Shown here: positions 1 through 64,000 of the stretch, piece after piece
How positions within the stretch are numbered: the first letter of the stretch is position 1
How the letters are laid out: every line of letters starts with the position of its first letter
NCBI RefSeq assembly: GCF_023073715.1
Contig: NZ_JADPKA010000017.1
Span: forward strand, 1-64,000
Direction: 5' to 3'
Origin: Bradyrhizobium sp. 164
Lineage (GTDB): Bacteria > Pseudomonadota > Alphaproteobacteria > Rhizobiales > Xanthobacteraceae
Length of the DNA: 64,000 nucleotides
Notes under the pieces: model-generated
Databases searched by the model: none
What the model saw: only the letters and a program-made list of their open reading frames with translations
What the model was told of the DNA's origin: nothing
Program-made: the position numbers and the translations under genes

Positions 1-570
1 GTACTGGCCGATCATGCGCTGCGCCGGCGCGGTGAAGGCAACCGAGAGCTGCTCGGCAAGATGGTCCGACAGGGTCCTCTCTGCCGCGACGAAGGCTTCG
101 AGATTGTAGGGTTCATCGCCGGAGGCACCACCGCCCCACTCGGTGTAAGTGGTCGGCGCGGCGTCCTGGGCATTGCGCGCGGCCGCCTCGGCCGGCTCCT
201 CGGAGAAGACGTTGTCGAGGCCGGTGTCCAGGGTCTGCTCGATCTCGGCGCGGGTGCCGAGATCCTTGCTCATCCATTCTTCCTGTCCGGGCTCGAACGC
301 CTCGGCGCTGCCGCCAAAGCCGTCGTCACCAACCCCATCACCGTGGCCGCCTTCGTCACCATCACCGAACTGGCTGGCCTCCGCGGTCGCTTCAGCGCCG
401 CCGGCCTCGTCATTGGCCCGCTCCAGCAGGGGATTACGCTCGAGTTCCTCCTCCACGAAAGTCGTGAGATCGAGATTGGACAATTGCAGCAGCTTGATCG
501 CCTGCATCAGCTGCGGCGTCATGACCAGCGACTGCGATTGCCGGAACTCTAATCTCTGCGTAAGCGCCAT
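1..570 (-). CDS. rpoN: RNA polymerase sigma-54 factor RpoN (N-terminal 190 residues, cut by window edge)
   Basis: Sigma-54 directs RNA polymerase to -24/-12 promoters that need an enhancer-binding ATPase, classically for nitrogen metabolism and fixation. The reading frame begins at the complement of 568-570 and runs off the left edge. Its first residues, MALTQRLEFRQSQSLVMTPQ, followed by QLMQAIKLLQLSN and ELERNPLLE, are the glutamine-rich region I that contacts activators. The acidic, low-complexity stretch after that is the variable region II. The gene follows lptC-lptA-lptB on the same strand, a standard alphaproteobacterial order. No clear Shine-Dalgarno precedes the ATG; instead a sigma-54-like box touches the start. 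Only about a third of the usual protein is visible, so the core-binding region and RpoN box cannot be checked. Confidence 0.95.
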   Translation of the reverse strand, partial: MALTQRLEFRQSQSLVMTPQLMQAIKLLQLSNLDLTTFVEEELERNPLLERANDEAGGAEATAEASQFGDGDEGGHGDGVGDDGFGGSAEAFEPGQEEWMSKDLGTRAEIEQTLDTGLDNVFSEEPAEAAARNAQDAAPTTYTEWGGGASGDEPYNLEAFVAAERTLSDHLAEQLSVAFTAPAQRMIGQY

Positions 571-572
571 GA

Positions 573-588
573 AGCAAGAACCGTTCCC
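573..588 (-). promoter_or_regulatory. Sigma-54 (-24/-12)-like box abutting the rpoN start
   Basis: Read on the minus strand this is GGGAACGGTTCTTGCT. Against the consensus TGGCACG-N4-TTGCW it matches the GG, A, C, G and the whole TTGCT, and GG and GC are separated by exactly 10 bases. The GC element lies only 3 bases before the rpoN ATG, so it cannot be a useful promoter for rpoN. It could be an autorepression site, because negative autoregulation of rpoN is known in rhizobia. A chance match is possible. Confidence 0.35.
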
Positions 589-659
589 AAAATTGGTCCG
601 ATTTTTGCTTATCCTAGTCCGGGCCCGATGTACACGCCTTGACGCCGCGCAAAAACAGG

Positions 660-1679
660 CTAGAGGCGGAATTCCTCGCCAAGGTAAAGCCGGCGCACGT
701 CCGGATCGGCGACGATCTCATCCGGGGTACCCTCGGTCAGGATTTCACCGGCATAGACGATGTAGGCACGATCGGTGAGGCCGAGCGTTTCGCGCACATT
801 GTGGTCGGTGATCAAGACCCCGATGCCGCGATTGGTCAGATGGCGGACGAGGTCCTGGATGTCGCCGACCGCGATCGGATCGATGCCGGCGAAGGGCTCG
901 TCGAGCAGCATGTAGTTCGGCCGTGTCGCCAACGCGCGCGCAATCTCGACGCGGCGGCGCTCCCCACCTGATAGCGCGATCGACGGCGATTTCCTGAGGC
1001 GCGTGATGTTGAACTCGTCGAGCAGCGAATCGAGCTGGTGCTCGCGTTTCTTGCGCGAGGGCTCGACCACTTCGAGCACCGCGCGGATGTTCTGCTCGAC
1101 GGTGAGGCCGCGGAAGATCGAGGCCTCCTGCGGCAGATAGCCGATGCCGAGCCGTGCGCGCTGATACATCGGCAGCTTGGTGACATCGTGCCCGTCAAGC
1201 TCGATCGCGCCGCGATCGGCCTTGATCAGGCCGGTGATCATGTAGAACACGGTGGTCTTGCCGGCGCCGTTCGGGCCGAGCAGACCGACCGCTTCGCCGC
1301 GGCGCACGTAGATGCTGACGCCGCGCACCACCTGACGACTGCCAAAGGCCTTTTCCACACTGTGCACAGCCAGGAAGCCGGGCCGCCGCAGCAGCTGCCC
1401 GCCTGTACCATTGGATCTGCTGCCGGCCCTGACCGGGTGAACCGCCTGCGGACGCGGCGGCTCGGCTCGATAGTCCGCCTGATAGTCGGCGTGATGGTCT
1501 CCTTGGAACTGGTCGGGCGCACGCACCGGCTGGCTCCGGGCGGTCGGCGGCGCATCCCGCACCGGGCTGGTGACGAGACCGCCGACATCGTCACCGAGCG
1601 CGCTGATGTCCTGACGCGCAAATCCTGGCCGGCCGCGTTTGGCGGGTCGCCGACGGAACATGCTGAAGAGATCGACCAT
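660..1679 (-). CDS. lptB: LPS export ABC transporter ATP-binding protein LptB, with long N-terminal extension
   Basis: This is the ATPase that drives LptFG to extract lipopolysaccharide from the inner membrane. Walker A is GPNGAGKT at residues 135-142, the ABC signature is LSGGERRR, and Walker B reads [13 protein letters not shown]. The switch histidine follows in [10 protein letters not shown], a typical LptB sequence. The core of about 240 residues matches the family. The preceding 100 residues are a polar, proline- and arginine-rich extension, unlike the 240-residue E. coli protein. The start given is the first ATG, and a shorter start near the core is possible. The gene sits after lptA and before rpoN. 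The 247 bases between lptA and lptB show no gene. Confidence 0.93.
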
Positions 1680-1926
1680 CCCCGCCTTCTAGCCTTTCAC
1701 GACGATCCTGCACGACAATCCTGCACGATGGTCCGCGCGTGATCCCGCGATCTGCCGCCCCGGTCTTTGCGATCCGCCGGTGCAGCCTGAGTGAGGGATG
1801 TCTCATGCCCAGTGAAACACGCCCGAAAAGCGGCGAACCCCGCTTCGAAAGCCCTTCGCGCTAGATACAGTCTTGCCGGGCAAGCTTCAACCTCGGATCG
1901 GGAGCAACCAAAGCAAGTTATTGAAT

Positions 1927-2640
1927 TTACTTTTGTTTACTTGCGCCGGGCAACTGCAGAGGCGGTGCTGTGCCGGGTTTGGCGCCTTGCCCGCAATCAT
2001 TGCTGCCGCCCTGCGGCAGCAGGGCCTGGACCCGGCCGCTCTCGGATTCCACCCGCGACACGCCCGTGGTCATGTCGACCATCAGGCGGTCGCCGCGCAG
2101 CACGTTCTTGCACTGCGTCAAGACCACGCCGCCGAGCATGGTGATGAGGTTGGTCTTGGTGTCGAACACGGCGGTCTCGCCCGTTACCACCTGGTCCTTC
2201 TGAGTGACCACGACATTGCCGCGCGCCTCCAGCCGCTTGATCGCGGAGCTGCCGCCCGGGCCGGGCGTTGTCGACTGCATCGGTGCCGCCTTCGCGCCCT
2301 TGGCCGCCGGCTGCGGCACGGCCGGCTTGTCGCCGCCGCCCGATTCATAAAACACCACCAGCGTCTTCGAGGTCATGGTGGTGTCGCCCTGCACGACCTT
2401 CACATTGCCGGCGAAGGTCGCCTCCTTCTTCTTGTCGCGCATTTCGAGCGAGGCGGCCTCGATCTGGATCGGCTGGTCGCGGTTTTGCGAAAAGCCCTGC
2501 ATCGCGTTGGGCACGCCTTGCATCGTGCTCTGTGCAATGGCGGCCCCGCCAGCGACCACCGCAACGACGGCGGCGACAAGCACGGCTGTGCCGAGGACGG
2601 CACTCCGCATGTAGTCGCTGCGCGAAAAAAAACTGATCAT
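1927..2640 (-). CDS. lptA: LptA/OstA-family periplasmic LPS transport protein
   Basis: LptA forms the periplasmic bridge that carries lipopolysaccharide from LptC to the outer membrane. After a hydrophobic export signal (AVLGTAVLVAAVVAVVAGG, ending at AIAQ) comes an OstA/LptA jellyroll. It has the recurrent pattern IEAASLEMRDKKKEATFAGN, VVVTQKDQVVTGETAVFDT and GGVVLTQCKNVLRGDRL. I chose the ATG at 2640. A GTG at 2649 overlaps the lptC stop (GTGA) and would add three residues. The protein is about 237 residues, longer than the E. coli one, with a low-complexity insert (PAAKGAKAAPMQSTTPGPGG) typical of alphaproteobacterial members. It is tightly coupled to lptC. Confidence 0.88.
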   Translation of the reverse strand: MISFFSRSDYMRSAVLGTAVLVAAVVAVVAGGAAIAQSTMQGVPNAMQGFSQNRDQPIQIEAASLEMRDKKKEATFAGNVKVVQGDTTMTSKTLVVFYESGGGDKPAVPQPAAKGAKAAPMQSTTPGPGGSSAIKRLEARGNVVVTQKDQVVTGETAVFDTKTNLITMLGGVVLTQCKNVLRGDRLMVDMTTGVSRVESESGRVQALLPQGGSNDCGQGAKPGTAPPLQLPGASKQK

Positions 2641-2645
2641 GGAAA

Positions 2646-3383
2646 TCACTTTGAATTGGCAGACTTGTTCTGAGGCGTACGCGTCTTTGCAGGTGGCGCA
2701 GGCTCGGCCGGGGGCGCAGGCTGTGCGGCGGCGGGGTCGTCCAGCTTGTCCAGGTGCATCACCACATTGCCTTCGAAGCGGATGAGATCGCCGCCCTCGG
2801 TGATCCGCAGCCGGTCCGCGGTCAGCGTGCCGTTGGTCAGCTTGACGTCGACGCGCTCGTCGGAGGTGACCGTGCCCTTGTTCATGTCGACGAAGGCCGA
2901 GTTCAGCCGCGCTTCGTAGCCGGTCGAGGTGCGCAGCAAGATGTCCTTGTGCAGATCGAGCTGCTGCTGCTTGTTGTCGAAACGGCCGGTGCGGGCGTCG
3001 AGGAACAGGGTGGATTGATCCTCCATCAGCACCTTTGCACGCAGATCCGAAAGATCGACATGATCGGGGTCGGTGATGTCCTGCGTCGCGGTCTTGGCCC
3101 AGAGCTCGTAGGGCCGCTGGTCAGGCGTGAAGCCGGCGAGGTGCGGCGTTTCCATGGTGATCTTAGTGCCCGACACCACCAGGTTTCCGGAATCGAGCGG
3201 CAGTTTCGGCATCAGCATGCGGAACGGATTGAAGACCGACACGCCGACGATGGCGGCCATGGAGAGCAGCACCGCGCCCGGCACCGCGACACGCAGAATC
3301 CGCACCAGGCGGCTGTGGCGCGCCGCGCTGGCAAACTTCGCCGCAAGCGCGGCGTCGTAGGTGGGATTCTGGGCCGAATTCAC
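2646..3383 (-). CDS. lptC: LPS export protein LptC
   Basis: LptC is the bitopic inner-membrane protein that passes lipopolysaccharide from LptFG to LptA. The protein has a cytoplasmic head, one transmembrane helix (VAVPGAVLLSMAAIVGVSVF) and a periplasmic LptC/OstA fold ending in a proline- and alanine-rich tail. The longest open frame begins at 3461. I prefer the GTG at 3383 because AGGAGT lies five bases before it and no good site precedes the upstream ATG. That gives 245 residues. It is the first gene of lptC-lptA-lptB-rpoN on the minus strand, and its stop touches the lptA start region. Confidence 0.87.
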   Translation of the reverse strand: MNSAQNPTYDAALAAKFASAARHSRLVRILRVAVPGAVLLSMAAIVGVSVFNPFRMLMPKLPLDSGNLVVSGTKITMETPHLAGFTPDQRPYELWAKTATQDITDPDHVDLSDLRAKVLMEDQSTLFLDARTGRFDNKQQQLDLHKDILLRTSTGYEARLNSAFVDMNKGTVTSDERVDVKLTNGTLTADRLRITEGGDLIRFEGNVVMHLDKLDDPAAAQPAPPAEPAPPAKTRTPQNKSANSK

Positions 3384-3540
3384 CTGGACTCCTGATTCAC
3401 TCCTGAAGTGGCGCTCGCCTTGTCCGGTGGAAGGACGCCCCATTGTACCCGGCGCCGCCAAAATATGCAGCCGGCGACAGGCCGTTACGAAAGTGTCCGA
3501 AACGGGGCGGCAGCCCTGACCCTAGCGGCCACGAGCGGCA

Positions 3541-4155
3541 TCAGGAATGCGCGAAAATGTCCTCTTCCGCCCAGCCCTGGAGGTCGAGCAGGGCGCGGGT
3601 CGGCAGGAAGTCGAAACAGGCCTGCGCCAGCGCGGAGCGGCCTTCCCGCACCAGCATGGCATCGAGCCGCTCGCGCAGGCCGTGCAGATGCAGCACATCG
3701 GAGGCGGCATAGGCGAGCTGCGGCTCGCTCAGGCTGTCGGAGCCCCAGTCGCTGGACTGCTGCTGCTTGGAGAGGTCGATGTTGAGCACCTCGCGCACCA
3801 GGTCCTTCAGACCGTGGCGGTCGGTATAGGTGCGGGTCAGGCGGGAGGCGATCTTGGTGCAGTAGATCGGCCCGGTCATGACGCCGAAGGTCTGGTACAG
3901 CACCGCGATATCGAACCGCGCGAAGTGGAAGATCTTCGTGATGGCGGGATCGGCCAGCAGCGCCTTCAAATTCGGCGCGTCGGTGTGCCCCTTGGGGATC
4001 TGCACCACGTCGGCGCTGCCGTCGCCGGGCGAGAGCTGCACCACGCAGAGCCGGTCGCGGTGCGGGTTCAGGCCCATGGTCTCGGTGTCGATCGCCACCG
4101 CTGCGGTGTAGCGGGACAGGTCGGGCAGGTCGCCGCGATGCAGGCGCACGGTCAT
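3541..4155 (-). CDS. rnd: Ribonuclease D-family 3'-5' exonuclease (short form)
   Basis: This is a DEDD-superfamily exonuclease expected to trim structured RNA 3' ends such as tRNA precursors. The exonuclease I motif AIDTETMGLNPHRD supplies D23 and E25. The second acidic motif lies in KIFHFARFDIAVL, and the third in the tail containing QLAYAASDVLHLHGL with the final catalytic Asp. At 204 residues it has the exonuclease domain only and lacks the HRDC domains of E. coli RNase D, as is usual in alphaproteobacteria. It starts at ATG 4155 and lies alone between lptC and the UbiA-like gene. Confidence 0.9.
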   Translation of the reverse strand: MTVRLHRGDLPDLSRYTAAVAIDTETMGLNPHRDRLCVVQLSPGDGSADVVQIPKGHTDAPNLKALLADPAITKIFHFARFDIAVLYQTFGVMTGPIYCTKIASRLTRTYTDRHGLKDLVREVLNIDLSKQQQSSDWGSDSLSEPQLAYAASDVLHLHGLRERLDAMLVREGRSALAQACFDFLPTRALLDLQGWAEEDIFAHS

Positions 4156-4266
4156 GGCGTTTCAAAACCTCGAATGGTGTCGGCAGAATAGGCTAATCGG
4201 GATTCCCCGCGATGTATCCACTCACGGCGGGCCGCGCAAGCGCCGGCCGTGACCTTACGGGTCCGG

Positions 4267-5592
4267 TCAGATCGCCGCCAGCATGATGCAGATCATCGCG
4301 GCCACCGTGATGCGGCTGGGGCCGTCGCGGAAAGCGTAGATGATCGGATCGTCAGGCATCTCGCGGCGGTGCGCCATCATCAGGGCGCGGCCGAACCAGT
4401 AGAGCAGCAGCGGGTTGAGCAGCCACAGCATCCAGGGACGGCTGTAGAGCGGCGTCACCGCGGAGGAGGAGACGTAGAGCGAGAACACCGTTGCCGCGTT
4501 CATCGCGCTCGCCGCCGCCATCGCGGCGATGACATGCAGATCAGTGATCCTGTAATCGCGGTTGGAGGGATCGGCGAGGCCCGCGCTCTCGCGCATGCTG
4601 AGCTCGCTGAAACGCTTGATCAGCGCCAGCGAGGTGAACACGAACAGCGAGAAGATCAAAAGCCATTCCGACAGCACCACGCCGACGCCGACGGCGCCGG
4701 CGATGATGCGCAAGCTGTAGAGACCAGACAGCGTCACGACGTCGACCAGCATCTTGCGCTTGAGCGCGAGCGAATAAGCGATCGTGGTGACGAGATAGGC
4801 GCCGAGCACGCCCAGGAAGAGAGGCGAGATGCAGAGGCTGGCGACAAGCGCGAACAGCCACAGCGCAGGAATCGCTGCTAGCGCCGCGGAGATCGGCAGA
4901 TCGCCGGCCGCGAGCGGGCGATGGCGCTTGGTCGGATGCTGCCGGTCGGCCGAAAGATCCAGGAGATCGTTCATCAGATAGGCGCCCGACGCGCAGGCGG
5001 AAAACGCCATGAACGCCAGCAATGCATAGCCGAGCGTTGGAAGGTTCATCTGATGCGCGGTGAGCGCCGGCACGAACACCAGCGTGTTCTTGGCGTATTG
5101 ATAGACGCGCAGGGCCTTGGCCCAGGTTTTCCAGCTGACGTGGCTGTGGCCGCGGCTCTCGATGCGCTCGATCGCGCCGCGATCGAACGGCAGCGTATGG
5201 CCCGCGGCAAGATCGGCCGGCGTCACGACGCCGTCAAAGCCAAGATGTGCGGCAATGCCCGCCGCATGATCGGCGAAACGTCCGGCGACAAGATATATCT
5301 TCGCGCCCTGCGCCCGCGCCGCCAGCGCCTGATTCAGCACATCGGAATCATAGGGCAGATGGGCATAGTCGATCTCGGCCCGCGCCAGGATATCCGTGAG
5401 CGCGGCCATACCCGGGCGTCCGCCGGCGCCGAAGCGGGCCAGCATGCGGCCGGGCGCACTGAACAGCGCTTCCATCAGCAGTTCGGAACGCAGCAGCGCG
5501 CCTTCCAGATCGATCACAAGCGTCCGCCCAGCCGCCGCAATTGCCGACGGTGCGGGGGCGCCAGAATCATGTTGCCAGGCAGGCTGCTCCAT
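4267..5592 (-). CDS. UbiA-family polyprenyl-phosphate phosphoribosyltransferase-like protein with degenerate HAD domain
   Basis: The C-terminal two thirds is a polytopic UbiA-family transferase. Its metal and diphosphate motif starts at N208 (NDLLDLSADRQHPTKRHRP), which resembles the decaprenyl-phosphate phosphoribosyltransferase branch (Rv3806c, NoeC) more than quinone prenyltransferases. That enzyme joins phosphoribose to a lipid carrier in arabinose donor synthesis. The N-terminal 150 residues look like a HAD phosphatase, but motif I is DLEGA (D28, E30) instead of DxDGT and no DD-type motif IV is visible, so that domain is probably inactive. DprE2- and DprE1-like genes lie 3 kb upstream in the transcriptional sense on the same strand, which supports the arabinose reading. 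Substrate assignment is inference. Confidence 0.72.
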   Translation of the reverse strand: MEQPAWQHDSGAPAPSAIAAAGRTLVIDLEGALLRSELLMEALFSAPGRMLARFGAGGRPGMAALTDILARAEIDYAHLPYDSDVLNQALAARAQGAKIYLVAGRFADHAAGIAAHLGFDGVVTPADLAAGHTLPFDRGAIERIESRGHSHVSWKTWAKALRVYQYAKNTLVFVPALTAHQMNLPTLGYALLAFMAFSACASGAYLMNDLLDLSADRQHPTKRHRPLAAGDLPISAALAAIPALWLFALVASLCISPLFLGVLGAYLVTTIAYSLALKRKMLVDVVTLSGLYSLRIIAGAVGVGVVLSEWLLIFSLFVFTSLALIKRFSELSMRESAGLADPSNRDYRITDLHVIAAMAAASAMNAATVFSLYVSSSAVTPLYSRPWMLWLLNPLLLYWFGRALMMAHRREMPDDPIIYAFRDGPSRITVAAMICIMLAAI

Positions 5593-5867
5593 CCGGAAAC
5601 ACTCTTACTTGACGCAAAATGACCGGCCCAAAGGCCGGGGAGCAGGGGAAAGGGATGGTCGCGAGCCTAGAGGGCATTCGCTAAGGGCGGCTTAATTCCC
5701 CCGGACAGGAGCGGGTTCGCGCGGGCGCCCTGTTGCCCGGATCCCACAACCCGCCCCGCGCTTCCTGTTGCGGCAGAGCTTTTACCTTGCCGCCGGTGGA
5801 CATCGTCGCCGTCCACCCTATCTGCCAGTTTCGCGCGCCCCGCCGCGCTTACCCTGAATCAGGTGCC

Positions 5868-7138
5868 ATGACCGAACAGACGCTCGCCGCGGCCGTCGAC
5901 GACCCACAGGAGCGCCAACGCGGCTTTTCGCGCTATCAGGCGCTGCTCATCGCGCTGCTCGCGTTCACGCAATTCACGATCATCCTCGACTTCATCATCA
6001 TGTCGCCGCTCGGCGCCATCCTGATGCCTGCGCTCGACATCACGGCCGGGCAGTTCGGCGTCGCGGTCTCGGCCTACGCGTTCAGCGCGGGGATCTCGGG
6101 CATCCTGGCCGCCGGCTTTGCCGATCGGTTCGTCGCAAGCGCCTGCTGCTGTTCTTCTATGTCGGCTTCACGCTCGGGACCATGCTCTGCGCCGCCGCGC
6201 AGAACTACCATGTGCTGCTGCTCGGCAGGATCGTGACCGGATTGTTCGGTGGCGTGATCGGCTCGGTTGTGCTCGCCATCATCACCGATCTGTTCCCGCT
6301 GCACCTGCGCGGCCGCGTGATGGGCTTCATCCAGACGGCGTTTGCCGCAAGCCAGGTGCTCGGCATTCCCGCCGGGCTGTTCCTCGCCAATCACTGGAGC
6401 TGGCATGTCTGCTTCGCCGCGATCGTCGTGGTGTCAATCGCAGCGATCGCGGTCATCGCTTTCACCATGGAGCCGGTCGATGCGCATCTGAAATTGAAGC
6501 AGGACAGAAACCCGTTCCGGCACTTGATCGCGACCGTCGGGCAGAAGCGCTATACGCTGGCCTTCGCCGTCACGACGCTGCTGGCGACCGGCGGGTACAT
6601 GCTGATGCCGTTCTCCAGCGCCTTCACCGTGCACAATCTCGGCATCGACATTGCGCATCTGCCGACGATCTATCTCGTCTCCGGCCTGTTCAGCATCGTC
6701 ACGGGGCCTCTGGTCGGCAGGGCGAGCGACGCGTTCGGCAAATACCCGACCTTCGCGTTCGGCAGCGTCGTGTCGGTGATCATGGTGCTGGTCTACACCC
6801 GTCTCGGCCACGTCTCGCTCGCGACCGCGATCCTCGTCAACGTCTTGATGTTCGTCGGCATTTTCTCGCGCATGATCCCGTCGCAGGCGCTGATGTCGGC
6901 GATCCCCGATCCGAGCCAGCGCGGCTCGTTCAGCGCGGTCAGCGCCTCGCTTCAGCAGCTCTCCGGAGGACTCGGCTCAGTGCTCGCCGCCGCCATCATC
7001 GCCCAAGCGGCGGACGGCTCGCTGATCCATTTCGACCGGCTCGGCTACGTCGTGGTCGCGACGACGATCGTCGCGCTGGGCGCGATGTACTTTGTGCAGA
7101 AGGCGGTGGCGGAGCGGGCGGGAAAGCGGGTGGTGTGA
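5868..7138 (+). pseudogene. MFS transporter (DHA1-like) interrupted by a one-base frameshift
   Basis: Two adjacent frames together encode one major facilitator protein of about 420 residues. The first runs from ATG 5868 (MTEQTLAAAVDD) through membrane helix 1 and the loop GFADRF. The second continues as RKRLLLFFYVGFTLGTM to the stop at 7138. The junction is at about 6132-6133, in MFS motif A (expected ADRFDRKR): the sequence reads ttcgtcgcaag where one extra base before the t would restore the frame. The rest of the second frame is intact, with well-formed helices. It may be a recent pseudogene or a sequencing error. Substrate unknown; the family includes sugar and drug exporters. Confidence 0.8.
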
Positions 7139-7252
7139 GAGCGGACGGGCTGATCTGTCCCATCAAGGGACCCATGCCACCTCGGTGCTTGGATCGTCGG
7201 CTACCATCGCGACTGATCGGAAGCAGCCCCATTTTGCGTCAAATCTTGCAAA

Positions 7253-7339
<87 letters not shown>

Positions 7340-7489
7340 ATGCCGTTTGGGGCACGGAGGCGGTTACTACGGTTCGGTGACGCCGTTGTCAATTCATGCG
7401 TGAAGCCTGTTGCGGGATGCCGATTGCGCATCGCAAACCGGCCCGATACAAGCCTGACAACCCCTTACCCACCTGCAGGAACCGACCCC

Positions 7490-8455
7490 ATGGCATCGAA
7501 TCTGGACACGCTCGTCACGGTTTTCGGCGGATCTGGGTTTTTGGGCCGGAACGTCGTCCGCGCCCTGTGCAAGCGCGATTACCGCATCCGGGTCGCGGTG
7601 CGGCGGCCGGAACTCGCCGGATATCTCCAGCCCTCCGGCAAGGTCGGGCAGGTCCACACCGTGCAGGCCAATTTGCGCTATCCGGCCTCGGTCGAGGCGG
7701 CGCTGCGCGATTCGCATGTCGTGATCAACCTCGTGGGCGTCCTCACCGAGAGCGGCGAGCAGACCTTTGACGCCGTCCAGGCCAAGGGCGCCGAGACCGT
7801 CGCCAAGGCGGCGGCCGCCGCCGGCGCCAGCCTGGTGCATGTCTCCGCGATCGGCGCCGACGCGGAATCGCCCTCGCGCTATGCCAAGGCCAAGGCGGCC
7901 GGCGAAGCCGCGGTCTTGGCCGCCGTACCGTCGGCGACGATCTTCCGCCCTTCCGTGATGTTCGGGCCCGAGGACCAGTTCACCAACCGCTTTGCCGCGC
8001 TGGGGCGAATGTTGCCGGTGCTGCCGCTGATCGGCGGCGAGACCAGGATGCAGCCGGTCTATGTCGGCGACGTCGCCACCGCGATCGCTGATGCCGTCGA
8101 CGGCAAGGCCAAGGCCGGCGCGACCTATGAGCTCGGCGGGCCGGAGGTGCTGACCATGCGCGAGATCATCGAGACCATCCTCGAGATCACGGACCGCGAG
8201 CGAATGCTGATCCCGCTGCCGTTTGGGCTCGCCCGCTTCAAGGCCGCCTTCCTGCAATTCGCGCCGGGTGCACTGAAGCTGACGCCGGACCAGGTCACGA
8301 TGCTCGAACGCGACAATGTCGTGTCGGATGCGGCGAAGGCCGCTGGCCTGACGCTGGAAGGGCTCGGCATCACGCCGGATTCGCTGGAGGCGATCGCCCC
8401 GCAATATCTCTGGCGTTTCCGCGCGGCCGGCCAGTTCCAGCGCAAGAGCGCCTAA
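7490..8455 (+). CDS. NDUFA9-like atypical short-chain dehydrogenase (complex I accessory-type NAD(P)-binding protein)
   Basis: The protein has 321 residues and an N-terminal Rossmann motif, VTVFGGSGFLGRNVVRAL, of the atypical SDR/NmrA type. VHVSAIGAD and SRYAKAKAAGE follow, where the extended-SDR serine and YxxxK would be. The sequence IFRPSVMFGPEDQFTNRF and a C-terminal helical segment fit the mitochondrial complex I subunit NDUFA9 and its alphaproteobacterial relatives. In the family this role is NADPH binding and stabilisation, not catalysis. The open frame extends upstream to 7340 beside the tRNA, but MASNLDTLVTVF at 7490 is the natural start. No complex I genes are nearby. Confidence 0.85.
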   Translation: MASNLDTLVTVFGGSGFLGRNVVRALCKRDYRIRVAVRRPELAGYLQPSGKVGQVHTVQANLRYPASVEAALRDSHVVINLVGVLTESGEQTFDAVQAKGAETVAKAAAAAGASLVHVSAIGADAESPSRYAKAKAAGEAAVLAAVPSATIFRPSVMFGPEDQFTNRFAALGRMLPVLPLIGGETRMQPVYVGDVATAIADAVDGKAKAGATYELGGPEVLTMREIIETILEITDRERMLIPLPFGLARFKAAFLQFAPGALKLTPDQVTMLERDNVVSDAAKAAGLTLEGLGITPDSLEAIAPQYLWRFRAAGQFQRKSA

Positions 8456-8467
8456 AGACTCTCTCTC

Positions 8468-8588
8468 CGTCGTCATGGCCGGGCCGTTCGGAGAACGGCG
8501 TCGCTCTGCTCGACTATGCGAGGCCATCCACTCAGATCAGCGGTCGCAGCAAGACGTGGATGCCCGGGTCAAGCCCGGGCATGACGAG
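8468..8588. repeat. Palindromic intergenic repeat (GTCATG...CATGAC ends)
   Basis: This lies between convergent genes. The left end CGTCGTCATGGCCGGGC and the right arm ending GCCCGGGCATGACGAG are imperfect inverted copies, and the right arm forms a strong hairpin (GCCCGGGTCAAGCCCGGGC). A related half copy, starting ACGTGGATGCCCGG, is seen near 18430. It probably also works as a transcription barrier. Confidence 0.7.
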
Positions 8589-8637
8589 TTTGGAGGACGA
8601 GCAGGGCCAGAGGACGCACCGTCAGCGCGGCGAGACG

Positions 8638-9378
8638 TCAAAACTTCAGCTTCTTGAACACCGCTTCCGGCAGCGTCTTGATGATCAGCATCACGAGGCG
8701 CCATTTGCCGCTGACATAGACGACGTCGATTTTCCTCTCGACCGCCTGAAGGATCGCATCGCCGACCACCGGCGCCTCCACCGTGAGCGGGCCGATCAGC
8801 TTCATGCCTTCCGTCATCTTGGTGCGGACGAAGCCGGGCTTGACGGTGACGACATGCACGCCGCCGCGGCTGGCGCGGGCACGCAGGCCGGACAGGAAGG
8901 CGGAGAAGCCCGCTTTGGCCGAGCCGTAGACATAGTTCGAGGCGCGGCCGCGATCGCCGGCAACGGAGGACACGCCGACGATCGTGCCAGTGCCGCGGCC
9001 CAAGAATTTTTCGGCGAACAGGCCGAGGATCAGCGACGGGCCTTCGTAGTTGGAGCGCATGATCGTGGTGGCGTGGGCGAGATCGGATTGCGCGTTCTCC
9101 TGCACGCCCAAAAGGCCGACGATCGAGACCACGACATCAGGCAACGCCGGCAGGCCGCCGACAAAGCTCTCGAATGACGCGGTGTGGAGCACATCGAATT
9201 TGTGAAGACCGACCTCGATATTGTAACGCGCGCGCAGATCGGCGGCATCCCGCTCCAGCGTGGCGACGTCGCGGCCGGCGAGGGCGACGTCGTATCCCGC
9301 CTTGGCGAAGGCGCGCGCGGCGGCGCGGCCGATATCGGAGGAGCCACCCAGCACAATTGCGGACTTGCGTGACGTCAC
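8638..9378 (-). CDS. DprE2-like short-chain dehydrogenase (polyprenylphosphoryl-2-keto-pentose reductase)
   Basis: This is a classical SDR of 246 residues. The cofactor motif is VLGGSSDIGRAAARAF, a GxxxDIG variant typical of the DprE2 group. The active site is SSVAGDRGR with S137/S138, and Y151 with K155 (YGSAK) completes the triad. VKPGFVRTKMTEGMK is also characteristic. In mycobacteria DprE2 reduces decaprenylphosphoryl 2-keto-ribose to the arabinose form after DprE1 oxidation. Here the DprE1-like gene is directly upstream on the same strand, with three bases between stop and start, so the two are almost certainly one transcript and one enzyme pair. Rhizobial homologues have been linked to arabinosylated products (noe genes of Azorhizobium); the product here is unknown. 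Confidence 0.85.
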   Translation of the reverse strand: MTSRKSAIVLGGSSDIGRAAARAFAKAGYDVALAGRDVATLERDAADLRARYNIEVGLHKFDVLHTASFESFVGGLPALPDVVVSIVGLLGVQENAQSDLAHATTIMRSNYEGPSLILGLFAEKFLGRGTGTIVGVSSVAGDRGRASNYVYGSAKAGFSAFLSGLRARASRGGVHVVTVKPGFVRTKMTEGMKLIGPLTVEAPVVGDAILQAVERKIDVVYVSGKWRLVMLIIKTLPEAVFKKLKF

Positions 9379-9381
9379 GGG

Positions 9382-10707
9382 CTAGACCTCATCAAACAGG
9401 CGTTGTGAAAGCTTCGAGCGGATGTTGCCTGTGGGATCAAGCGATCTGCGGATCGCGTTGAACCGCTGCAAGGCGGGATAGCCGGCCGCGAACGTCGCGC
9501 GCGACTGGCGCGCATCCTTGGCGAGGTACAGCCGCCCGCCGGCAGCGACGACCAGGCGATCGATCTCGTCGAGGAAATTCAGGATGTCGCCCTTCAGCGG
9601 GAAATCCAGCGCCAGCGTGTAGCCGGGCAGCGGAAACGACAGGATGCCGTCGCCCTGGCCGAGCTTCTTGAGCACGGCGAGGAAGGAGGCATCGCCGCGA
9701 TGCGCGACGCGCTGGAGGATATCGCCGAGCACCTCGCGCGCGCCCTGCTCCGGAATCACGCATTGATGCTGAAGGAAGCCGCGCTTGCCATAGATGCGAT
9801 TCCAGTCTTTGAGGCCGTCGAGCGGAAAGAAATACGGATAGAGCGAGACCACTTGGCTGCCGCCGGCGCGCCGCGCGCCCACGCGGTAGTACAGCTCGTT
9901 GAAGGCGCGAATGCTGAGGCGGTTCAGCGTGATCGAGGGCAGATCGACGGGGACGCCGAGGCCGGGATCTTTGCCGACGGGAAACGCAGCGGCGCCAGCG
10001 GCGAGTTCGTCTCTGCCGGCGTGTTCGCCGAGATAGATCAGCGCGCGGCCGAGATCGCGTCCTCGCGCCGCGCAATCGAGCCAGGCCACCGAATAGGTCG
10101 CAGCATCGCCCGCGTCGAGCGCTCGCATCGCGGCATCGAGATCGGACGCAGAGATCACCCGCTCGCGGATCCATCCGGTTTCGACCGGCCGCAACCGCAT
10201 CGTCGCCTCGAGGATGATTCCGGTCAGGCCCATGCCGCCGACGGTCGCGAAAAAGGCATCGGAATTCTGCTCGCGCGAGGTTTCGATCACCTCGCCCTGC
10301 CCGGTGCGCAGCAAAATGCTGTCGAGGTAGCGACCGAAGCCGCCCTCGCCATGATGGTTCTTGCCGTGCACGTCGGCAGCGATTGCACCGCCGATCGACA
10401 CGAAGCGCGTGCCGGGCACGACGAAGGGCAGGAAGCCGCGTGGGCCGAATGTCTCGATCAGGTCCGACAGCAGCATGCCGGCCTCGAGGCGGATGCGCCC
10501 GCTCGCCGGATCGAACCACCTGACCCGGTCGAACCCCGTCATCGCGACGGTCCTGGCGGCGCCGATCGCGGCATCGCCATAGGCGCGGCCATTGCCGCGC
10601 GCGACGGTGCCGGCCGAGACAGCCTCGCCGACGGCCGCGAACGAGCGCGGCCGCAGCACGTTGCTATCGACGACCGGAAAACGCCCCCAGCCGCTGACGA
10701 GGGTCAT
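9382..10707 (-). CDS. DprE1-like FAD-dependent polyprenylphosphoryl-ribose 2-oxidase
   Basis: The protein has 441 residues with an N-terminal FAD_binding_4 domain. ARGNGRAYGDAA and VPGTRFVSIGGAIAADVHG followed by KNHHGEGGFG match the FAD-binding core of mycobacterial DprE1. The C-terminal D-arabinono-1,4-lactone oxidase-like part contains LDFPLKGDILNFLDEIDR and GGRLYLAKDAR. K397 aligns with the catalytic Lys418 of the M. tuberculosis enzyme. A366 (codon 9610-9612) falls where that enzyme has Cys387; the spacing of 31 residues to the lysine is identical. It oxidises the 2-hydroxyl of lipid-linked ribose ahead of the DprE2 step. It starts at ATG 10707 and is followed by the DprE2-like gene. Confidence 0.87.
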   Translation of the reverse strand: MTLVSGWGRFPVVDSNVLRPRSFAAVGEAVSAGTVARGNGRAYGDAAIGAARTVAMTGFDRVRWFDPASGRIRLEAGMLLSDLIETFGPRGFLPFVVPGTRFVSIGGAIAADVHGKNHHGEGGFGRYLDSILLRTGQGEVIETSREQNSDAFFATVGGMGLTGIILEATMRLRPVETGWIRERVISASDLDAAMRALDAGDAATYSVAWLDCAARGRDLGRALIYLGEHAGRDELAAGAAAFPVGKDPGLGVPVDLPSITLNRLSIRAFNELYYRVGARRAGGSQVVSLYPYFFPLDGLKDWNRIYGKRGFLQHQCVIPEQGAREVLGDILQRVAHRGDASFLAVLKKLGQGDGILSFPLPGYTLALDFPLKGDILNFLDEIDRLVVAAGGRLYLAKDARQSRATFAAGYPALQRFNAIRRSLDPTGNIRSKLSQRLFDEV

Positions 10708-10810
10708 GGTTCAGCTCCTGTGCCGGGCACGCCGCCCTGGGCTGGAGACTGATTAGCGATCAAAAGCTTATTTTGCGTTGAAAACACCAGCAACCGGGTG
10801 TCTCGATGCC

Positions 10811-10835
10811 CACCTCTCCCCAGCGGGGAGAGGTG
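10811..10835. repeat. Perfect hairpin repeat, single copy
   Basis: CACCTCTCCCC, a 3-base loop and GGGGAGAGGTG form a perfect 11-bp stem. It resembles the hairpin head of the repeats at 19627, 20041, 29697 and 38354, but without an obvious tail or inverted partner. Confidence 0.6.
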
Positions 10836-10883
10836 CGTCGGAGCACTTCAGCGCGAGCTGATTTGGATCGAGGGTTTCTGGCT

Positions 10884-11690
10884 TTACCGCCCCAGCGCCA
10901 GCGCGATCAGGCCGAGCGTGCCGACGATGACGCGCCACCAGGCGAACACCACGAAACCGTGTCGGGTGACGTAGGTCAAGAACGTCTTGACCACGATGAT
11001 CGCGGTGATGAACGACACCACGAAGCCGATCGCGACGATGTTCATATGGTCCATCGTCATCTCGGCGCGGTTCTTGTAGAAGTCGTAGGCGAACGCGCCG
11101 ATCATGGTGGGGATGGCGAGGAAGAACGAGAACTCCGCCGCCGCTCGCTTGTCCGCACCGAGCAGCATGGCGGCCACGATGCTGGCGCCGGAGCGCGACA
11201 CGCCCGGGATCATCGCCACGCACTGCGCGATGCCGATATAGAGATACATCAAGAGTGGAAACTTGGTGGCTTCATGCTCGCGCGGCTTGAGCTCGAGCTT
11301 GTCGACCCAGAGCAGGATGGCGCCGCCGACGATCAGCGTGAAGCAGACGACCCACGGATTGAACAGCATGCTCTTGATGTACTTGCCGGCGAGGAGGCCG
11401 ACGATCACGGCCGGCAGGAAGGCGACCAGCACGCCGATCACGAAGCGGCGCGCATAGGCATCGCCCGTGAACAGGCCAATCGCGACGTCCCACAGCTTCC
11501 TGAAATAGAGCCCGACGATCGCGAGGATCGCACCCAGCTGGATCAGAACCGTAAACGAATCCCAGAAGGCACCTTCACCAAGCTGGAAGAAGCGCTCCGC
11601 GAGCAAGAGGTGGCCGGTCGAGGACACGGGAAGGAACTCGGTCACCCCCTCGATGATGCCGAGGATCACTGCCCGTATTGCGTCTGACAT
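10884..11690 (-). CDS. uppP: Undecaprenyl-diphosphatase UppP (BacA family)
   Basis: This integral membrane phosphatase recycles undecaprenyl diphosphate to the monophosphate carrier used for peptidoglycan, O-antigen and related glycans. The signature EGVTEFLPVSSTGHL near the N-terminus and PGVSRSGASIVAAML in the second half are the paired BacA motifs with the catalytic Glu and Arg. At 268 residues it has the usual length. The open frame extends far upstream without a credible start; I chose MSDAIRAVILG at 11690, with ATG 11702 as an alternative. Its position beside the DprE1/DprE2-like pair fits a shared use of polyprenyl-phosphate carriers. Confidence 0.93.
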   Translation of the reverse strand: MSDAIRAVILGIIEGVTEFLPVSSTGHLLLAERFFQLGEGAFWDSFTVLIQLGAILAIVGLYFRKLWDVAIGLFTGDAYARRFVIGVLVAFLPAVIVGLLAGKYIKSMLFNPWVVCFTLIVGGAILLWVDKLELKPREHEATKFPLLMYLYIGIAQCVAMIPGVSRSGASIVAAMLLGADKRAAAEFSFFLAIPTMIGAFAYDFYKNRAEMTMDHMNIVAIGFVVSFITAIIVVKTFLTYVTRHGFVVFAWWRVIVGTLGLIALALGR

Positions 11691-11858
11691 ATTACGGTCC
11701 ATTTCGGCTGGAAAAGCGGGGCTCTTCTCGCCTATTCGCCCCCATGCCGCAATCGCAAAATGCGACGTCACGCCCTTGCTTCGCGGTTTTGAAGGACTAG
11801 TGTGGCGCCGCACAAATATTGATGGATTCTTAAGCACCATCAAATAGTCAAAGGCTTC

Positions 11859-12551
11859 ATGTTTACGCTGTTTCATCATCCGTTCTGTCCGCACTCGCGC
11901 TTCATTCGCTTGATCGTGGGCGAATACGGGCTCGACCTGAAGCTGGTCGAAGAGCGCAGCTGGGAGCGGCGCGAGGCGTTTCTGCTGCTCAATGCGGCCG
12001 GCACGACACCAGTTCTGGTGGACGACGAGCAGCCGCCCATACCGGGCGCGGCGATCATTGCCGAATATGTCGACGAGGCCTATGGCGCCGCGATGGGCCC
12101 CAAGCGCCTGATGCCGGAAACCATCACCGAGCGCGTCGAGGTGCGCCGGCTGATGGCCTGGTTCAACGAAAAATTCTTCGAGGAGGTCTCGCACCCTCTC
12201 GTCACCGAGCGCATCTACAAGCGGTTCATGAGCGAGGAGGACGGTGGCGGCCCGCCTTCGGCCGACGTGATGCGCGCGGCCAAGGCAAACGTGCGCTATC
12301 ATCTGGCCTATATCGGCTGGCTGGCGCAGACGCGTAACTTCCTCGCGGGCGACCGACTCACCTACGCGGATCTCGCCGCCGCGGCGCATCTCTCGGCGAT
12401 CGACTATCTGGGCGACGTGCCATGGAGCGAGGACGATGCAGCAAAGGCGTGGTACGCGCGGGTGAAATCCCGCCCGTCGTTCCGTCCGCTCCTCAGCGAA
12501 TGGCTGGCCGGGGTGCCGGCGTCGCGGACTTACGTGGACCTGGATTTCTGA
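11859..12551 (+). CDS. fzlA: Glutathione S-transferase-like protein, probable FtsZ-localized protein A (FzlA)
   Basis: The protein has 230 residues with a thioredoxin-like N-terminal GST domain ([19 protein letters not shown], then [20 protein letters not shown] and an alpha-helical C-terminal domain). The order and wording, including [27 protein letters not shown] and the short aromatic-acidic tail YVDLDF, fit the alphaproteobacterial FzlA group. Its Caulobacter member binds FtsZ, curves filaments and is needed for division; it is not known to act as a glutathione transferase. The start is ATG 11859 with AAGG four bases upstream. The next gene, queG, overlaps its 3' end. Confidence 0.72.
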
Positions 12552-13693
12552 ATTGCGATCCGACTGAACTGAAGACACAGCTGGCGCACGAAGCACGCGC
12601 GCTCGGCTTCGACTGCATCGGCATCACTGCACCCGGCACGATCGAGAGCGCCGGAAAATACTTCCTTGAATTCATCGCCTCCGGCGGCCATGGCGACATG
12701 GATTGGCTGGCCGCGAGCCCTGAGCGCCGCGTCGATCCGCGCGGACTGTGGCAGGATGTGCGCTCGGTGATCATGCTCGGCGTCAATTACGGCCCCGACC
12801 AGGATCCGCTCGCGATCCTCAAGCAGCGCACGCATGCGGCGATCTCGGTCTATGCGCAAGGCGACGATTATCACGATCTGATCAAGAAGCGGCTGAAGGC
12901 GCTGGCGCGCTGGCTAATTGCGACCGCGCCGTCGGACGTAAAGGTGTTCGTCGACACCGCGGCCGTGATGGAGAAGCCCTTGGCGCAAGCCGCGCATCTG
13001 GGCTGGCAGGGCAAGCACACCAATCTCGTCTCGCGCGAGTTCGGCTCCTGGCTGTTCCTCGGCGCGATCTACACCACGCTCGAGCTGCCGCGTGACGACG
13101 CAGAGATCGACCATTGCGGCTCGTGCCGGGCCTGTCTCGACATCTGCCCGACCGCGGCGTTCCCTGCGCCCTACAAGCTCGATGCGCGGCGCTGCATCTC
13201 GTACCTCACCATCGAGAACAAGGGTCCGATCCCGCGCGAATTTCGCAAGGCCATGGGCAATCGGATCTATGGCTGCGATGATTGTCTTGCCGCCTGCCCC
13301 TGGAACAAGTTCGCGCAGGAGGGTCGCGAGGCCAAGCTCGCGGCGCGTGACGAGCTGCGCGCGCCTGCGCTCGCGGCGCTGGCCCGGCTCGACGATGCTT
13401 CATTCCGCACGCTGTTCACGAAGTCGCCGCTGAAGCGCATCGGCCGCAATCGCTTCGTACGGAACGTGCTGATCGCGATTGGCAACTCCGGGGAGCTAGC
13501 GCTGGCTGCGGAGGCGCGGCGATTGCTCGACGATGCAAGCCCACTGGTGCGTGGGGCGGCGGTGTGGGCGCTGGGGCAATTGGTGGAGCGCGAGGCGTTT
13601 GCCGAGGTGAGGCTGCAGGTTCTCGATCGCGAGCCCGACGAGAGTGTTCGTGAGGAGTGGCGCGCAGAATTCACGGTTAGCTCCTCATCCTGA
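12500..13693 (+). CDS. queG: Epoxyqueuosine reductase QueG
   Basis: QueG is a cobalamin- and iron-sulfur-dependent enzyme that converts epoxyqueuosine to queuosine in tRNA wobble positions. The N-terminal part ([36 protein letters not shown]) is the cobalamin-binding DUF1730-type domain. Two ferredoxin motifs follow, [12 protein letters not shown] and [10 protein letters not shown]. The C-terminal HEAT-like segment ([24 protein letters not shown]) completes the family architecture. The start is uncertain. The homologous region begins near 12560, the only upstream in-frame ATG close by is 12500, inside fzlA and without a good ribosome site, and a rare start near 12548 is possible. The stop codon lies inside the palindromic repeat at 13683-13790. 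Confidence 0.9.
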
Positions 13694-13790
13694 GGAGCCG
13701 CGCAGCGGCATCTCGAAGGATCGAGGCCGAGCTGCCGCAGCGGAGCCTGCATGGTTCGAGACGGCGCTTCGCGCCTCCTCACCATGAGGG
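13683..13790. repeat. Palindromic repeat overlapping the queG stop
   Basis: About 108 bases are bounded by imperfect inverted ends (CCTCATCCTGAGGAG on the left, CTCCTCACCATGAGGG on the right), with internal partly complementary TCTCGAAGGATCGAG and GGTTCGAGACGG blocks. It provides the last codons and the TGA of queG. I recognise this design as a common intergenic repeat of Bradyrhizobium-type genomes. Confidence 0.75.
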
Positions 13791-13835
13791 TTGAGGGCCT
13801 TGATTTCCCCGCGCCTTTCTTCAATCTCGCGCCTC

Positions 13836-14633
13836 ATGACAAACATGCCTTTCTTTACCCGCGACGGCGACACATTCCATCCGACGGAAGTCGCCAACGG
13901 TCCCTGGGATCCGAAATCGCTGCACGGACGCGTCATCATCGGCCTGCTCGGCTTCGTCATCGAGGAGCGTCATTCCGGCCCCGAATTGGTGCCGGCGCGG
14001 CTCACCGTCGATATGTTTCGGCTACCGACCATCGACAAGCCGATTGAAGTGACGACGCGCCTGGTGCGCGACGGCCTGCGCATCCGCGTGGTCGAGGCGG
14101 AGTTTGTCTCCGGTGGCGTCAGCATGGCGCGGGCGTCTTGCCAGCTGCTGCGCAAGACGCAAAATCCCGAAGGCAATGTCTGGTCACCGCCGAACTGGGA
14201 CGTGCCGAAGCCGGCCGACATTCCCAAGCCCACCGATCCCAGGCTCGGCATGAACGGCAAATGGACGACGCGCCCGATCGTCGGCCATATGGGCTCGCTC
14301 GGCCCGCGCCGGCTCTGGATGAGCGAGGTGCGCGAGCTCGTCGCGGGCGTGGCGATGACGCCGTTCGTCCGTGTCGCCACCGGCGCCGATTTCGCCAGCC
14401 CGTTTGCCAATGCCGGCGACAGGGGGCTCGGCTACATCAACAGCGACGTCACCATCTATCTGCATCGCCTGCCGATCACAAACTGGATCGGATTCGAGGT
14501 GGTGAACCATCACGCCACTGATGGCGTCGCGATCGGCGAATGCTGGCTCTATGATGAACAGGGACCGATCGGGACCGCCACGGTCGCCGCACTGGCGCAG
14601 CGCAAGCCGATGGCGAATCCGTCGAAGCGGTAG
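13836..14633 (+). CDS. Acyl-CoA thioesterase-like hotdog-fold protein
   Basis: The 265 residues look like a double-hotdog thioesterase of the TesB / 4HBT_3 type. An N-terminal half (HGRVIIGLLGFVIEERHSGPE, VPARLTVDMFRLPTIDKP) is followed by a C-terminal half with DVTIYLHRLPITNWIGFEV and the segment HATDGVAIGECWLYDEQGP. The D-G-x-A-x-G pattern there is the second hotdog active-site strand. Substrate is not indicated. The ATG at 13836 was chosen because it lies just past the repeat. The next in-frame ATG is 13845, and the open frame could extend back to 13791 at the repeat edge. Downstream is a hairpin separating it from the convergent SnoaL-like gene. Confidence 0.72.
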   Translation: MTNMPFFTRDGDTFHPTEVANGPWDPKSLHGRVIIGLLGFVIEERHSGPELVPARLTVDMFRLPTIDKPIEVTTRLVRDGLRIRVVEAEFVSGGVSMARASCQLLRKTQNPEGNVWSPPNWDVPKPADIPKPTDPRLGMNGKWTTRPIVGHMGSLGPRRLWMSEVRELVAGVAMTPFVRVATGADFASPFANAGDRGLGYINSDVTIYLHRLPITNWIGFEVVNHHATDGVAIGECWLYDEQGPIGTATVAALAQRKPMANPSKR

Positions 14634-14643
14634 CGCTCTCTCT

Positions 14644-14692
14644 ACTCGTCGTTCCGGGCTCGCGCCAAGGGCCGCGCCCCGGAATGACGAGT
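14644..14692. terminator. Hairpin between convergent genes (probable bidirectional terminator, repeat-derived)
   Basis: ACTCGTCGTTCCGGG pairs with CCCGGAATGACGAGT around a GC-rich loop, with one mismatch. It lies 10 bases after the thioesterase stop and 8 bases after the SnoaL-like stop. Similar TCATTCCGGG hairpins occur at 34558 and 42545. Confidence 0.6.
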
Positions 14693-14700
14693 GGAGACAG

Positions 14701-15174
14701 TTACGCCAAATGCCGCTGCATTTCCGGGCGCGCCTTCAGCTCGGCGCCCTGCTTGGCCACGATCTTCGCGATCCGCTCCGGCGCAAACTTCAGGTCGACG
14801 AACGCCGGCGCAGTGTTGGCAACTTCGTGATAGCTGGCAATCTTGCCCTCACGCAGCGTCATTATCGCCACGCCCTCGAACATCGCCCGCGCGCCATTCG
14901 CGTCCAGCAGGGTCGAACGATAGCTGAAGGTGTAGCGCGCATAGAGCGTGGTGCCGTCGGTGACGGGATCGTGCATGTCCCAGCGGAAATCGGTCGCCGT
15001 GCGATAGAACCAGTCGTCGATCAGCTCGGCGATCTTCTCGCGACCGGTGAAGACACCGTAGAAGACGTCGTGGTAGATGCCGTCCTCAGTGAAGAGGGCG
15101 GCGAACGCTTTGCCGTTGCGCTGCTCGACCGCGTCGCAGAACGCACGCAGCATGGCGACGGTGGTCATTGGCAT
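14701..15174 (-). CDS. SnoaL-like / NTF2-fold protein
   Basis: The protein has 157 residues with the cone-shaped NTF2-like pattern: an opening helix (LRAFCDAVEQRNGKAFAAL), then FTEDGIYHDVFYGVFTGREKI, DDWFYRTATDFRWDMHDPV and a strand pair ending in GKIASYHEVAN. The family holds polyketide cyclases, isomerases and non-enzymatic ligand binders; nothing here fixes the role. The start is ATG 15174, with GGAGG about seven bases upstream. The longer open frame to 15342 runs through a repeat and is not convincing. Confidence 0.75.
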   Translation of the reverse strand: MPMTTVAMLRAFCDAVEQRNGKAFAALFTEDGIYHDVFYGVFTGREKIAELIDDWFYRTATDFRWDMHDPVTDGTTLYARYTFSYRSTLLDANGARAMFEGVAIMTLREGKIASYHEVANTAPAFVDLKFAPERIAKIVAKQGAELKARPEMQRHLA

Positions 15175-15192
15175 TTCTCCCTCCCCGTTCTC

Positions 15193-15296
15193 TGTCATGC
15201 CCCGGCTTGCCGGCGCATCCAGTACGCCGCGGCTTCTCGGCTTAGGTATGACGGCCTCTGGAATACCGGATCGTCCGCTCAAGTCGGACGATGACA
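15193..15296. repeat. Palindromic intergenic repeat
   Basis: TGTCATGCCCCGGCTTG on the left and an arm ending CGATGACA on the right are inverted, each followed inward by a small GC-rich hairpin and ATCC/GGAT. It sits just upstream of the SnoaL-like gene and after the start-distal end of the hydrolase gene. Confidence 0.55.
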
Positions 15297-15316
15297 TCGA
15301 GTGCTGAGCGGCAGTT

Positions 15317-16117
15317 TCACCCGATCTCCGCCACGGCGGCAAGAATGCGCGCGATGTCCTGCGGGCGGGAGAGGCGGTGATCGCCGTCCTGGATCATGGT
15401 CAGCACGACGTCGTCAGCCGGCAGGCGATGTGTCAGCGCGAAGGCGTGCTGCCATGGCACGTCGGGATCTTTCGCGCCCTGCAGGATGCGGATGGGGCAG
15501 CCGAGATCGATGGCGCTGCCGAGCACCAGGTGATTGCGTCCCTCCTCGATCAGATTTCGCGTAATCGGATAGGGCGAGCCGTCGCCATAGTCCGACGGCC
15601 GCAGCCAGAGGCCCTTGGTCTCGATCTCTTTCTTCACCGCCGGCGAAAAGTTCTTCCACATCAGCTCCTCGGTGAAGTCGGGCGCCGGCGCGATCAGGAC
15701 GAGACCGGACAGCGAGGCCACGGCCTGTTGCGTCTCCTGGCGCTTCTTGATCTCGCGCGCGAGCAGCAGTGCCATCCAGCCGCCCATGGACGAGCCGATC
15801 AGGATTTGCGGGCCGGCGCAGAAGCGCTCGAACACTGCTACGCTCTCCTCCAGCCAGCGTCCGATGGTTCCATCGGCGAAATCGCCGCAGGATTCGCCGT
15901 GACCGGAATAGTCGAATCGGACCATTGCGCGGCCGTGCTCCCCGGCCCAGGCATCCAGCGCCATGGCCTTGCTGCCCTGCATGTCCGATTTGAATCCGCC
16001 GAGCCAGACCAGCCCGGGGCCTTTTCCGGCGCGGCGGCGCACCGCAATTCTGCGCGCCAACGGGCCTTCGCCCACGGTGATGAAGTCGAGCACGGTATCG
16101 GAAATTGCATCGGTCAT
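15317..16117 (-). CDS. Alpha/beta hydrolase (ABHD10/acyl-thioesterase-like)
   Basis: The protein has 266 residues with the alpha/beta hydrolase fold. The nucleophile elbow is GSSMGGW, the oxyanion region is WLGGFKSDMQGSKA, FDYSGHGES follows strand 4, and the acid and base are in ILQGAKDPDVPW and DGDHRLSRPQD. The layout, with GFKSDM after strand 3, resembles ABHD10-type depalmitoylases and related small-ester hydrolases. Substrate is not determinable. I chose MTDAISDTVLDF at 16117; the open frame reaches 16171. It is transcribed away from infC. Confidence 0.82.
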   Translation of the reverse strand: MTDAISDTVLDFITVGEGPLARRIAVRRRAGKGPGLVWLGGFKSDMQGSKAMALDAWAGEHGRAMVRFDYSGHGESCGDFADGTIGRWLEESVAVFERFCAGPQILIGSSMGGWMALLLAREIKKRQETQQAVASLSGLVLIAPAPDFTEELMWKNFSPAVKKEIETKGLWLRPSDYGDGSPYPITRNLIEEGRNHLVLGSAIDLGCPIRILQGAKDPDVPWQHAFALTHRLPADDVVLTMIQDGDHRLSRPQDIARILAAVAEIG

Positions 16118-16367
16118 GGAACGTTTACTCTGGCTGTGCTGTTTGAGCTGTTTGGACACGTCCGCCAGCACAATCCGACCTCGGCATTGGCCGTTTGGGA
16201 CGCTTGCGGAACAGAACCAAGGTGTCTATGTCGTCTGCGTGCCAACGGGCGTGGCCAAAATGCCTCGCATTTGAGGGTTTTTCGCCTCTCGCACGAGCGA
16301 CTTGCTTGCCGGCAAACGCATCTTCCTTCAAGATAGCCGCTTCCTTCACAACTTTGGAGAACCACCC

Positions 16368-16907
16368 ATTCGCCGTCCTAATAAAGCTCCGCCCGCTGCC
16401 AGCAAAGACGGGCCGCGCATCAATGATGATATCCGCAATGCGCAAATCCAGCTGATCGATCAAACCGGTGACAACAAAGGCACGGTCGAGACGGTCCTGG
16501 CCATCAAGATGGCTCAGGAAGCCGGCATGGATCTGGTCGAGATTTCGCCGAATACCAGCCCTCCCGTCTGCAAGATCATGGACTACGGGAAGTACAAGTA
16601 TTCCGCTCAGAAGAAAGCCGCCGAAGCCCGCAAGCGGCAGAAGACCGTCGAGATCAAGGAGATCAAGCTCCGTCCGATGATCGACGATCACGATTACGAC
16701 GTGAAGATGCGCGCGATGCAGCGGTTCTTCGAAGAGGGCGACAAGGTCAAGATCACGCTGCGCTATCGTGGTCGCGAAATGGCGCACCAGGAGATCGGCA
16801 CCAAGCTTCTGGACAAGATCAAAACCGACGTCGCCGAGCTCGCCAAGGTCGAGCAGGACGCAAGGTTCGAGGGTCGCCAGGTCGTGATGGTTCTGGCGCC
16901 GCGCTGA
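16368..16907 (+). CDS. infC: Translation initiation factor IF-3, with ATT start codon
   Basis: IF-3 binds the 30S subunit and monitors start-codon and initiator-tRNA pairing. The N-domain ([48 protein letters not shown]) and C-domain ([37 protein letters not shown]) are complete in 179 residues. There is no ATG or GTG at the expected place. An ATT at 16368 stands nine bases after TTTGGAG and gives the canonical N-terminus. ATT or ATA starts are the hallmark of infC and let IF-3 repress its own synthesis. A longer in-frame start at 16302 exists but would add unrelated residues. Confidence 0.95.
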
Positions 16908-16933
16908 CGCCGGCTCTTTGGGACTGAGAATTC

Positions 16934-16970
16934 AACGGCCCGTCCGGATCTCCGGCGGGCCGTTTTGTTT
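16934..16970 (+). terminator. Rho-independent terminator after infC
   Basis: AACGGCCCG pairs with CGGGCCGTT around an inner TCCGGATCTCCGG loop, followed by TTTTGTTT. It lies 26 bases after the infC stop and separates infC from rpmI and rplT. It also sits just beyond the stop of the convergent secreted-protein gene. Confidence 0.85.
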
Positions 16971-16971
16971 G

Positions 16972-17376
16972 TCAGGTTCTCGTCGCCTGCCAGGTGCCGC
17001 TACAGCGGTCGCCGGAAATGATGCCGTTCCACGAGCCGGCGCCGTTCATGCCGGCGAGCCGGCCGCCGCCGCTGGCGTGGGTGGCGCCGACCCAGACCTG
17101 GACCGCCACAGCGCCGCCGCGATTGACTTTGCCGGACACCCGGCCGCCGCCGGCGGACGACACCCGGCTGCCGGTGATGGTGAAGGGGACGCTGTAGCCG
17201 GAGCTGCAATTGCCCCGTGTGGTGGCGAAGGTGACATTCCAGATGCCGTCATAGCCGCTGACCCGGGCATCGGCAGTTGAAGGCGCCATGGCAGCGGCCA
17301 GCACGGCGAGCAGCCCCAGGCGGCGCGGGCGCGCAAAGCTGGAGAAAGAGGAAATCGATCGCGGGAAATGGGCCAT
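16972..17376 (-). CDS. Small secreted protein of unknown function
   Basis: The protein has 134 residues. The N-terminus (MAHFPRS, then RRLGLLAVLAAAMAPSTADA) is a Sec signal peptide. The mature part, YDGIWNVTFATTRGNCSSG and GGGRVSGKVNRGGAV, ends with WNGIISGDRCSGTWQATRT. It looks like a small glycine-rich beta domain with two cysteines that could form a disulfide. I do not recognise a named family. The start is ATG 17376 with GGAG about 11 bases upstream. It occupies the space between infC and rpmI on the opposite strand, where these ribosomal genes are normally adjacent. Confidence 0.75.
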   Translation of the reverse strand: MAHFPRSISSFSSFARPRRLGLLAVLAAAMAPSTADARVSGYDGIWNVTFATTRGNCSSGYSVPFTITGSRVSSAGGGRVSGKVNRGGAVAVQVWVGATHASGGGRLAGMNGAGSWNGIISGDRCSGTWQATRT

Positions 17377-17649
17377 TGGGTCCTGCTCCGGACATGAGGC
17401 GTGGACATTGGGGGTAGCAACCCCAAATAGTCGGCGGCTAGGTTCCGGCGGTTCATCGTTGCCATTTGGCTCCCGCTCTGTCATAAGCCCAGCCTTCATC
17501 GCCCGGCTGATTAAGGGCTGCCGTGGCGGTGTTTCGTGCGGGTTTCGCGCTCGTTCGCAAAACCTGAGCACAATCAACGCTCTAACGAGCATTTTAGACG
17601 GCCAGCCGCCTTCACGGGCGGATTTCTGTTGCGGCCATAGGAGAGCCAA

Positions 17650-17850
17650 ATGCCCAAGCTGAAGACCAAATCGGGCGCTAAAAAGCGCTTCAAGGTGACT
17701 GCCACCGGCAAAGTGATGCACGCCCAGCGCGGCAAGCGTCACGGCATGATCAAGCGGACGAAGAAGCAGATCCGTCAGCTGCGCGGCACCCGCGTGCTGT
17801 TCAAGACCGACGGCGACAACGTCAAGAAGTACTTCTTGCCGAACGCCTGA
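17650..17850 (+). CDS. rpmI: 50S ribosomal protein L35
   Basis: The protein has 66 residues with the L35 signature ([38 protein letters not shown]) and a basic composition. AGGAGAG lies just before the ATG. It is followed 80 bases later by rplT, the standard pair. It is separated from infC by a terminator and an opposing gene, so expression probably starts in the 273-base gap at 17377-17649. Confidence 0.98.
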
Positions 17851-17930
17851 TCGCGTCCACGATCACTGCCACCTCGCGCCGCGTTCGCGCGGCGATCCGA
17901 AACCGAAGTCATCTCTGAAGGATTTTTGTC

Positions 17931-18290
17931 ATGTCTCGCGTCAAACGCGGTGTGACCGCCCACGCCAAGCACAAGAAAGTCTACAAGGCCGCCAAGGGCT
18001 TCTATGGCCGCCGCAAGAACACCATCCGCGCCGCCAAGCCGGCGGTCGAGAAGGCCATGCAATATGCCTTCCGTGACCGCAAGCGCAAAAAGCGGACATT
18101 CCGCGCGCTCTGGATCCAGCGCCTCAACGCCGCAGTCCGTCCGTTCGGCCTGACCTACAGCCGATTTATCGACGGCCTCGCCAAATCTGGCGTCACCGTG
18201 GACCGCAAGGTGCTGTCGGATCTCGCGATCAACGAGCCCGCCTCGTTCCAGGCGATCGCCGAGAAGGCCAAGGCCGCGCTTGCGGCGTAA
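17931..18290 (+). CDS. rplT: 50S ribosomal protein L20
   Basis: The protein has 119 residues. [19 protein letters not shown], followed by [23 protein letters not shown] and [22 protein letters not shown], is the full L20 sequence. L20 is an early 23S rRNA assembly protein and a known autoregulator of the rpmI-rplT message in other bacteria. GAAGGA precedes the ATG. The 215 bases between rplT and pheS hold GC-rich hairpins and a half copy of the ACGTGGATGCCCGG repeat. Confidence 0.98.
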
Positions 18291-18505
18291 CAGGGCCGAC
18301 GCCGCGCTGGCGGCGTAGCCGTCCTCCACTGTGCTCTGCACAGCGTTCAGCTTGTGATGGCCCGGGCAGAGGCGCGTCTTGCCGCCTTACTGCCCCGGCC
18401 GTCATCTCTTGCGCAAGCATACTTCTCAGACGTGGATGCCCGGCAGCGCGCCGGGTGTGACGGGCTAGGATCATCGGCTCAGCATCCTGGCCAAAAGGGA
18501 TTGCC

Positions 18506-19588
18506 ATGACCGATCTTGCCCAGCTCGAAGCCCAGATCATCACCGACATCACCGCCGCGGCGGACGAGGCGGCGCTCGAAGCCGTGCGTGTCGCAGCCCT
18601 TGGCAAGAAGGGCTCGATCTCCGCACTGCTCGCAACGCTCGGCAAGATGTCGCCGGACGAGCGCAAGACGCAAGGCGCCGCGATCAACCAGGCCAAGGAC
18701 AAGGTCACCGAGGCGCTCGCAGCAAAGCGCGACGTCTTGAAGTCGGCGGCGCTCGATGCCCGGCTGGCCGCCGAGACCATCGATGTCACGCTGCCCTTGC
18801 GCGATGCCGCGGCCGAGGCCGGCCGAATCCACCCGCTGAGCCAGGTCTGGGACGAGTTGACCACGATCTTCGCCGACATGGGATTCTCGGTCGCCGAAGG
18901 CCCCGATATCGAGACGGATGATTACAACTTCACCAAGCTGAATTTTCCGGAAGGCCATCCCGCGCGCGAGATGCACGACACCTTCTTCTTTCATCCGAAG
19001 GAAGACGGCTCGCGCATGCTGCTGCGGACCCACACCTCGCCGGTGCAGGTGCGCACCATGCTGAGCCAGAAGCCGCCCATTCGCGTGATCTGCCCGGGTC
19101 GCACTTACCGCATCGATTCGGACGCGACCCACACGCCGCAATTCCACCAGGTCGAAGGCCTCGTCATCGACAAGCACTCGCATCTCGGCCACCTCAAATG
19201 GATCCTGCACGAGTTCTGCAAGGCGTTCTTCGAGGTCGACCACATCAACATGCGCTTCCGTCCCTCGTTCTTCCCGTTCACCGAGCCCTCGCTTGAAGTC
19301 GACATCCAGTGCCGTCGCGACAAGGGCGAGATCCGCTTCGGCGAGGGCGAGGACTGGCTGGAGATTCTCGGCTGCGGCATGGTGCATCCGAACGTGCTGC
19401 GCGCCTGCGGCATCGATCCCGACGAGTACCAGGGCTTTGCCTGGGGCATGGGCATCGACCGCATTGCCATGCTGAAATACGGCATCGCCGATCTGCGCCA
19501 GCTGTTCGACAGCGACGTCCGCTGGCTGTCCCATTACGGCTTCAAGCCGCTGGAGGTACCGACGCTGGCTGGGGGGCTGAGCTCGTGA
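18506..19588 (+). CDS. pheS: Phenylalanyl-tRNA synthetase alpha subunit
   Basis: This is the catalytic subunit of the (alpha-beta)2 enzyme that charges tRNA-Phe. The N-terminal coiled coil is followed by class II motif 1 ([19 protein letters not shown]), motif 2 ([31 protein letters not shown]) and motif 3 ([14 protein letters not shown]). At 360 residues it is complete. AAAAGGGA precedes the ATG. In most bacteria pheT follows immediately; here 553 bases with a DUF559 gene and inverted repeats intervene. Confidence 0.98.
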
Positions 19589-19626
19589 TGGTCAGCGCTG
19601 GGAGCAATTCCACAAAGACCCTTTCC

Positions 19627-19670
19627 GTTCCCTCCCCCCTTGTGGGGGAGGGTCAGGGAGGGGGGTAGCC
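19627..19670. repeat. Left inverted-repeat arm of the DUF559 cassette
   Basis: It starts GTTCCCTCCCCCCTTG, continues with the complementary GGGGGAGGG and ends with a G-rich tail and TAGCC. It lies 38 bases after the pheS stop and 4 bases before the DUF559 ATG. Confidence 0.85.
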
Positions 19671-19674
19671 GCAG

Positions 19675-20145
19675 ATGCCGCACACAGTGGTGAGCGACCG
19701 TCAGCGCAGCCGAGCGAAGCAACTTCGCCGCACGATGACGCGCGCTGAGACACTGCTATGGCGATATCTGAAAGCTAATCGCATGGATGGCCTGGGCGTC
19801 CGACGTCAGACACCGATCGGGAGTTACATCGCCGATTTCGTGTGCTTCTCATCGAAGCTAATTATCGAGCTCGATGGAGAATCTCACAATTTCGAGGAAC
19901 GGCAGAAGGCAGATCAGCGTCGTGATGCGTTCTTCGTCGCGGAAGGATTTCAGGTTCTGCGTTTCACGAATGAGCAGGTGATGTCAAACCTTGAGGGAGT
20001 TGTCGAGGCAATCCGCCAGGCAGCTTCCGTCAGAGCGCGCGGCTTACCCCCCTCCCTGCCCCTCCCCCACAAGGGGGGAGGGAACACTGGCACCGACCAA
20101 GATCAATTCGTAAACACCGACAAGAACCGAGGCACACAGCCATGA
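19675..20145 (+). CDS. DUF559 (Vsr/PD-D/ExK-like) endonuclease-domain protein
   Basis: The protein has 156 residues. The core [51 protein letters not shown] and [12 protein letters not shown] is the DUF559 fold, related to very-short-patch-repair and PD-(D/E)xK nucleases. Candidate metal ligands are D54, E66 and D68, with H71, D80 and R84 nearby. Biochemical activity of DUF559 proteins is little known. From about residue 122 onward the frame translates the right inverted repeat ([14 protein letters not shown]), so the natural domain ends before that. The TGA overlaps the pheT ATG (ATGA), giving translational coupling. Base composition is lower in G+C than its neighbours, a sign of transfer. 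Confidence 0.85.
20041..20085. repeat. Right inverted-repeat arm of the DUF559 cassette
   Basis: GGCTTACCCCCCTCCCTGCC followed by a CCTCCCCC/GGGGGGAGG hairpin and GGAAC is the reverse complement of the left arm with one mismatch and one extra base. It lies inside the DUF559 reading frame, 57 bases before pheT. Confidence 0.85.
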
Positions 20146-22550
20146 AATTCACCCTCTCCTGGCTGAAGGATCATCTCGACACCGACGAGCCCCTGGAAAG
20201 GCTCGCCGACAAGCTCACCATGATCGGGCTCGAGGTCGAGAACATCGAGGACAAGGCGAAGGCGCTGAAGCCCTTCACCATTGCGAAGGTGATCTCGGCC
20301 GAGCAGCATCCGAATGCGGATCGCCTGCGGGTCTGCATGGTCGACACCGGTGACGGTGGCGCGCCGGTGCAGGTCGTGTGCGGCGCGCCGAATGCGCGGG
20401 CCGGGCTCGTCAGCGTGTTCTCGCCGCCCGGCACCTACATTCCCGGCAAGGACATCACGCTCGGGGTCGGCACCATCCGCGGCGTCGAGAGCCGCGGCAT
20501 GCTGTGCTCGGCGGCCGAGCTGCAGATATCCAACGACCATGACGGCATCATGGAATTGCCTGCGGACGCGCCGATCGGCGCCGGCTACGCCGAATGGGCC
20601 GCGCTTGGCGATCCCGTGATCGAGATCAACCTGACCCCGAACCGGCAGGACTGCACAGGCGTGCACGGAATCGCGCGCGATCTTGCCGCTGCCGACATGG
20701 GCAAGTTCAAGGACCCCACGATCAAGCCGATCAAGGGCGAATTCCCCTGCCCGGTGAAAGTGACGGTCGAAGACGCCACGCTGTGCCCGGGCTTCGCGCT
20801 GCGCCTCGTGCGCGACGTCAAGAACGGCCCGTCGCCGGAATGGCTCCAGAAGCGGCTGACCGCGATCGGGCTGCGCCCGATCAACGCGCTGGTCGATATC
20901 ACCAATTTCATGACGTTCGATCGCGCACGGCCGCTACATGTGTTCGACGCCAAGAAAGTGAGCGGCAATCTCGTCGTACGGCGCGCCCGCGAGGGCGAGA
21001 GCCTGCTGGCGCTCGACGGCCGCACCTACAATCTCGATCCCAATATCTGCGTGATCGCGGATGAGCACGGCGTCGAATCGCTTGCCGGCATCATGGGCGG
21101 CGAGGCCTCGGGCTGCGACGAGAACACCACCGACGTTCTGATCGAATCGGCGCTGTGGAACGAGATCAACATCGCCCAGACCGGCCGCAAGCTCGGTGTG
21201 AATTCGGATGCGCGCTACCGCTTCGAGCGTGGCGTCGATCCGGCCTTCATGGTGCCGGGGCTCGAGCTCGCGACCAAGCTGGTGATGGAGTTGTGCGGCG
21301 GCACGCCGTCCGAGACCGCCGTGGTCGGCAAGGCCTTCGGCGACGACCGCGTGATCGATTTCCCGGTCACCGAAGTCAAGCGTCTGTCCGGCATCGAGGT
21401 GCCCCAGCCGGAGATGAAGCGCATCCTGACCCATCTCGGCTTCATGATGGCGGGCCCAGGTCCGGTGGTGAAGGTCGCAGTCCCCTCCTGGCGCACCGAC
21501 GTGCACGGCAAGGCCGACATCGTCGAAGAGATCGTGCGCATCTTCGGTGTCGACAAAGTGCCGATGACGCCGTTCGAGCGCGGCGAAGACGCACGCAAGC
21601 CTGTGCTGACCCCGCTTCAGCTGCGCACCCGGCGCGCGCGGCGCGCGCTGGCGAGCCGCGGCATGGTCGAGGCCGTGACGTGGTCGTTTATCGCAAAACC
21701 CGCGGCAAAATTGTTCGGCGGCGGCCAGCGCGAGCTCGAGGTGGCGAACCCGATCGCATCCGACCTTTCCGACATGCGCCCGACGCTACTCGCGGGCCTG
21801 CTCGCGGCGGCGCAGGCCAATGCCGATCGCGGCTTTGGCGACGTCGCGCTGTTCGAGGTGGGGCAGCTGTTCAGGGGAGACCGCCCGCAAGATCAGTTCA
21901 TGGCGGCGAGCGGCGTACGCCGCGGCTTTGCGTCCTCGGAAGGTCTCGGCCGGCACTGGTCCGGCTCGGCGCAGGCTGATGTGTTCGACGCCAAAGCCGA
22001 TGCGCTGGCGGTGCTCGCCGCTGCCGGCGCGCCGATGCAGGCGCTTCAGATCGTCGCCGGTGGCCCCGGCTGGCTGCATCCGGGGCGTTCGGGCACGATC
22101 CAGATCGGTCCGCAGAACGTGCTTGGCTATTTCGGCGAGATGCACCCGCGCGCGCTCGAGGCGCTCGGGGCCGACGGCCCGCTGATCGTGTTCGAGGTGA
22201 TCCTCGACCGCATTCCGGAGGCGAAGAAGAAGCCGACCTGCGCCAAGCCTGCGATCGAGCTGTCGGCGTTCCAGCCTGTTATGCGCGACTTCGCCTTTAT
22301 CGTCGATCGCACAGTCAAGGCCGGCGACATCGTGCGCGCGGCGCAAGGCGTCGACAAGAAGCTGATCACGGGGGTCAGCGTCTTCGACGTCTACGAGGGC
22401 AAGGGCATCGATGACGGCAAGAAGTCGATCGCGATCGCGGTCACGATCCAGCCGCGCGAGAAGACGCTGACTGACCAGGAGATCGAGGCTGTGGCCGCGA
22501 AGGTCGTGGCCGAGGTGACGAAGAAGACCGGCGGCACTCTTCGCGGATGA
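20142..22550 (+). CDS. pheT: Phenylalanyl-tRNA synthetase beta subunit
   Basis: The protein has 802 residues with the full bacterial layout. The N-terminal tRNA-binding OB fold ([21 protein letters not shown]) is followed by the B3/4 editing domain ([20 protein letters not shown]), B5 ([10 protein letters not shown] and the following [15 protein letters not shown]) and the catalytic-like core. The C-terminal ferredoxin-fold anticodon-binding domain ([20 protein letters not shown]) closes it. The ATG overlaps the DUF559 stop. Its own stop overlaps the start of the TauE-like gene. Confidence 0.98.
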
Positions 22551-23317
22551 GCCTGACGGACTTTCTGCCGAAGGACGTCAGCCTCACCATTGCGATGGCG
22601 CTCTGCGCTGTCGCGTTCGTTTCGGGCACCGCCCGCGGCTTCTCCGGGTTCGGTTCGGCGCTGATCTTCATGCCGCTGGCGAGCAGCATCGCTGCGCCGC
22701 GGCTCGTGGCTGCCTTGCTGCTCGTGATCGATTTCGTCGCGGCCGCGCCGCTCCTGCCCGACGCCTGGCGCAAGGCGGACTGCAAGGCCACGGCCGTGAT
22801 CGTGCTGGGCGCGCTGATCGGCGTGCCCCTTGGGACCTATTTCCTCAGCGTACTCGAGCCCGTCACCACGCGCTGGATCATCTCCTGCTTCGTCGCCGCG
22901 CTGCTGCTCCTGCTGCTGTCGGGCTGGCGCTATCGCGGCAAGGACCACACCTGGCTCTCGGTCGGCATCGGCGGCCTTTCCGGCTTCTGTAGCGGGCTGG
23001 CGCAGACCGGCGGTCCACCGATCGTCGGGTATTGGCTCGGCCGTCCGATTGCGCCGATCGTCGCGCGCGCCAACATCGTGCTGTTCTTCGGCGCGTCGGA
23101 TTTCTTCTCGATGGTGAGTTACGCGAGCACGGGCCTGATCTCGCGCGAGTCGCTCGCGCTTTCGCTGATCGTCGGCCCGGTCTATGCGATCGGCGTCGCG
23201 TTCGGTGCATCACTGTTCGGCCGCGCGAGTGAGAAGGTGTTTCGCGGCATCTGCTACGCGTTGATCGCGCTGGCGGTGATTGCCGGGCTGCCGGTGCTGG
23301 ATGGGATATTGCGGTAA
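22547..23317 (+). CDS. Sulfite exporter TauE/SafE (DUF81)-family membrane protein
   Basis: The protein has 256 residues with about eight hydrophobic helices arranged as two repeats. The conserved [19 protein letters not shown] in the first half is mirrored by [19 protein letters not shown] in the second. Members export sulfite, sulfoacetate or other organosulfonates, or are anion permeases of unknown substrate. The ATG overlaps the pheT stop, so it is probably translated from the pheT message, though a functional link to tRNA charging is unlikely. Confidence 0.85.
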
Positions 23318-23323
23318 ACCAAT

Positions 23324-23472
23324 GCTGTCGTCCCCTGCGAATGCAGGGGAACCATACCGCGTGATCTATCGATTAGGCACGAGTGACCGCCCCGACGAAG
23401 ATCTTTTATCTGCTGGTCTTCGCCAAGCTCTCCCTGTGGTTTGTGGGTCCCTGCGTTCGCAGGGACGACAGC
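23324..23472. repeat. Doublet-hairpin repeat (REP/BIME-like)
   Basis: The arms are inverted. The left begins GCTGTCGTCCCCTGCGAATG and forms the hairpin CCCCTGC-GAAT-GCAGGGG. The right is GGGTCCCTGCGTTCGCAGGG followed by ACGACAGC. About 90 bases of spacer lie between. The outer sequence GCTGTCGTCC recurs in the element at 26066. It lies between the convergent TauE-like and amine oxidase genes. Confidence 0.75.
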
Positions 23473-23495
23473 GGAGTGTTTGGGGACTGATTGCC

Positions 23496-24884
23496 TCACT
23501 GCCGCGGCACGCGTCGCTTCTTGGTCGACTGCGTCGGGACATCCGCCGGCTCGTCTTTGAGCGCGCCGATCTTGCGCAGCGCGGCGTCCGCGGCGCGTTC
23601 GCCGCTTTCCCAGGCGCCGTCGACGGTGCCCCACAGCGTCTCATGCGTGGCTTCGCCGGCAAGGAACATGTTGCCGATCGGCTCCGTCAAAACCTTTCGC
23701 GAGAGGTGACCGCCGGGCGCGGCCGCCGACATCGCGCCCATGACATAAGGCGAGGCATTCCAGCGCGTCGCGCTGGTCTTCTGCACGGCGGCCGCAGCTT
23801 CGCTGCCGAACAGTTTGGTGATCCACTCCTTCGCGAAAGCCGTCATCGCCTGCTCGCCCTGTCCGGAGAGATCGCGGCCGAACGAGCCGCCGACGTCGAT
23901 TGAGCACAGCACGGAGCCGCCGATATTGGCGAACAACAGCGCCGTACGCGTCGAATTGCTCTGCTCGATCAGGGTGTCGTCGCGCGACAGTCCGAGCGGG
24001 TTGCCCGGCAGTTGCAGCACGATGCGATCGTAGCTGCCGAGGGTGAGCTTCGATGCCGCGTCCAGCGTGCGTTTCGGAATGTCGGGTCCGAACTTGATCG
24101 CGCCAGAGGTCAGTACGTTGGTCGAGACGGTGATGATGGCGGCGCGGGCCGCGATCTTGCCGCTTGGGGTCTCCACTCCGACATCGCGATTGCTCCAGAC
24201 GATCCGGCTCACCGGCGTCGACAGCACCACCGGCGCCTGCTCGCCGAGTTTCGCGATCAGCGTCCCCAGACCCTGGCGGCAGGCGATCGCGCCATTGCGG
24301 TCCTGCGCGCGGGCCTTGTCGATGGCCGAAAGCTCCTTCAGATCCTTGCCCGCGAAGCCCGCGCCCAGCATGAACTCGGTCGCGCCAGCCCAGTCGCCGA
24401 GATCCTTCGGCAGCACGGAGGCGCAAGAGGTGTCCAGCTTGCCGCGCGCGGCGTCGTCGATGGCACGGTTGGTGCGGACCAGCGCGGCCAGGAACTCCTC
24501 GGTTTCGCCGGCGCGCGCATTGCGGCGGCCGATGCGCATTTTCTGGCCCGATGGCGCCGGCAGCACGTCGAGCCCGGCGCTGCGCGCCAGCCGGATCATC
24601 GGATTGGTGTCGGGATTGTGCATCCAGCGCGCGCCGCGGTCGAACGGCGTGCCGAAAATCGTGCTATCCGTGATGCAACGGCCGCCGATCTGGGCCGCCG
24701 CTTCCACCACCACAACCCTGCGGTTGGCGGCCATGATGCGCCGCGCTGCGGCAATCCCCGCAGCCCCCGCGCCAATCACGACGACATCGGCCTCCCGCGG
24801 CGGGGTCGCGGCGGTCGCGCGCAGCACAGGCATCGCGGCAAGGCCCGCCGACGCCGAAAGGAAGCCGCGGCGCGTGATAGTCAT
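23496..24884 (-). CDS. Tat-exported FAD-dependent amine oxidase-like protein
   Basis: The protein has 462 residues. The N-terminus MTITRRGFLSASAGLAAMP is a twin-arginine signal, so the folded flavoprotein goes to the periplasm. The dinucleotide motif is VVVIGAGAAGIAAARRIMAA, and VVEAAAQIGGRCITD is the amine-oxidase GG motif. At the C-terminus MFLAGEATHETLWGTVDGA closes the FAD site, as in monoamine and polyamine oxidases. The substrate amine is unknown. I chose the ATG at 24884 because it starts the Tat signal and has GGAA upstream. The open frame extends to 24974. The lysine-rich tail (STKKRRVPRQ) is unusual for a periplasmic protein. Confidence 0.83.
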   Translation of the reverse strand: MTITRRGFLSASAGLAAMPVLRATAATPPREADVVVIGAGAAGIAAARRIMAANRRVVVVEAAAQIGGRCITDSTIFGTPFDRGARWMHNPDTNPMIRLARSAGLDVLPAPSGQKMRIGRRNARAGETEEFLAALVRTNRAIDDAARGKLDTSCASVLPKDLGDWAGATEFMLGAGFAGKDLKELSAIDKARAQDRNGAIACRQGLGTLIAKLGEQAPVVLSTPVSRIVWSNRDVGVETPSGKIAARAAIITVSTNVLTSGAIKFGPDIPKRTLDAASKLTLGSYDRIVLQLPGNPLGLSRDDTLIEQSNSTRTALLFANIGGSVLCSIDVGGSFGRDLSGQGEQAMTAFAKEWITKLFGSEAAAAVQKTSATRWNASPYVMGAMSAAAPGGHLSRKVLTEPIGNMFLAGEATHETLWGTVDGAWESGERAADAALRKIGALKDEPADVPTQSTKKRRVPRQ

Positions 24885-25076
24885 GTCATGGTTTCCGGGG
24901 ACTTGCGACGTATGGGAACAGCCCGCGAACCTTGCCGTATCTGATGTTGCGCAGCAACCATCATGGTGAATCAATCGTACTTGATCTCACAGAGTGATGA
25001 ACCGAATTGCAACACGTTTGGACCATGATAGAGAAGGGAAAAAGACGGCCGGAAAAGGCCCTGGGGGGAGTTTGAG

Positions 25077-26054
25077 ATGGGGACGGTCCTGGACTCGGTC
25101 GGCAAGCTGATTGCCGCGTACCTCTCGAAGGAGGTGCCGGGCTACGAGCCGTTCACGCCGAGCGACCCGGAGCACCTGCGCGGCGTCATCGAGCCTGGCG
25201 ACGTGCTGCTGGTCGAAGGCAACAACCGCATCTCCGGTATCATCAAATATCTGACGCAGTCGACCTGGTCGCACGCTGCGCTCTATGTCGGTCCGATCGA
25301 GGGCGCGGAGGAGGCTGACGGCGAGCCGCATGTGCTGATCGAGGCCAATATCGGCGAGGGCGTCACCTCTGCGCCTTTGTCGAAATATTTTCCCTATCAC
25401 ACCCGCCTCTGCCGCCCGGTCGGGCTGTCCTATGAGGACCGTACCACCGTCTGCCGTTATGCGATCAACCGCATCGGCTTCGGCTACGACACCAAAAACA
25501 TCGTCGACCTCATGCGCTTCCTGTTCCCGCTGCCGATACCACAGCGCTGGCGGCGGCGCATGATCGCGCTGGGATCGGGCGATCCCACCAAGATCATCTG
25601 CTCGGCGCTGATCGCGCAGGCGTTCGACGCCGTGCGCTACCCGATCCTGCCGAAGATCACCAAGGCCGGCAGCCGCGCCGCTCGCCGCGAAATTCTGCAC
25701 ATCCGCGATTCCTCGCTCTACATGCCCCGCGACTTCGACATCTCGCCCTATTTCGAAGTCGTGAAACCCACCATCGTGCACGGCTTCGACTACACAGCCT
25801 TGCACTGGGCCGACAAGCAGAAGCCGCTCGAGGAGGTGGCGGGCACATTCAGTGTGTTTCCAGAAACGCTCCGTGCGCCGCCGCTCGTTCCTGAGGCGTC
25901 TGACGAAGCGACGCCGGCTGAAATTTCGGCTGAAGAAGTGAGCAAGCAACCTGCCGAGATGGCCGAACGAATGTCGGAGCATTTCCCGCTGCTAAAGAGA
26001 TTGGCGATGTACCGCCCGCGGCGGCGGGGACGGGCAAGGGAGAGGGTGGCGTAG
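25077..26054 (+). CDS. YiiX/YebB-like permuted NlpC/P60 cysteine hydrolase
   Basis: The protein has 325 residues. GDVLLVEGNNRISGIIKYLT followed by STWSHAALYVG carries the opening strand and the catalytic His, and IICSALIAQAFDAV carries the catalytic Cys. This is the circularly permuted NlpC/P60 order of the YiiX (DUF830) family. Members cleave amide or thioester bonds in murein or lipids; the substrate here is unknown. The last 80 residues are acidic and proline-rich, then arginine-rich, and probably disordered. There is no signal peptide. The ATG at 25077 follows GGGGGGAG. It is divergent from the amine oxidase gene across 192 bases. Confidence 0.82.
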   Translation: MGTVLDSVGKLIAAYLSKEVPGYEPFTPSDPEHLRGVIEPGDVLLVEGNNRISGIIKYLTQSTWSHAALYVGPIEGAEEADGEPHVLIEANIGEGVTSAPLSKYFPYHTRLCRPVGLSYEDRTTVCRYAINRIGFGYDTKNIVDLMRFLFPLPIPQRWRRRMIALGSGDPTKIICSALIAQAFDAVRYPILPKITKAGSRAARREILHIRDSSLYMPRDFDISPYFEVVKPTIVHGFDYTALHWADKQKPLEEVAGTFSVFPETLRAPPLVPEASDEATPAEISAEEVSKQPAEMAERMSEHFPLLKRLAMYRPRRRGRARERVA

Positions 26055-26065
26055 ACCGCCTCCCC

Positions 26066-26196
26066 GCTGTCGTCCTGGCGAAAGCCAGGACCCGTTACCC
26101 CAGAGTGCAGTTTGACGAAGGCTCCGCGTTGGGTACGATTACCGCGCGCAGCCGAGAGATTCCGCGGTATGGGTCCTGGCTTTCGCCAGGACGACG
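26066..26196. repeat. Doublet-hairpin repeat (REP/BIME-like), perfect 25-base arms
   Basis: GTCGTCCTGGCGAAAGCCAG plus GACCC at the left is perfectly inverted at the right (GGGTCCTGGCTTTCGCCAGG, then ACGAC). Each arm also folds on itself as TCCTGGC-GAAA-GCCAGGA. About 77 bases lie between the arms. The architecture is the same as the element at 23324. Confidence 0.85.
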
Positions 26197-26239
26197 CTGG
26201 GGCGTATCTCGCGCGTCCCTTTGCAAAGTCATTCTACAG

Positions 26240-26353
26240 TCATTGCGAGCGCAGCGAAGCAATCCAGACTGCCGCCGCGGTGAGATTCTGGATTGCTTCG
26301 CGGAGCCTGTCATCGGGCCGCGCTTCGCGCGGACCGTTGGCTTGCAATCGCGA
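26240..26353. repeat. Palindromic repeat (TCATTGCGAGCGCAGCGAAG family)
   Basis: GCGAAGCAATCCAGA and TCTGGATTGCTTCGC are perfectly inverted 15-mers. Outer ends TCATTGCGAG and CTTGCAATCGCGA are imperfectly inverted. Together with the preceding element it fills the 309-base gap between the YiiX-like gene and csoR; I see no gene there. Confidence 0.8.
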
Positions 26354-26363
26354 AAGTAGGAAC

Positions 26364-26639
26364 CTACCGCTCCGCCCGTCCGATCACTGCCATCAGCTCC
26401 GCGATCTTCTCGCGCTGATCGGCCTTGTCGCCACTGGCGATGGCGTGCTCGACGCAATGGGCGACGTGATCCTTCAGGATCTCCTCCTCGACCCGGCGCA
26501 GCGCGGCGCGCACCGCCGAGATTTGCGTGACGATGTCGATGCAGTAGCGATCTTCCTCCACCATTTTCGAGAGGCCGCGAACCTGACCCTCGATCCGGCC
26601 GAGACGTTTTCCGACAGATGTCTTGATGTCCATGCGCAT
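26364..26639 (-). CDS. csoR: CsoR-family copper-sensing repressor
   Basis: The protein has 91 residues and is all-alpha. It carries the family helix [19 protein letters not shown] (read as [12 protein letters not shown] here) and the Cu(I) ligands C33, H58 and C62 in YCIDIV and DHVAHCVEH. This Cys-His-Cys set marks CsoR rather than the nickel/cobalt RcnR or formaldehyde FrmR types. In the family apo-CsoR represses and Cu(I) releases it. It faces the copper ATPase gene across a 50-base gap containing a good operator. I chose MRMDIKTSV (26639); the next ATG is 26633. A longer open frame would run through the operator and is rejected. Confidence 0.9.
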
Positions 26640-26648
26640 GGGGCCTAT

Positions 26649-26665
26649 ATACCCCCCTAGGGTAT
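26649..26665. promoter_or_regulatory. Probable CsoR operator between csoR and copA
   Basis: ATACCCCCCTAGGGTAT is an inverted repeat (ATACCC/GGGTAT) with the C-tract and G-tract typical of CsoR/RcnR-type sites. It is 10 bases upstream of csoR and 25 bases upstream of copA, so one repressor could control both directions. Confidence 0.75.
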
Positions 26666-26689
26666 CAATTGCAAGGGCGGAGCCTCGCC

Positions 26690-29149
<2,460 letters not shown>

Positions 29150-29219
29150 ATCGCTTGCGCGGCCAGGCAAGATATAGGTAGCCCGGACAGGCCAAGCGAC
29201 ACGCGAGGAGAGATATCTG

Positions 29220-29672
29220 ATGCAGCGAATTACGATCACGATCGAGGATGATCTGCTGGCGGAGATCGACGCGGCGGCGGAAGCGCGCGGTTACCAGAAC
29301 CGCAGCGAGATCATCCGCGATCTCGCCCGCGCCGGCCTGCAGAAGAGCAGCGAGGATACCACGCAGACCGGCTCCTGCGTCGCGGGGCTCGTCTACGTCT
29401 ATGACCACGCCGCCCGAGATCTCTCAAAACGCTTGGTGCAGGAATTCCATGGCCATCACGACCTCGCGCTGGCGACCCTGCACGTCCATCTCGACGACGA
29501 CAATTGCATGGAGATGACGGCGCTGCGCGGCGCCGCCTCCGAGGTCAAGCATTTCGCCGATCACATCATCGCCGAACGCGGCGTGCGCTACGGTCGCGTG
29601 GTGATGATCCCGACCGGCGAAGCCAAGCACGTAAAGGCGCGCAAGCACAGGCAGGGCCATCGGCATGAGTAG
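29220..29672 (+). CDS. nikR: Nickel-responsive regulator NikR
   Basis: The protein has 150 residues. The N-terminal ribbon-helix-helix (RITITIEDDLLAEIDAAAEA, GYQNRSEIIRDLAR) binds DNA. The C-terminal ACT-like domain carries the high-affinity nickel ligands H77, H88, H90 and C96 (HVHLDDDNC), one residue offset from E. coli NikR H76, H87, H89 and C95. The tail after residue 135 is histidine- and lysine-rich. GAGGAGAG precedes the ATG. It follows copA by 70 bases on the same strand and may share its message. No nickel transport genes are in the window, so its targets lie elsewhere. Confidence 0.93.
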   Translation: MQRITITIEDDLLAEIDAAAEARGYQNRSEIIRDLARAGLQKSSEDTTQTGSCVAGLVYVYDHAARDLSKRLVQEFHGHHDLALATLHVHLDDDNCMEMTALRGAASEVKHFADHIIAERGVRYGRVVMIPTGEAKHVKARKHRQGHRHE

Positions 29673-29696
29673 CAACTAGCCGCACACGCGGTGCCG

Positions 29697-29845
29697 ACCC
29701 CTCTCCCCTTGCGGGAGAGGGTGGCTCACCGCGGAGCGGTGAGACGGGTGAGGGGTATGTCTCCGCACATCCAACTCTCATTTGAATGCGAAACAACCCC
29801 TCATCCGGCGCTTCGCGCCACCTTCTCCCACAAGGGGAGAAGGTA
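29697..29845. repeat. Gene-less inverted pair of the hairpin-plus-tail repeat
   Basis: Two inverted copies of about 50 bases are present. Each has a hairpin (CCTCTCCC-CTTG-CGGGAGAGG on the left, CCTTCTCCC/GGGGAGAAGG on the right), then TGGC, a small GC-rich hairpin, and a tail GGTGAGGGGT or its complement. The head loop CTTG and tail match the arms that flank the DUF559 gene at 19627-20085. It lies between nikR and the EI24-like gene. Confidence 0.78.
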
Positions 29846-29918
29846 AGAATGAAGCCGCCCTTGCCGATGCCACATTGGGTGTCTACCTCTCGCGTGTTGC
29901 TTATTTCAGAGGGTCCCC

Positions 29919-30659
29919 ATGCTGGATGCCGCCGTGAAGGCGTTGTCGCAAATGATCTCGCCGCCGATGCGCTCGATCCTGTGGCGATCGATCGGGCTTG
30001 CGCTGGTGCTGATCACCATCCTGGCGATCGGCCTGCAGCGGCTCCTCAGCTGGTTTGCGACCTCTGGCGAGGTCTGGCTGGAGGGCCTGCTCGGGCCCGG
30101 CTGGCATTCCTCGCTTGAAGTCCTCTCGTGGATCGTCTCGATCGCAGCGGGCCTCGGCGTCGTGTTCGGCGGCGTCTTCCTGATGCCCGCGATCACCTCG
30201 CTGGTGGCGAGCCTGTTCGTCGACGACGTCGCCGACGTCGTCGAGCGTGAGCATTATCCCGCCGAGCGGCCGGGCGTTGCGCTGCCATTCGGCCAGGCAA
30301 TCCTCGAGGGCATCAAGACCGCGCTGCTGACGATTGTGGTTTATCTGATCGCGTTGCCGCTGGTACTCTTCGCCGGCGCCGGCTTCCTGATCTTCTTCCT
30401 CGCTGCCGCCTGGCTGCTCGGCCGAGAATATTTCGAGCTCGCGGCCATGCGCTTCCGCCCGCCGGAGCAAGCCAAGGCGATGCGGCGCGACAACGCCGCA
30501 ACCATCTTCACCGCCGGTCTCTTCATCGCCGCCTTCGTCTCGATTCCGATCGTGAATTTGGCGACGCCGATCTTCGGCATGGCCTTCATGGTCCACATGC
30601 ACAAGCGGCTATCCGGTCCGCGGCCCGAACTGATCGAGCCGGCGCGGCAGATGCGGTGA
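29919..30659 (+). CDS. EI24/CysZ-like membrane protein
   Basis: The protein has 246 residues and about five hydrophobic segments. MLDAAVKALSQMISPPMRSI, PAITSLVASLFVDDVADVVE and AAWLLGREYFELAAMRF match the EI24 / CysZ family, in which the E. coli member is a sulfate permease. Function in alphaproteobacteria is not established, and sulfate transport is only a possibility. It is convergent with nth, 17 bases apart, and no terminator is obvious. Confidence 0.75.
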   Translation: MLDAAVKALSQMISPPMRSILWRSIGLALVLITILAIGLQRLLSWFATSGEVWLEGLLGPGWHSSLEVLSWIVSIAAGLGVVFGGVFLMPAITSLVASLFVDDVADVVEREHYPAERPGVALPFGQAILEGIKTALLTIVVYLIALPLVLFAGAGFLIFFLAAAWLLGREYFELAAMRFRPPEQAKAMRRDNAATIFTAGLFIAAFVSIPIVNLATPIFGMAFMVHMHKRLSGPRPELIEPARQMR

Positions 30660-30676
30660 CGCGCCCGGCGCGGCAC

Positions 30677-31429
30677 TCAGACCGTCTTCTCCGGCCAGCG
30701 GCAGAGATCGTTGATCAGGCAAACCTCGCAGCGCGGCTTGCGCGCGAGACAGGTGTAGCGGCCGTGCAGAATCAGCCAATGATGGGCGTGCAGCATGAAC
30801 TCGGCGGGGATCACCTTTTCGAGACCGAGCTCGACCTCGAGCGGCGTCTTGCCGGGCGCAAGCCCGGTGCGGTTGCCGACGCGGAAGACATGCGTGTCGA
30901 CCGCCATGGTGTGCTCGCCAAAGGCCATGTTGAGCACGACATTCGCGGTCTTGCGTCCCGCGCCGGGCAGCGACTCGATCCCCGCGCGCGTCCGCGGCAC
31001 CTCGCCACCGAATTCGCTGAGCACCTTTGCCGACAGCGCAATGACGTTTTTCGCCTTGGTGCGATAGAGGCCGATGGTCTTGATGTACTCGCGTAGGCGC
31101 TCCTCGCCGAGATCGAGCATCTTCTGCGGGGTGTCGGCCACCTCGAACAACGCGCGCGTCGCCTTGTTCACGCCGGCGTCGGTGGCCTGCGCCGACAGCA
31201 CCACGGCGACCAGCAGCGTGAACGGGTTGACGTGCTCGAGCTCGCCCTTCGGCTCCGGATTGGCCTTGCGGAAACGGCTGAAGGCCTCGTGAATTTCGGC
31301 GGGCGTCCAGGGTTTTGTCGCTTTGAGCGATTTCTTCGCGGGAGCCCTCGGCTTCGCAACGGCCGGCTTTGGCTTTTTCTTCAGCCCGGGAGTTTTGCGC
31401 GGGACCGGCTTGCGGGTGATTTTCGCCAT
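30677..31429 (-). CDS. nth: Endonuclease III (DNA glycosylase/AP lyase)
   Basis: Nth removes oxidised pyrimidines in base excision repair. The helix-hairpin-helix LPGAGRKTANVVLNMAFGEH contains the catalytic Lys, and VDTHVFRVGNRTG contains the catalytic Asp. The [4Fe-4S] loop CLARKPRCEVCLINDLC has four cysteines with 6-2-5 spacing. The 250-residue protein has a basic, proline- and lysine-rich 40-residue N-terminal extension. I chose the ATG at 31429; the open frame reaches 31840 antisense to the next gene. It is divergent from the DUF2244 gene with only 22 bases between starts. Confidence 0.95.
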   Translation of the reverse strand: MAKITRKPVPRKTPGLKKKPKPAVAKPRAPAKKSLKATKPWTPAEIHEAFSRFRKANPEPKGELEHVNPFTLLVAVVLSAQATDAGVNKATRALFEVADTPQKMLDLGEERLREYIKTIGLYRTKAKNVIALSAKVLSEFGGEVPRTRAGIESLPGAGRKTANVVLNMAFGEHTMAVDTHVFRVGNRTGLAPGKTPLEVELGLEKVIPAEFMLHAHHWLILHGRYTCLARKPRCEVCLINDLCRWPEKTV

Positions 31430-31451
31430 GATTGGGATATACTGAGCGACG

Positions 31452-31985
31452 ATGAGCACAGGCAACGAAATTGAGCGCAAGCCTTCTGAAGATCCGCGCG
31501 AAGTGCAGATCTTCTCCGCGCTGCTGACGCCACATCGCTCGCTGAATCGCACCGGCTTCCTCGCCGTGATGCTGTTCCTGAGCGTGGTCAGCTTCGTCAC
31601 GGGGCTCGCCTTTCTGATGATGGGCGCCTGGCCGGTGTTCGGCTTCTTCGGGCTCGACGTCCTCGTGATCTGGTGGGCCTTCAAGGCCAATTTCCGCGCC
31701 GCGCGGGCCAGCGAGGAGATCATGGTCACCCCTTCCGAATTGCGCGTGCGTCGCGTCAGCGATCGCGGCCAGGTCGCCGAATGGACGTTCAATCCGCTCT
31801 GGGTCCGGCTCGACATGGAAATCGACGAGGACTTTGGCATCGAGCATCTCTACCTCATCTCGCGCGGCCACCAGATCCAGATCGCCCGCTTCCTCGGGCC
31901 GGACGAAAAGGCAAGCTTTTACAAAGGCTTGTTTGAGGCATTGAACGCCGCCAAGCGCGGCCCGACCTACAACCCGGTCAGCTGA
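31452..31985 (+). CDS. DUF2244 membrane protein
   Basis: The protein has 177 residues. Two adjacent hydrophobic helices (residues about 35-80: FLAVMLFLSVVSFVTGLAFL, VFGFFGLDVLVIWWAF) are followed by a soluble domain of beta character (EEIMVTPSELRVRRVSDRGQ, WTFNPLWVRLDM). This is the DUF2244 pattern. No function is known; in alphaproteobacteria the family often lies near respiratory or nth genes. Its start region is shared with divergent nth. Confidence 0.83.
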   Translation: MSTGNEIERKPSEDPREVQIFSALLTPHRSLNRTGFLAVMLFLSVVSFVTGLAFLMMGAWPVFGFFGLDVLVIWWAFKANFRAARASEEIMVTPSELRVRRVSDRGQVAEWTFNPLWVRLDMEIDEDFGIEHLYLISRGHQIQIARFLGPDEKASFYKGLFEALNAAKRGPTYNPVS

Positions 31986-32039
31986 TTCCAGATCGGAAAT
32001 CGGGTGGTTTCGCACCCTTCCCTCTCCTACATTTCGGTC

Positions 32040-32936
32040 ATGATGACACTCGCCATACATGACCAGCGCCTGGCCAAGCCGGGCCCCCAGAACGCCGCGC
32101 TGCGCGACTATGATTCCGTGCGCCGGGCGATCGCGTTCATCTCCGAAAACTGGCGGACGCAGCCGACCATCGAGGCGATGGCAGATGCGGCCGGCGTCAC
32201 GCCCGATGAGCTGCACCATCTGTTCCGCCGCTGGGCCTCGATCACGCCGAAGGCATTCATGCAGGCGCTCACCCTCGACCATGCCAAGGGGCTCCTGCGG
32301 GATTCTGCGAGCGTCCTCGATGCGGCGCTCGACTCCGGCCTGTCAGGCCCCGGCCGCCTGCACGATCTCTTCGTCACCCACGAAGCGATGTCGCCGGGCG
32401 AATGGAAGAACGGCGGCGTGGGATTGACGCTGCGCTACGGCTTCCATCCCTCGCCATTCGGCACCGCGATCGTGATCGCGACCGACCGCGGCTTGTCGGG
32501 GCTGGCCTTCGCCGACCATGGCGAGGAGAAGATCGCGCTCGCCGACATGACGCGACGCTGGCCAAAAGCGACTTATGTGGAAGATCACGAAGGCACCGCG
32601 CCGTTGGCGCAGCGCATCTTCGACACGAAGCTGTGGCGGCCGGACCAGCCGCTACGCGTGGTCCTGATCGGCACTGATTTCGAGGTGCGGGTGTGGGAGA
32701 CCCTGCTGAAGATTCCGATGGGACGCGCGGTGTCCTATTCCGACATCGCCTGCAACATCAACAGCCCGAAGGCCTCGCGCGCCGTCGGGGCCGCGGTCGG
32801 CAAGAACCCGGTCTCGTTCGTGGTGCCCTGCCACCGCGCCCTCGGCAAGAGCGGCACGCTCACCGGCTACCACTGGGGCATCACCCGCAAGCAGGCGATG
32901 CTGGGCTGGGAGGCGGGGCGGCTGGGAATGCAGTAG
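32040..32936 (+). CDS. Ada-like protein: AraC-type HTH fused to O6-methylguanine-DNA methyltransferase
   Basis: The protein has 298 residues. Residues about 20-110 form an AraC-type helix-turn-helix (AIAFISENWRTQPTIEAMAD, DELHHLFRRWASITPKAFMQ). The C-terminal half is the suicidal methyltransferase with FEVRVWETLLKIPMGRAVSY and the acceptor motif VVPCHRAL. It repairs O6-alkylguanine by transferring the alkyl group to that Cys. The zinc Cys domain of E. coli Ada, which senses methylphosphotriesters, is absent, so any regulatory role must work differently. I chose MMTLAIHDQ at 32040 over the open frame start at 32004. Confidence 0.9.
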   Translation: MMTLAIHDQRLAKPGPQNAALRDYDSVRRAIAFISENWRTQPTIEAMADAAGVTPDELHHLFRRWASITPKAFMQALTLDHAKGLLRDSASVLDAALDSGLSGPGRLHDLFVTHEAMSPGEWKNGGVGLTLRYGFHPSPFGTAIVIATDRGLSGLAFADHGEEKIALADMTRRWPKATYVEDHEGTAPLAQRIFDTKLWRPDQPLRVVLIGTDFEVRVWETLLKIPMGRAVSYSDIACNINSPKASRAVGAAVGKNPVSFVVPCHRALGKSGTLTGYHWGITRKQAMLGWEAGRLGMQ

Positions 32937-32941
32937 CTATT

Positions 32942-32983
32942 GTCATCCCGGCCTGGTCGGCAATCGCGCAAGGTCGGGACGAC
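32942..32983. terminator. Hairpin between convergent genes
   Basis: GTCATCCCG and CGGGACGAC pair with one mismatch around a GC-rich 24-base loop, five bases after the Ada-like stop and before the gpmA 3' end. It is likely a degraded intergenic repeat acting as a terminator. Confidence 0.4.
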
Positions 32984-33029
32984 ACCGAATGTGAGGGCGC
33001 GGTCTCACCGCACCTCGCACGATCGCGGC

Positions 33030-33653
33030 CTACCCCGCCAGATCCAGTTTCGACGCCACGGTTGAATCCGCATTGAGGCGGTAGATGATCGGCACGCCGG
33101 TCGCGAGCTCGCGCTTCAAAATGCCTTCAGGTGAAAGCTTTTCCAGCACCATGATCAGCGCGCGCAGCGAGTTGCCGTGGGCGGCGACCAGCGTGCGCTT
33201 GCCATTGAGCACGCTGGGCAGAATCTCCTGCACGTAGTACGGCAGCGCCCGCGCGAGGGTGTCCTTCAGGCTTTCGCCGCCGGGCGGCGGCACGTCGTAG
33301 GAGCGGCGCCAGATCAGCACCTGGTCCTCGCCCCATTTCTTGCGGGCGTCATCCTTGTTGAGGCCGGAGAGATCGCCATAGTCGCGTTCGTTCAGCGCGA
33401 GGTTCTTCGAAGTCGGCAGGCCTTCCTGCCCGAGTTCACCGAGGATGAGGTCGAGCGTGTGCTGCGCGCGCGTCAGCACCGAGGTGTAGGCGACGTCGAA
33501 CACCAGGCCCTGCGCCTTCAGCTTACGGCCGGCTTCCTTCGCTTCAGTCACGCCTAGCTCGGTGAGATCAGGGTCCTTCCAGCCTGTGAACAGGTTCTTC
33601 AGATTCCATTCGCTCTGGCCGTGGCGTACGAGCACGAGAAGACGTTCGCTCAT
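33030..33653 (-). CDS. gpmA: 2,3-bisphosphoglycerate-dependent phosphoglycerate mutase
   Basis: This enzyme interconverts 3- and 2-phosphoglycerate in glycolysis and gluconeogenesis. [10 protein letters not shown] with the phosphorylated H11, [26 protein letters not shown] and [11 protein letters not shown] with the second histidine are all present. It has 207 residues, shorter than the 250-residue E. coli protein, as in other alphaproteobacteria, because C-terminal flaps are reduced. It is 19 bases downstream of dapB on the same strand and probably co-transcribed. Confidence 0.96.
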
Positions 33654-33672
33654 TCACTGCTTTCCGTTTCGT

Positions 33673-34488
33673 TCAGATGTCAGACAGGCCGAGCACGTCG
33701 GCCATGGAGTAATGCCCCGGCTTCTTGCCATGCGCCCACAGCGCCGCCTTGAGCGCGCCATGGGCGAACAGCATGCGGTCCTCGGCGTGATGCGACAGCG
33801 TCAGGCGCTCGAACGGGCCGAGGAAGCTAACACTGTGATCGCCGGCCGCGGTGCCGCCCCGCAGCGAGGCAAACCCGATGTCGCCCGGGCGGCGCGTGCC
33901 GGTGAGGCCGTCCCGGCCGCGCGCGGCGTGCTCATCGAGCGGTATGCCGCGGCCGCTCGCGGCCGCCTGGCCCAGCATCAGTGCCGTGCCCGAGGGCGCG
34001 TCGACCTTCATGCGATGATGGGTCTCGACGATCTCGATGTCAAAACTCGGGTCGAGCGCTTTGGCGACGCGCTTGACCACGGCCGCGAGCAGGTTGACGC
34101 CGAGACTCATATTGCCGGATTGCACCACGACAGCGCGGTTGGTCACGCTCTTGATCACGGCGTTATCCGAGCCCGACAGCCCGGTCGTGCCGATGACGTG
34201 GACGAGGCCGCGCTCGGCGGCGATCGCGACATTGGCGATGGTCGCGGCCGGCACGGTAAAATCGAGGATGCCGTCGGCATCCTTGGACATCGCCCATAGG
34301 TCGGCAGAGAGCTTGATGCCGTTGGCCGGGAGGCCTGCGAGCACGCCGGCATCCTTGCCGAGCAGCTCCGAGCCCGGCGCCTCCAGCGCGCCGGCCAGCA
34401 CTGCGCCTTTGCTCTCGGCAATCGCCCGCGTCAGCGCGCGGCCCATCCGGCCGCCGGCCCCAGCAACAATCAAGCGCATGTCGGACAT
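33673..34488 (-). CDS. dapB: 4-hydroxy-tetrahydrodipicolinate reductase
   Basis: DapB reduces hydroxy-tetrahydrodipicolinate in lysine and diaminopimelate synthesis. The N-terminal Rossmann motif is [16 protein letters not shown], the substrate site is [19 protein letters not shown], and GDHSVSFLG lies near the C-terminus. It is 271 residues, full length. I chose the ATG at 34488 ([10 protein letters not shown]); the open frame to 34617 reads through a palindromic repeat. It precedes gpmA. Confidence 0.96.
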
Positions 34489-34557
34489 GGTGTGATCCTC
34501 TCCGCTGCCGTTGTAGCGGGGGCAGACAGTTCCGGCAACCGAGGGGCCTGACACCAT

Positions 34558-34661
34558 CGTCATTCCGGGGCGATGCGCAGCATCGAACCCGGAATCTCGA
34601 GATTCCCCGGTGCGCAATTGCGCACCTGAGGCCTGGGCCTTCGGACCATCCCGGAATGACG
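34558..34661. repeat. Palindromic intergenic repeat (CGTCATTCCGGG ends)
   Basis: CGTCATTCCGGG and CCCGGAATGACG bound 104 bases containing further hairpins (GGAATCTCGAGATTCC and GTGCGCAATTGCGCAC are perfect palindromes). It fills most of the space between the DUF1330 gene and dapB, leaving about 70 bases for a dapB promoter. Confidence 0.85.
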
Positions 34662-34668
34662 GCGTGCT

Positions 34669-34980
34669 TCAGCCGTCCGACGGCTGCGGGCCGTCATAGC
34701 CCTCGATGATAATGAGATCGGCGATGGAGTGCGGCTGGCGCACCTTGATGTTGGCTTGGTATTCCGGCGAGTTGTAGCAGGCGAGCGCGGTCTCGTAGTC
34801 CGGGAATTCGATCACGACGTTGCGGTTGCGGCTGGCGCCTTCGACGGCGGTGAACTTGCCGGCGCGAACGACGAAGCGGCCACCCCATTTCTTGAAGATC
34901 GGACCGTTGGCGACGGCATAGGGCTTGTAGCCCTCGTCATTGCTCACATCGACGCGCCCGATCCAGTAGCCTTTTGCCAT
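34669..34980 (-). CDS. DUF1330 protein
   Basis: The protein has 103 residues with a dimeric alpha/beta ferredoxin-like fold. MAKGYWIGRVDVSNDEGYKP, FVVRAGKFTAVEG, RNVVIEFPDYETALACYNSP and YQANIKVR are the family's conserved blocks. No biochemical function is established. It lies 21 bases downstream of pyrF on the same strand, so it is likely in the same message. GAGGGAGAA precedes the ATG. Confidence 0.88.
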   Translation of the reverse strand: MAKGYWIGRVDVSNDEGYKPYAVANGPIFKKWGGRFVVRAGKFTAVEGASRNRNVVIEFPDYETALACYNSPEYQANIKVRQPHSIADLIIIEGYDGPQPSDG

Positions 34981-35001
34981 TGTTGTTCTCCCTCTTGTTA
35001 A

Positions 35002-35712
35002 TCAGCCGAGCGCCTGCGCGATCTCGGCTTGAATGGCTTCCGCGATTGCCTTGGGCTCGGTGGCTTCCACCACCGGCCGCCCGACGACGAGGTAGTCGGC
35101 GCCGGCAACGATGGCGCGGCCGGGCGCCATGATGCGCTTCTGGTCGCCGCTTGCCGAACCCGCCGGGCGGATGCCGGGCGTGACGAGGCTCATCTGATGG
35201 CCAACAATCTTGCGCAAGGCACCCACCTCTTCCGGCGAGCAGACGAGACCATCGACGCCGAGCACCTGCGCCTGCTGCGCGCGCGCTTCGACCAGTTCGG
35301 AGACGCCGAGCCGATAGCCGGCCGCGTGCAGATCATCCTCATTGTAGGACGTCAGCACGGTGACGGCGAGGATCTTCAGGTTCGAATTGGCGCGGCCTTC
35401 GACAGCGCCCTTCATGGTCTGTGGATAGGCGTGCACGGTGAGGAAGGTTGCGCCGAGCTTGGTGATGCTCTCGACGCCTTGCGTCACGGTGTTGCCGATG
35501 TCGTGCAGCTTGAGATCGAGAAAGACCTTCTTGCCCTTGTCGGCGAGCCGGCCGACCAGCGGCAAGCCATCGGCATAGGCGAGCCGGTATCCAATCTTGT
35601 AGAAATTGACGCTATCGCCGAGCCTGTTGACCATCGCTTCCGCGATATCGACGCTCGGCACATCGAGCGCAACGATCAAGCGGTCCTTCGGGGCGATCTC
35701 GGCTGGCGTCAT
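35002..35712 (-). CDS. pyrF: Orotidine 5'-phosphate decarboxylase
   Basis: PyrF forms UMP, the last step of pyrimidine synthesis. The catalytic motif [14 protein letters not shown] has the DxKxxD set, and the N-terminal [18 protein letters not shown] and the phosphate loop with PGIRPAG and VVGRPV are typical. It has 236 residues. The ATG follows AGGTGAC, and its start is only six bases after the stop of the FMN reductase gene, so the two are coupled. Confidence 0.96.
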
Positions 35713-35718
35713 GTCACC

Positions 35719-36297
35719 TCACATCATGCGTTGGGAAATGTCGATCAACTGCCGCACCAGTGCCTGCAACGCGGCGATATCGCCCTCGTTCTTCAGCCTG
35801 TCCATATCGTCATAGGCCTGGTCGGCAAAGGCAAGCGTGAGCTGGTTGGCAATCACATTGGCATGGCAGGAGGTCAGGATCAGCCGCAACGCCTGCAGCG
35901 CACGGGCCGCGCCCAGCCGGCTCTGTGAGGCGCCGGCGAGCGCGAAGACGCGATTGCGGAACACGTCGCCGCGCGCCTCGTGCAGATCGTGTACGCGGCT
36001 GACCCAGTCGATCGCGTTCTTCAGCAGCGGCGGCACCGAAGCATTATATTCGGGCGTGACGATCAGCACGCCGTGATGCGCGCCGATCATGCGCTTGAGA
36101 TTGATTGCGTGCTTGGGCACGCCGGATTTGGCCTGGAGGTCGCCGTCATAGATCGGCAGCGGAAAATCAGCGAGCGAGATGCGGGTGATTTCGACGCCGG
36201 CCTGGGCGAATTCATACGCCGCGACCGCCGCCAGCTTCGCGTTATGCGAGCCGGTGCGCAGCGAGCCGGGAATGATCAGGATCTTGGGAGCTGACAT
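35719..36297 (-). CDS. NADPH-dependent FMN reductase-family flavoprotein
   Basis: The protein has 192 residues with the flavodoxin-like fold. The FMN phosphate loop is IIPGSLRTGSHNAKLA and the isoalloxazine loop is VTPEYNASVPPLLKNAIDW, both classical for the NADPH:FMN/chromate/azo reductase family. The natural electron acceptor is unknown; quinones are common in relatives. I chose the ATG at 36297 (MSAPKILIIPGS). It lies between pmtA and pyrF in an apparent operon. Confidence 0.87.
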   Translation of the reverse strand: MSAPKILIIPGSLRTGSHNAKLAAVAAYEFAQAGVEITRISLADFPLPIYDGDLQAKSGVPKHAINLKRMIGAHHGVLIVTPEYNASVPPLLKNAIDWVSRVHDLHEARGDVFRNRVFALAGASQSRLGAARALQALRLILTSCHANVIANQLTLAFADQAYDDMDRLKNEGDIAALQALVRQLIDISQRMM

Positions 36298-36354
36298 CCA
36301 ATCCAATGCGTTCGGCGAAAAGAGCCCGCCGCGCAAAACGAGGAGCCGGCGGAA

Positions 36355-36954
36355 TTAATCCTTGCGATACACCCAGACGCGGGCCGGCGGAAGGTTCATC
36401 CAGATCCGTTCAGAGGCCTCTGTGGACACGCCGGGCAGTGATTTCGGGATCGGCGGCACCACCGCATAGGTGAACTGGATGAAGGGCGCACCGGGCGCCA
36501 GCGCCGTGAAGGCGTCGCGGACGAGCCGCAGCCGCGTCAGCATCGGTTTTGTGACGAGCGGCAGGCCGGAGACGACCGCGGAGGCCGGCTCGCTCAAGAC
36601 GTTCCAGAGCGTATCGCGCAAGCGATAGGCATCGCCCTGCACCACCTTGGCCTGCGGGTAGCGGTCGCGCAGCAGCGCACAGAAGCCAGGATTGTATTCG
36701 ACGAGGACGAGACGCTTCTGGTCGATGCCGCGCTCGATCAAAGCCGAGGTGATGGCACCCGTGCCGGGCCCGAGCTCGACTACCGGAGCGTCGGAGTCGA
36801 TATCGACGTAATGGGCCATGGTCCGAGCCAGCAGCTTGCCCGACGGCATCACCGCGCCCATGTGCAGCGGCTTTTCGATCCACGATCTGAGAAAGCGTAC
36901 CTCATCATCGAGACGAGGCTTCTTCAACGCACGCGCGGACGATGGCAATGGCAT
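36355..36954 (-). CDS. pmtA: Phospholipid N-methyltransferase (rhizobial PmtA type)
   Basis: The protein has 199 residues and is SAM-dependent. Motif I is VVELGPGTGAITSAL; the N-terminal FLRSWIEKPLHMGAVMPSGK and the later VVSGLPLVTKPMLTRLRL are characteristic of the Sinorhizobium-type PmtA group. In rhizobia such enzymes methylate phosphatidylethanolamine toward phosphatidylcholine. Bradyrhizobia carry several paralogues with different specificity (mono- versus di-methylated products), so the exact step is uncertain; rRNA adenine dimethylase-like folds are a distant alternative. It lies upstream of the FMN reductase gene and downstream of dnaJ. Confidence 0.8.
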   Translation of the reverse strand: MPLPSSARALKKPRLDDEVRFLRSWIEKPLHMGAVMPSGKLLARTMAHYVDIDSDAPVVELGPGTGAITSALIERGIDQKRLVLVEYNPGFCALLRDRYPQAKVVQGDAYRLRDTLWNVLSEPASAVVSGLPLVTKPMLTRLRLVRDAFTALAPGAPFIQFTYAVVPPIPKSLPGVSTEASERIWMNLPPARVWVYRKD

Positions 36955-37041
36955 GTCTGGACCGGACGGGACCGCAGGACGCGGCGTGTCAGAAAATGGT
37001 CATAAAGACGTATAGGCCGAAGGCGGCACGGTCAAGACGCG

Positions 37042-38181
37042 TCAACTCGCCCGATTACCGAAGAAATCCTTGACCTTGGCGAAGAAGCCCTCTGATTCCG
37101 GCTGCGTATTGCCGGAGGACAGCTTTTCGAACTCGGCCAGCAATTCCTGCTGCTTCCTGGTGAGGTTCTGCGGGGTCTCGACCACGACCTGGACGTACAT
37201 GTCGCCCATCTGGCGCGAGCGCAGCACCGGCATGCCCTTTGATGCGATGCGGAAGCGGCGGCCCGACTGGGTTCCGGCGGGCACCTTCACCTTGGCCTTG
37301 CTCTTCTCGATCGTCGGCACCTCGAACTCGCCGCCAAGGGCGGCTGTCACCATCGAGATCGGCACGCGGCAATGCAGATCGGCGCCGTCGCGCTGGAAGA
37401 ACTGGTGCTGGGCCAGCGACAGGAAGATGTAGAGGTCGCCGGGCGGGCCGCCGCGGACCCCGGCCTCGCCCTCGCCGGCGAGCCTGATCCTCGTGCCGTC
37501 CTCGACGCCTTGCGGAATGTTGACTGACAGCGTGCGCTCGCGGGTGACCCGGCCCTGTCCCGAGCAGGACGGGCAGGCATCCTCGATCATCTGGCCGCGG
37601 CCCTGACAGCCGGGACAGGTGCGCTCGAGGGTGAAGAATCCCTGCGACTGCCGCACGCGCCCGGCGCCGCCGCAGGTCGAGCAGGTCTTCGGCTTGGTCC
37701 CGGCCTTGGCGCCGATGCCCGAGCAGGCCTCGCAGGTGACCGAGACCGGAATCTCGATCTGCGCGTTCTTGCCGCCAAAGGCTTCCTCGAGCGTGATCTC
37801 CATGTTGTAGCGCAGGTCGGCGCCACGCTCGCGACCGCCGCGGCCGCGCTGTCCAGCCATGCCGAACAGGTCTTCGAAAATGTCAGAGAAGGAGGAGGCG
37901 AAGCCCGCGCCGAAACCGGCACCGCCGCCGCCGAAACCGCCGCCCTGCTCGAACGCGGCATGGCCGTAGCGATCGTACGCGGCACGCTTGTCCTTGTCCT
38001 TGAGGATCTCGTAGGCCTCGTTGATTTCCTTGAACTTGACCTCGCTGGTTTGATCCCCCGGATTGCGATCGGGATGGAATTTCATCGCCAGCTTGCGAAA
38101 CGACGATTTCAGCTTGGATTCGTCGGCGTCGCGATCGACCTCCAGGGTCTCGTAGTAGCAGCGCTTGGTGGACGTGGACAT
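37042..38181 (-). CDS. dnaJ: Chaperone DnaJ
   Basis: DnaJ delivers unfolded proteins to DnaK and stimulates its ATPase. The J domain (residues 1-72) contains the HPD motif in [12 protein letters not shown] Gly/Phe-rich linker follows ([15 protein letters not shown]). Four CxxCxGxG zinc motifs are present ([32 protein letters not shown]), then the substrate domains. It has 379 residues. It is transcribed after dnaK, with 245 bases between that hold hairpins. Confidence 0.98.
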
Positions 38182-38426
38182 GATGAGCTCGGTCTATCCA
38201 ATCGCGTATCAAGTCGGAGCGAAACGACGCCGCTGCGCGACGACATGAGCGTCCCTCCGCCTTACGGCGGAAGACGGCACAGCGGCGTTCAGCATAACGG
38301 CTGAGAATTGATCGATCGTAACGGGCGCCTTGCCCGCCCGTCCCGACGCGGCGGCCTCCCCCGCGAGGGGGGAGGTCGGTAGCGCGTGTGGGGTCCAAGC
38401 CGTCCGCATCGTTACCCTCTCGGGGT
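38182..38426. other. dnaK-dnaJ intergenic region with nested inverted repeats
   Basis: GACGCCGCTGCGC near 38226 is inverted as GCACAGCGGCGTTC near 38278, enclosing a hairpin TCCGCC-TTAC-GGCGGA. A separate hairpin lies at 38354. No gene is seen. The structures could act as processing or attenuation elements between dnaK and dnaJ. Confidence 0.5.
38354..38375. repeat. Single hairpin of the C/G-tract repeat type
   Basis: GCCTCCCCC-GCGA-GGGGGGAGGT forms a strong stem. It resembles the hairpin head of the arms that flank the DUF559 gene, without a clear tail. It lies 52 bases downstream of the dnaK stop. Confidence 0.55.
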
Positions 38427-40328
<1,902 letters not shown>

Positions 40329-40723
40329 GGTCCTGATATCCTTCTTTTTGCGGCAGGTTGGTTTGGGCCCAGAAGGCACCCGATCCAAACCCCCTAAGAT
40401 CAAACATCCGCGATATTGCGATGATTGAGGCTCATATAGGAGGGGGGGAGGGGCCCGCAAGGACCGAACGCAAGTTTCGGCCGTGAAAACATTGGGTTTT
40501 GGAAGATCATATCCGGGCTCAACCGCCCTTGCGGGTGAGGAAATATTAACAGGTTCGGGTCTCAGCAAGCCCCGCCAGCGCAATCTGCCCCACCCTGTTA
40601 CGACAAGGCCAAACCCGCTAAAAGGCGGACCGGCCGGGCAGCCGCAGCACAGCTGCTCCGCGCGACAATGCGGCCCGGTGGCCGACCATCGAACGGCCTC
40701 AATGTGAACCAATCAGAGTGCCC
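40329..40723. other. Intergenic region upstream of dnaK and of a secreted-protein gene
   Basis: This divergent gap of 395 bases contains the RpoH-like promoter for dnaK at 40434-40461, and AGAAGGATATC near 40340 as the dnaK leader. On the other side it is unremarkable up to the secreted-protein gene. No CIRCE inverted repeat (TTAGCACTC-N9-GAGTGCTAA) is present. No gene is seen. Confidence 0.6.
40434..40461 (-). promoter_or_regulatory. Possible RpoH (sigma-32) promoter of dnaK
   Basis: On the minus strand CTTGCGG (40455-40461) and CCTATAT (40434-40440) are separated by 14 bases, close to the sigma-32 pattern CTTGAAA-N13/14-CCCATNT. It lies about 106 bases upstream of the dnaK ATG, reading toward it. 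dnaK heat control by RpoH is well known in Bradyrhizobium. Confidence 0.45.
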
Positions 40724-41665
40724 ATGAAGCTGACCCGTCCCCTCGCCGCGCTCGCCATCCTCATTGCCTCGGCGCTTCCGGCCCTTGCCGCCGACGCCGT
40801 TTACCCGCCTGGCTTGCGCCTCGGCATGGTGCCGCTGATCGGGCTGAGCACGGCCAAGACCTTTCCGGGCTTCGAGAGCGAGGACGGCAATGTCAAGGTG
40901 CTGATCACCGAGCTGCCGCCGGCGGCCTATGGCGAGGTCGTGAGCGCCTTCAATTCCAATCCGGCCGGTGCGAACGGCGTCAAGCAGGACAAGATCGAAA
41001 CCCCCGCGGGCCTTGCCTATTTCACCACCGAAAGCGGCAAGGCCGGCGATACCCCGGTGAGGCGCTATTCGATGATTGTGCCGGGCGCCGGCTTCTCCGG
41101 CTATGTCGCGGTGCAGATTCCGGAGAATGCGACCAAGATCTACAGCGATGAAGCGGTGCGCCAGATGTTTGCGACCGCCGTCACCCGCAAGCAGGTCTCG
41201 GCCGAAGAGCAGATCGCGCTGATGCCGTTCAAGATCACCGATCTCGCCGACTTCAAGGACATCCGTACGCTGGCGCCGGGCTCGAGCATCATCCTGGCCG
41301 ACGGCGACGAGAGCACGGGCTATGAATCGAAGCCGTTCATGATCCTCGGCCTGATTGGCGCCACCCCCCAGCAGACCGACGACCGCGCCCGCTTCGCCCA
41401 GGAAGCGGCGCTCCAGATCCCCGGCGTGCGCGAGTCGCGCGTCACCATGTCCGAGCCGATCCGCATCAACGGCCAGCAGGGTTTCGAGACCCGGATCGAC
41501 GGCGTCAGCGGCAAGGACAAGGTTCCGGTGACGGTGGTGCAGTGGATCCGCTTTTCAAGCGGCGGCACCTCGCTGCGCATCATCGCCAGCGCCCCGCGCG
41601 ACCAATGGCCAAGCGCCTTCACCCGCTTCCGCGCCGTGCGCGACGGCATTCAGCCGAAGGGCTAG
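40724..41665 (+). CDS. Secreted protein of unknown function
   Basis: The protein has 313 residues. MKLTRPLAALAILIASALPA followed by LAADA is a Sec signal peptide. The mature part is alpha/beta with VYPPGLRLGMVPLIGLSTAK near the start and repeated phrases about motifs such as PGAGFSGYVAVQIPENATK. No cysteines, metal motifs or catalytic pattern are obvious and I do not recognise the family. ATG 40724 is chosen; a GTG six bases earlier is the only alternative. It ends at a small hairpin (GCTCCCG-TACG-CGGGAGC, 41665-41682). Confidence 0.78.
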   Translation: MKLTRPLAALAILIASALPALAADAVYPPGLRLGMVPLIGLSTAKTFPGFESEDGNVKVLITELPPAAYGEVVSAFNSNPAGANGVKQDKIETPAGLAYFTTESGKAGDTPVRRYSMIVPGAGFSGYVAVQIPENATKIYSDEAVRQMFATAVTRKQVSAEEQIALMPFKITDLADFKDIRTLAPGSSIILADGDESTGYESKPFMILGLIGATPQQTDDRARFAQEAALQIPGVRESRVTMSEPIRINGQQGFETRIDGVSGKDKVPVTVVQWIRFSSGGTSLRIIASAPRDQWPSAFTRFRAVRDGIQPKG

Positions 41666-41682
41666 CTCCCGTACGCGGGAGC
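41665..41682 (+). terminator. Hairpin at the end of the secreted-protein gene
   Basis: GCTCCCG and CGGGAGC pair perfectly around TACG and overlap the stop codon region. There is no T-tract after it, so termination would not be classical. Confidence 0.35.
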
Positions 41683-41808
41683 GGTGAGGATCCGCCGACC
41701 CAAGCCCAACCCCTCGCCAAGACCGACTGCATTTTCGGGCTTCTGTTCGCACACAAGCGGAACTAGGCTTGGCCTCCATTGGGTTCATTCCTGGAGGGGA
41801 GACGAACG

Positions 41809-42531
41809 ATGCTGGATCGGCGACACATCTTGGCGGCGCTTGCGACCACGGCGCTCGCGGGCCTCGCACCAACCGCGCTGTTTGCGGCCGCGTCAATCAA
41901 GCCTGACGAAGCCTCCGCGCTGCTCGTGATCGACGTGCAGAATTGCTTCCTGCCCGGCGGCAGCCTCGCGGTGAAGGAAGGCGAGCAGGTGGTGCCCGTC
42001 ATCAACAAGATCGCAAAAGCGTTTGCGAACGTGGTGATGACGCAGGACTGGCATACGCCCGGGCACATCTCGTTCGCTTCGGTGCATTCCGGCAAGAATC
42101 CGTTCGAGACCGTCGATCTTCCCTACGGCAAGCAGGTGCTGTGGCCGGACCATTGCGTGCAGGGCACCGACGGCGCCGCGCTGTCAAAGGATCTTGCGAT
42201 CCCGCACGCTGAACTGATCATCCGCAAGGGTTTTCACAAGGAGGTGGACAGCTACTCGGCCTTTCTCGAAGCCGACGGCAAGACCTCGACGGGCCTTGCC
42301 GGCTATCTCAAGGGCCGCAAGATCAAGCGCGTCTTCGTCGCCGGTCTCGCCACGGATTTCTGCGTCGCCTGGACCGCGCTCGATGCGCGCAAGGCGGGCT
42401 TCGAGGTCTATGTGGTGGAGGACGCCTGCCGCGGCATCGACACGCAGGGTTCGCTGGCAAAGGCCTGGGCTGATATGGCCAAGGCCGGCGTGAAGCGGAT
42501 TCAGTCTGCGGATATCGCGGTGACCGCGTAA
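41809..42531 (+). CDS. pncA: Nicotinamidase/isochorismatase-family hydrolase with export signal
   Basis: The protein has 240 residues. The catalytic triad of the family is visible: Asp in [15 protein letters not shown], Lys in [10 protein letters not shown], and Cys in [16 protein letters not shown]. Metal ligands are in [23 protein letters not shown] is typical of nicotinamidase, which hydrolyses nicotinamide to nicotinate for NAD salvage. Unusually a signal peptide precedes the domain ([20 protein letters not shown], then PTALFAA), which suggests periplasmic action. It could carry a Tat-like RR, although RRH without a classical consensus is weak. GGAGGGGAG lies ahead of ATG 41809. Confidence 0.87.
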
Positions 42532-42544
42532 TAATTTCGCGCAG

Positions 42545-42582
42545 TCATTCCGGGGCGGCGCGAAGAGCCGAACCCGGAATGA
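42545..42582. terminator. Hairpin between pncA and grpE (bidirectional)
   Basis: TCATTCCGGG and CCCGGAATGA are perfect inverted 10-mers around an 18-base loop. They lie 14 bases after the pncA stop and 10 bases after the grpE stop. It is the same family as the hairpins at 14644 and 34558. Confidence 0.65.
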
Positions 42583-42591
42583 GGCCAAGGT

Positions 42592-43209
42592 TCAGTTTGC
42601 CGCGCTGTTCGGCTCGTTGGTGTTGGCCGCGGGCGCGGCCTTCGCGCCGCCTTTGGCGACACCGACCAGGGCGGGACGCAGCACGCGCTCGCCGATGGTG
42701 TAGCCGGCCTGCACGACCTGCACCACGGTGCCCGATGGCACCGACGCATCGGGGACTTCGAACATCGCCTGCTGGAAATTAGGATCGAACTTCTGGCCCT
42801 GCGGATCGAACTTCTTGACGCCGTGCTTTTCCAGCGCGTTGAGCAGCGAGCGCTCGGTGAGTTCGACGCCTTCGATCAGCGAGATCAGGCCGGGATCGGC
42901 CGCGGCACGCGCCTCGGCCGGTACGGCATCGAGCGCGCGCTGGAGGTTGTCGGCGATGTCCAACACGTCGCGGGCAAAGCCGGTAATGCCGTAGAGACGG
43001 GCGTCGGCGACCTCCTTGCTGGTGCGCTTGCGCAAATTCTCCATCTCGGCCAGCGTCCGCAGCATGCGGTCACGCGCCTCGGCCGCTTCCTTCTGCAACG
43101 TCTCGACCGAGCCCGGCTCGGGATCGTCGGGCATGATGTAAGGCTTCGACACTACCGGCTCGCCGGTCGGCGCGGTCGTGTCTTCGGGTTGCCGGTCTTG
43201 ATCGGTCAT
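42592..43209 (-). CDS. grpE: Nucleotide exchange factor GrpE
   Basis: GrpE releases ADP from DnaK. The protein has 205 residues: an acidic N-terminus, a long coiled coil ([33 protein letters not shown]), and the family motif [24 protein letters not shown]. The alanine-rich tail ([15 protein letters not shown]) is probably flexible. It is 93 bases downstream of hrcA on the same strand. A CTTGATT in that gap could be a heat-shock -35 element but the matching -10 is poor. Confidence 0.97.
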
Positions 43210-43302
43210 CGGCTCTAATCTCGAACTCGTTTCCAGGGATTGTTGGCCCGGATATCGTGCCTAAGCGTACGAAAATCAAGCGCCCGTGATCGGGAACGCC
43301 GG

Positions 43303-44391
43303 TCAGCCCCCCAAAAGCCGACTGACGATGCGGGCGGCGTAGTCCACCGTCGGGATCACACGGGCATAATTCAGCCGCGTCGGGCCGATCACGCCGAGAA
43401 CGCCGACGATATGGCCGGCGGCATCCCGATAGGGCGAGATGATCGTGGAGGAGCCCGACAGCGAAAACAGCTTGTTCTCACTCCCGATGAAAATTCGCAC
43501 GCCTTCCGCGGTCTCGGCCCGGCCGAGCAGGTCGATCACGCCGCGCTTGGTCTCGAGATCGTCGAACAACAGGCGCACCCGCTCGAGGTCCTCCAGCGCG
43601 TGCAGATCTTCCAGCAGATTGGCGTGGCCTCGGACGATGAGCTGGCGGTCCTCGTTCTCGCCTCCGGACCAGCTCGCGATGCCGGCCGCGATCACCTTTT
43701 GCGTCAGCTGATCGAGCTCGGCCCGGGCCTCGCCGAGTGCGGTCTCAAGCTCGAGCCGCGCTTCGGCCAGCGTGCGGCCACGAATCCGTGCATTGAGGAA
43801 ATTGCCGGCTTCGGTCAGCGCCGAGGAGGGAACTCCGGGCGGCAGCGTCAGCACGCGGTTTTCGACCTGGCCATCCTCGCCGACCAGGATCACCAGCGCT
43901 TTCTCCGGTTCCAGACGAACGAACTCGATGTGCTTGAGCCGGGCGTTGGATTTTGGCGTCAGCACGACCGCGGCGGCACGGGTCAGGCCCGACAGCCGCA
44001 TCAAGGCCTGGTCCAGCGCCGCCTCGACCGATTGCGCCTGGCCGACCGACGAAAGCTGACTCTGGATGGATTGCCGTTCGGCCTCGGTGAGGTCGCCGAC
44101 CTGCATCAGGGCGTCTACGAAGAAGCGCAGTCCGAGTTCCGTCGGTAGCCGGCCGGCGGACGTATGGGGCGCATAGATCAGGCCGAGCTGTTCCAGGTCG
44201 GCCATGACGTTGCGGACCGAGGCCGGCGACAGCGGCATCGCGATCAGGCGCGAGATATTGCGCGAGCCCACCGGCTCACCGGTCGCGAGATAGCTTTCGA
44301 CAATTTGACGAAAGATGTCGCGGGAACGCTCGTTGAGCTGGGCAAGGCCTGCGCGCGGCGCGATCAGATGCATCGGATCGTGATGGGCCAC
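43303..44391 (-). CDS. hrcA: Heat-inducible transcription repressor HrcA
   Basis: HrcA represses class I heat-shock genes by binding CIRCE and is kept folded by GroEL. The protein has 362 residues. The N-terminal winged helix is [20 protein letters not shown] followed by [10 protein letters not shown] and [20 protein letters not shown], and the C-terminal part ends with [20 protein letters not shown]. The GTG at 44391 is favoured because GAGGAG lies ten bases before it; ATG 44373 is the alternative. No CIRCE is present in this window, so its targets (typically groESL) lie elsewhere. Confidence 0.96.
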
Positions 44392-44558
44392 AGACGGTAA
44401 CTCCTCTCAGATACTCATAATTTGTCCATCCCGGACGCTTCTGACAAGCGTGGCGTTTGCGGGCCCGAAATCAGGGGTGAAAAAACCTTGCCGCCCACCC
44501 TCACCCCACCTACAAGCACCGCGAATAGCCTTTCCCGTGAGTTTTTGGAGGACTTCCC

Positions 44559-45272
44559 ATGCGGCCAAGCCGCCGTGCGCCCGACGAATTGCGCCCCGTG
44601 ACGCTGGAGCGCGGCGTGGTCAAATATGCGGAAGGCTCGTGCCTGGTGAAATTCGGCGATACTCATGTGCTGGTCACCGCCACGCTGGAAGACCGCCTGC
44701 CGCCGTGGCTGAAGGGCCAGGGGCGCGGCTGGGTCACCGCCGAATACGGCATGCTGCCGCGCGCGACCTCAGAACGCACCCGCCGCGAGGCCTCCGCCGG
44801 CAAGCAGAGCGGCCGTACCGTCGAGATCCAGCGCCTGATCGGCCGCAGCCTCCGTACCATCGTCGATCTCGAAGCGCTCGGCGAGCGGCAGATCACGGTC
44901 GATTGCGACGTGCTCCAGGCCGACGGCGGCACCCGCACGGCTGCGATCACCGGCGCTTGGGTCGCACTTGCCGATTGCATCAACTGGATGAAGGCGCGCA
45001 ACATGATCAAGGCCAATGTGCTGCGCGACAACGTCGCCGCGATCTCCTGCGGCATCTATAATGGCACGCCGGTGCTCGATCTCGACTATGCCGAGGATTC
45101 GGAAGCCCAAACCGACGCCAATTTCGTCATGACCGGCGATGGGCGCATCATCGAGGTGCAGGGCACCGCGGAACGCGAGCCGTTCACCGAAACCGAGTTC
45201 CTGGCGCTGATGGCGCTGGCCCGCAAGGGCGTCGCGCGTCTGGCGGACTTGCAGAAACTGGCTGTGGCGTAG
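44559..45272 (+). CDS. rph: Ribonuclease PH
   Basis: RNase PH is a phosphorolytic exonuclease that finishes tRNA 3' ends. The protein has 237 residues. [54 protein letters not shown] and [15 protein letters not shown] match the family throughout. TGGAGGAC precedes the ATG. It is divergent from hrcA across 167 bases and starts a run of rph, rdgB and hemW. Confidence 0.98.
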
Positions 45273-45282
45273 TCAATAGGCC

Positions 45283-45918
45283 ATGCACCGCCGAATCACG
45301 GACAAGCTCGTCATCGCCACCCACAATCCCGGCAAGCTCGCCGAGATGCGGGAGCTGCTTGCGCCGTACGGCATCGAGGCGGTGTCGGCTGGTGAGCTCG
45401 GCTTGGCCGAGCCCGAAGAGACCGGCAACGATTTCCGCAGCAACGCCGCGATCAAGGCGATCGCGGCGGCGCAGGCGACCAAGCTTGCCGCTTTCGCCGA
45501 CGATTCTGGCATCGTGGTCGACGCGCTCGACGGCGCGCCCGGCATTTTCTCCGCGCGCTGGGCCGGGCCGAACAAAGACTTCGCAGCGGCGATGGCGCAG
45601 ATCGAGCGCCTGCTCCAGGAGCGCGGCGCGACCACGCCCGACAAGCGCAAGGCCCATTTCGTTTCGGCGCTCTGCGTCGCCTGGCCCGACGATCATCGCG
45701 AAGAGGTCGAGGCGCGCGTCGACGGCACGCTGGTCTGGCCGCCGCGCGGCACCGCCGGCTTCGGCTACGATCCGATGTTTCTGCCCGATGGCCATAGCCG
45801 CACCTTCGGCGAGATGGAGAGCATCGAGAAGCACGGCCTGCCGCCCCTCGGCCTCGGCCTGTCGCATCGCGCCCGCGCCTTCGTAAAACTGGCGGAGATC
45901 TGCCTTGAGCCGCGCTAA
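45283..45918 (+). CDS. rdgB: XTP/dITP diphosphatase (RdgB/HAM1)
   Basis: The enzyme hydrolyses non-canonical purine nucleoside triphosphates such as dITP and XTP before they enter DNA. The protein has 211 residues. The N-terminal motif is [18 protein letters not shown], and [20 protein letters not shown] with [11 protein letters not shown] and GLSHRARAF are diagnostic. It begins 10 bases after rph and its last codons overlap the start of hemW. Confidence 0.97.
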
Positions 45919-47059
45919 GGAAGCCTTCGGCGTCTACGTGCATTGGCCGTTCTGCCTGTCGAAATGCCCCTATTGCGACTTCAACAGCCATGTCCGCCAC
46001 GCCGCGATCGACGAGGCGCGCTTTGCATCCGCCTTCGCCCGCGAGATCGCAACCACGGCTGAGCGCGCACCCGGCCGTGAAGTGACCTCGATCTTCCTCG
46101 GCGGCGGCACGCCATCGCTGATGCAGCCCGCAACCGTCGGCGCGGTGCTCGATGCGATCGGCAAGCACTGGCATGTTGCAGGCGACGTCGAAGTGACGCT
46201 GGAGGCAAACCCGACCAGCGTCGAAGCCACACGCTTTGCCGGTTATCGCACCGCCGGCGTCAACCGCGTCTCGCTCGGCGTCCAGGCGCTCGACGATGCC
46301 TCCTTGAAGGCGCTCGGCCGTATGCACAGTGCGCGCGAGGCCCTCGATGCCGTCGCCATCGCGCGCCGTTCGTTCGACCGTTATTCGTTCGACCTGATCT
46401 ACGCCCGACCCGACCAGACGCCGGCGATGTGGGCGGACGAGCTGCGTCTCGCGATCGATGAAGCGGCCGAGCATCTGTCGCTCTATCAATTGACGATCGA
46501 GGAAGGCACGCCGTTCTTCGGCCTGCACCAGGCCGGCAAATTGAAGACGCCGGACGAAGCCGTCGCGCGCGCGCTCTACGACGTGACGCAGGAGACCTGC
46601 GACAAGCTCGGCCTGCCCGCCTACGAGATTTCAAATCACGCGCGGCGCGGCGCCGAGTGCCGGCACAATCTGGTCTATTGGCGCGGCGAGGAATATGCCG
46701 GCATCGGTCCCGGCGCGCATGGCCGCCTCGACATCGATGGTATCAGGCACGCCACCGCCACCGAAAAGCGCCCCGAAGCCTGGCTGATGCGGGTCGAGAC
46801 CAACGGCGACGGCGTCGTCACCGACGAGCTCCTCAACAGCGAGGAGCGCGCCGACGAATTTTTGCTGATGGGATTGCGGCTCGCCGAGGGAATCGACCCT
46901 GAGCGCTACAAAGCCCTCTCGGGCCGCCCGCTCGACCCCCGCCGCATTGCGCTGCTGCGCGAGGAAGGCGCGATCACGGTGGACGCCACGGGCCGGCTGC
47001 GCGTGACGAGCAGTGGCTTCCCCGTGCTGGATGCGGTGGTTGCGGATCTGGCGGCGTAA
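45905..47059 (+). CDS. hemW: HemW, radical-SAM heme chaperone
   Basis: The protein has 384 residues. The radical SAM cluster motif is [17 protein letters not shown] (CxxxCxxC), followed by [29 protein letters not shown] and [12 protein letters not shown], then the HemN_C-type domain. HemW lacks coproporphyrinogen oxidase activity in tested members and instead delivers heme to respiratory proteins. I take TTG 45905 as the start because GGAG lies eight bases upstream and [16 protein letters not shown] begins the family sequence. It overlaps rdgB by 14 bases. Confidence 0.93.
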
Positions 47060-47062
47060 GCG

Positions 47063-48283
47063 CTACGCCCCAAAACTCTTCGGCGAGCCTGCCACCGCAA
47101 CCCCGCCGCCGGTCGTCACCTTCATCACCGCAAGTCCTCGCTCGTTGGTGCCGTCGGGGCGGAAGCGAAACAGGCCGTCGATGCCGGCAAAGCCTGAGGG
47201 GTTGGTCAGCACGTCGGGCGAGAAGCGCGTCGTGCCTTGCGTGCGCGCCAGTGCGGCGACGAGGGCGACTGCGTCATAGGCGAGCGTCGCAGTGCGCACC
47301 GGCTCGGCGCCATATTTGGTGCGGTAACGGCCGGAGAAGGCGCGGAAGCCGGCCGGATCCGGCGCGGCATAGAGGCCGCCTTGCAACGCTGCGCTGGCAT
47401 AGACGCGCGGATTGTCCCACAGGCCGGTGCCGAGCAGCTGGATGTTGCGCAAATTCGCACCCGCCGCAGTCATCGCATCCGCCACTGAAACCACGGCATC
47501 GCCGTCGTCGGCAATGAACAGCGCGTCCGCACTGCCGAGCTGCTGCGCCACGGTTCGAGCTGGGGTGGCGCGGTCGGCGCCGTATTTCTCGAACGCGACG
47601 ATGCGCCCACCACGCCGCGGCACTGCCGCCTTCACGGCGGCTTCGACCACGTTGCCATAGGCGTTGTCGGGCACGAGCACGGCAACGGAGCGCTTTCCGA
47701 TGCTGGCGGAATATTCGACGATGCGGTTGACGTCGGACTCCGGCAGGAAGCTGAGCAGATAGACGCCGCGTCCGGCGATGCTGGAATCGGTCGAGAATGC
47801 CATCACCGAGATGCCGCGCGTGCGCGCGACCTGCGCCACCGCCGGCACCGATTGTGCGAACAGTGGTCCCAGGATGATTTCGGCGCCCTCGTCGACCGCC
47901 TGCTGCGCACCAGCTTGCGCGCCTTGCGGGCTGCCATTGTCGTCCTTGATCAGGAGCTGGATGTTCGGGTTTTGGAACTCGGCCAGCGCCATCTCGGCGG
48001 CGTTGCGCATGGATTGCGCCGCGAGGCCTGCATTGCCAGCCGCCGACAGCGGCAGGATCACGGCGACCTTGACCCCACCGGTGCCAGCGGTCGTGCCCTG
48101 TTGGGGCGGACCAGCCGGCTGCGCCGGTGGCGCGGAGCTGGAGAACTGGCTGAGACTCTGCTGCACGCCGGCGCAGGCCGACAGCAAGGGGGCGCCGAGC
48201 AACAGGCCAAGCGCGCTCCGGCGGGTTGCCCCGGGCCATCGGGGCGCCGGACCGGAAGACTTCGAACTAGACGGGCCCACCAT
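47063..48283 (-). CDS. LpoA-like penicillin-binding protein activator lipoprotein (periplasmic-binding fold)
   Basis: The protein has 406 residues. The N-terminus has arginine-rich and hydrophobic parts ending in the lipobox LLSACAG, so it should be lipid-anchored. The rest is a type 1 periplasmic-binding fold (VKVAVILPLSAAGNAGLAAQ, LLIKDDNGSPQGAQAGAQQA, AEIILGPLFAQSVPAVAQVA, GIDGLFRFRPDGTNERGLAV) like LivJ and the C-terminal half of LpoA. In E. coli lpoA lies between rsmI and yraN; here it is divergent next to rsmI-yraN, which supports a role in controlling peptidoglycan synthases. An amino-acid-binding role is the alternative. Confidence 0.82.
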   Translation of the reverse strand: MVGPSSSKSSGPAPRWPGATRRSALGLLLGAPLLSACAGVQQSLSQFSSSAPPAQPAGPPQQGTTAGTGGVKVAVILPLSAAGNAGLAAQSMRNAAEMALAEFQNPNIQLLIKDDNGSPQGAQAGAQQAVDEGAEIILGPLFAQSVPAVAQVARTRGISVMAFSTDSSIAGRGVYLLSFLPESDVNRIVEYSASIGKRSVAVLVPDNAYGNVVEAAVKAAVPRRGGRIVAFEKYGADRATPARTVAQQLGSADALFIADDGDAVVSVADAMTAAGANLRNIQLLGTGLWDNPRVYASAALQGGLYAAPDPAGFRAFSGRYRTKYGAEPVRTATLAYDAVALVAALARTQGTTRFSPDVLTNPSGFAGIDGLFRFRPDGTNERGLAVMKVTTGGGVAVAGSPKSFGA

Positions 48284-48621
48284 CGCAGATTCTCTTCCGA
48301 CCGGCCGTCGCCCAGCCGGTCACCACATTGCTCCACGACGCAAGCCGCGGATTCAGGCATATTGTCGGCAAACAGTTAACCAAAACAAAAGGATAATCGC
48401 CACTTAACGCGACCACCCTCCTATCCTGGCCCACCGCTGGCCGTCACTTACGCAGCATCAAGGGAGGTTTCCGTCGCGAATATGGCGCGAGGGCCTTGCT
48501 CCCGCGCAACGTGACCCCGCATCGATCACATTCCCGTCCGTTCCTCGCCCCTCACCTCGGCCCGATCTTTTTCGAAGAGCTGGTTCCCAGCCCTGCGGAT
48601 CGTGCCTAAGTTGACTTCATT
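48284..48621. other. Divergent promoter region between the LpoA-like gene and rsmI
   Basis: This is 338 bases without a gene. The part near 48375-48400 is AT-richer (ACAGTTAACCAAAACAAAAG), a likely promoter zone for the leftward gene. TTGACTT occurs just before the rsmI ATG but is too close to serve it. No repeat family was recognised. Confidence 0.45.
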
Positions 48622-49572
48622 ATGCGCGCAAAGCCGGCCCCGATAAATACGCCTGAAGCTCAAGACGCCACCTTGCGCGGCTTCTCCATCGACGCCCATC
48701 GGCTTGCGGTGGCGAAGGCCGCGCCGGGCCTGCATCTGGTCGCGACCCCCATCGGCAATCTCGGCGACATCACCCTGCGTGCGCTTCAGACGCTCGCCGG
48801 CGTCGACGTCATCGCCTGCGAGGACACCCGCATCACGCGGCGCCTGACCGAGCGTTACGCCATCGCAGCGCAGCTCAAGCAATATCATGAGCACAACGCG
48901 GAAGCCGCGCGTCCGAAGATCCTGGAGGCGCTTGCGGCAGGCGGCTCGGTCGCGCTGGTGTCGGATGCCGGGACGCCGCTGATCTCCGATCCCGGCTTCA
49001 AGCTGGTGCGCGAGGTCTGCGCCGCCGGCCATGCGGTCTATGCGCTGCCCGGCCCCTCCTCGGTGCTGGCGGCGCTATCGGTCGCAGCGCTGCCGACCGA
49101 CCGCTTTTTCTTCGAGGGCTTCTTGCCGTCGAAATCGGCGGCGCGCAGGTCGCGCCTTGTTGAGCTGGCTCGCATCGATGCGACACTGGTGATGTTCGAA
49201 TCCGGCAACCGCGTGCAGGACGCGCTCGCCGATCTCGCCGAGATCATGGGGACGCGCGACGCCGCGATCTGCCGCGAGCTGACCAAACTTCATGAGGAGA
49301 TCTCGCGCGCAACATTGAGCGAGCTGGCTCGCGAGGCGGATACGCTGGAGACGCGCGGCGAGTTCGTGCTGGTGATCGCCCCACCTGCGGCCGACGCCGA
49401 GGTGCTGACGTCGGATGCGCTAGACCAGCTCCTGCGCGAGCAGCTGGCCGCGCGCAGCGTCAAGGATGCCGTGGCACATGCGGTCGCACTCTCGGGCCGC
49501 CCGCGGCGCGAGGTCTATGCCCGCGCGCTCGAGCTCGCAAAAGACCTGCGGGGCGGCGATGGCGAAGACTGA
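48622..49572 (+). CDS. rsmI: 16S rRNA (cytidine(1402)-2'-O)-methyltransferase RsmI
   Basis: RsmI adds the 2'-O-methyl of C1402 in the ribosomal P site. The protein has 316 residues of the SpoU-unrelated tetrapyrrole-methylase fold. [52 protein letters not shown] and [20 protein letters not shown] are the family's blocks. About 35 residues precede the conserved start, so a later start is possible. It is followed by yraN with a 14-base overlap. Confidence 0.96.
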
Positions 49573-49960
49573 GGTCCCGGCGGAACCGAAAGTCGCCTCG
49601 CCCGAGCGCATCGCCGCGTTCCGGACCGGCATCTCCGCCGAGAGCCGCGCCGCCGCCTATCTGATGGCCAAGGGCTACCGCATCCTCGCCAAACGTTATC
49701 GCACCCCGCATGGCGAAATCGACATCGTGGCGCGCCGCCGCAATTTGATCGCCTTCGTCGAGGTCAAGGCGCGGGCGACGCTGGATGACGCCGCCTTCGC
49801 GGTGACGCCGCGCCAGCAGCAGCGCATCATCGACGCCGCGCAAGGCTGGCTCGTGGCGCATCCCGAGCATGCCGAATTCGAATTGCGATTCGACGCCATG
49901 CTGATTGCGCCGCGATCACTTCCACGCCATGTGTTGGCGGCATTCGACGCCTCGACCTGA
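49559..49960 (+). CDS. yraN: YraN-family (UPF0102) endonuclease-like protein
   Basis: The protein has 133 residues. [40 protein letters not shown] and [20 protein letters not shown] show the UPF0102 fold, related to Holliday-junction resolvases, with the metal-binding set E, D and ExK ([16 protein letters not shown]). Activity is not well defined. The ATG at 49559 overlaps the rsmI stop; the rsmI-yraN order is widely conserved. gshB follows 10 bases later. Confidence 0.92.
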
Positions 49961-49970
49961 AAGGCAGACC

Positions 49971-50915
49971 ATGAAACTCAACGTCGCCGTCCAGATGGAC
50001 CCCATCGCCCGCATCAACATCAAGGGCGATTCCACCTTTGCGCTGCTCCTGGAGGCACAGAAGCGCGGCCACGGCCTGTCCTATTACACCCCCGACAAGC
50101 TCTCGATGGTCGGCGACGAGATCGTCGCTCCGGTTCAGCTCCTCACCGTGCGCGACGAGCCGGGTGACCATTTCACGCTCGGCGAGCCCAGGCGCGAAGC
50201 GCTCAACGGCTTTGACGTGGTGCTGCTCCGCCAGGACCCGCCGTTCGATCTCGCCTACATCACCTCGACGCATTTTTTGGAGCGCATTCATCCGAAGACG
50301 CTGGTGGTCAACGATCCCGCCTCGGTACGGAACGCGCCGGAAAAGCTGTTCGTGATGAACTTTCCGCAGCTGATGCCGCCGACCCTGATCTCGCGCGAAT
50401 TAGATGAGATCAACGCCTTTCGCGACAGGCACGGCGCCGTCGTGATGAAGCCGCTGCACGGCCATGGCGGCGCCGCGGTGTTCCGCGTGATGCCGCAGGA
50501 CATGAATTTCGGCTCGCTGTTCGACATGTTCTCGGTGACGTTCAAAGAGCCCTGGGTGATCCAGCAGTTCATTCCCGAGGTGAAGCACGGCGACAAGCGC
50601 ATCATCCTCGTCAACGGCGAGTTCGCCGCCGCCGTAAACCGGGTGCCGGCCGCGGACGACCTCCGCTCCAACATGGTACGCGGCGGCGCGGCGCAGGAGA
50701 CCGAGCTCACCCCGCGCGAGCGCGAGATCTGCGCCGCCGTCGGCCCGGCGCTGCGCGAGCGCGGCCTCCTGTTCGTCGGCATCGACGTCATCAACGGCAA
50801 TCTCACCGAGATCAACGTCACCTCGCCGACCGGCATCCGCGCCATCGCGCGGCTCGGCGGGCCCGACGTGGCGGCGAAGATCTGGGACGCGATCGAGCAG
50901 AAGCGGGCGAAGTAA
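49971..50915 (+). CDS. gshB: Glutathione synthetase
   Basis: GshB ligates glycine to gamma-glutamylcysteine. The protein has 314 residues. The N-terminal domain ([40 protein letters not shown]) is followed by the ATP-grasp domain with [37 protein letters not shown] and [22 protein letters not shown] 49971 has GGCAGA upstream and begins the family sequence; the longer frame from 49905 overlaps yraN. Confidence 0.97.
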
Positions 50916-51279
50916 GGGCGCTGCGGAAATTTAGAGGACGCGCAATCTCTCCCAGCTCGTCCCGGAAGGACGGACGACATCCTTTGGTGTTGTGCGCGGC
51001 CCATCTCGTAGGCAGCCCCGCCGCTGCACGCCCCCACATCACTAACCACCCGTTCACCATGACGCCGCGCCTGTCATGCGAACGAATAGGCTGGCTTGCG
51101 TAAATCTACGGGGCCGTTGGCCGGTTGAATAACGCCGCGTTCACCATCAGCCGAAAACCACCACCGTCACTGGCCATCACATCCGGCCTCGCAACACCCC
51201 TTATACTTTTCCTCCCTACTCATCGACACGGGGGACCCGCCACGTGCGGTTCGAGTGCCCCGCGTATGAGTAGAAGCGT
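50916..51279. other. Intergenic region upstream of the Tad pilus genes
   Basis: This is 364 bases between gshB and cpaB with no credible gene. It has lower symmetry than other gaps and no recognised repeat. The stretch around 51205-51220 (CACCCCTTATACTTTTCC) is the most promoter-like part and would read toward cpaB. A pilin gene, which often starts such loci, is not here. Confidence 0.5.
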
Positions 51280-52092
51280 ATGAATACCGCACGCCTTGTC
51301 GTTCTCGTCATCGCGCTCGCCGCCGGGGGCGTCGCTGCGTATCTGGCGAGCGGCTATCAGAATGGGCCCGCGCCCGTTCTGCCCGTCACCGAGAAACTGC
51401 CGACCGTCGAGGTTCTCGTCGCGAAAACCGACATCGGGCTCGGCCAGGCCGTGAAGCCCGAGGATCTGCAATGGCAGGTCTGGCCGGCGGCGACGGCAAG
51501 CAACGCGTTCATTCGCCGCGACAGCAGGCCCGAGGCGCAGACCCAGATCGCCGGCTCGATCGCGCGCGTGCCGTTGATGCAGGGCGAGCCGATCCGCGAG
51601 CAGAAGCTGGTCAGGGCCGAAGGCTCCGGCTTCATGGCTGCCATCCTGCCCTCCGGCATGCGGGCCGTGTCCACCGAAATTTCAGCCGAGACCGGCGCCG
51701 GCGGCTTCATCCTGCCGAACGACCGCGTCGACATCGTGCTGACCCGCCGCCTGAAGAATCCCGATACCAACGCATCGACCGGCGGCAACGACCTCATCGT
51801 GTCCGAGGTCATTCTGACCAACATCCGCGTGCTCGCGATCGACCAGGCGCCGAAGGAAAAGGACGGCCAGACCGCCGTGATCGGCAAGACCGTCACGCTC
51901 GAGCTCAAGCCCGACCAGGTCGCCACGCTGTCGGCTGCGCGCCAGGGCGGCACGCTCCAGCTCGCGCTGCGGAGCATCGTCGATGCCAACGCAGTCGACG
52001 GGTCGCCCGAGGACCAGGCGGTCAAGCGTCCCGGTGGCGTGAACGTAATTCGTTATGGCGTGCAGGCGCGCCAACTGACGTCACAGAAGTGA
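51280..52092 (+). CDS. cpaB: Flp pilus assembly protein CpaB (RcpC)
   Basis: The protein has 270 residues. One N-terminal membrane helix (LVVLVIALAAGGVAAYLASG) is followed by a SAF domain (VEVLVAKTDIGLGQAVKPED, RVPLMQGEPIREQKLV). The RcpC/CpaB region follows, with AVSTEISAETGAGGFILPND and RVDIVLTRRL. CpaB is a periplasmic partner of the secretin in tight-adherence (Tad) pili. It is the first of four co-directional genes cpaB-cpaC-cpaD-cpaE. Confidence 0.93.
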   Translation: MNTARLVVLVIALAAGGVAAYLASGYQNGPAPVLPVTEKLPTVEVLVAKTDIGLGQAVKPEDLQWQVWPAATASNAFIRRDSRPEAQTQIAGSIARVPLMQGEPIREQKLVRAEGSGFMAAILPSGMRAVSTEISAETGAGGFILPNDRVDIVLTRRLKNPDTNASTGGNDLIVSEVILTNIRVLAIDQAPKEKDGQTAVIGKTVTLELKPDQVATLSAARQGGTLQLALRSIVDANAVDGSPEDQAVKRPGGVNVIRYGVQARQLTSQK

Positions 52093-52105
52093 TGATGGGG
52101 ACAGT

Positions 52106-53623
52106 ATGAACTACGGGGATGATCGGACGGGCCTGCGCATTCGGGGGAAGCGCGCGCGCTCGGTCTTGGCGGGGACGATGCTGCTGCTGGGGCTGCTCGC
52201 AGCCTCCGACCGGCTCAGTGCCGCGGATGCCCCGGTCGGCGATCAGGCACCGATGCAGGCGCCTGATCTCGGTGTGTCCTCGGTCGCGACGATCGCGCCG
52301 GCGCGGACGCGCTTTCTGTCGCTCGGCGTCGGCAAGTCCGTCGTCATCGACCTGCCGCGCGAGGTCAAGGACGTGCTGGTGGCCGATCCCAAGATCGCCA
52401 ATGCCATAATCCGCTCGGCGCAGCGCGCCTATATCATCGGCGGCCAAGTCGGCCAGACCAACGTGGTGTTCTTCACCGCCGACGGCCAGCAGGTCGCCTC
52501 CTACGACATCGCGGTGAAGCGCGACCTCAACGGCATGCGCGCCGCGCTGCGCCAGTCGCTGCCGGGCGTGCAGATCGAAGGCATCGGCGACAGCGTGATG
52601 CTGACCGGCTCGGTCTCGAGCCCGGTCGAGGCACAGCAGGCGGGCGACGTCGCCGCAAAGCTCGTCGGCGGCTCGGACAAGGTCGTCAACAACATCGTCG
52701 TTCGCGGCCGCGACCAGGTGATGCTCAAGGTCGTGGTCGGCGAAGTGCGCCGCGATATCGTCAAGCAGCTGGGCGTGGATCTCAGCGCCAGCCTGAACGC
52801 CGGCACCGCGGTGGTGAATTTCAACAATTCCAACCCGTTCTCGGTGTCTGGCGGACCGATCGTCGCGAGCAACGGACTTGGAGTCGCCGGTCTCGCCAAG
52901 GGCGTCGCCACCGTCAGCGCCACGATGCGTGCGATGGAAAGCGCCGGCGTCATGCGTACGCTCGCCGAGCCGAGCCTGACCGCGATCTCGGGCGAATCCG
53001 CCACCTTCATCGCCGGCGGCGAATTCCCGATTCCGGCCGGCTATTCCTGCGATCCGGTCACCCACGTCTGTACCACCCAGGTCACCTACAAGAAGTTCGG
53101 CATCTCCCTGAACTTCACGCCGGTCGTGCTCAGCGAAGGCCGCATCAGCCTGCGCGTCATGACCGAGGTCTCGGAGCTGTCGAATACGAACGCGATCACA
53201 CTGACGCAGGCGGTGTCCTCGACCTCGAGCAACTCGATCACCATCCCCTCGGTTCAGACCCGCCGAGCCGAAACGACACTGGAAATTCCCTCCGGCGGCT
53301 CGATGGCGATGGCCGGCCTGATCCAGCAGCAGACCAAGCAGGCGATCAACGGCCTGCCCGGCGTCGACCAGGTGCCGATCATCGGCGCGCTGTTCCGCAG
53401 CCAGGACTTCGTCAACAACGAAACCGAGTTGATGGTGATCGTGACGCCCTATGTGGTGCGCGCCGTCGCCCAGAAGGAATTGTCGCGGCCCGACGACGGT
53501 TTCGCGCCGGCCTCCGACGCGCAGACGGCGCTGCTCGGCCGCATGAACCGCCTTTATGGCATCACGCGCCGCGTCGATCCCATCAACGGCACGCCCGGCG
53601 ATTTCGGCTTCATCATCGATTGA
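52106..53623 (+). CDS. cpaC: Tad pilus secretin CpaC (RcpA)
   Basis: This is the outer-membrane channel through which the Flp pilus exits. The protein has 505 residues. An N-terminal signal-like helix (MLLLGLLAASDRLSAADA region), the pilus/secretin N domain (LSLGVGKSVVIDLPREVKDV) and a BON-like domain come first. The secretin core follows, ending with TRRAETTLEIPSGGSMAMAG and GVDQVPIIGALFRSQDF. It starts 13 bases after cpaB. The positively charged N-terminus of about 20 residues before the signal is long, so the start may be a little later. Confidence 0.94.
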   Translation: MNYGDDRTGLRIRGKRARSVLAGTMLLLGLLAASDRLSAADAPVGDQAPMQAPDLGVSSVATIAPARTRFLSLGVGKSVVIDLPREVKDVLVADPKIANAIIRSAQRAYIIGGQVGQTNVVFFTADGQQVASYDIAVKRDLNGMRAALRQSLPGVQIEGIGDSVMLTGSVSSPVEAQQAGDVAAKLVGGSDKVVNNIVVRGRDQVMLKVVVGEVRRDIVKQLGVDLSASLNAGTAVVNFNNSNPFSVSGGPIVASNGLGVAGLAKGVATVSATMRAMESAGVMRTLAEPSLTAISGESATFIAGGEFPIPAGYSCDPVTHVCTTQVTYKKFGISLNFTPVVLSEGRISLRVMTEVSELSNTNAITLTQAVSSTSSNSITIPSVQTRRAETTLEIPSGGSMAMAGLIQQQTKQAINGLPGVDQVPIIGALFRSQDFVNNETELMVIVTPYVVRAVAQKELSRPDDGFAPASDAQTALLGRMNRLYGITRRVDPINGTPGDFGFIID

Positions 53624-53680
53624 CGACGAGCGGACGGCCTGGGGACCGGAGCAGAAACGGGGCAAGAGGGGAATCAAGCG

Positions 53681-54415
53681 ATGACGAGGACGATAGCCGA
53701 CCGACGCCGCCCTTTGAGCGTCGCGCTGGTGCTGACGGGGCTGTCCGTCATGCTGGGCGCGTGCAACACCACCGGTGAAATCGTCACTCAGACAGTGCCG
53801 ACCGACTATCGCCAGCGCCACCCGATCGCGGTGCAGGAGGGTAGGCGCTCGATCGTGATCTTCGTCGGCAAGGCGCGCGGCGGCCTCTCGGCCGCGCAGC
53901 ACGCGGATGTCGCAGGCATTGCCCGGGACTGGATGCGCGAAGGCACCGGCTCCGTCGTCGTCGACGTGCCCGTCGACACCGCGAATTCGCGTGCCGCGGC
54001 GGCGACTTATCGAGAAATCCGTTCCGTGCTCGCATCCGGCGACGTGCCCTCGCGCGCCATCCTCCAGCATCCCTATCGTCCCGAAGACCCCGGCCTCCTG
54101 CCGACGATCCGGCTGAGCTATTCCAAACTCAGCGCAGTGGCCGGACCCTGCGGGTTGTGGCCGGAAGACGTTGGTCCGAACATCCTCGACCCCGGCTACA
54201 ATGAGAACCGGCCGTATTTCAATCTGGGCTGCGCCAGCCAGCGCAACCTCGCGGCCATGATCGACAATCCGGCCGACCTCGAGCAGCCGCGCGCCGAGAC
54301 GCCCGCCTACACCGCACGGCGCGACATCGCCTTCGACCGCTATCGCAAGGGCTCGACGACCGCGACCTCCTATCCCGAGGCCGACAAGGCCAAACTCAGC
54401 GACACCGGCAAATGA
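53681..54415 (+). CDS. cpaD: Tad pilus assembly lipoprotein CpaD
   Basis: The protein has 244 residues. The signal ends in the lipobox VMLGACNTTG, so the mature protein is lipid-anchored. The CpaD body shows TDYRQRHPIAVQEGRRSIVI, VVDVPVDTANSRAAAATYRE, RLSYSKLSAVAGPCGLWPED and NLGCASQRNLAAMIDNPADL, which is the family's closing motif. CpaD supports secretin assembly or localisation. Its stop overlaps the cpaE ATG (ATGA). Confidence 0.93.
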   Translation: MTRTIADRRRPLSVALVLTGLSVMLGACNTTGEIVTQTVPTDYRQRHPIAVQEGRRSIVIFVGKARGGLSAAQHADVAGIARDWMREGTGSVVVDVPVDTANSRAAAATYREIRSVLASGDVPSRAILQHPYRPEDPGLLPTIRLSYSKLSAVAGPCGLWPEDVGPNILDPGYNENRPYFNLGCASQRNLAAMIDNPADLEQPRAETPAYTARRDIAFDRYRKGSTTATSYPEADKAKLSDTGK

Positions 54416-55701
54416 CTGGCATCCACGACGAAGAAGCGGACGATCCGCGGCACCCCGACGAACACATTGCACCGGTTCCTCGCATCTCGGTGCAGGCTTT
54501 TTGCGAGACCGAGCAGACGCTCGCCGCGGTGACCGCGGCGGGGGAGGATCGGCGGCTCGCCAAGGCGCATCTCACTGCCAGGGACGGTGGTCTCGCTGCG
54601 GCAATCGAAGTCTATGAAACGATGCCGACGCCGAACGTGATCGTGATCGAATCCGACGGCACGCGTGACATCCTGGAGGGGCTCGACGACCTCGCCGGCG
54701 TCTGCGACCCCGGCACCCGCGTCGTGGTGATCGGCAATCCCAACGACACCGCGCCCTATCGCGAGCTGGTCCGCCGCGGCGTCAACGACTACGTGGTCGG
54801 GCCAGTCGAAACCCTCGACGTCGTCCGCTCGATCTGTAGCCTGTTCTCGGCATCCGAAGCCATCATCACCGGCCGCGTCATCGCGGTGGTCGGCGCCAAG
54901 GGCGGCGTCGGCGCGTCCACCGTCGCGCACAATGTGGCCTGGACCATCGCCCGCGACCTCGCGCTCGATTCCGTCGTGATCGATCTCGACCTCGCCTTCG
55001 GTACTGCGAGCCTCGACTACAATCAGGATCCGCTGCAGGGCATCGCCAACGCGGTGCTATCGCAGGACCGGCCGGACACGGCGCTGATGGAGCGCCTGCT
55101 TGCCAAATGCACCGAGCGCCTCAGCCTGCTGGCCGCCCCCGCGACGCTCGACCGCGTCTACGATTTCGGCGCCGAAGCTTTTGATGCGGTGTTCGACACG
55201 CTGCGCATGACCACGCCCTGCATCGTGCTCGACGTACCCCACCAATGGTCGGGCTGGACGCGGCGGGCGCTGGTCAACGCCGACGACATCGTGATCGTGG
55301 CCGAGCCCGATCTCGCCAATTTGCGCAACACCAAGAACATGCTGAGCGTGCTCAAGGCGGCGCGCCCGAACGACCGGCCGCCGCTGTATTGTCTCAACCA
55401 GGTCGGCATGCACAAGCGCGCGGAGATCGAGGTCAAAGCTTTCGCCAAGACCATGGAGAGCCAGCCGCTCGCGGTGATCCCGTTCGATTCGAAGCTGTTC
55501 TCGACCGCCGCCAACAACGGCCAGATGATCGCGGAGGTCTCCAAGAGCCACCGCACCACCCTTCTGTTCCAGAACATGGCCAACCGCCTCGCCGGCCGCG
55601 GCGAGGTGAAGAAGCCGAAGCGCTCGCTGCTCGGCCCGCTGCTGAAGAAGCTGAAGGGCAGGTCGGGCCGCGGATCCGCCCCGCATCGCAAGGCGTCGTA
55701 G
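54412..55701 (+). CDS. cpaE: Tad pilus assembly ATPase CpaE (MinD/ParA-like)
   Basis: The protein has 429 residues. The first 150 form a pseudo-receiver domain (NVIVIESDGTRDILEGLDDL, RGVNDYVVGPVETLDVVRSI). The rest is a MinD/ParA-type ATPase with the deviant Walker A VVGAKGGVGASTVAHNVAW, the segment VVIDLDLAFGTASLDYNQDP and VLDVPHQWSGWTRRALVNAD. In Caulobacter CpaE sets the polar site of the pilus machine. The C-terminus is lysine- and arginine-rich. It is coupled to cpaD. No cpaF, tadB or tadC follows; instead a convergent TadD-like gene lies 80 bases on. Confidence 0.94.
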   Translation: MTGIHDEEADDPRHPDEHIAPVPRISVQAFCETEQTLAAVTAAGEDRRLAKAHLTARDGGLAAAIEVYETMPTPNVIVIESDGTRDILEGLDDLAGVCDPGTRVVVIGNPNDTAPYRELVRRGVNDYVVGPVETLDVVRSICSLFSASEAIITGRVIAVVGAKGGVGASTVAHNVAWTIARDLALDSVVIDLDLAFGTASLDYNQDPLQGIANAVLSQDRPDTALMERLLAKCTERLSLLAAPATLDRVYDFGAEAFDAVFDTLRMTTPCIVLDVPHQWSGWTRRALVNADDIVIVAEPDLANLRNTKNMLSVLKAARPNDRPPLYCLNQVGMHKRAEIEVKAFAKTMESQPLAVIPFDSKLFSTAANNGQMIAEVSKSHRTTLLFQNMANRLAGRGEVKKPKRSLLGPLLKKLKGRSGRGSAPHRKAS

Positions 55702-55781
55702 GGGCGGCAAGCGTTTTCGAGCGACGGATCCCGGTTCGCGTCAAGAAAGCGCGCCAAAAACGAGAATCCAAACGGCGCGAG

Positions 55782-56555
55782 CTATTTGTCCGCCCGCTGC
55801 TGCTTCTTCGCCAGCAATTGCCGCAGCGCCGTGACCTTTGCCGCCGCCTGGTCCGGCGGCAGGTCGGCCTTCACGATGGCCTCGGCCTCGGCTTGCTTTC
55901 CTTCCAGCCCCAGCACCAGCGCGAGATTGGCGCGCACGCGGGAATCGGCGGGATTGCGCTCATGCGCGCGGCGCATCGTTTCCTCCGCCCGCGGCAGATT
56001 ATTCTGGAGCATGTAAGACAGGCCGAGATTGGACAAAACCTGCGGCTCGTCGGGCACGATCTTCAAGGCGGTCGCATAATATTGCTGCGCCTCCTCATTG
56101 CGGCCGAGCTGATCGAGCGCCGCGCCCTGCGCCGACAGGATGCGCCAGTCCGGATCCTCGGGCGTATGCGCTCGGCCGAGGACGTCGAAGGCCTGCTGGA
56201 AATTGCCGTTGTCGGCGAGCGCGCGGCCATAGCCGGCGAGCAATGCCTTGTTGCTGGGATGGCCGAGCACGGCCTGCTCCATCACCGCGACCGCCTGCGC
56301 CCGCTGGCCGCTCTCGCGCAGCGCCTTGCCATAGGCGAGCACAACGCCGGGATCACCGGGCTTGGCGCGATAGCGTTCGCGCAAGGTGTCCATGTCCGGC
56401 TTGGCGTCGGCCTTCACACTGGCTTCAGATCTAACGCCGAGCGCGCCGGTGACATCCTCGATGCCATTGGTCTGGCAGCCGGCGAGGACAAGCACCATCA
56501 ACGCGGGAAGCAGGAATTTCGCCGAAGGAGAGGCGGGAGACGGACGCTTGGACAT
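55782..56555 (-). CDS. tadD: TadD-like tetratricopeptide lipoprotein
   Basis: The protein has 257 residues. The signal ends in the lipobox VLVLAGCQTNG. At least four TPR units follow (DPGVVLAYGKALRESGQRAQ, NKALLAGYGRALADNGNFQQ, DWRILSAQGAALDQLGRNEE, EPQVLSNLGLSYMLQNNLPR). This is the architecture of TadD, an accessory outer-membrane-side lipoprotein of Tad systems. The placement beside cpaE supports that, although the strand is opposite. No Shine-Dalgarno is visible; a perfect palindrome sits directly before the ATG. Confidence 0.85.
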   Translation of the reverse strand: MSKRPSPASPSAKFLLPALMVLVLAGCQTNGIEDVTGALGVRSEASVKADAKPDMDTLRERYRAKPGDPGVVLAYGKALRESGQRAQAVAVMEQAVLGHPSNKALLAGYGRALADNGNFQQAFDVLGRAHTPEDPDWRILSAQGAALDQLGRNEEAQQYYATALKIVPDEPQVLSNLGLSYMLQNNLPRAEETMRRAHERNPADSRVRANLALVLGLEGKQAEAEAIVKADLPPDQAAAKVTALRQLLAKKQQRADK

Positions 56556-56556
56556 A

Positions 56557-56583
56557 CTCTGATCACTCGGCGACTGATCAGAG
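56557..56583. promoter_or_regulatory. Palindrome CTCTGATCA-N9-TGATCAGAG before the TadD-like start
   Basis: Perfect 9-base arms are separated by 9 bases, and the site ends one base before the ATG. As DNA it could be a repressor operator; as RNA it would fold over the ribosome-binding region of a gene that has no clear Shine-Dalgarno. Confidence 0.55.
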
Positions 56584-56635
56584 ATGCTTACCCATTAACG
56601 CTAAAGCCCCGTTAAGGAGGCGCGGCCATTAAGGC

Positions 56636-56881
56636 CTAATCGACGAACTCCGCGCCGAACTCGCAGCCGATGCGCCAGCGCAGGCGGCATTGGCGGGAAT
56701 AATCGGGCGCGAAGATGATGGTGAATTGCGGCGGCACTTCCAGGAATTCCGCCACCACTTTCACGCCGCCATCCGAGATATCCGTGATCGTGCAGTCGCG
56801 CGGCAGCGAGCCCGCGCCAAAGTGGATTTTGGCGAGCCGGCTGCATACCCGACGTTCGCTTCTCCGGCGATTTGCAAGCAT
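56636..56881 (-). CDS. Small single-domain PilZ protein (c-di-GMP binding)
   Basis: The protein has 81 residues and is a lone PilZ domain. The two ligand motifs are present: an arginine cluster near the N-terminus (NRRRSERRV, the RxxxR region) and the ITDISDGGVKV strand (D/NxSxxG). PilZ domains bind cyclic di-GMP and relay it to surface structures. Its neighbours are the Tad genes on one side and a ComM-type ATPase on the other, so a role in attachment is possible but not shown. GGTGAAG is found before the ATG at 56881. Confidence 0.87.
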   Translation of the reverse strand: MLANRRRSERRVCSRLAKIHFGAGSLPRDCTITDISDGGVKVVAEFLEVPPQFTIIFAPDYSRQCRLRWRIGCEFGAEFVD

Positions 56882-57108
56882 TTGAATTCTTCACCCGTTA
56901 GACCACGGCCCATCCCGCAAGGGTAGGAGTAGCGGACATTCGTTGGAATGTGCTGAGGAGAGCCGCTCGCATTCGAGGTGTAGTGTCCGCTTCACGTTTA
57001 CGATCGGGTAGGATTTTCTCGGTCCTAGGGCATGTTCCCGTATTGTTCTTGCGAAAGGCGCTAGGCTCTGCTACCCCTAATTGCGCGAAAGGGCAGGCTG
57101 GTTCGAGC

Positions 57109-58647
57109 ATGGTTCAGCGGGTTTCTACCGTCGCCTTTGAGGGGATTGAGGCCCGTGCGGTCGACGTGCAGGTGCAGGTCGCCCCGGGGCTGCCGGCCTT
57201 CGCCATCGTCGGCCTGCCGGACAAGGCGGTGTCGGAGGCACGCGAGCGGGTCCGTTCGGCTCTGATCGCCTCGGGGCTGGCGCTGCCGGCGCGGCGGATC
57301 ATCGTCAATCTGGCCCCGGCCGACCTGCCCAAGGAGGGCAGCCATTACGACCTGCCGATCGCGCTCGGGCTGATGGCGGCGATCGGCGCGATCCCGCCCG
57401 ATGCACTGACCGGCTTCACAGTTCTCGGCGAGCTCGGCCTCGACGGACCGATCGCGCCGGTCGCAGGTGTCCTGCCCGCCGCGATCGGCGCCAATGCGCG
57501 CGAGGAGGGCCTGATCTGCCCGGCAGCCTGCGGCTCGGAGGCGGCCTGGGCGAGCCCGGACATCCAGATCATGGCCGCACAATCACTCATTCAGATCGCC
57601 AACCATTTCAAGGGCACGCAGGTGCTGTCGCGGCCCTCACCGAAGGTGCATGAGGCCGCCGCCTCGTCCCTCGACCTGCGCGATATCAAGGGCCAGGAGA
57701 GCGCCAAGCGGGCGCTGGAGATCGCAGCCGCGGGCGGACATCACCTGCTGATGATCGGCGCGCCCGGCGCCGGCAAATCGATGCTGGCGGCGCGCCTGCC
57801 CTCGATCCTGCCGCCGCTGTCGCCCGGCGAACTGCTCGAAGTCTCGATGATCGCGTCCGTCGCCGGCGAGATCGAGGGCGGCGCGCTGACCGCGCGGCGG
57901 CCGTTCCGCTCGCCGCATCATTCCGCCAGCATGGCCGCGCTCACCGGTGGCGGCGTGCGCGCCAAACCCGGCGAGATCTCGCTGGCGCATCAGGGTGTGC
58001 TGTTCCTCGACGAGCTGCCGGAGTTCGATCCGCGCGTGCTGGATTCGCTGCGCCAGCCCCTGGAGAACGGCGAGGTCGCGGTGTCGCGCGCCAATCATCG
58101 CGTCACCTACCCTGCCCGCTTCATGCTGGTGGCCGCGATGAATCCGTGCCGCTGCGGCAACGCGTTCGAGCCGGGCTATGCCTGCAAGCGCGGCCGCATC
58201 GACCGCTGCACCGGCGACTACCAGGCGCGCATCTCCGGTCCGTTGATGGATCGCATCGATCTGCGCATCGAGGTGCCGGCGGTGACCGCGGCCGATTTGA
58301 TTCTGCCGCCGCCGGCGGAAGGCTCCGCCGAAGTCGCCGCGCGCGTGGCGGCGGCACGCGACATCCAGCTTGCGCGTTATGCGGATGCCGGCCTGCCGAA
58401 CGTCCGTACCAATGCCGAGGCGCCGGCCTCGGTCCTCGAAGAGATCGCAAAACCGGATGCGCAAGGCGCCAAGCTATTGCGGGACGCGGCGGAGACCATG
58501 CGGCTGTCGGCGCGCGGCTATCACCGCGTGCTGCGGGTCGCGCGCACACTGGCCGATCTCGACAACGCGGACAAGATCGGCCGGCTGCACCTCGCCGAAG
58601 CGCTATCCTACCGCGCACTCGCGGAGGATGTGCGGCAGATGGCGTGA
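57109..58647 (+). CDS. comM: YifB/ComM-family Mg-chelatase-like AAA+ ATPase
   Basis: The protein has 512 residues. The N-terminal Lon-protease-like fold (VQRVSTVAFEGIEARAVDVQ, KEGSHYDLPIALGLMAAIGA) is followed by the Mg-chelatase AAA+ module. That module has Walker A in MIGAPGAGKSMLAARLP, Walker B in GVLFLDELPEFD, and a zinc-like NPCRCGNAFEPGYACKRGRI segment. ComM is a branch-migration helicase used in natural transformation of naturally competent bacteria; in others its role is open. I chose MVQRVSTVAFEG at 57109, since the upstream frame to 56950 is not homologous. Confidence 0.94.
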   Translation: MVQRVSTVAFEGIEARAVDVQVQVAPGLPAFAIVGLPDKAVSEARERVRSALIASGLALPARRIIVNLAPADLPKEGSHYDLPIALGLMAAIGAIPPDALTGFTVLGELGLDGPIAPVAGVLPAAIGANAREEGLICPAACGSEAAWASPDIQIMAAQSLIQIANHFKGTQVLSRPSPKVHEAAASSLDLRDIKGQESAKRALEIAAAGGHHLLMIGAPGAGKSMLAARLPSILPPLSPGELLEVSMIASVAGEIEGGALTARRPFRSPHHSASMAALTGGGVRAKPGEISLAHQGVLFLDELPEFDPRVLDSLRQPLENGEVAVSRANHRVTYPARFMLVAAMNPCRCGNAFEPGYACKRGRIDRCTGDYQARISGPLMDRIDLRIEVPAVTAADLILPPPAEGSAEVAARVAAARDIQLARYADAGLPNVRTNAEAPASVLEEIAKPDAQGAKLLRDAAETMRLSARGYHRVLRVARTLADLDNADKIGRLHLAEALSYRALAEDVRQMA

Positions 58648-58755
58648 AGCACACGCGCATCAACCCGGCGGTAACGAGTTTCCTTTACGCTCTGCAAACC
58701 ATAAGCCCCATGTGTTTCCAACTCGAGTTCCCGAGGGGCGGGCGAGTAGAGTGTC

Positions 58756-59223
58756 ATGTTGCGTTTCAAGATCCTGGCCTCGGTTGTTCCCCTGTTGGCG
58801 GCGGCGGTGTTCGCCCGCGGCGAGATCGGATCGGTCTCGCATCCCTGCATTGCCCTGGGCGAGTCCTCGGTCGAGCTCACCTCCCTGTTCTGGACCGCCG
58901 GCGTGCATGTCGCCTTCACCGATGATCCCGCGCAGGCCACGGTACGGGTCCAGGTCACCGACAATGCGGACGCTGCGGACTTCGCGGTGGTCGACGACGG
59001 CCTCGGCTCGGAATCGGAATCCTGCCAGGGCAATCCGTGGACACGCCTGGTCTCAATCGCCGCGCAGCCCGTCGACGGCGGCCAGGTAATCTATCTCTCC
59101 ACCGAAGGGCCGGCCGATTACCGCATCTATGTGCGCTCGAAGACGTTCTCGCAGCGCGAGGCCGCGGCGCTGATCGTCGGCGCCCGCGGCGGCCATGGCC
59201 GCCTGCAGGCCGCCTCACTCTAA
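58756..59223 (+). CDS. Secreted protein of unknown function
   Basis: The protein has 155 residues. MLRFKILASVVPLLAAAVFA is a Sec signal peptide. The mature protein is acidic with two cysteines (SHPCIALGES and ESESCQGNPW) that may form a disulfide, and repeated short beta segments (VHVAFTDDPAQATVRVQVTD). I do not recognise a family. The ATG follows GAGTAGAG. It lies between comM and the hybrid kinase on the same strand. Confidence 0.7.
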   Translation: MLRFKILASVVPLLAAAVFARGEIGSVSHPCIALGESSVELTSLFWTAGVHVAFTDDPAQATVRVQVTDNADAADFAVVDDGLGSESESCQGNPWTRLVSIAAQPVDGGQVIYLSTEGPADYRIYVRSKTFSQREAAALIVGARGGHGRLQAASL

Positions 59224-59433
59224 ACCGCGGTGAGATCACGATCGCGCTTTAGCTTCTTGTTTGCGCATGACCTTTTTGGAAAATCGCTGCACACTTTTGC
59301 GGATCATGCTCTGAAGCGTTAACACCTCGTCAACCCTGTTTGGAGGCGGCGCCAAAGCCTCAAGCTGTTCGCAAGGTCGACGCGACATCGTCGCACACGG
59401 CGGGCACGGGGTTTCGGACAAGGGTCGGTGGCG

Positions 59434-61659
59434 ATGGGTCGGACGTTCCGGATCAAGGTGCGCATGCGCCGCTTCAGGCGACAGCATCCCCGTATCGCCT
59501 TCGCGCTCCGCTCCTTCATGATCTTCTCGGCGACGTTCGGCGCCGCCTATGGCTTCGTCTCCGGCAGCCGGTCCGAGAATTCCGGCTACGATCCCAACGC
59601 CTTTGCGATCGGCGCGAGCTTCCTGTTCGCGCTGGCGTGCCTTGGTCTTGCGACGCTGAGCATGCGGCTGCGCTTCGTCAACAAGCGGCTGCGTTCGCTC
59701 GCCGCCCACAACGAGGCGCTGATCGACCGCAATTGGGAGCTCAAGGAAGCCGAAGAGCGCGCCCGCAGCCTGTTCGAGCAGCAGGGCGACCTGATCGTGC
59801 TGCGCGACACGAGCGGCCGCATCACCTTTGCCAATGACGCCTATTGCGCGCTGGCCGGACAGGCCCGGAGCGCGCTGGTCGGCACACGCTTCGACTTCGA
59901 CGTGCTGGAGCAGGGCGACAGCGCGCGCGAGAGCAGCGGCACGCGCGTTCACGACCAGAAAATCGCAACCCCGCTCGGTGCGCGCTGGATCGCCTGGCGC
60001 GAGGGCTATGTGCGCCGCGATGCCGGCCAGCCCGCCGAATTGCAGAGCGTCGGGCGCGACGTCACCGACCGCACCGAGACCGAGCGCGCTTTGTCCGACG
60101 CGCGCGATCAGGCCGATGCCGCCAACCGCGCGAAGTCGCGTTTCCTCGCGATGGCCTCGCACGAAATCCGCACGCCCCTCAACGGCATCATCGGCATGGG
60201 CAGCCTCTTGCTCGACACCACGCTGACGCCGGAGCAGACGACCTACGCCAGGGCGGTGAAAACTTCGGGCGAAGCACTGATGGCGCTGATCGAGGAGCTG
60301 CTCGATTATTCCAAGATCGAAGCCGGCAAGCTCGATCTCGAGCAGCGTCCGTTCGCCTTGTCCACGCTGGTCGAGGAGATCACCGAGCTTCTGGCGCCGC
60401 GTGCGCAGGCCAAGACTCTCGAGATCGCGTCCTATATCGACGAGCGCCTGCCGCTCGAGGTGGTGGGGGACGCCGCGCGGCTGCGCCAGGTGCTGCTCAA
60501 CCTCGCCGGCAACGCCATCAAGTTCACCGCGAGCGGCGGCGTCGCGCTGATCGTCGAGCCCGGCATCCGGCCGAACGAGATCAGCTTCCTGGTCCGCGAC
60601 ACCGGCATCGGCATCGCGCCGGAAGCGCAATCGCGCATCTTCCGGGAGTTCGAGCAGGCGGACGAGCGCGTCGCGCGCACCTATGGCGGCACCGGACTCG
60701 GCCTGTCCATCAGCGAGCGCATCGTCAAGCGCATGGGCGGCCGGATCACGCTCGAGAGCGAACCGGGCAGGGGGTCGACCTTCGAGGTCGCGGTGCCGCT
60801 AGCCCCGTCACAAGCAGGTAGCGGACAGACGGCATTCGCCTGCCCCGAACTCGCCGGCAAGCCGATTCTCCTCGTCGCCGAGGGCATCGAGGCGTCGCTG
60901 ATCGCACGGCGCCTGGAGCGCTGGGGCGGTCAGACCTGCATGGTGGCGGACGCCGCCGTGGCTCAAGCGCTGCTGCCGGAGCGTTCATGGCACGCCATGC
61001 TGGTCGATCGCGCGATCGGTCCCGCCGCTTCCGACCATCTCGGCGAAACCGCGCGGGCGCATGCGATGCAGCGCCTGGTGCTGCTGACCTCGAGCTCGCG
61101 CCATGAGGAACTGTCCCCGGCCTTCACCGGATTCCTGGTGAAGCCGCTGCGCGCCGCCTCGCTCGCGACACGCCTTTCGCTGACGCCGGAGGTCGCCTCG
61201 CCCGAGCTCGCACCGCAGCCATTGGCCGAATCCAAAACTGCAACGCCGGCGAAAGGGCTGTCGATCCTCGTTGCCGAGGACAACGAGATCAATGCGCTGT
61301 TGATGCGCTCGCTGCTGACGAAACTCGGCCACCGCGTCGTCATCGCTATCCACGGCGAGGCGGCGCTGGAATCCTGGCTCGCCGCCTCATCGGCCGGCAC
61401 GCCCTATGATCTCGTGCTGATGGATATCCAGATGCCGCAGCTCGACGGCATTGAGACGACAAAGCGCATTCGCGCGCATGAGGCGGCCATGGGTCGCCAG
61501 CGCATGCCGATCCTGGCGCTCACCGCCAATACGCTGGTCGAGGACCGCTACGCTTGCTTCGAGGCAGGCATGAATGGATTCCTGATCAAGCCGCTCGACC
61601 GCGAGAAGCTGGATCAGGCGCTGGCGGGGCTGGCCGCGTCCCGCCACCTGAGTGTCTGA
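59434..61659 (+). CDS. Hybrid sensor histidine kinase with PAS domain and two receiver-like domains
   Basis: The protein has 741 residues. Two membrane helices (about 24-42 and 58-77) and a coiled coil lead into a PAS domain (GDLIVLRDTSGRITFANDAY). HisKA has H243 in AMASHEIRTPLNG. The ATPase domain has NAIKFTASGG, VRDTGIGI and YGGTGLGLSISERI. The first receiver-like domain (ILLVAEGIEASLIARRLE) lacks the usual acidic pair but keeps an Asp and FLVKP; the last (ILVAEDNEINALLMRSLL, LVLMDIQMPQLDG, ALTANT, FLIKPLD) is complete. The signal and output are unknown; no partner gene is adjacent. ATG 59434 is used, and GTG 59428 is close and plausible. Confidence 0.92.
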   Translation: MGRTFRIKVRMRRFRRQHPRIAFALRSFMIFSATFGAAYGFVSGSRSENSGYDPNAFAIGASFLFALACLGLATLSMRLRFVNKRLRSLAAHNEALIDRNWELKEAEERARSLFEQQGDLIVLRDTSGRITFANDAYCALAGQARSALVGTRFDFDVLEQGDSARESSGTRVHDQKIATPLGARWIAWREGYVRRDAGQPAELQSVGRDVTDRTETERALSDARDQADAANRAKSRFLAMASHEIRTPLNGIIGMGSLLLDTTLTPEQTTYARAVKTSGEALMALIEELLDYSKIEAGKLDLEQRPFALSTLVEEITELLAPRAQAKTLEIASYIDERLPLEVVGDAARLRQVLLNLAGNAIKFTASGGVALIVEPGIRPNEISFLVRDTGIGIAPEAQSRIFREFEQADERVARTYGGTGLGLSISERIVKRMGGRITLESEPGRGSTFEVAVPLAPSQAGSGQTAFACPELAGKPILLVAEGIEASLIARRLERWGGQTCMVADAAVAQALLPERSWHAMLVDRAIGPAASDHLGETARAHAMQRLVLLTSSSRHEELSPAFTGFLVKPLRAASLATRLSLTPEVASPELAPQPLAESKTATPAKGLSILVAEDNEINALLMRSLLTKLGHRVVIAIHGEAALESWLAASSAGTPYDLVLMDIQMPQLDGIETTKRIRAHEAAMGRQRMPILALTANTLVEDRYACFEAGMNGFLIKPLDREKLDQALAGLAASRHLSV

Positions 61660-61767
61660 TCCAGAATTTCACGAAAACCTCGGCCCGACCGGCAGTCGAT
61701 AATTGAAATCGGCCTCGTTGCGCGTCACCATCCCCGAGGGGACGTTTTGCAATAGGGGACTTTGCGC

Positions 61768-62397
61768 ATGAACGTGCTTTGCCGCCTCGCACTCATTGTC
61801 CTTATCGCTGGAATTTCCCGACACACCGCGGCCGATACGCCGGAACTCATCACATCGCTCAAGCAAGGCGGCTACGTGCTGGTGTTTCGGCACACCGCCA
61901 CCGATGACAGCCAAAAGGACGTCTACCCTTTCAAATTCGACGACATGAGCGCGCAGCGCCAGCTCAGTGAAAAGGGCAGGGACATGGCGCGTCAGATCGG
62001 GACAGCGGTCAAGGATCTCGCGATTCCGATCGGCGAGGTCTACACCAGCCGGCTGAACCGCGCGGTCGAGGCGGGCAAGCTGATCTCCGGCCGCGAGGTC
62101 AAGCCGGTCGATGCGCTAACGGACAGCAGCAACGCCAGTGCGTCGGGAATGGCCAACCCGACGGGTGCAAATGCAAAGGCGGGCCAAGCCGTGCGTCATC
62201 TCGTCGATACGCCGCCGAAGGCCAGCACCAACACGTTCCTGATCACCCATAAGACGAACATCGCCGATGCCTTCGGCAAGGAGGCCGGCGACGTGCAGGA
62301 AGGCGAAGCCTTCGTCTACAAGGCCAGCAGCTCCGGCCCCGCCATCTTTGCGGGGCGCATCAGGCTAGCGGACTGGAATACGAAGGCAGGCAAGTGA
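61768..62397 (+). CDS. Secreted histidine phosphatase-family protein
   Basis: The protein has 209 residues. MNVLCRLALIVLIAGISRHT (ending AADTPEL) is a signal peptide. The catalytic motif is VLVFRHTATDDS: the family RHG is RHT here, but the phosphorylated histidine is kept. YTSRLNRAVEAGKLISG and FLITHKTNIADAFG give the second arginine and histidine. It is a phosphohydrolase of unknown substrate acting outside the cytoplasm. Its last 33 bases overlap the 3' end of a gene on the other strand. Confidence 0.85.
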   Translation: MNVLCRLALIVLIAGISRHTAADTPELITSLKQGGYVLVFRHTATDDSQKDVYPFKFDDMSAQRQLSEKGRDMARQIGTAVKDLAIPIGEVYTSRLNRAVEAGKLISGREVKPVDALTDSSNASASGMANPTGANAKAGQAVRHLVDTPPKASTNTFLITHKTNIADAFGKEAGDVQEGEAFVYKASSSGPAIFAGRIRLADWNTKAGK

Positions 62398-62718
62398 GCC
62401 AACCAGCGGCGGCGTGCCAGCTAGGGTAACGGCCAGGTCGGGAGCCGAGCATGCCCCGTGCCGTCGGGCGGGACTCAGTCCGTCGGCATGCGAAAGAAAA
62501 CGCGGCGCAGTGAGCTTATCAGGCGGCGCTCGGTCGGCTTTGAAGATGGTGTCCGCTTTTGCCGCGCGCTTGCAATGTGGGCACACGAAAAGATGCGCGA
62601 TGATCGGCGTCGGCTCGTCCGCCAGCAGTTCGGAGCGAAACCACTTCATCTCGATGTGGCAGTCCGGGCAGATCGGAGCTTCAAGCTGCTCCGCAGCGCT
62701 TCTGAGACGATCAACCAT
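62365..62718 (-). CDS. Small zinc-ribbon-like protein
   Basis: The open frame is 117 residues. The first 45 carry two CxxC knuckles (PICPDCHIEM and VCPHCKRAAK) separated by 25 residues, a zinc-ribbon arrangement, with WFRSELLADEPTPIIAHLF between. The last 45 residues are low in pattern and overlap the opposite gene, so a shorter ancestral protein or frameshift near the end is possible. ATG 62718 begins the conserved part. It could be an RNA- or DNA-binding accessory; function unknown. Confidence 0.6.
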   Translation of the reverse strand: MVDRLRSAAEQLEAPICPDCHIEMKWFRSELLADEPTPIIAHLFVCPHCKRAAKADTIFKADRAPPDKLTAPRFLSHADGLSPARRHGACSAPDLAVTLAGTPPLVGSLACLRIPVR

Positions 62719-62823
62719 AGTGCCTCTCCGCCGTTCTTGAAGGCATAGCGGAATACCGATTTTAGGTCTGCAACAAAAGACACTCAGCCCAACCAGCCAG
62801 GGGGGCCATGTTCACCGGCGCGA

Positions 62824-63780
62824 TTACAGCCGCCTGAGCGCCACGCTCTCCACCGTGTGGTCGGCGCCCTTCTTCAGGATCAGCGTCGCGCGGGGCCGGG
62901 TCGGCAGGATGTTGTCCTCGAGATTGGCGAGATTGGTGCGCTCCCAGATCGCGATCGCGGTGGCGGTGGCTTCCTCATCCGACAACAGCGCGTAGCGGTT
63001 GAAGTAGGATTTCGGGTTGGTGAAGGCGGTGTCGCGCAGCGCCAGGAAGCGCTTGATGTACCATTGCCGCAGCGCCGCCTCGTCGGCGTCGATATAGACC
63101 GAGAAATCGAAGAAGTCGGAGACCACAGGCACCGCCTTGCCGTCGCGCGGCAGCTTGCCCGTCTGCAGCACGTTGACGCCTTCGACGATCAGGATGTCGG
63201 GCTGGTCGATCTCGGCCCACTGGTTCGGCACGATGTCGTAGGTCAGATGCGAATAGACCGGCGCGCGCACATGACGACGTCCGGACTTGATGTCGGAGAG
63301 GAAGCTGAGCAGCAGTGGCAGGTCGTAGCTCTCGGGAAAACCCTTCTTCTGCATGATGCCCTGCCGATCGAGCACCGCGTTGGGGTAGAGAAACCCGTCG
63401 GTGGTGATCAGCTCGACCTTCGGGCGCGGCGACCAGCGCGCCAAGAGGGCCTGGAGCACGCGGGCCGTGGTGGATTTGCCCACCGCGACCGAGCCGGCAA
63501 CGCCGATGATATAGGGCACCTTGCGGTCGCGGATGTTGAGGAATTGCCGCTCGGCGTAATACAGGCGCTGCATCGCATCGACGTAGATCGAGAGCAGGCG
63601 CGACAGCGGCAGGTAAATGTCCTCGACCTCCTGGAGGTCGAGGCGGTCGTGCAGCGAGCGCAGCCGGTCGAACTCGCCCGGCTCCAGCGTCATCGGCGTG
63701 TCGTCGCGCAGGCGCGCCCATTCTTCGCGCGTATAGACGCGGTACGGATTATACTGCTGCTCGGGTGCGCGGATATCCAT
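62824..63780 (-). CDS. coaA: Pantothenate kinase (type I)
   Basis: CoaA phosphorylates pantothenate in the committed step of coenzyme A synthesis. The protein has 318 residues. The P-loop is [20 protein letters not shown], and [45 protein letters not shown] and [20 protein letters not shown] are diagnostic of the type I enzyme. It is co-directional with hisE, 21 bases downstream, as in many alphaproteobacteria. Confidence 0.98.
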
Positions 63781-63801
63781 GACGCGATCTTTCCACCTCG
63801 G

Positions 63802-64000
63802 CTAGTTGCCGCTCTTGCGCGACGCCTTTTCTTCCAACCCTGACATCGACGTCCGCTTGTCCAGCGCGGCCTCGACCTCCTCCAGCTTTACGCCGCGGGC
63901 CTTGAGCAGCACAAGGAAATGGTAGAGCAGATCGGCGCTCTCGGCGATCAGATGCGCGCGATCGTTTTCGACTGCTGCGATTACGGTTTCGACTGCCTCC
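63802..64000 (-). CDS. hisE: Phosphoribosyl-ATP diphosphatase HisE (C-terminal part, cut by window edge)
   Basis: The frame enters from the right edge and ends at TAG (complement of 63802-63804). The visible 65 residues include [40 protein letters not shown] and [14 protein letters not shown], the second half of the all-alpha HisE fold with its acidic metal-binding helix. It catalyses the second step of histidine synthesis. The N-terminal part lies outside the window. Confidence 0.93.

Follow-up and report, generated by a model that had tools for sequence, protein, structure and literature searches.

A probable RNA stem-loop predicted to cover the start codon of a tadD-like gene in the partial Tad cluster of Bradyrhizobium

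Does the perfect palindrome directly before the start codon of a tadD-like gene in Bradyrhizobium sp. 164 serve as an operator in the DNA, or does it encode an RNA hairpin in the leader of the mRNA? Both possibilities had been left side by side by an earlier sequence-only reading of the window, i.e. the whole analyzed stretch of 64,000 nucleotides from this genome. The following features of the window are relevant to this question.

Positions 51280-55701, plus strand: cpaB, cpaC, cpaD and cpaE, a partial Tad cluster convergent with tadD
Positions 55782-56555, minus strand: tadD-like TPR lipoprotein gene encoding 257 aa, with an LAGC lipobox recognized by eye; its start is covered by the predicted hairpin
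Positions 56552-56587, minus strand: predicted RNA hairpin, GCAU CUCUGAUCA ... UGAUCAGAG (U bulge) AUGU, with the start codon in the outer stem
Positions 56557-56583, no strand assigned: perfect 9-9-9 palindrome CTCTGATCA-CTCGGCGAC-TGATCAGAG, with the arms CTCTGATCA and TGATCAGAG and a 9-nt loop
Positions 56595-56615, minus strand: box TTAAC-N6-TTAG-N-GTTAA, which contains the CtrA-like TTAA-N7-TTAG; presumed promoter or activator element of tadD
Positions 56636-56881, minus strand: PilZ-domain gene (PF07238, E 1.7e-6), upstream of tadD on the same strand

The palindrome is present exactly at 56557-56583, as had been described, with a single T (56556) between it and the ATG of the tadD-like gene (56555-56553) on the minus strand. 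It is the sole copy at up to three mismatches in the 64-kb window, where 3 of 100 shuffles hold at least one, and the sole copy at zero to two mismatches in the whole genome (7.44 Mb), with three other places at three mismatches. A repeat or mobile element was rejected because the palindrome is single-copy in the genome. The window contains 28 perfect inverted repeats with arms of at least 9 and loops of 3-20, compared to 6-16 in eight dinucleotide shuffles. The self-palindrome TGATCA within each arm occurs 30 times, compared to about 16 expected. The longest perfect inverted repeat of this kind in the window has 15 bp and an 18-nt loop (26254-26301). The bare symmetry of the palindrome is not unusual; what exceeds chance is its conservation. 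A chance palindrome was rejected since it is kept in 66 of 66 relatives and rebuilt elsewhere with other letters. A search for intrinsic terminators in 56500-57150 returned none, and a terminator reading was rejected because no T run follows the stem. A search of Rfam 15 gave nothing at the hairpin and a single chance match (E 6.8) at another place in the stretch.

The tadD-like gene is convergent with cpaE (54412-55701), which is the last gene of cpaB, cpaC, cpaD, cpaE and lies on the opposite strand. The sequence-only reading saw in the palindrome a possible means of controlling tadD separately from cpaBCDE; irrespective of such an effect, the two already differ in strand. No tadA, tadB or tadC gene was seen beside cpaBCDE in the window. 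A second tadD-like gene is located on contig C111 beside cpaD and tadA-, tadB- and tadC-type genes, which together make up a complete paralogous cluster. For Bradyrhizobium diazoefficiens USDA 110, the available part of PMC12918737 describes a partial Tad cluster 1 and a complete Tad cluster 2. As far as this description extends, cpaBCDE and tadD of the window match the partial cluster, and the genes on C111 match the complete one. The assignment of both loci to clusters 1 and 2 is our own and was made by their fit to this source. In the available main text of PMC12918737 the word 'tadD' is absent, and the sole mentions of 'promoter' and 'transcription start' concern a pilin gene and a reference title. 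No established role of the partial Tad cluster was found in the literature searched.

To place the palindrome among related leaders, four groups were compared. Group A comprises close orthologues with 66 leaders, one per genome and including that of the window, which are a subset of the group-A places listed. Group B comprises more distant orthologues of about 60-70% protein identity (87 loci from 80 genomes, seven read twice). Group C contains the cluster-2 paralogues and group O the homologues from other genera. The tests used distinct leaders, namely 32 from A, 67 from B, 23 from C and 22 from O, and membership in A or B was decided in part from similarity and the type of leader. L221, although retrieved with group B, was assigned to C on account of its group-C leader. 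For L158 and L171, the start codon was chosen manually, and a later ATG of L171 was used in the folding-energy and arm-swap tests. A nests among B in a protein tree of 31 rows (10 A, 21 B). A 98/91 branch has 30 of these rows on one side, and B_L174 is the single row on the other side of this A+B branch. Synteny was checked at one group-B locus (L028), where a plainly CpaE-like frame and the tadD-like gene face each other in the arrangement of the window.

Within group A, the element is strongly conserved. The right arm GATCAGAG and the GCAT before the left arm are present in all 66 leaders and the exact left arm CTCTGATC in 57 of 66, with loops of 9-14 nt comprising 16 different strings. The sequence-only reading had made its proposal depend on conservation in close relatives, and this conservation is present in 66 of 66 close orthologues. 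All nine left-arm deviations fall within the 8-nt arm and are uncompensated, and the right arm never changes. An exchange of arms within this group, whose arms hardly vary, showed no gain for the leaders' own arms (1999 of 2000 permutations as good). The invariance of the right arm in group A may also have a reason of its own.

In 52 of the 66 group-A loci, the box is immediately preceded by the tail of the PilZ gene, and in the other 14 by different DNA (L004, L008, L018, L019, L111, L118, L120, L125, L126, L134, L139, L141, L144 and L149), and several of these loci carry a GGAAAACCGCT...TCATGC-like stretch that resembles a dispersed repeat. Since box and hairpin are intact in the 14 loci with other upstream DNA, the combined element belongs to tadD.

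Exact copies of the box are limited to two sites in the genome, each preceding a tadD-like gene (56595-56615 and contig C111:113811-113831). At up to two mismatches, it was found at 4 and 4 places on the two strands compared to 9 and 6 for a reversed control. Since the control finds more, just the two exact places are meaningful. The mean ungapped pairwise identity of the box is 0.94 in group A and 0.92 in group B, compared to 0.34-0.43 in 60 upstream bases; in group A, the 30 bases that immediately precede the box reach 0.43, a value that the ungapped comparison understates. In total, 208 of 213 loci match the box pattern, which itself requires TAG at the second half-site. The unmatched loci L061, L062, L064, L070 and L180 were left out. 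One of these, L180, belongs to group B, lies at a contig end and was used in no test; its box and its stem CTCTGaCC/GGcCAGAG each contain one mismatch. A looser box lies upstream of each of the 23 homologues read in the remaining genera of the family, and upstream of 6 of the 10 read in other families; L064, one of the four misses, is cut by the contig end.

By sequence alone, the box is CtrA-like. The CtrA consensus is given as TTAA-N7-TTAAC in the available part of PMC7200025 and the CtrA box as TTAA-N7-TTAA in that of PMC11527210. The box of the window reads TTAA-N7-TTAG and ends in GTTAA, and is thus one base off the former consensus as stated there. It differs from these boxes in that its second half-site ends in G and that its exact 21-bp form is limited to the two tadD-like genes of the genome. 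A scan for sigma-70 promoters found none. In the paralogue and in other genera, the box is mostly followed by a CTATTG-like sequence. The box therefore looks older than the hairpin, since it is present in the paralogue and in other genera and the hairpin was found only before the gene of the Bradyrhizobium partial cluster.

Group B shares the box with group A, and a stem made of different letters usually follows 12-14 nt after it (range 9-17). Perfect stems of at least 6 bp in this group include CTGGAC/GTCCAG, TTGACC/GGTCAA, CTGACC/GGTCAG, CTGGTC/GACCAG, CGGAAC/GTTCCG, TTGGCC/GGCCAA, CTGGGGT/ACCCCAG and TTCTGGTCGG/CCGACCAGAA, with loops of 4-17 nt. Watson-Crick stems of at least 6 bp were found in 38 of 67 distinct B leaders compared to 5.2 after base shuffling, and in 30 of 32 distinct A leaders compared to 1.6. 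The leaders of the paralogues (1 of 23; 2.5 shuffled) and of other genera (3 of 22; 2.9 shuffled) show no excess.

Whether the two arms of a leader fit each other was assessed by exchanging right arms between leaders. In group B, the own arms reach -10.10 kcal/mol compared to -7.57 kcal/mol for swapped arms, and none of 2000 permutations was as good. The permutations retain shared ancestry, the weight of which is lessened in a reduced B set of 29 leaders; there, the values are -10.99 and -7.81 kcal/mol, with none of 5000 permutations as good. The mean pairing loss on exchange is 2.5 kcal/mol in B and 3.2 kcal/mol in the reduced set. No loss was seen in C and O (1993 and 609 of 2000 permutations as good), and control windows upstream of the box and at the gene start of the same loci gave nothing comparable, the closest being the B upstream window with 0.5 kcal/mol and 104 of 2000. 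The own right arm is the best partner of a B leader in just 4 of 67 cases.

Two alignments were used to follow the pairs. In an alignment of 32 A and 5 B leaders with 32 distinct rows, 92.9% of the cells are paired compared to 21-39% with the 3' side slid, and nine cells are doubly changed compared to 1.4 in shuffles. In the same alignment, three pairs show a double change, a number reached by 29 of 500 shuffles, and further pair types, one of five measures, lie below the shuffles. In a set of 54 leaders, 174 of 198 inner-pair cells are paired compared to 154.5 after shuffling, with none of 5000 shuffles as high. This set holds 10 of 32 A and 44 of 67 B leaders from the 99 distinct leaders, with 33 distinct arm pairs and other architectures left out. 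In this set, the C that closes the left arm, the A, G and T after it and one C within the GCCG core show no variation or a conservation of at least 90%.

The folding energy was less informative. The A leaders stand out with a mean z of -2.12, and the B leaders are not set apart from their own upstream windows (mean z -0.77 vs -0.67). Because this test is weak, the arm-swap, stem-count and pair-count tests were relied on. Covariation, as tested for a structured mRNA leader, was found; the signal comes from group B, with none within A alone. Since the letters and the spacing of the arms change while pairing is kept, which a dimeric regulator could hardly follow, an RNA stem is favored over a DNA operator. 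A conserved RNA stem in the tadD leader is therefore highly probable, judged from these sequence comparisons, and requires transcription to start at or before the left arm. If transcription started inside the left arm, which a -10 element at 56585-56590 would allow, the RNA stem would be shortened.

The predicted fold of 56526-56594 has -21.7 kcal/mol and a z of -2.85, with 1 of 200 shuffles as good. In this prediction, the GCAU before the left arm pairs with AUGU, which comprises the start codon plus one further base, and a single bulged U interrupts the helix. As the conserved GCAT pairs with the ATG, the start codon would lie in the stem. The mean predicted probability of pairing between start codon and leader is 0.82 in group A (0.30 shuffled; above 0.5 in 28 of 32) and 0.65 in group B (0.39 shuffled; above 0.5 in 53 of 67). 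It is 0.30 in the other genera (0.42 shuffled) and 0.68 in the paralogue leaders, which have no hairpin (0.48 shuffled). Since the latter are also above their shuffles, start-codon pairing is weaker as a distinguishing mark. The perfect stems of group B end 3-12 nt before the start, 13 of 38 of them at 10-12 nt. In this group, the left arm lies a median of 13 nt from the box (interquartile range 12-14), and the distance from stem to start codon has an interquartile range of 3-9.5. This variable gap suggests that the exact distance to the AUG is not selected in B, while the distance to the box is steadier, a pattern that leaves room for a stabilizing 5' hairpin. The sequence-only reading had also noted a missing Shine-Dalgarno sequence, and this extends to the whole gene family: GGAG, GAGG or AGGA at -24 to -3 occurs in 2 of 32 A, 1 of 67 B, 0 of 23 C and 0 of 22 O distinct leaders, thus in 3 of 144 in total.

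The distribution of the hairpin is narrow. In its own genome, a covariance model found one place, the palindrome, among the 150 of 5621 first-look candidates that were scored. The hairpin model matched both of two Bradyrhizobium genomes, and 59 genomes from the rest of the family gave one weak match (E 0.53). It was also applied to 76 B loci kept out of its construction, of which it detected 16 at an E-value of at most 10 (10 at E < 0.1) and missed 60; none of the 69 loci from paralogues, other genera and other families was matched. A total of 112 stretches of GTDB genomes contain the exact palindrome with a loop of 9-12 nt, and 71 of them have the box before and an ATG after it. By title, these 71 are 69 from Bradyrhizobium, one from Bradyrhizobiaceae (L286) and one from Frankia sp. 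RB7 (L273), and none of the other 41 is titled Bradyrhizobium. No Bradyrhizobium-titled GTDB stretch has the palindrome elsewhere. No report of this hairpin was found in the literature searched, in which subscription journals are little covered.

Several single loci were conspicuous in these searches. L273, titled Frankia sp. RB7, has a Bradyrhizobium tadD leader and box, and its title is probably wrong. The arms CTCTGATCA/TGATCAGAG also occur in Actinobacteria, in L243, L290 and L313 (Brevibacterium) and in L288, L300 and L316 (Streptomyces), where they are flanked by CCC/GGG. These copies lie just after the apparent end of a tRNA gene and are probably unrelated terminators. L231 is an extra, divergent tadD-like copy in genome G172 from another genus with a GTTCG/CGAAC inverted repeat after the box, which is possibly an independent hairpin.

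In the arrangement that we propose, the palindrome would be the DNA of a stem-loop in the mRNA leader of the tadD-like gene of the Bradyrhizobium partial Tad cluster. The TTAAC-N6-TTAG-N-GTTAA box would mark the promoter, with the transcription start lying upstream of the left arm. A hairpin would then form in the leader of at least about 30 nt; its 3' arm would stop one base short of the AUG, and its outer part would pair the conserved GCAU with the start codon. Without a Shine-Dalgarno sequence, such a stem should keep initiation low unless it is opened, and the conserved loop core CAGUYGCCG could be read for this purpose by a protein or a small RNA. The RNA stem itself is well supported, and the effect on translation is what we infer from it. 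Holding back initiation at the covered start codon is somewhat favored as the main effect of the hairpin. What the sequences support is a stem of the RNA type that is conserved in the relatives examined and confined to this gene, together with the predicted pairing of the start codon.

The strongest competitor, although unlikely, is a 5'-terminal stem-loop that protects the mRNA from decay, with the box fixing the transcription start and translation being affected indirectly. In the ompA leader, a stabilizing stem-loop forms right at the 5' end of the mRNA. The hairpin described here would resemble it as a stem-loop near the 5' end with a fixed position relative to the promoter; the near-constant distance of the B left arm from the box and the more variable distance to the start agree with this. 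However, the hairpin here reaches into the start codon, and a group-A stem that runs into this codon, together with GCAT in 66 of 66 leaders, is more than a protective hairpin needs. Another, rather improbable explanation is a binding platform, where the stem presents the loop CAGUYGCCG to a protein or small RNA and start-codon pairing is secondary. The conserved C of the left arm, the A, G and T after it and the C of the GCCG core in the 54 A and B leaders would fit such a role, but loop length and much of the loop vary, and some B leaders of the CGGAAC type have a different loop.

Of the two possibilities raised at the outset, the hairpin is favored by the covarying stems, the variable loops and a predicted stem that includes the start codon. 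An operator, i.e. an inverted repeat beside the start codon to which a dimeric regulator, either repressor or activator, would bind, is very unlikely. Its perfect symmetry, the near-invariant arms of group A, the self-palindromic TGATCA half-sites and the closeness to the presumed promoter would all suit it, but the arm spacing is not fixed (4-17 nt in B, 9-14 nt in A), the arm sequences turn over among species with pairing kept, and the palindrome occurs once in the genome. The least probable alternative, to which we give hardly any weight, is a non-canonical ribosome binding site, in which the left arm would mask a GUGAUC at the right arm that is able to pair with GAUCAC in the 16S tail GGAUCACCUCCUUU. 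This tail is present in the own genome, the A region from -24 to -3 binds it at -10.2 kcal/mol compared to -6.5 kcal/mol shuffled, and such pairing would account for a right arm that, unlike the left, never varies in A. Against this, no such pairing exists in B (-6.0 vs -5.8 kcal/mol shuffled), so it cannot be the general function; moreover, part of group A has AGATC for TGATC, and as GATC is self-complementary, both arms match the tail.

A comparison with known leader hairpins leads to the ROSE-type RNA thermometers, described for hspA of Bradyrhizobium japonicum and ibpA of Pseudomonas in the available part of PMC3669281. They share with the tadD leader a short hairpin just before the start codon that is able to hold the ribosome off. 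According to the same part of that source, a Shine-Dalgarno sequence is masked in ROSE elements through imperfect base pairing, and the predicted structures of the Pseudomonas elements leave their AUG unpaired. In contrast, the hairpin here has no Shine-Dalgarno sequence and a perfect stem, with the AUG predicted inside. The predicted pairing of the start codon is nearly independent of temperature, from 0.88 at 20 °C to 0.81 at 50 °C, and this small change makes a simple thermometer unlikely. A ROSE-type thermometer was rejected due to the missing Shine-Dalgarno sequence, the hardly heat-dependent predicted pairing and the lack of an Rfam match.

The element would thus be a leader hairpin, which is a known kind, and this example is unreported in the literature searched and absent from Rfam 15. 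It is unusual in that its predicted stem includes the start codon, there is no Shine-Dalgarno sequence and the stem sequence turns over within one genus. It provides a small and clean case of an RNA stem that is recognizable by covariation alone despite the turnover of its letters in a single genus. As a speculative extension, the partial-cluster tadD may have gained the hairpin after the duplication of the Tad genes as a genus-specific RNA switch that a partner acting in trans opens via the loop. If this were true, the TPR lipoprotein would be made only under a specific condition, and the other copy would not be controlled in this way. A ready comparison is available in the same genome, as the paralogue has the same upstream box without the hairpin. 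For soybean and other legume symbionts, the predicted hairpin would offer a concrete and testable control point of a duplicated pilus gene.
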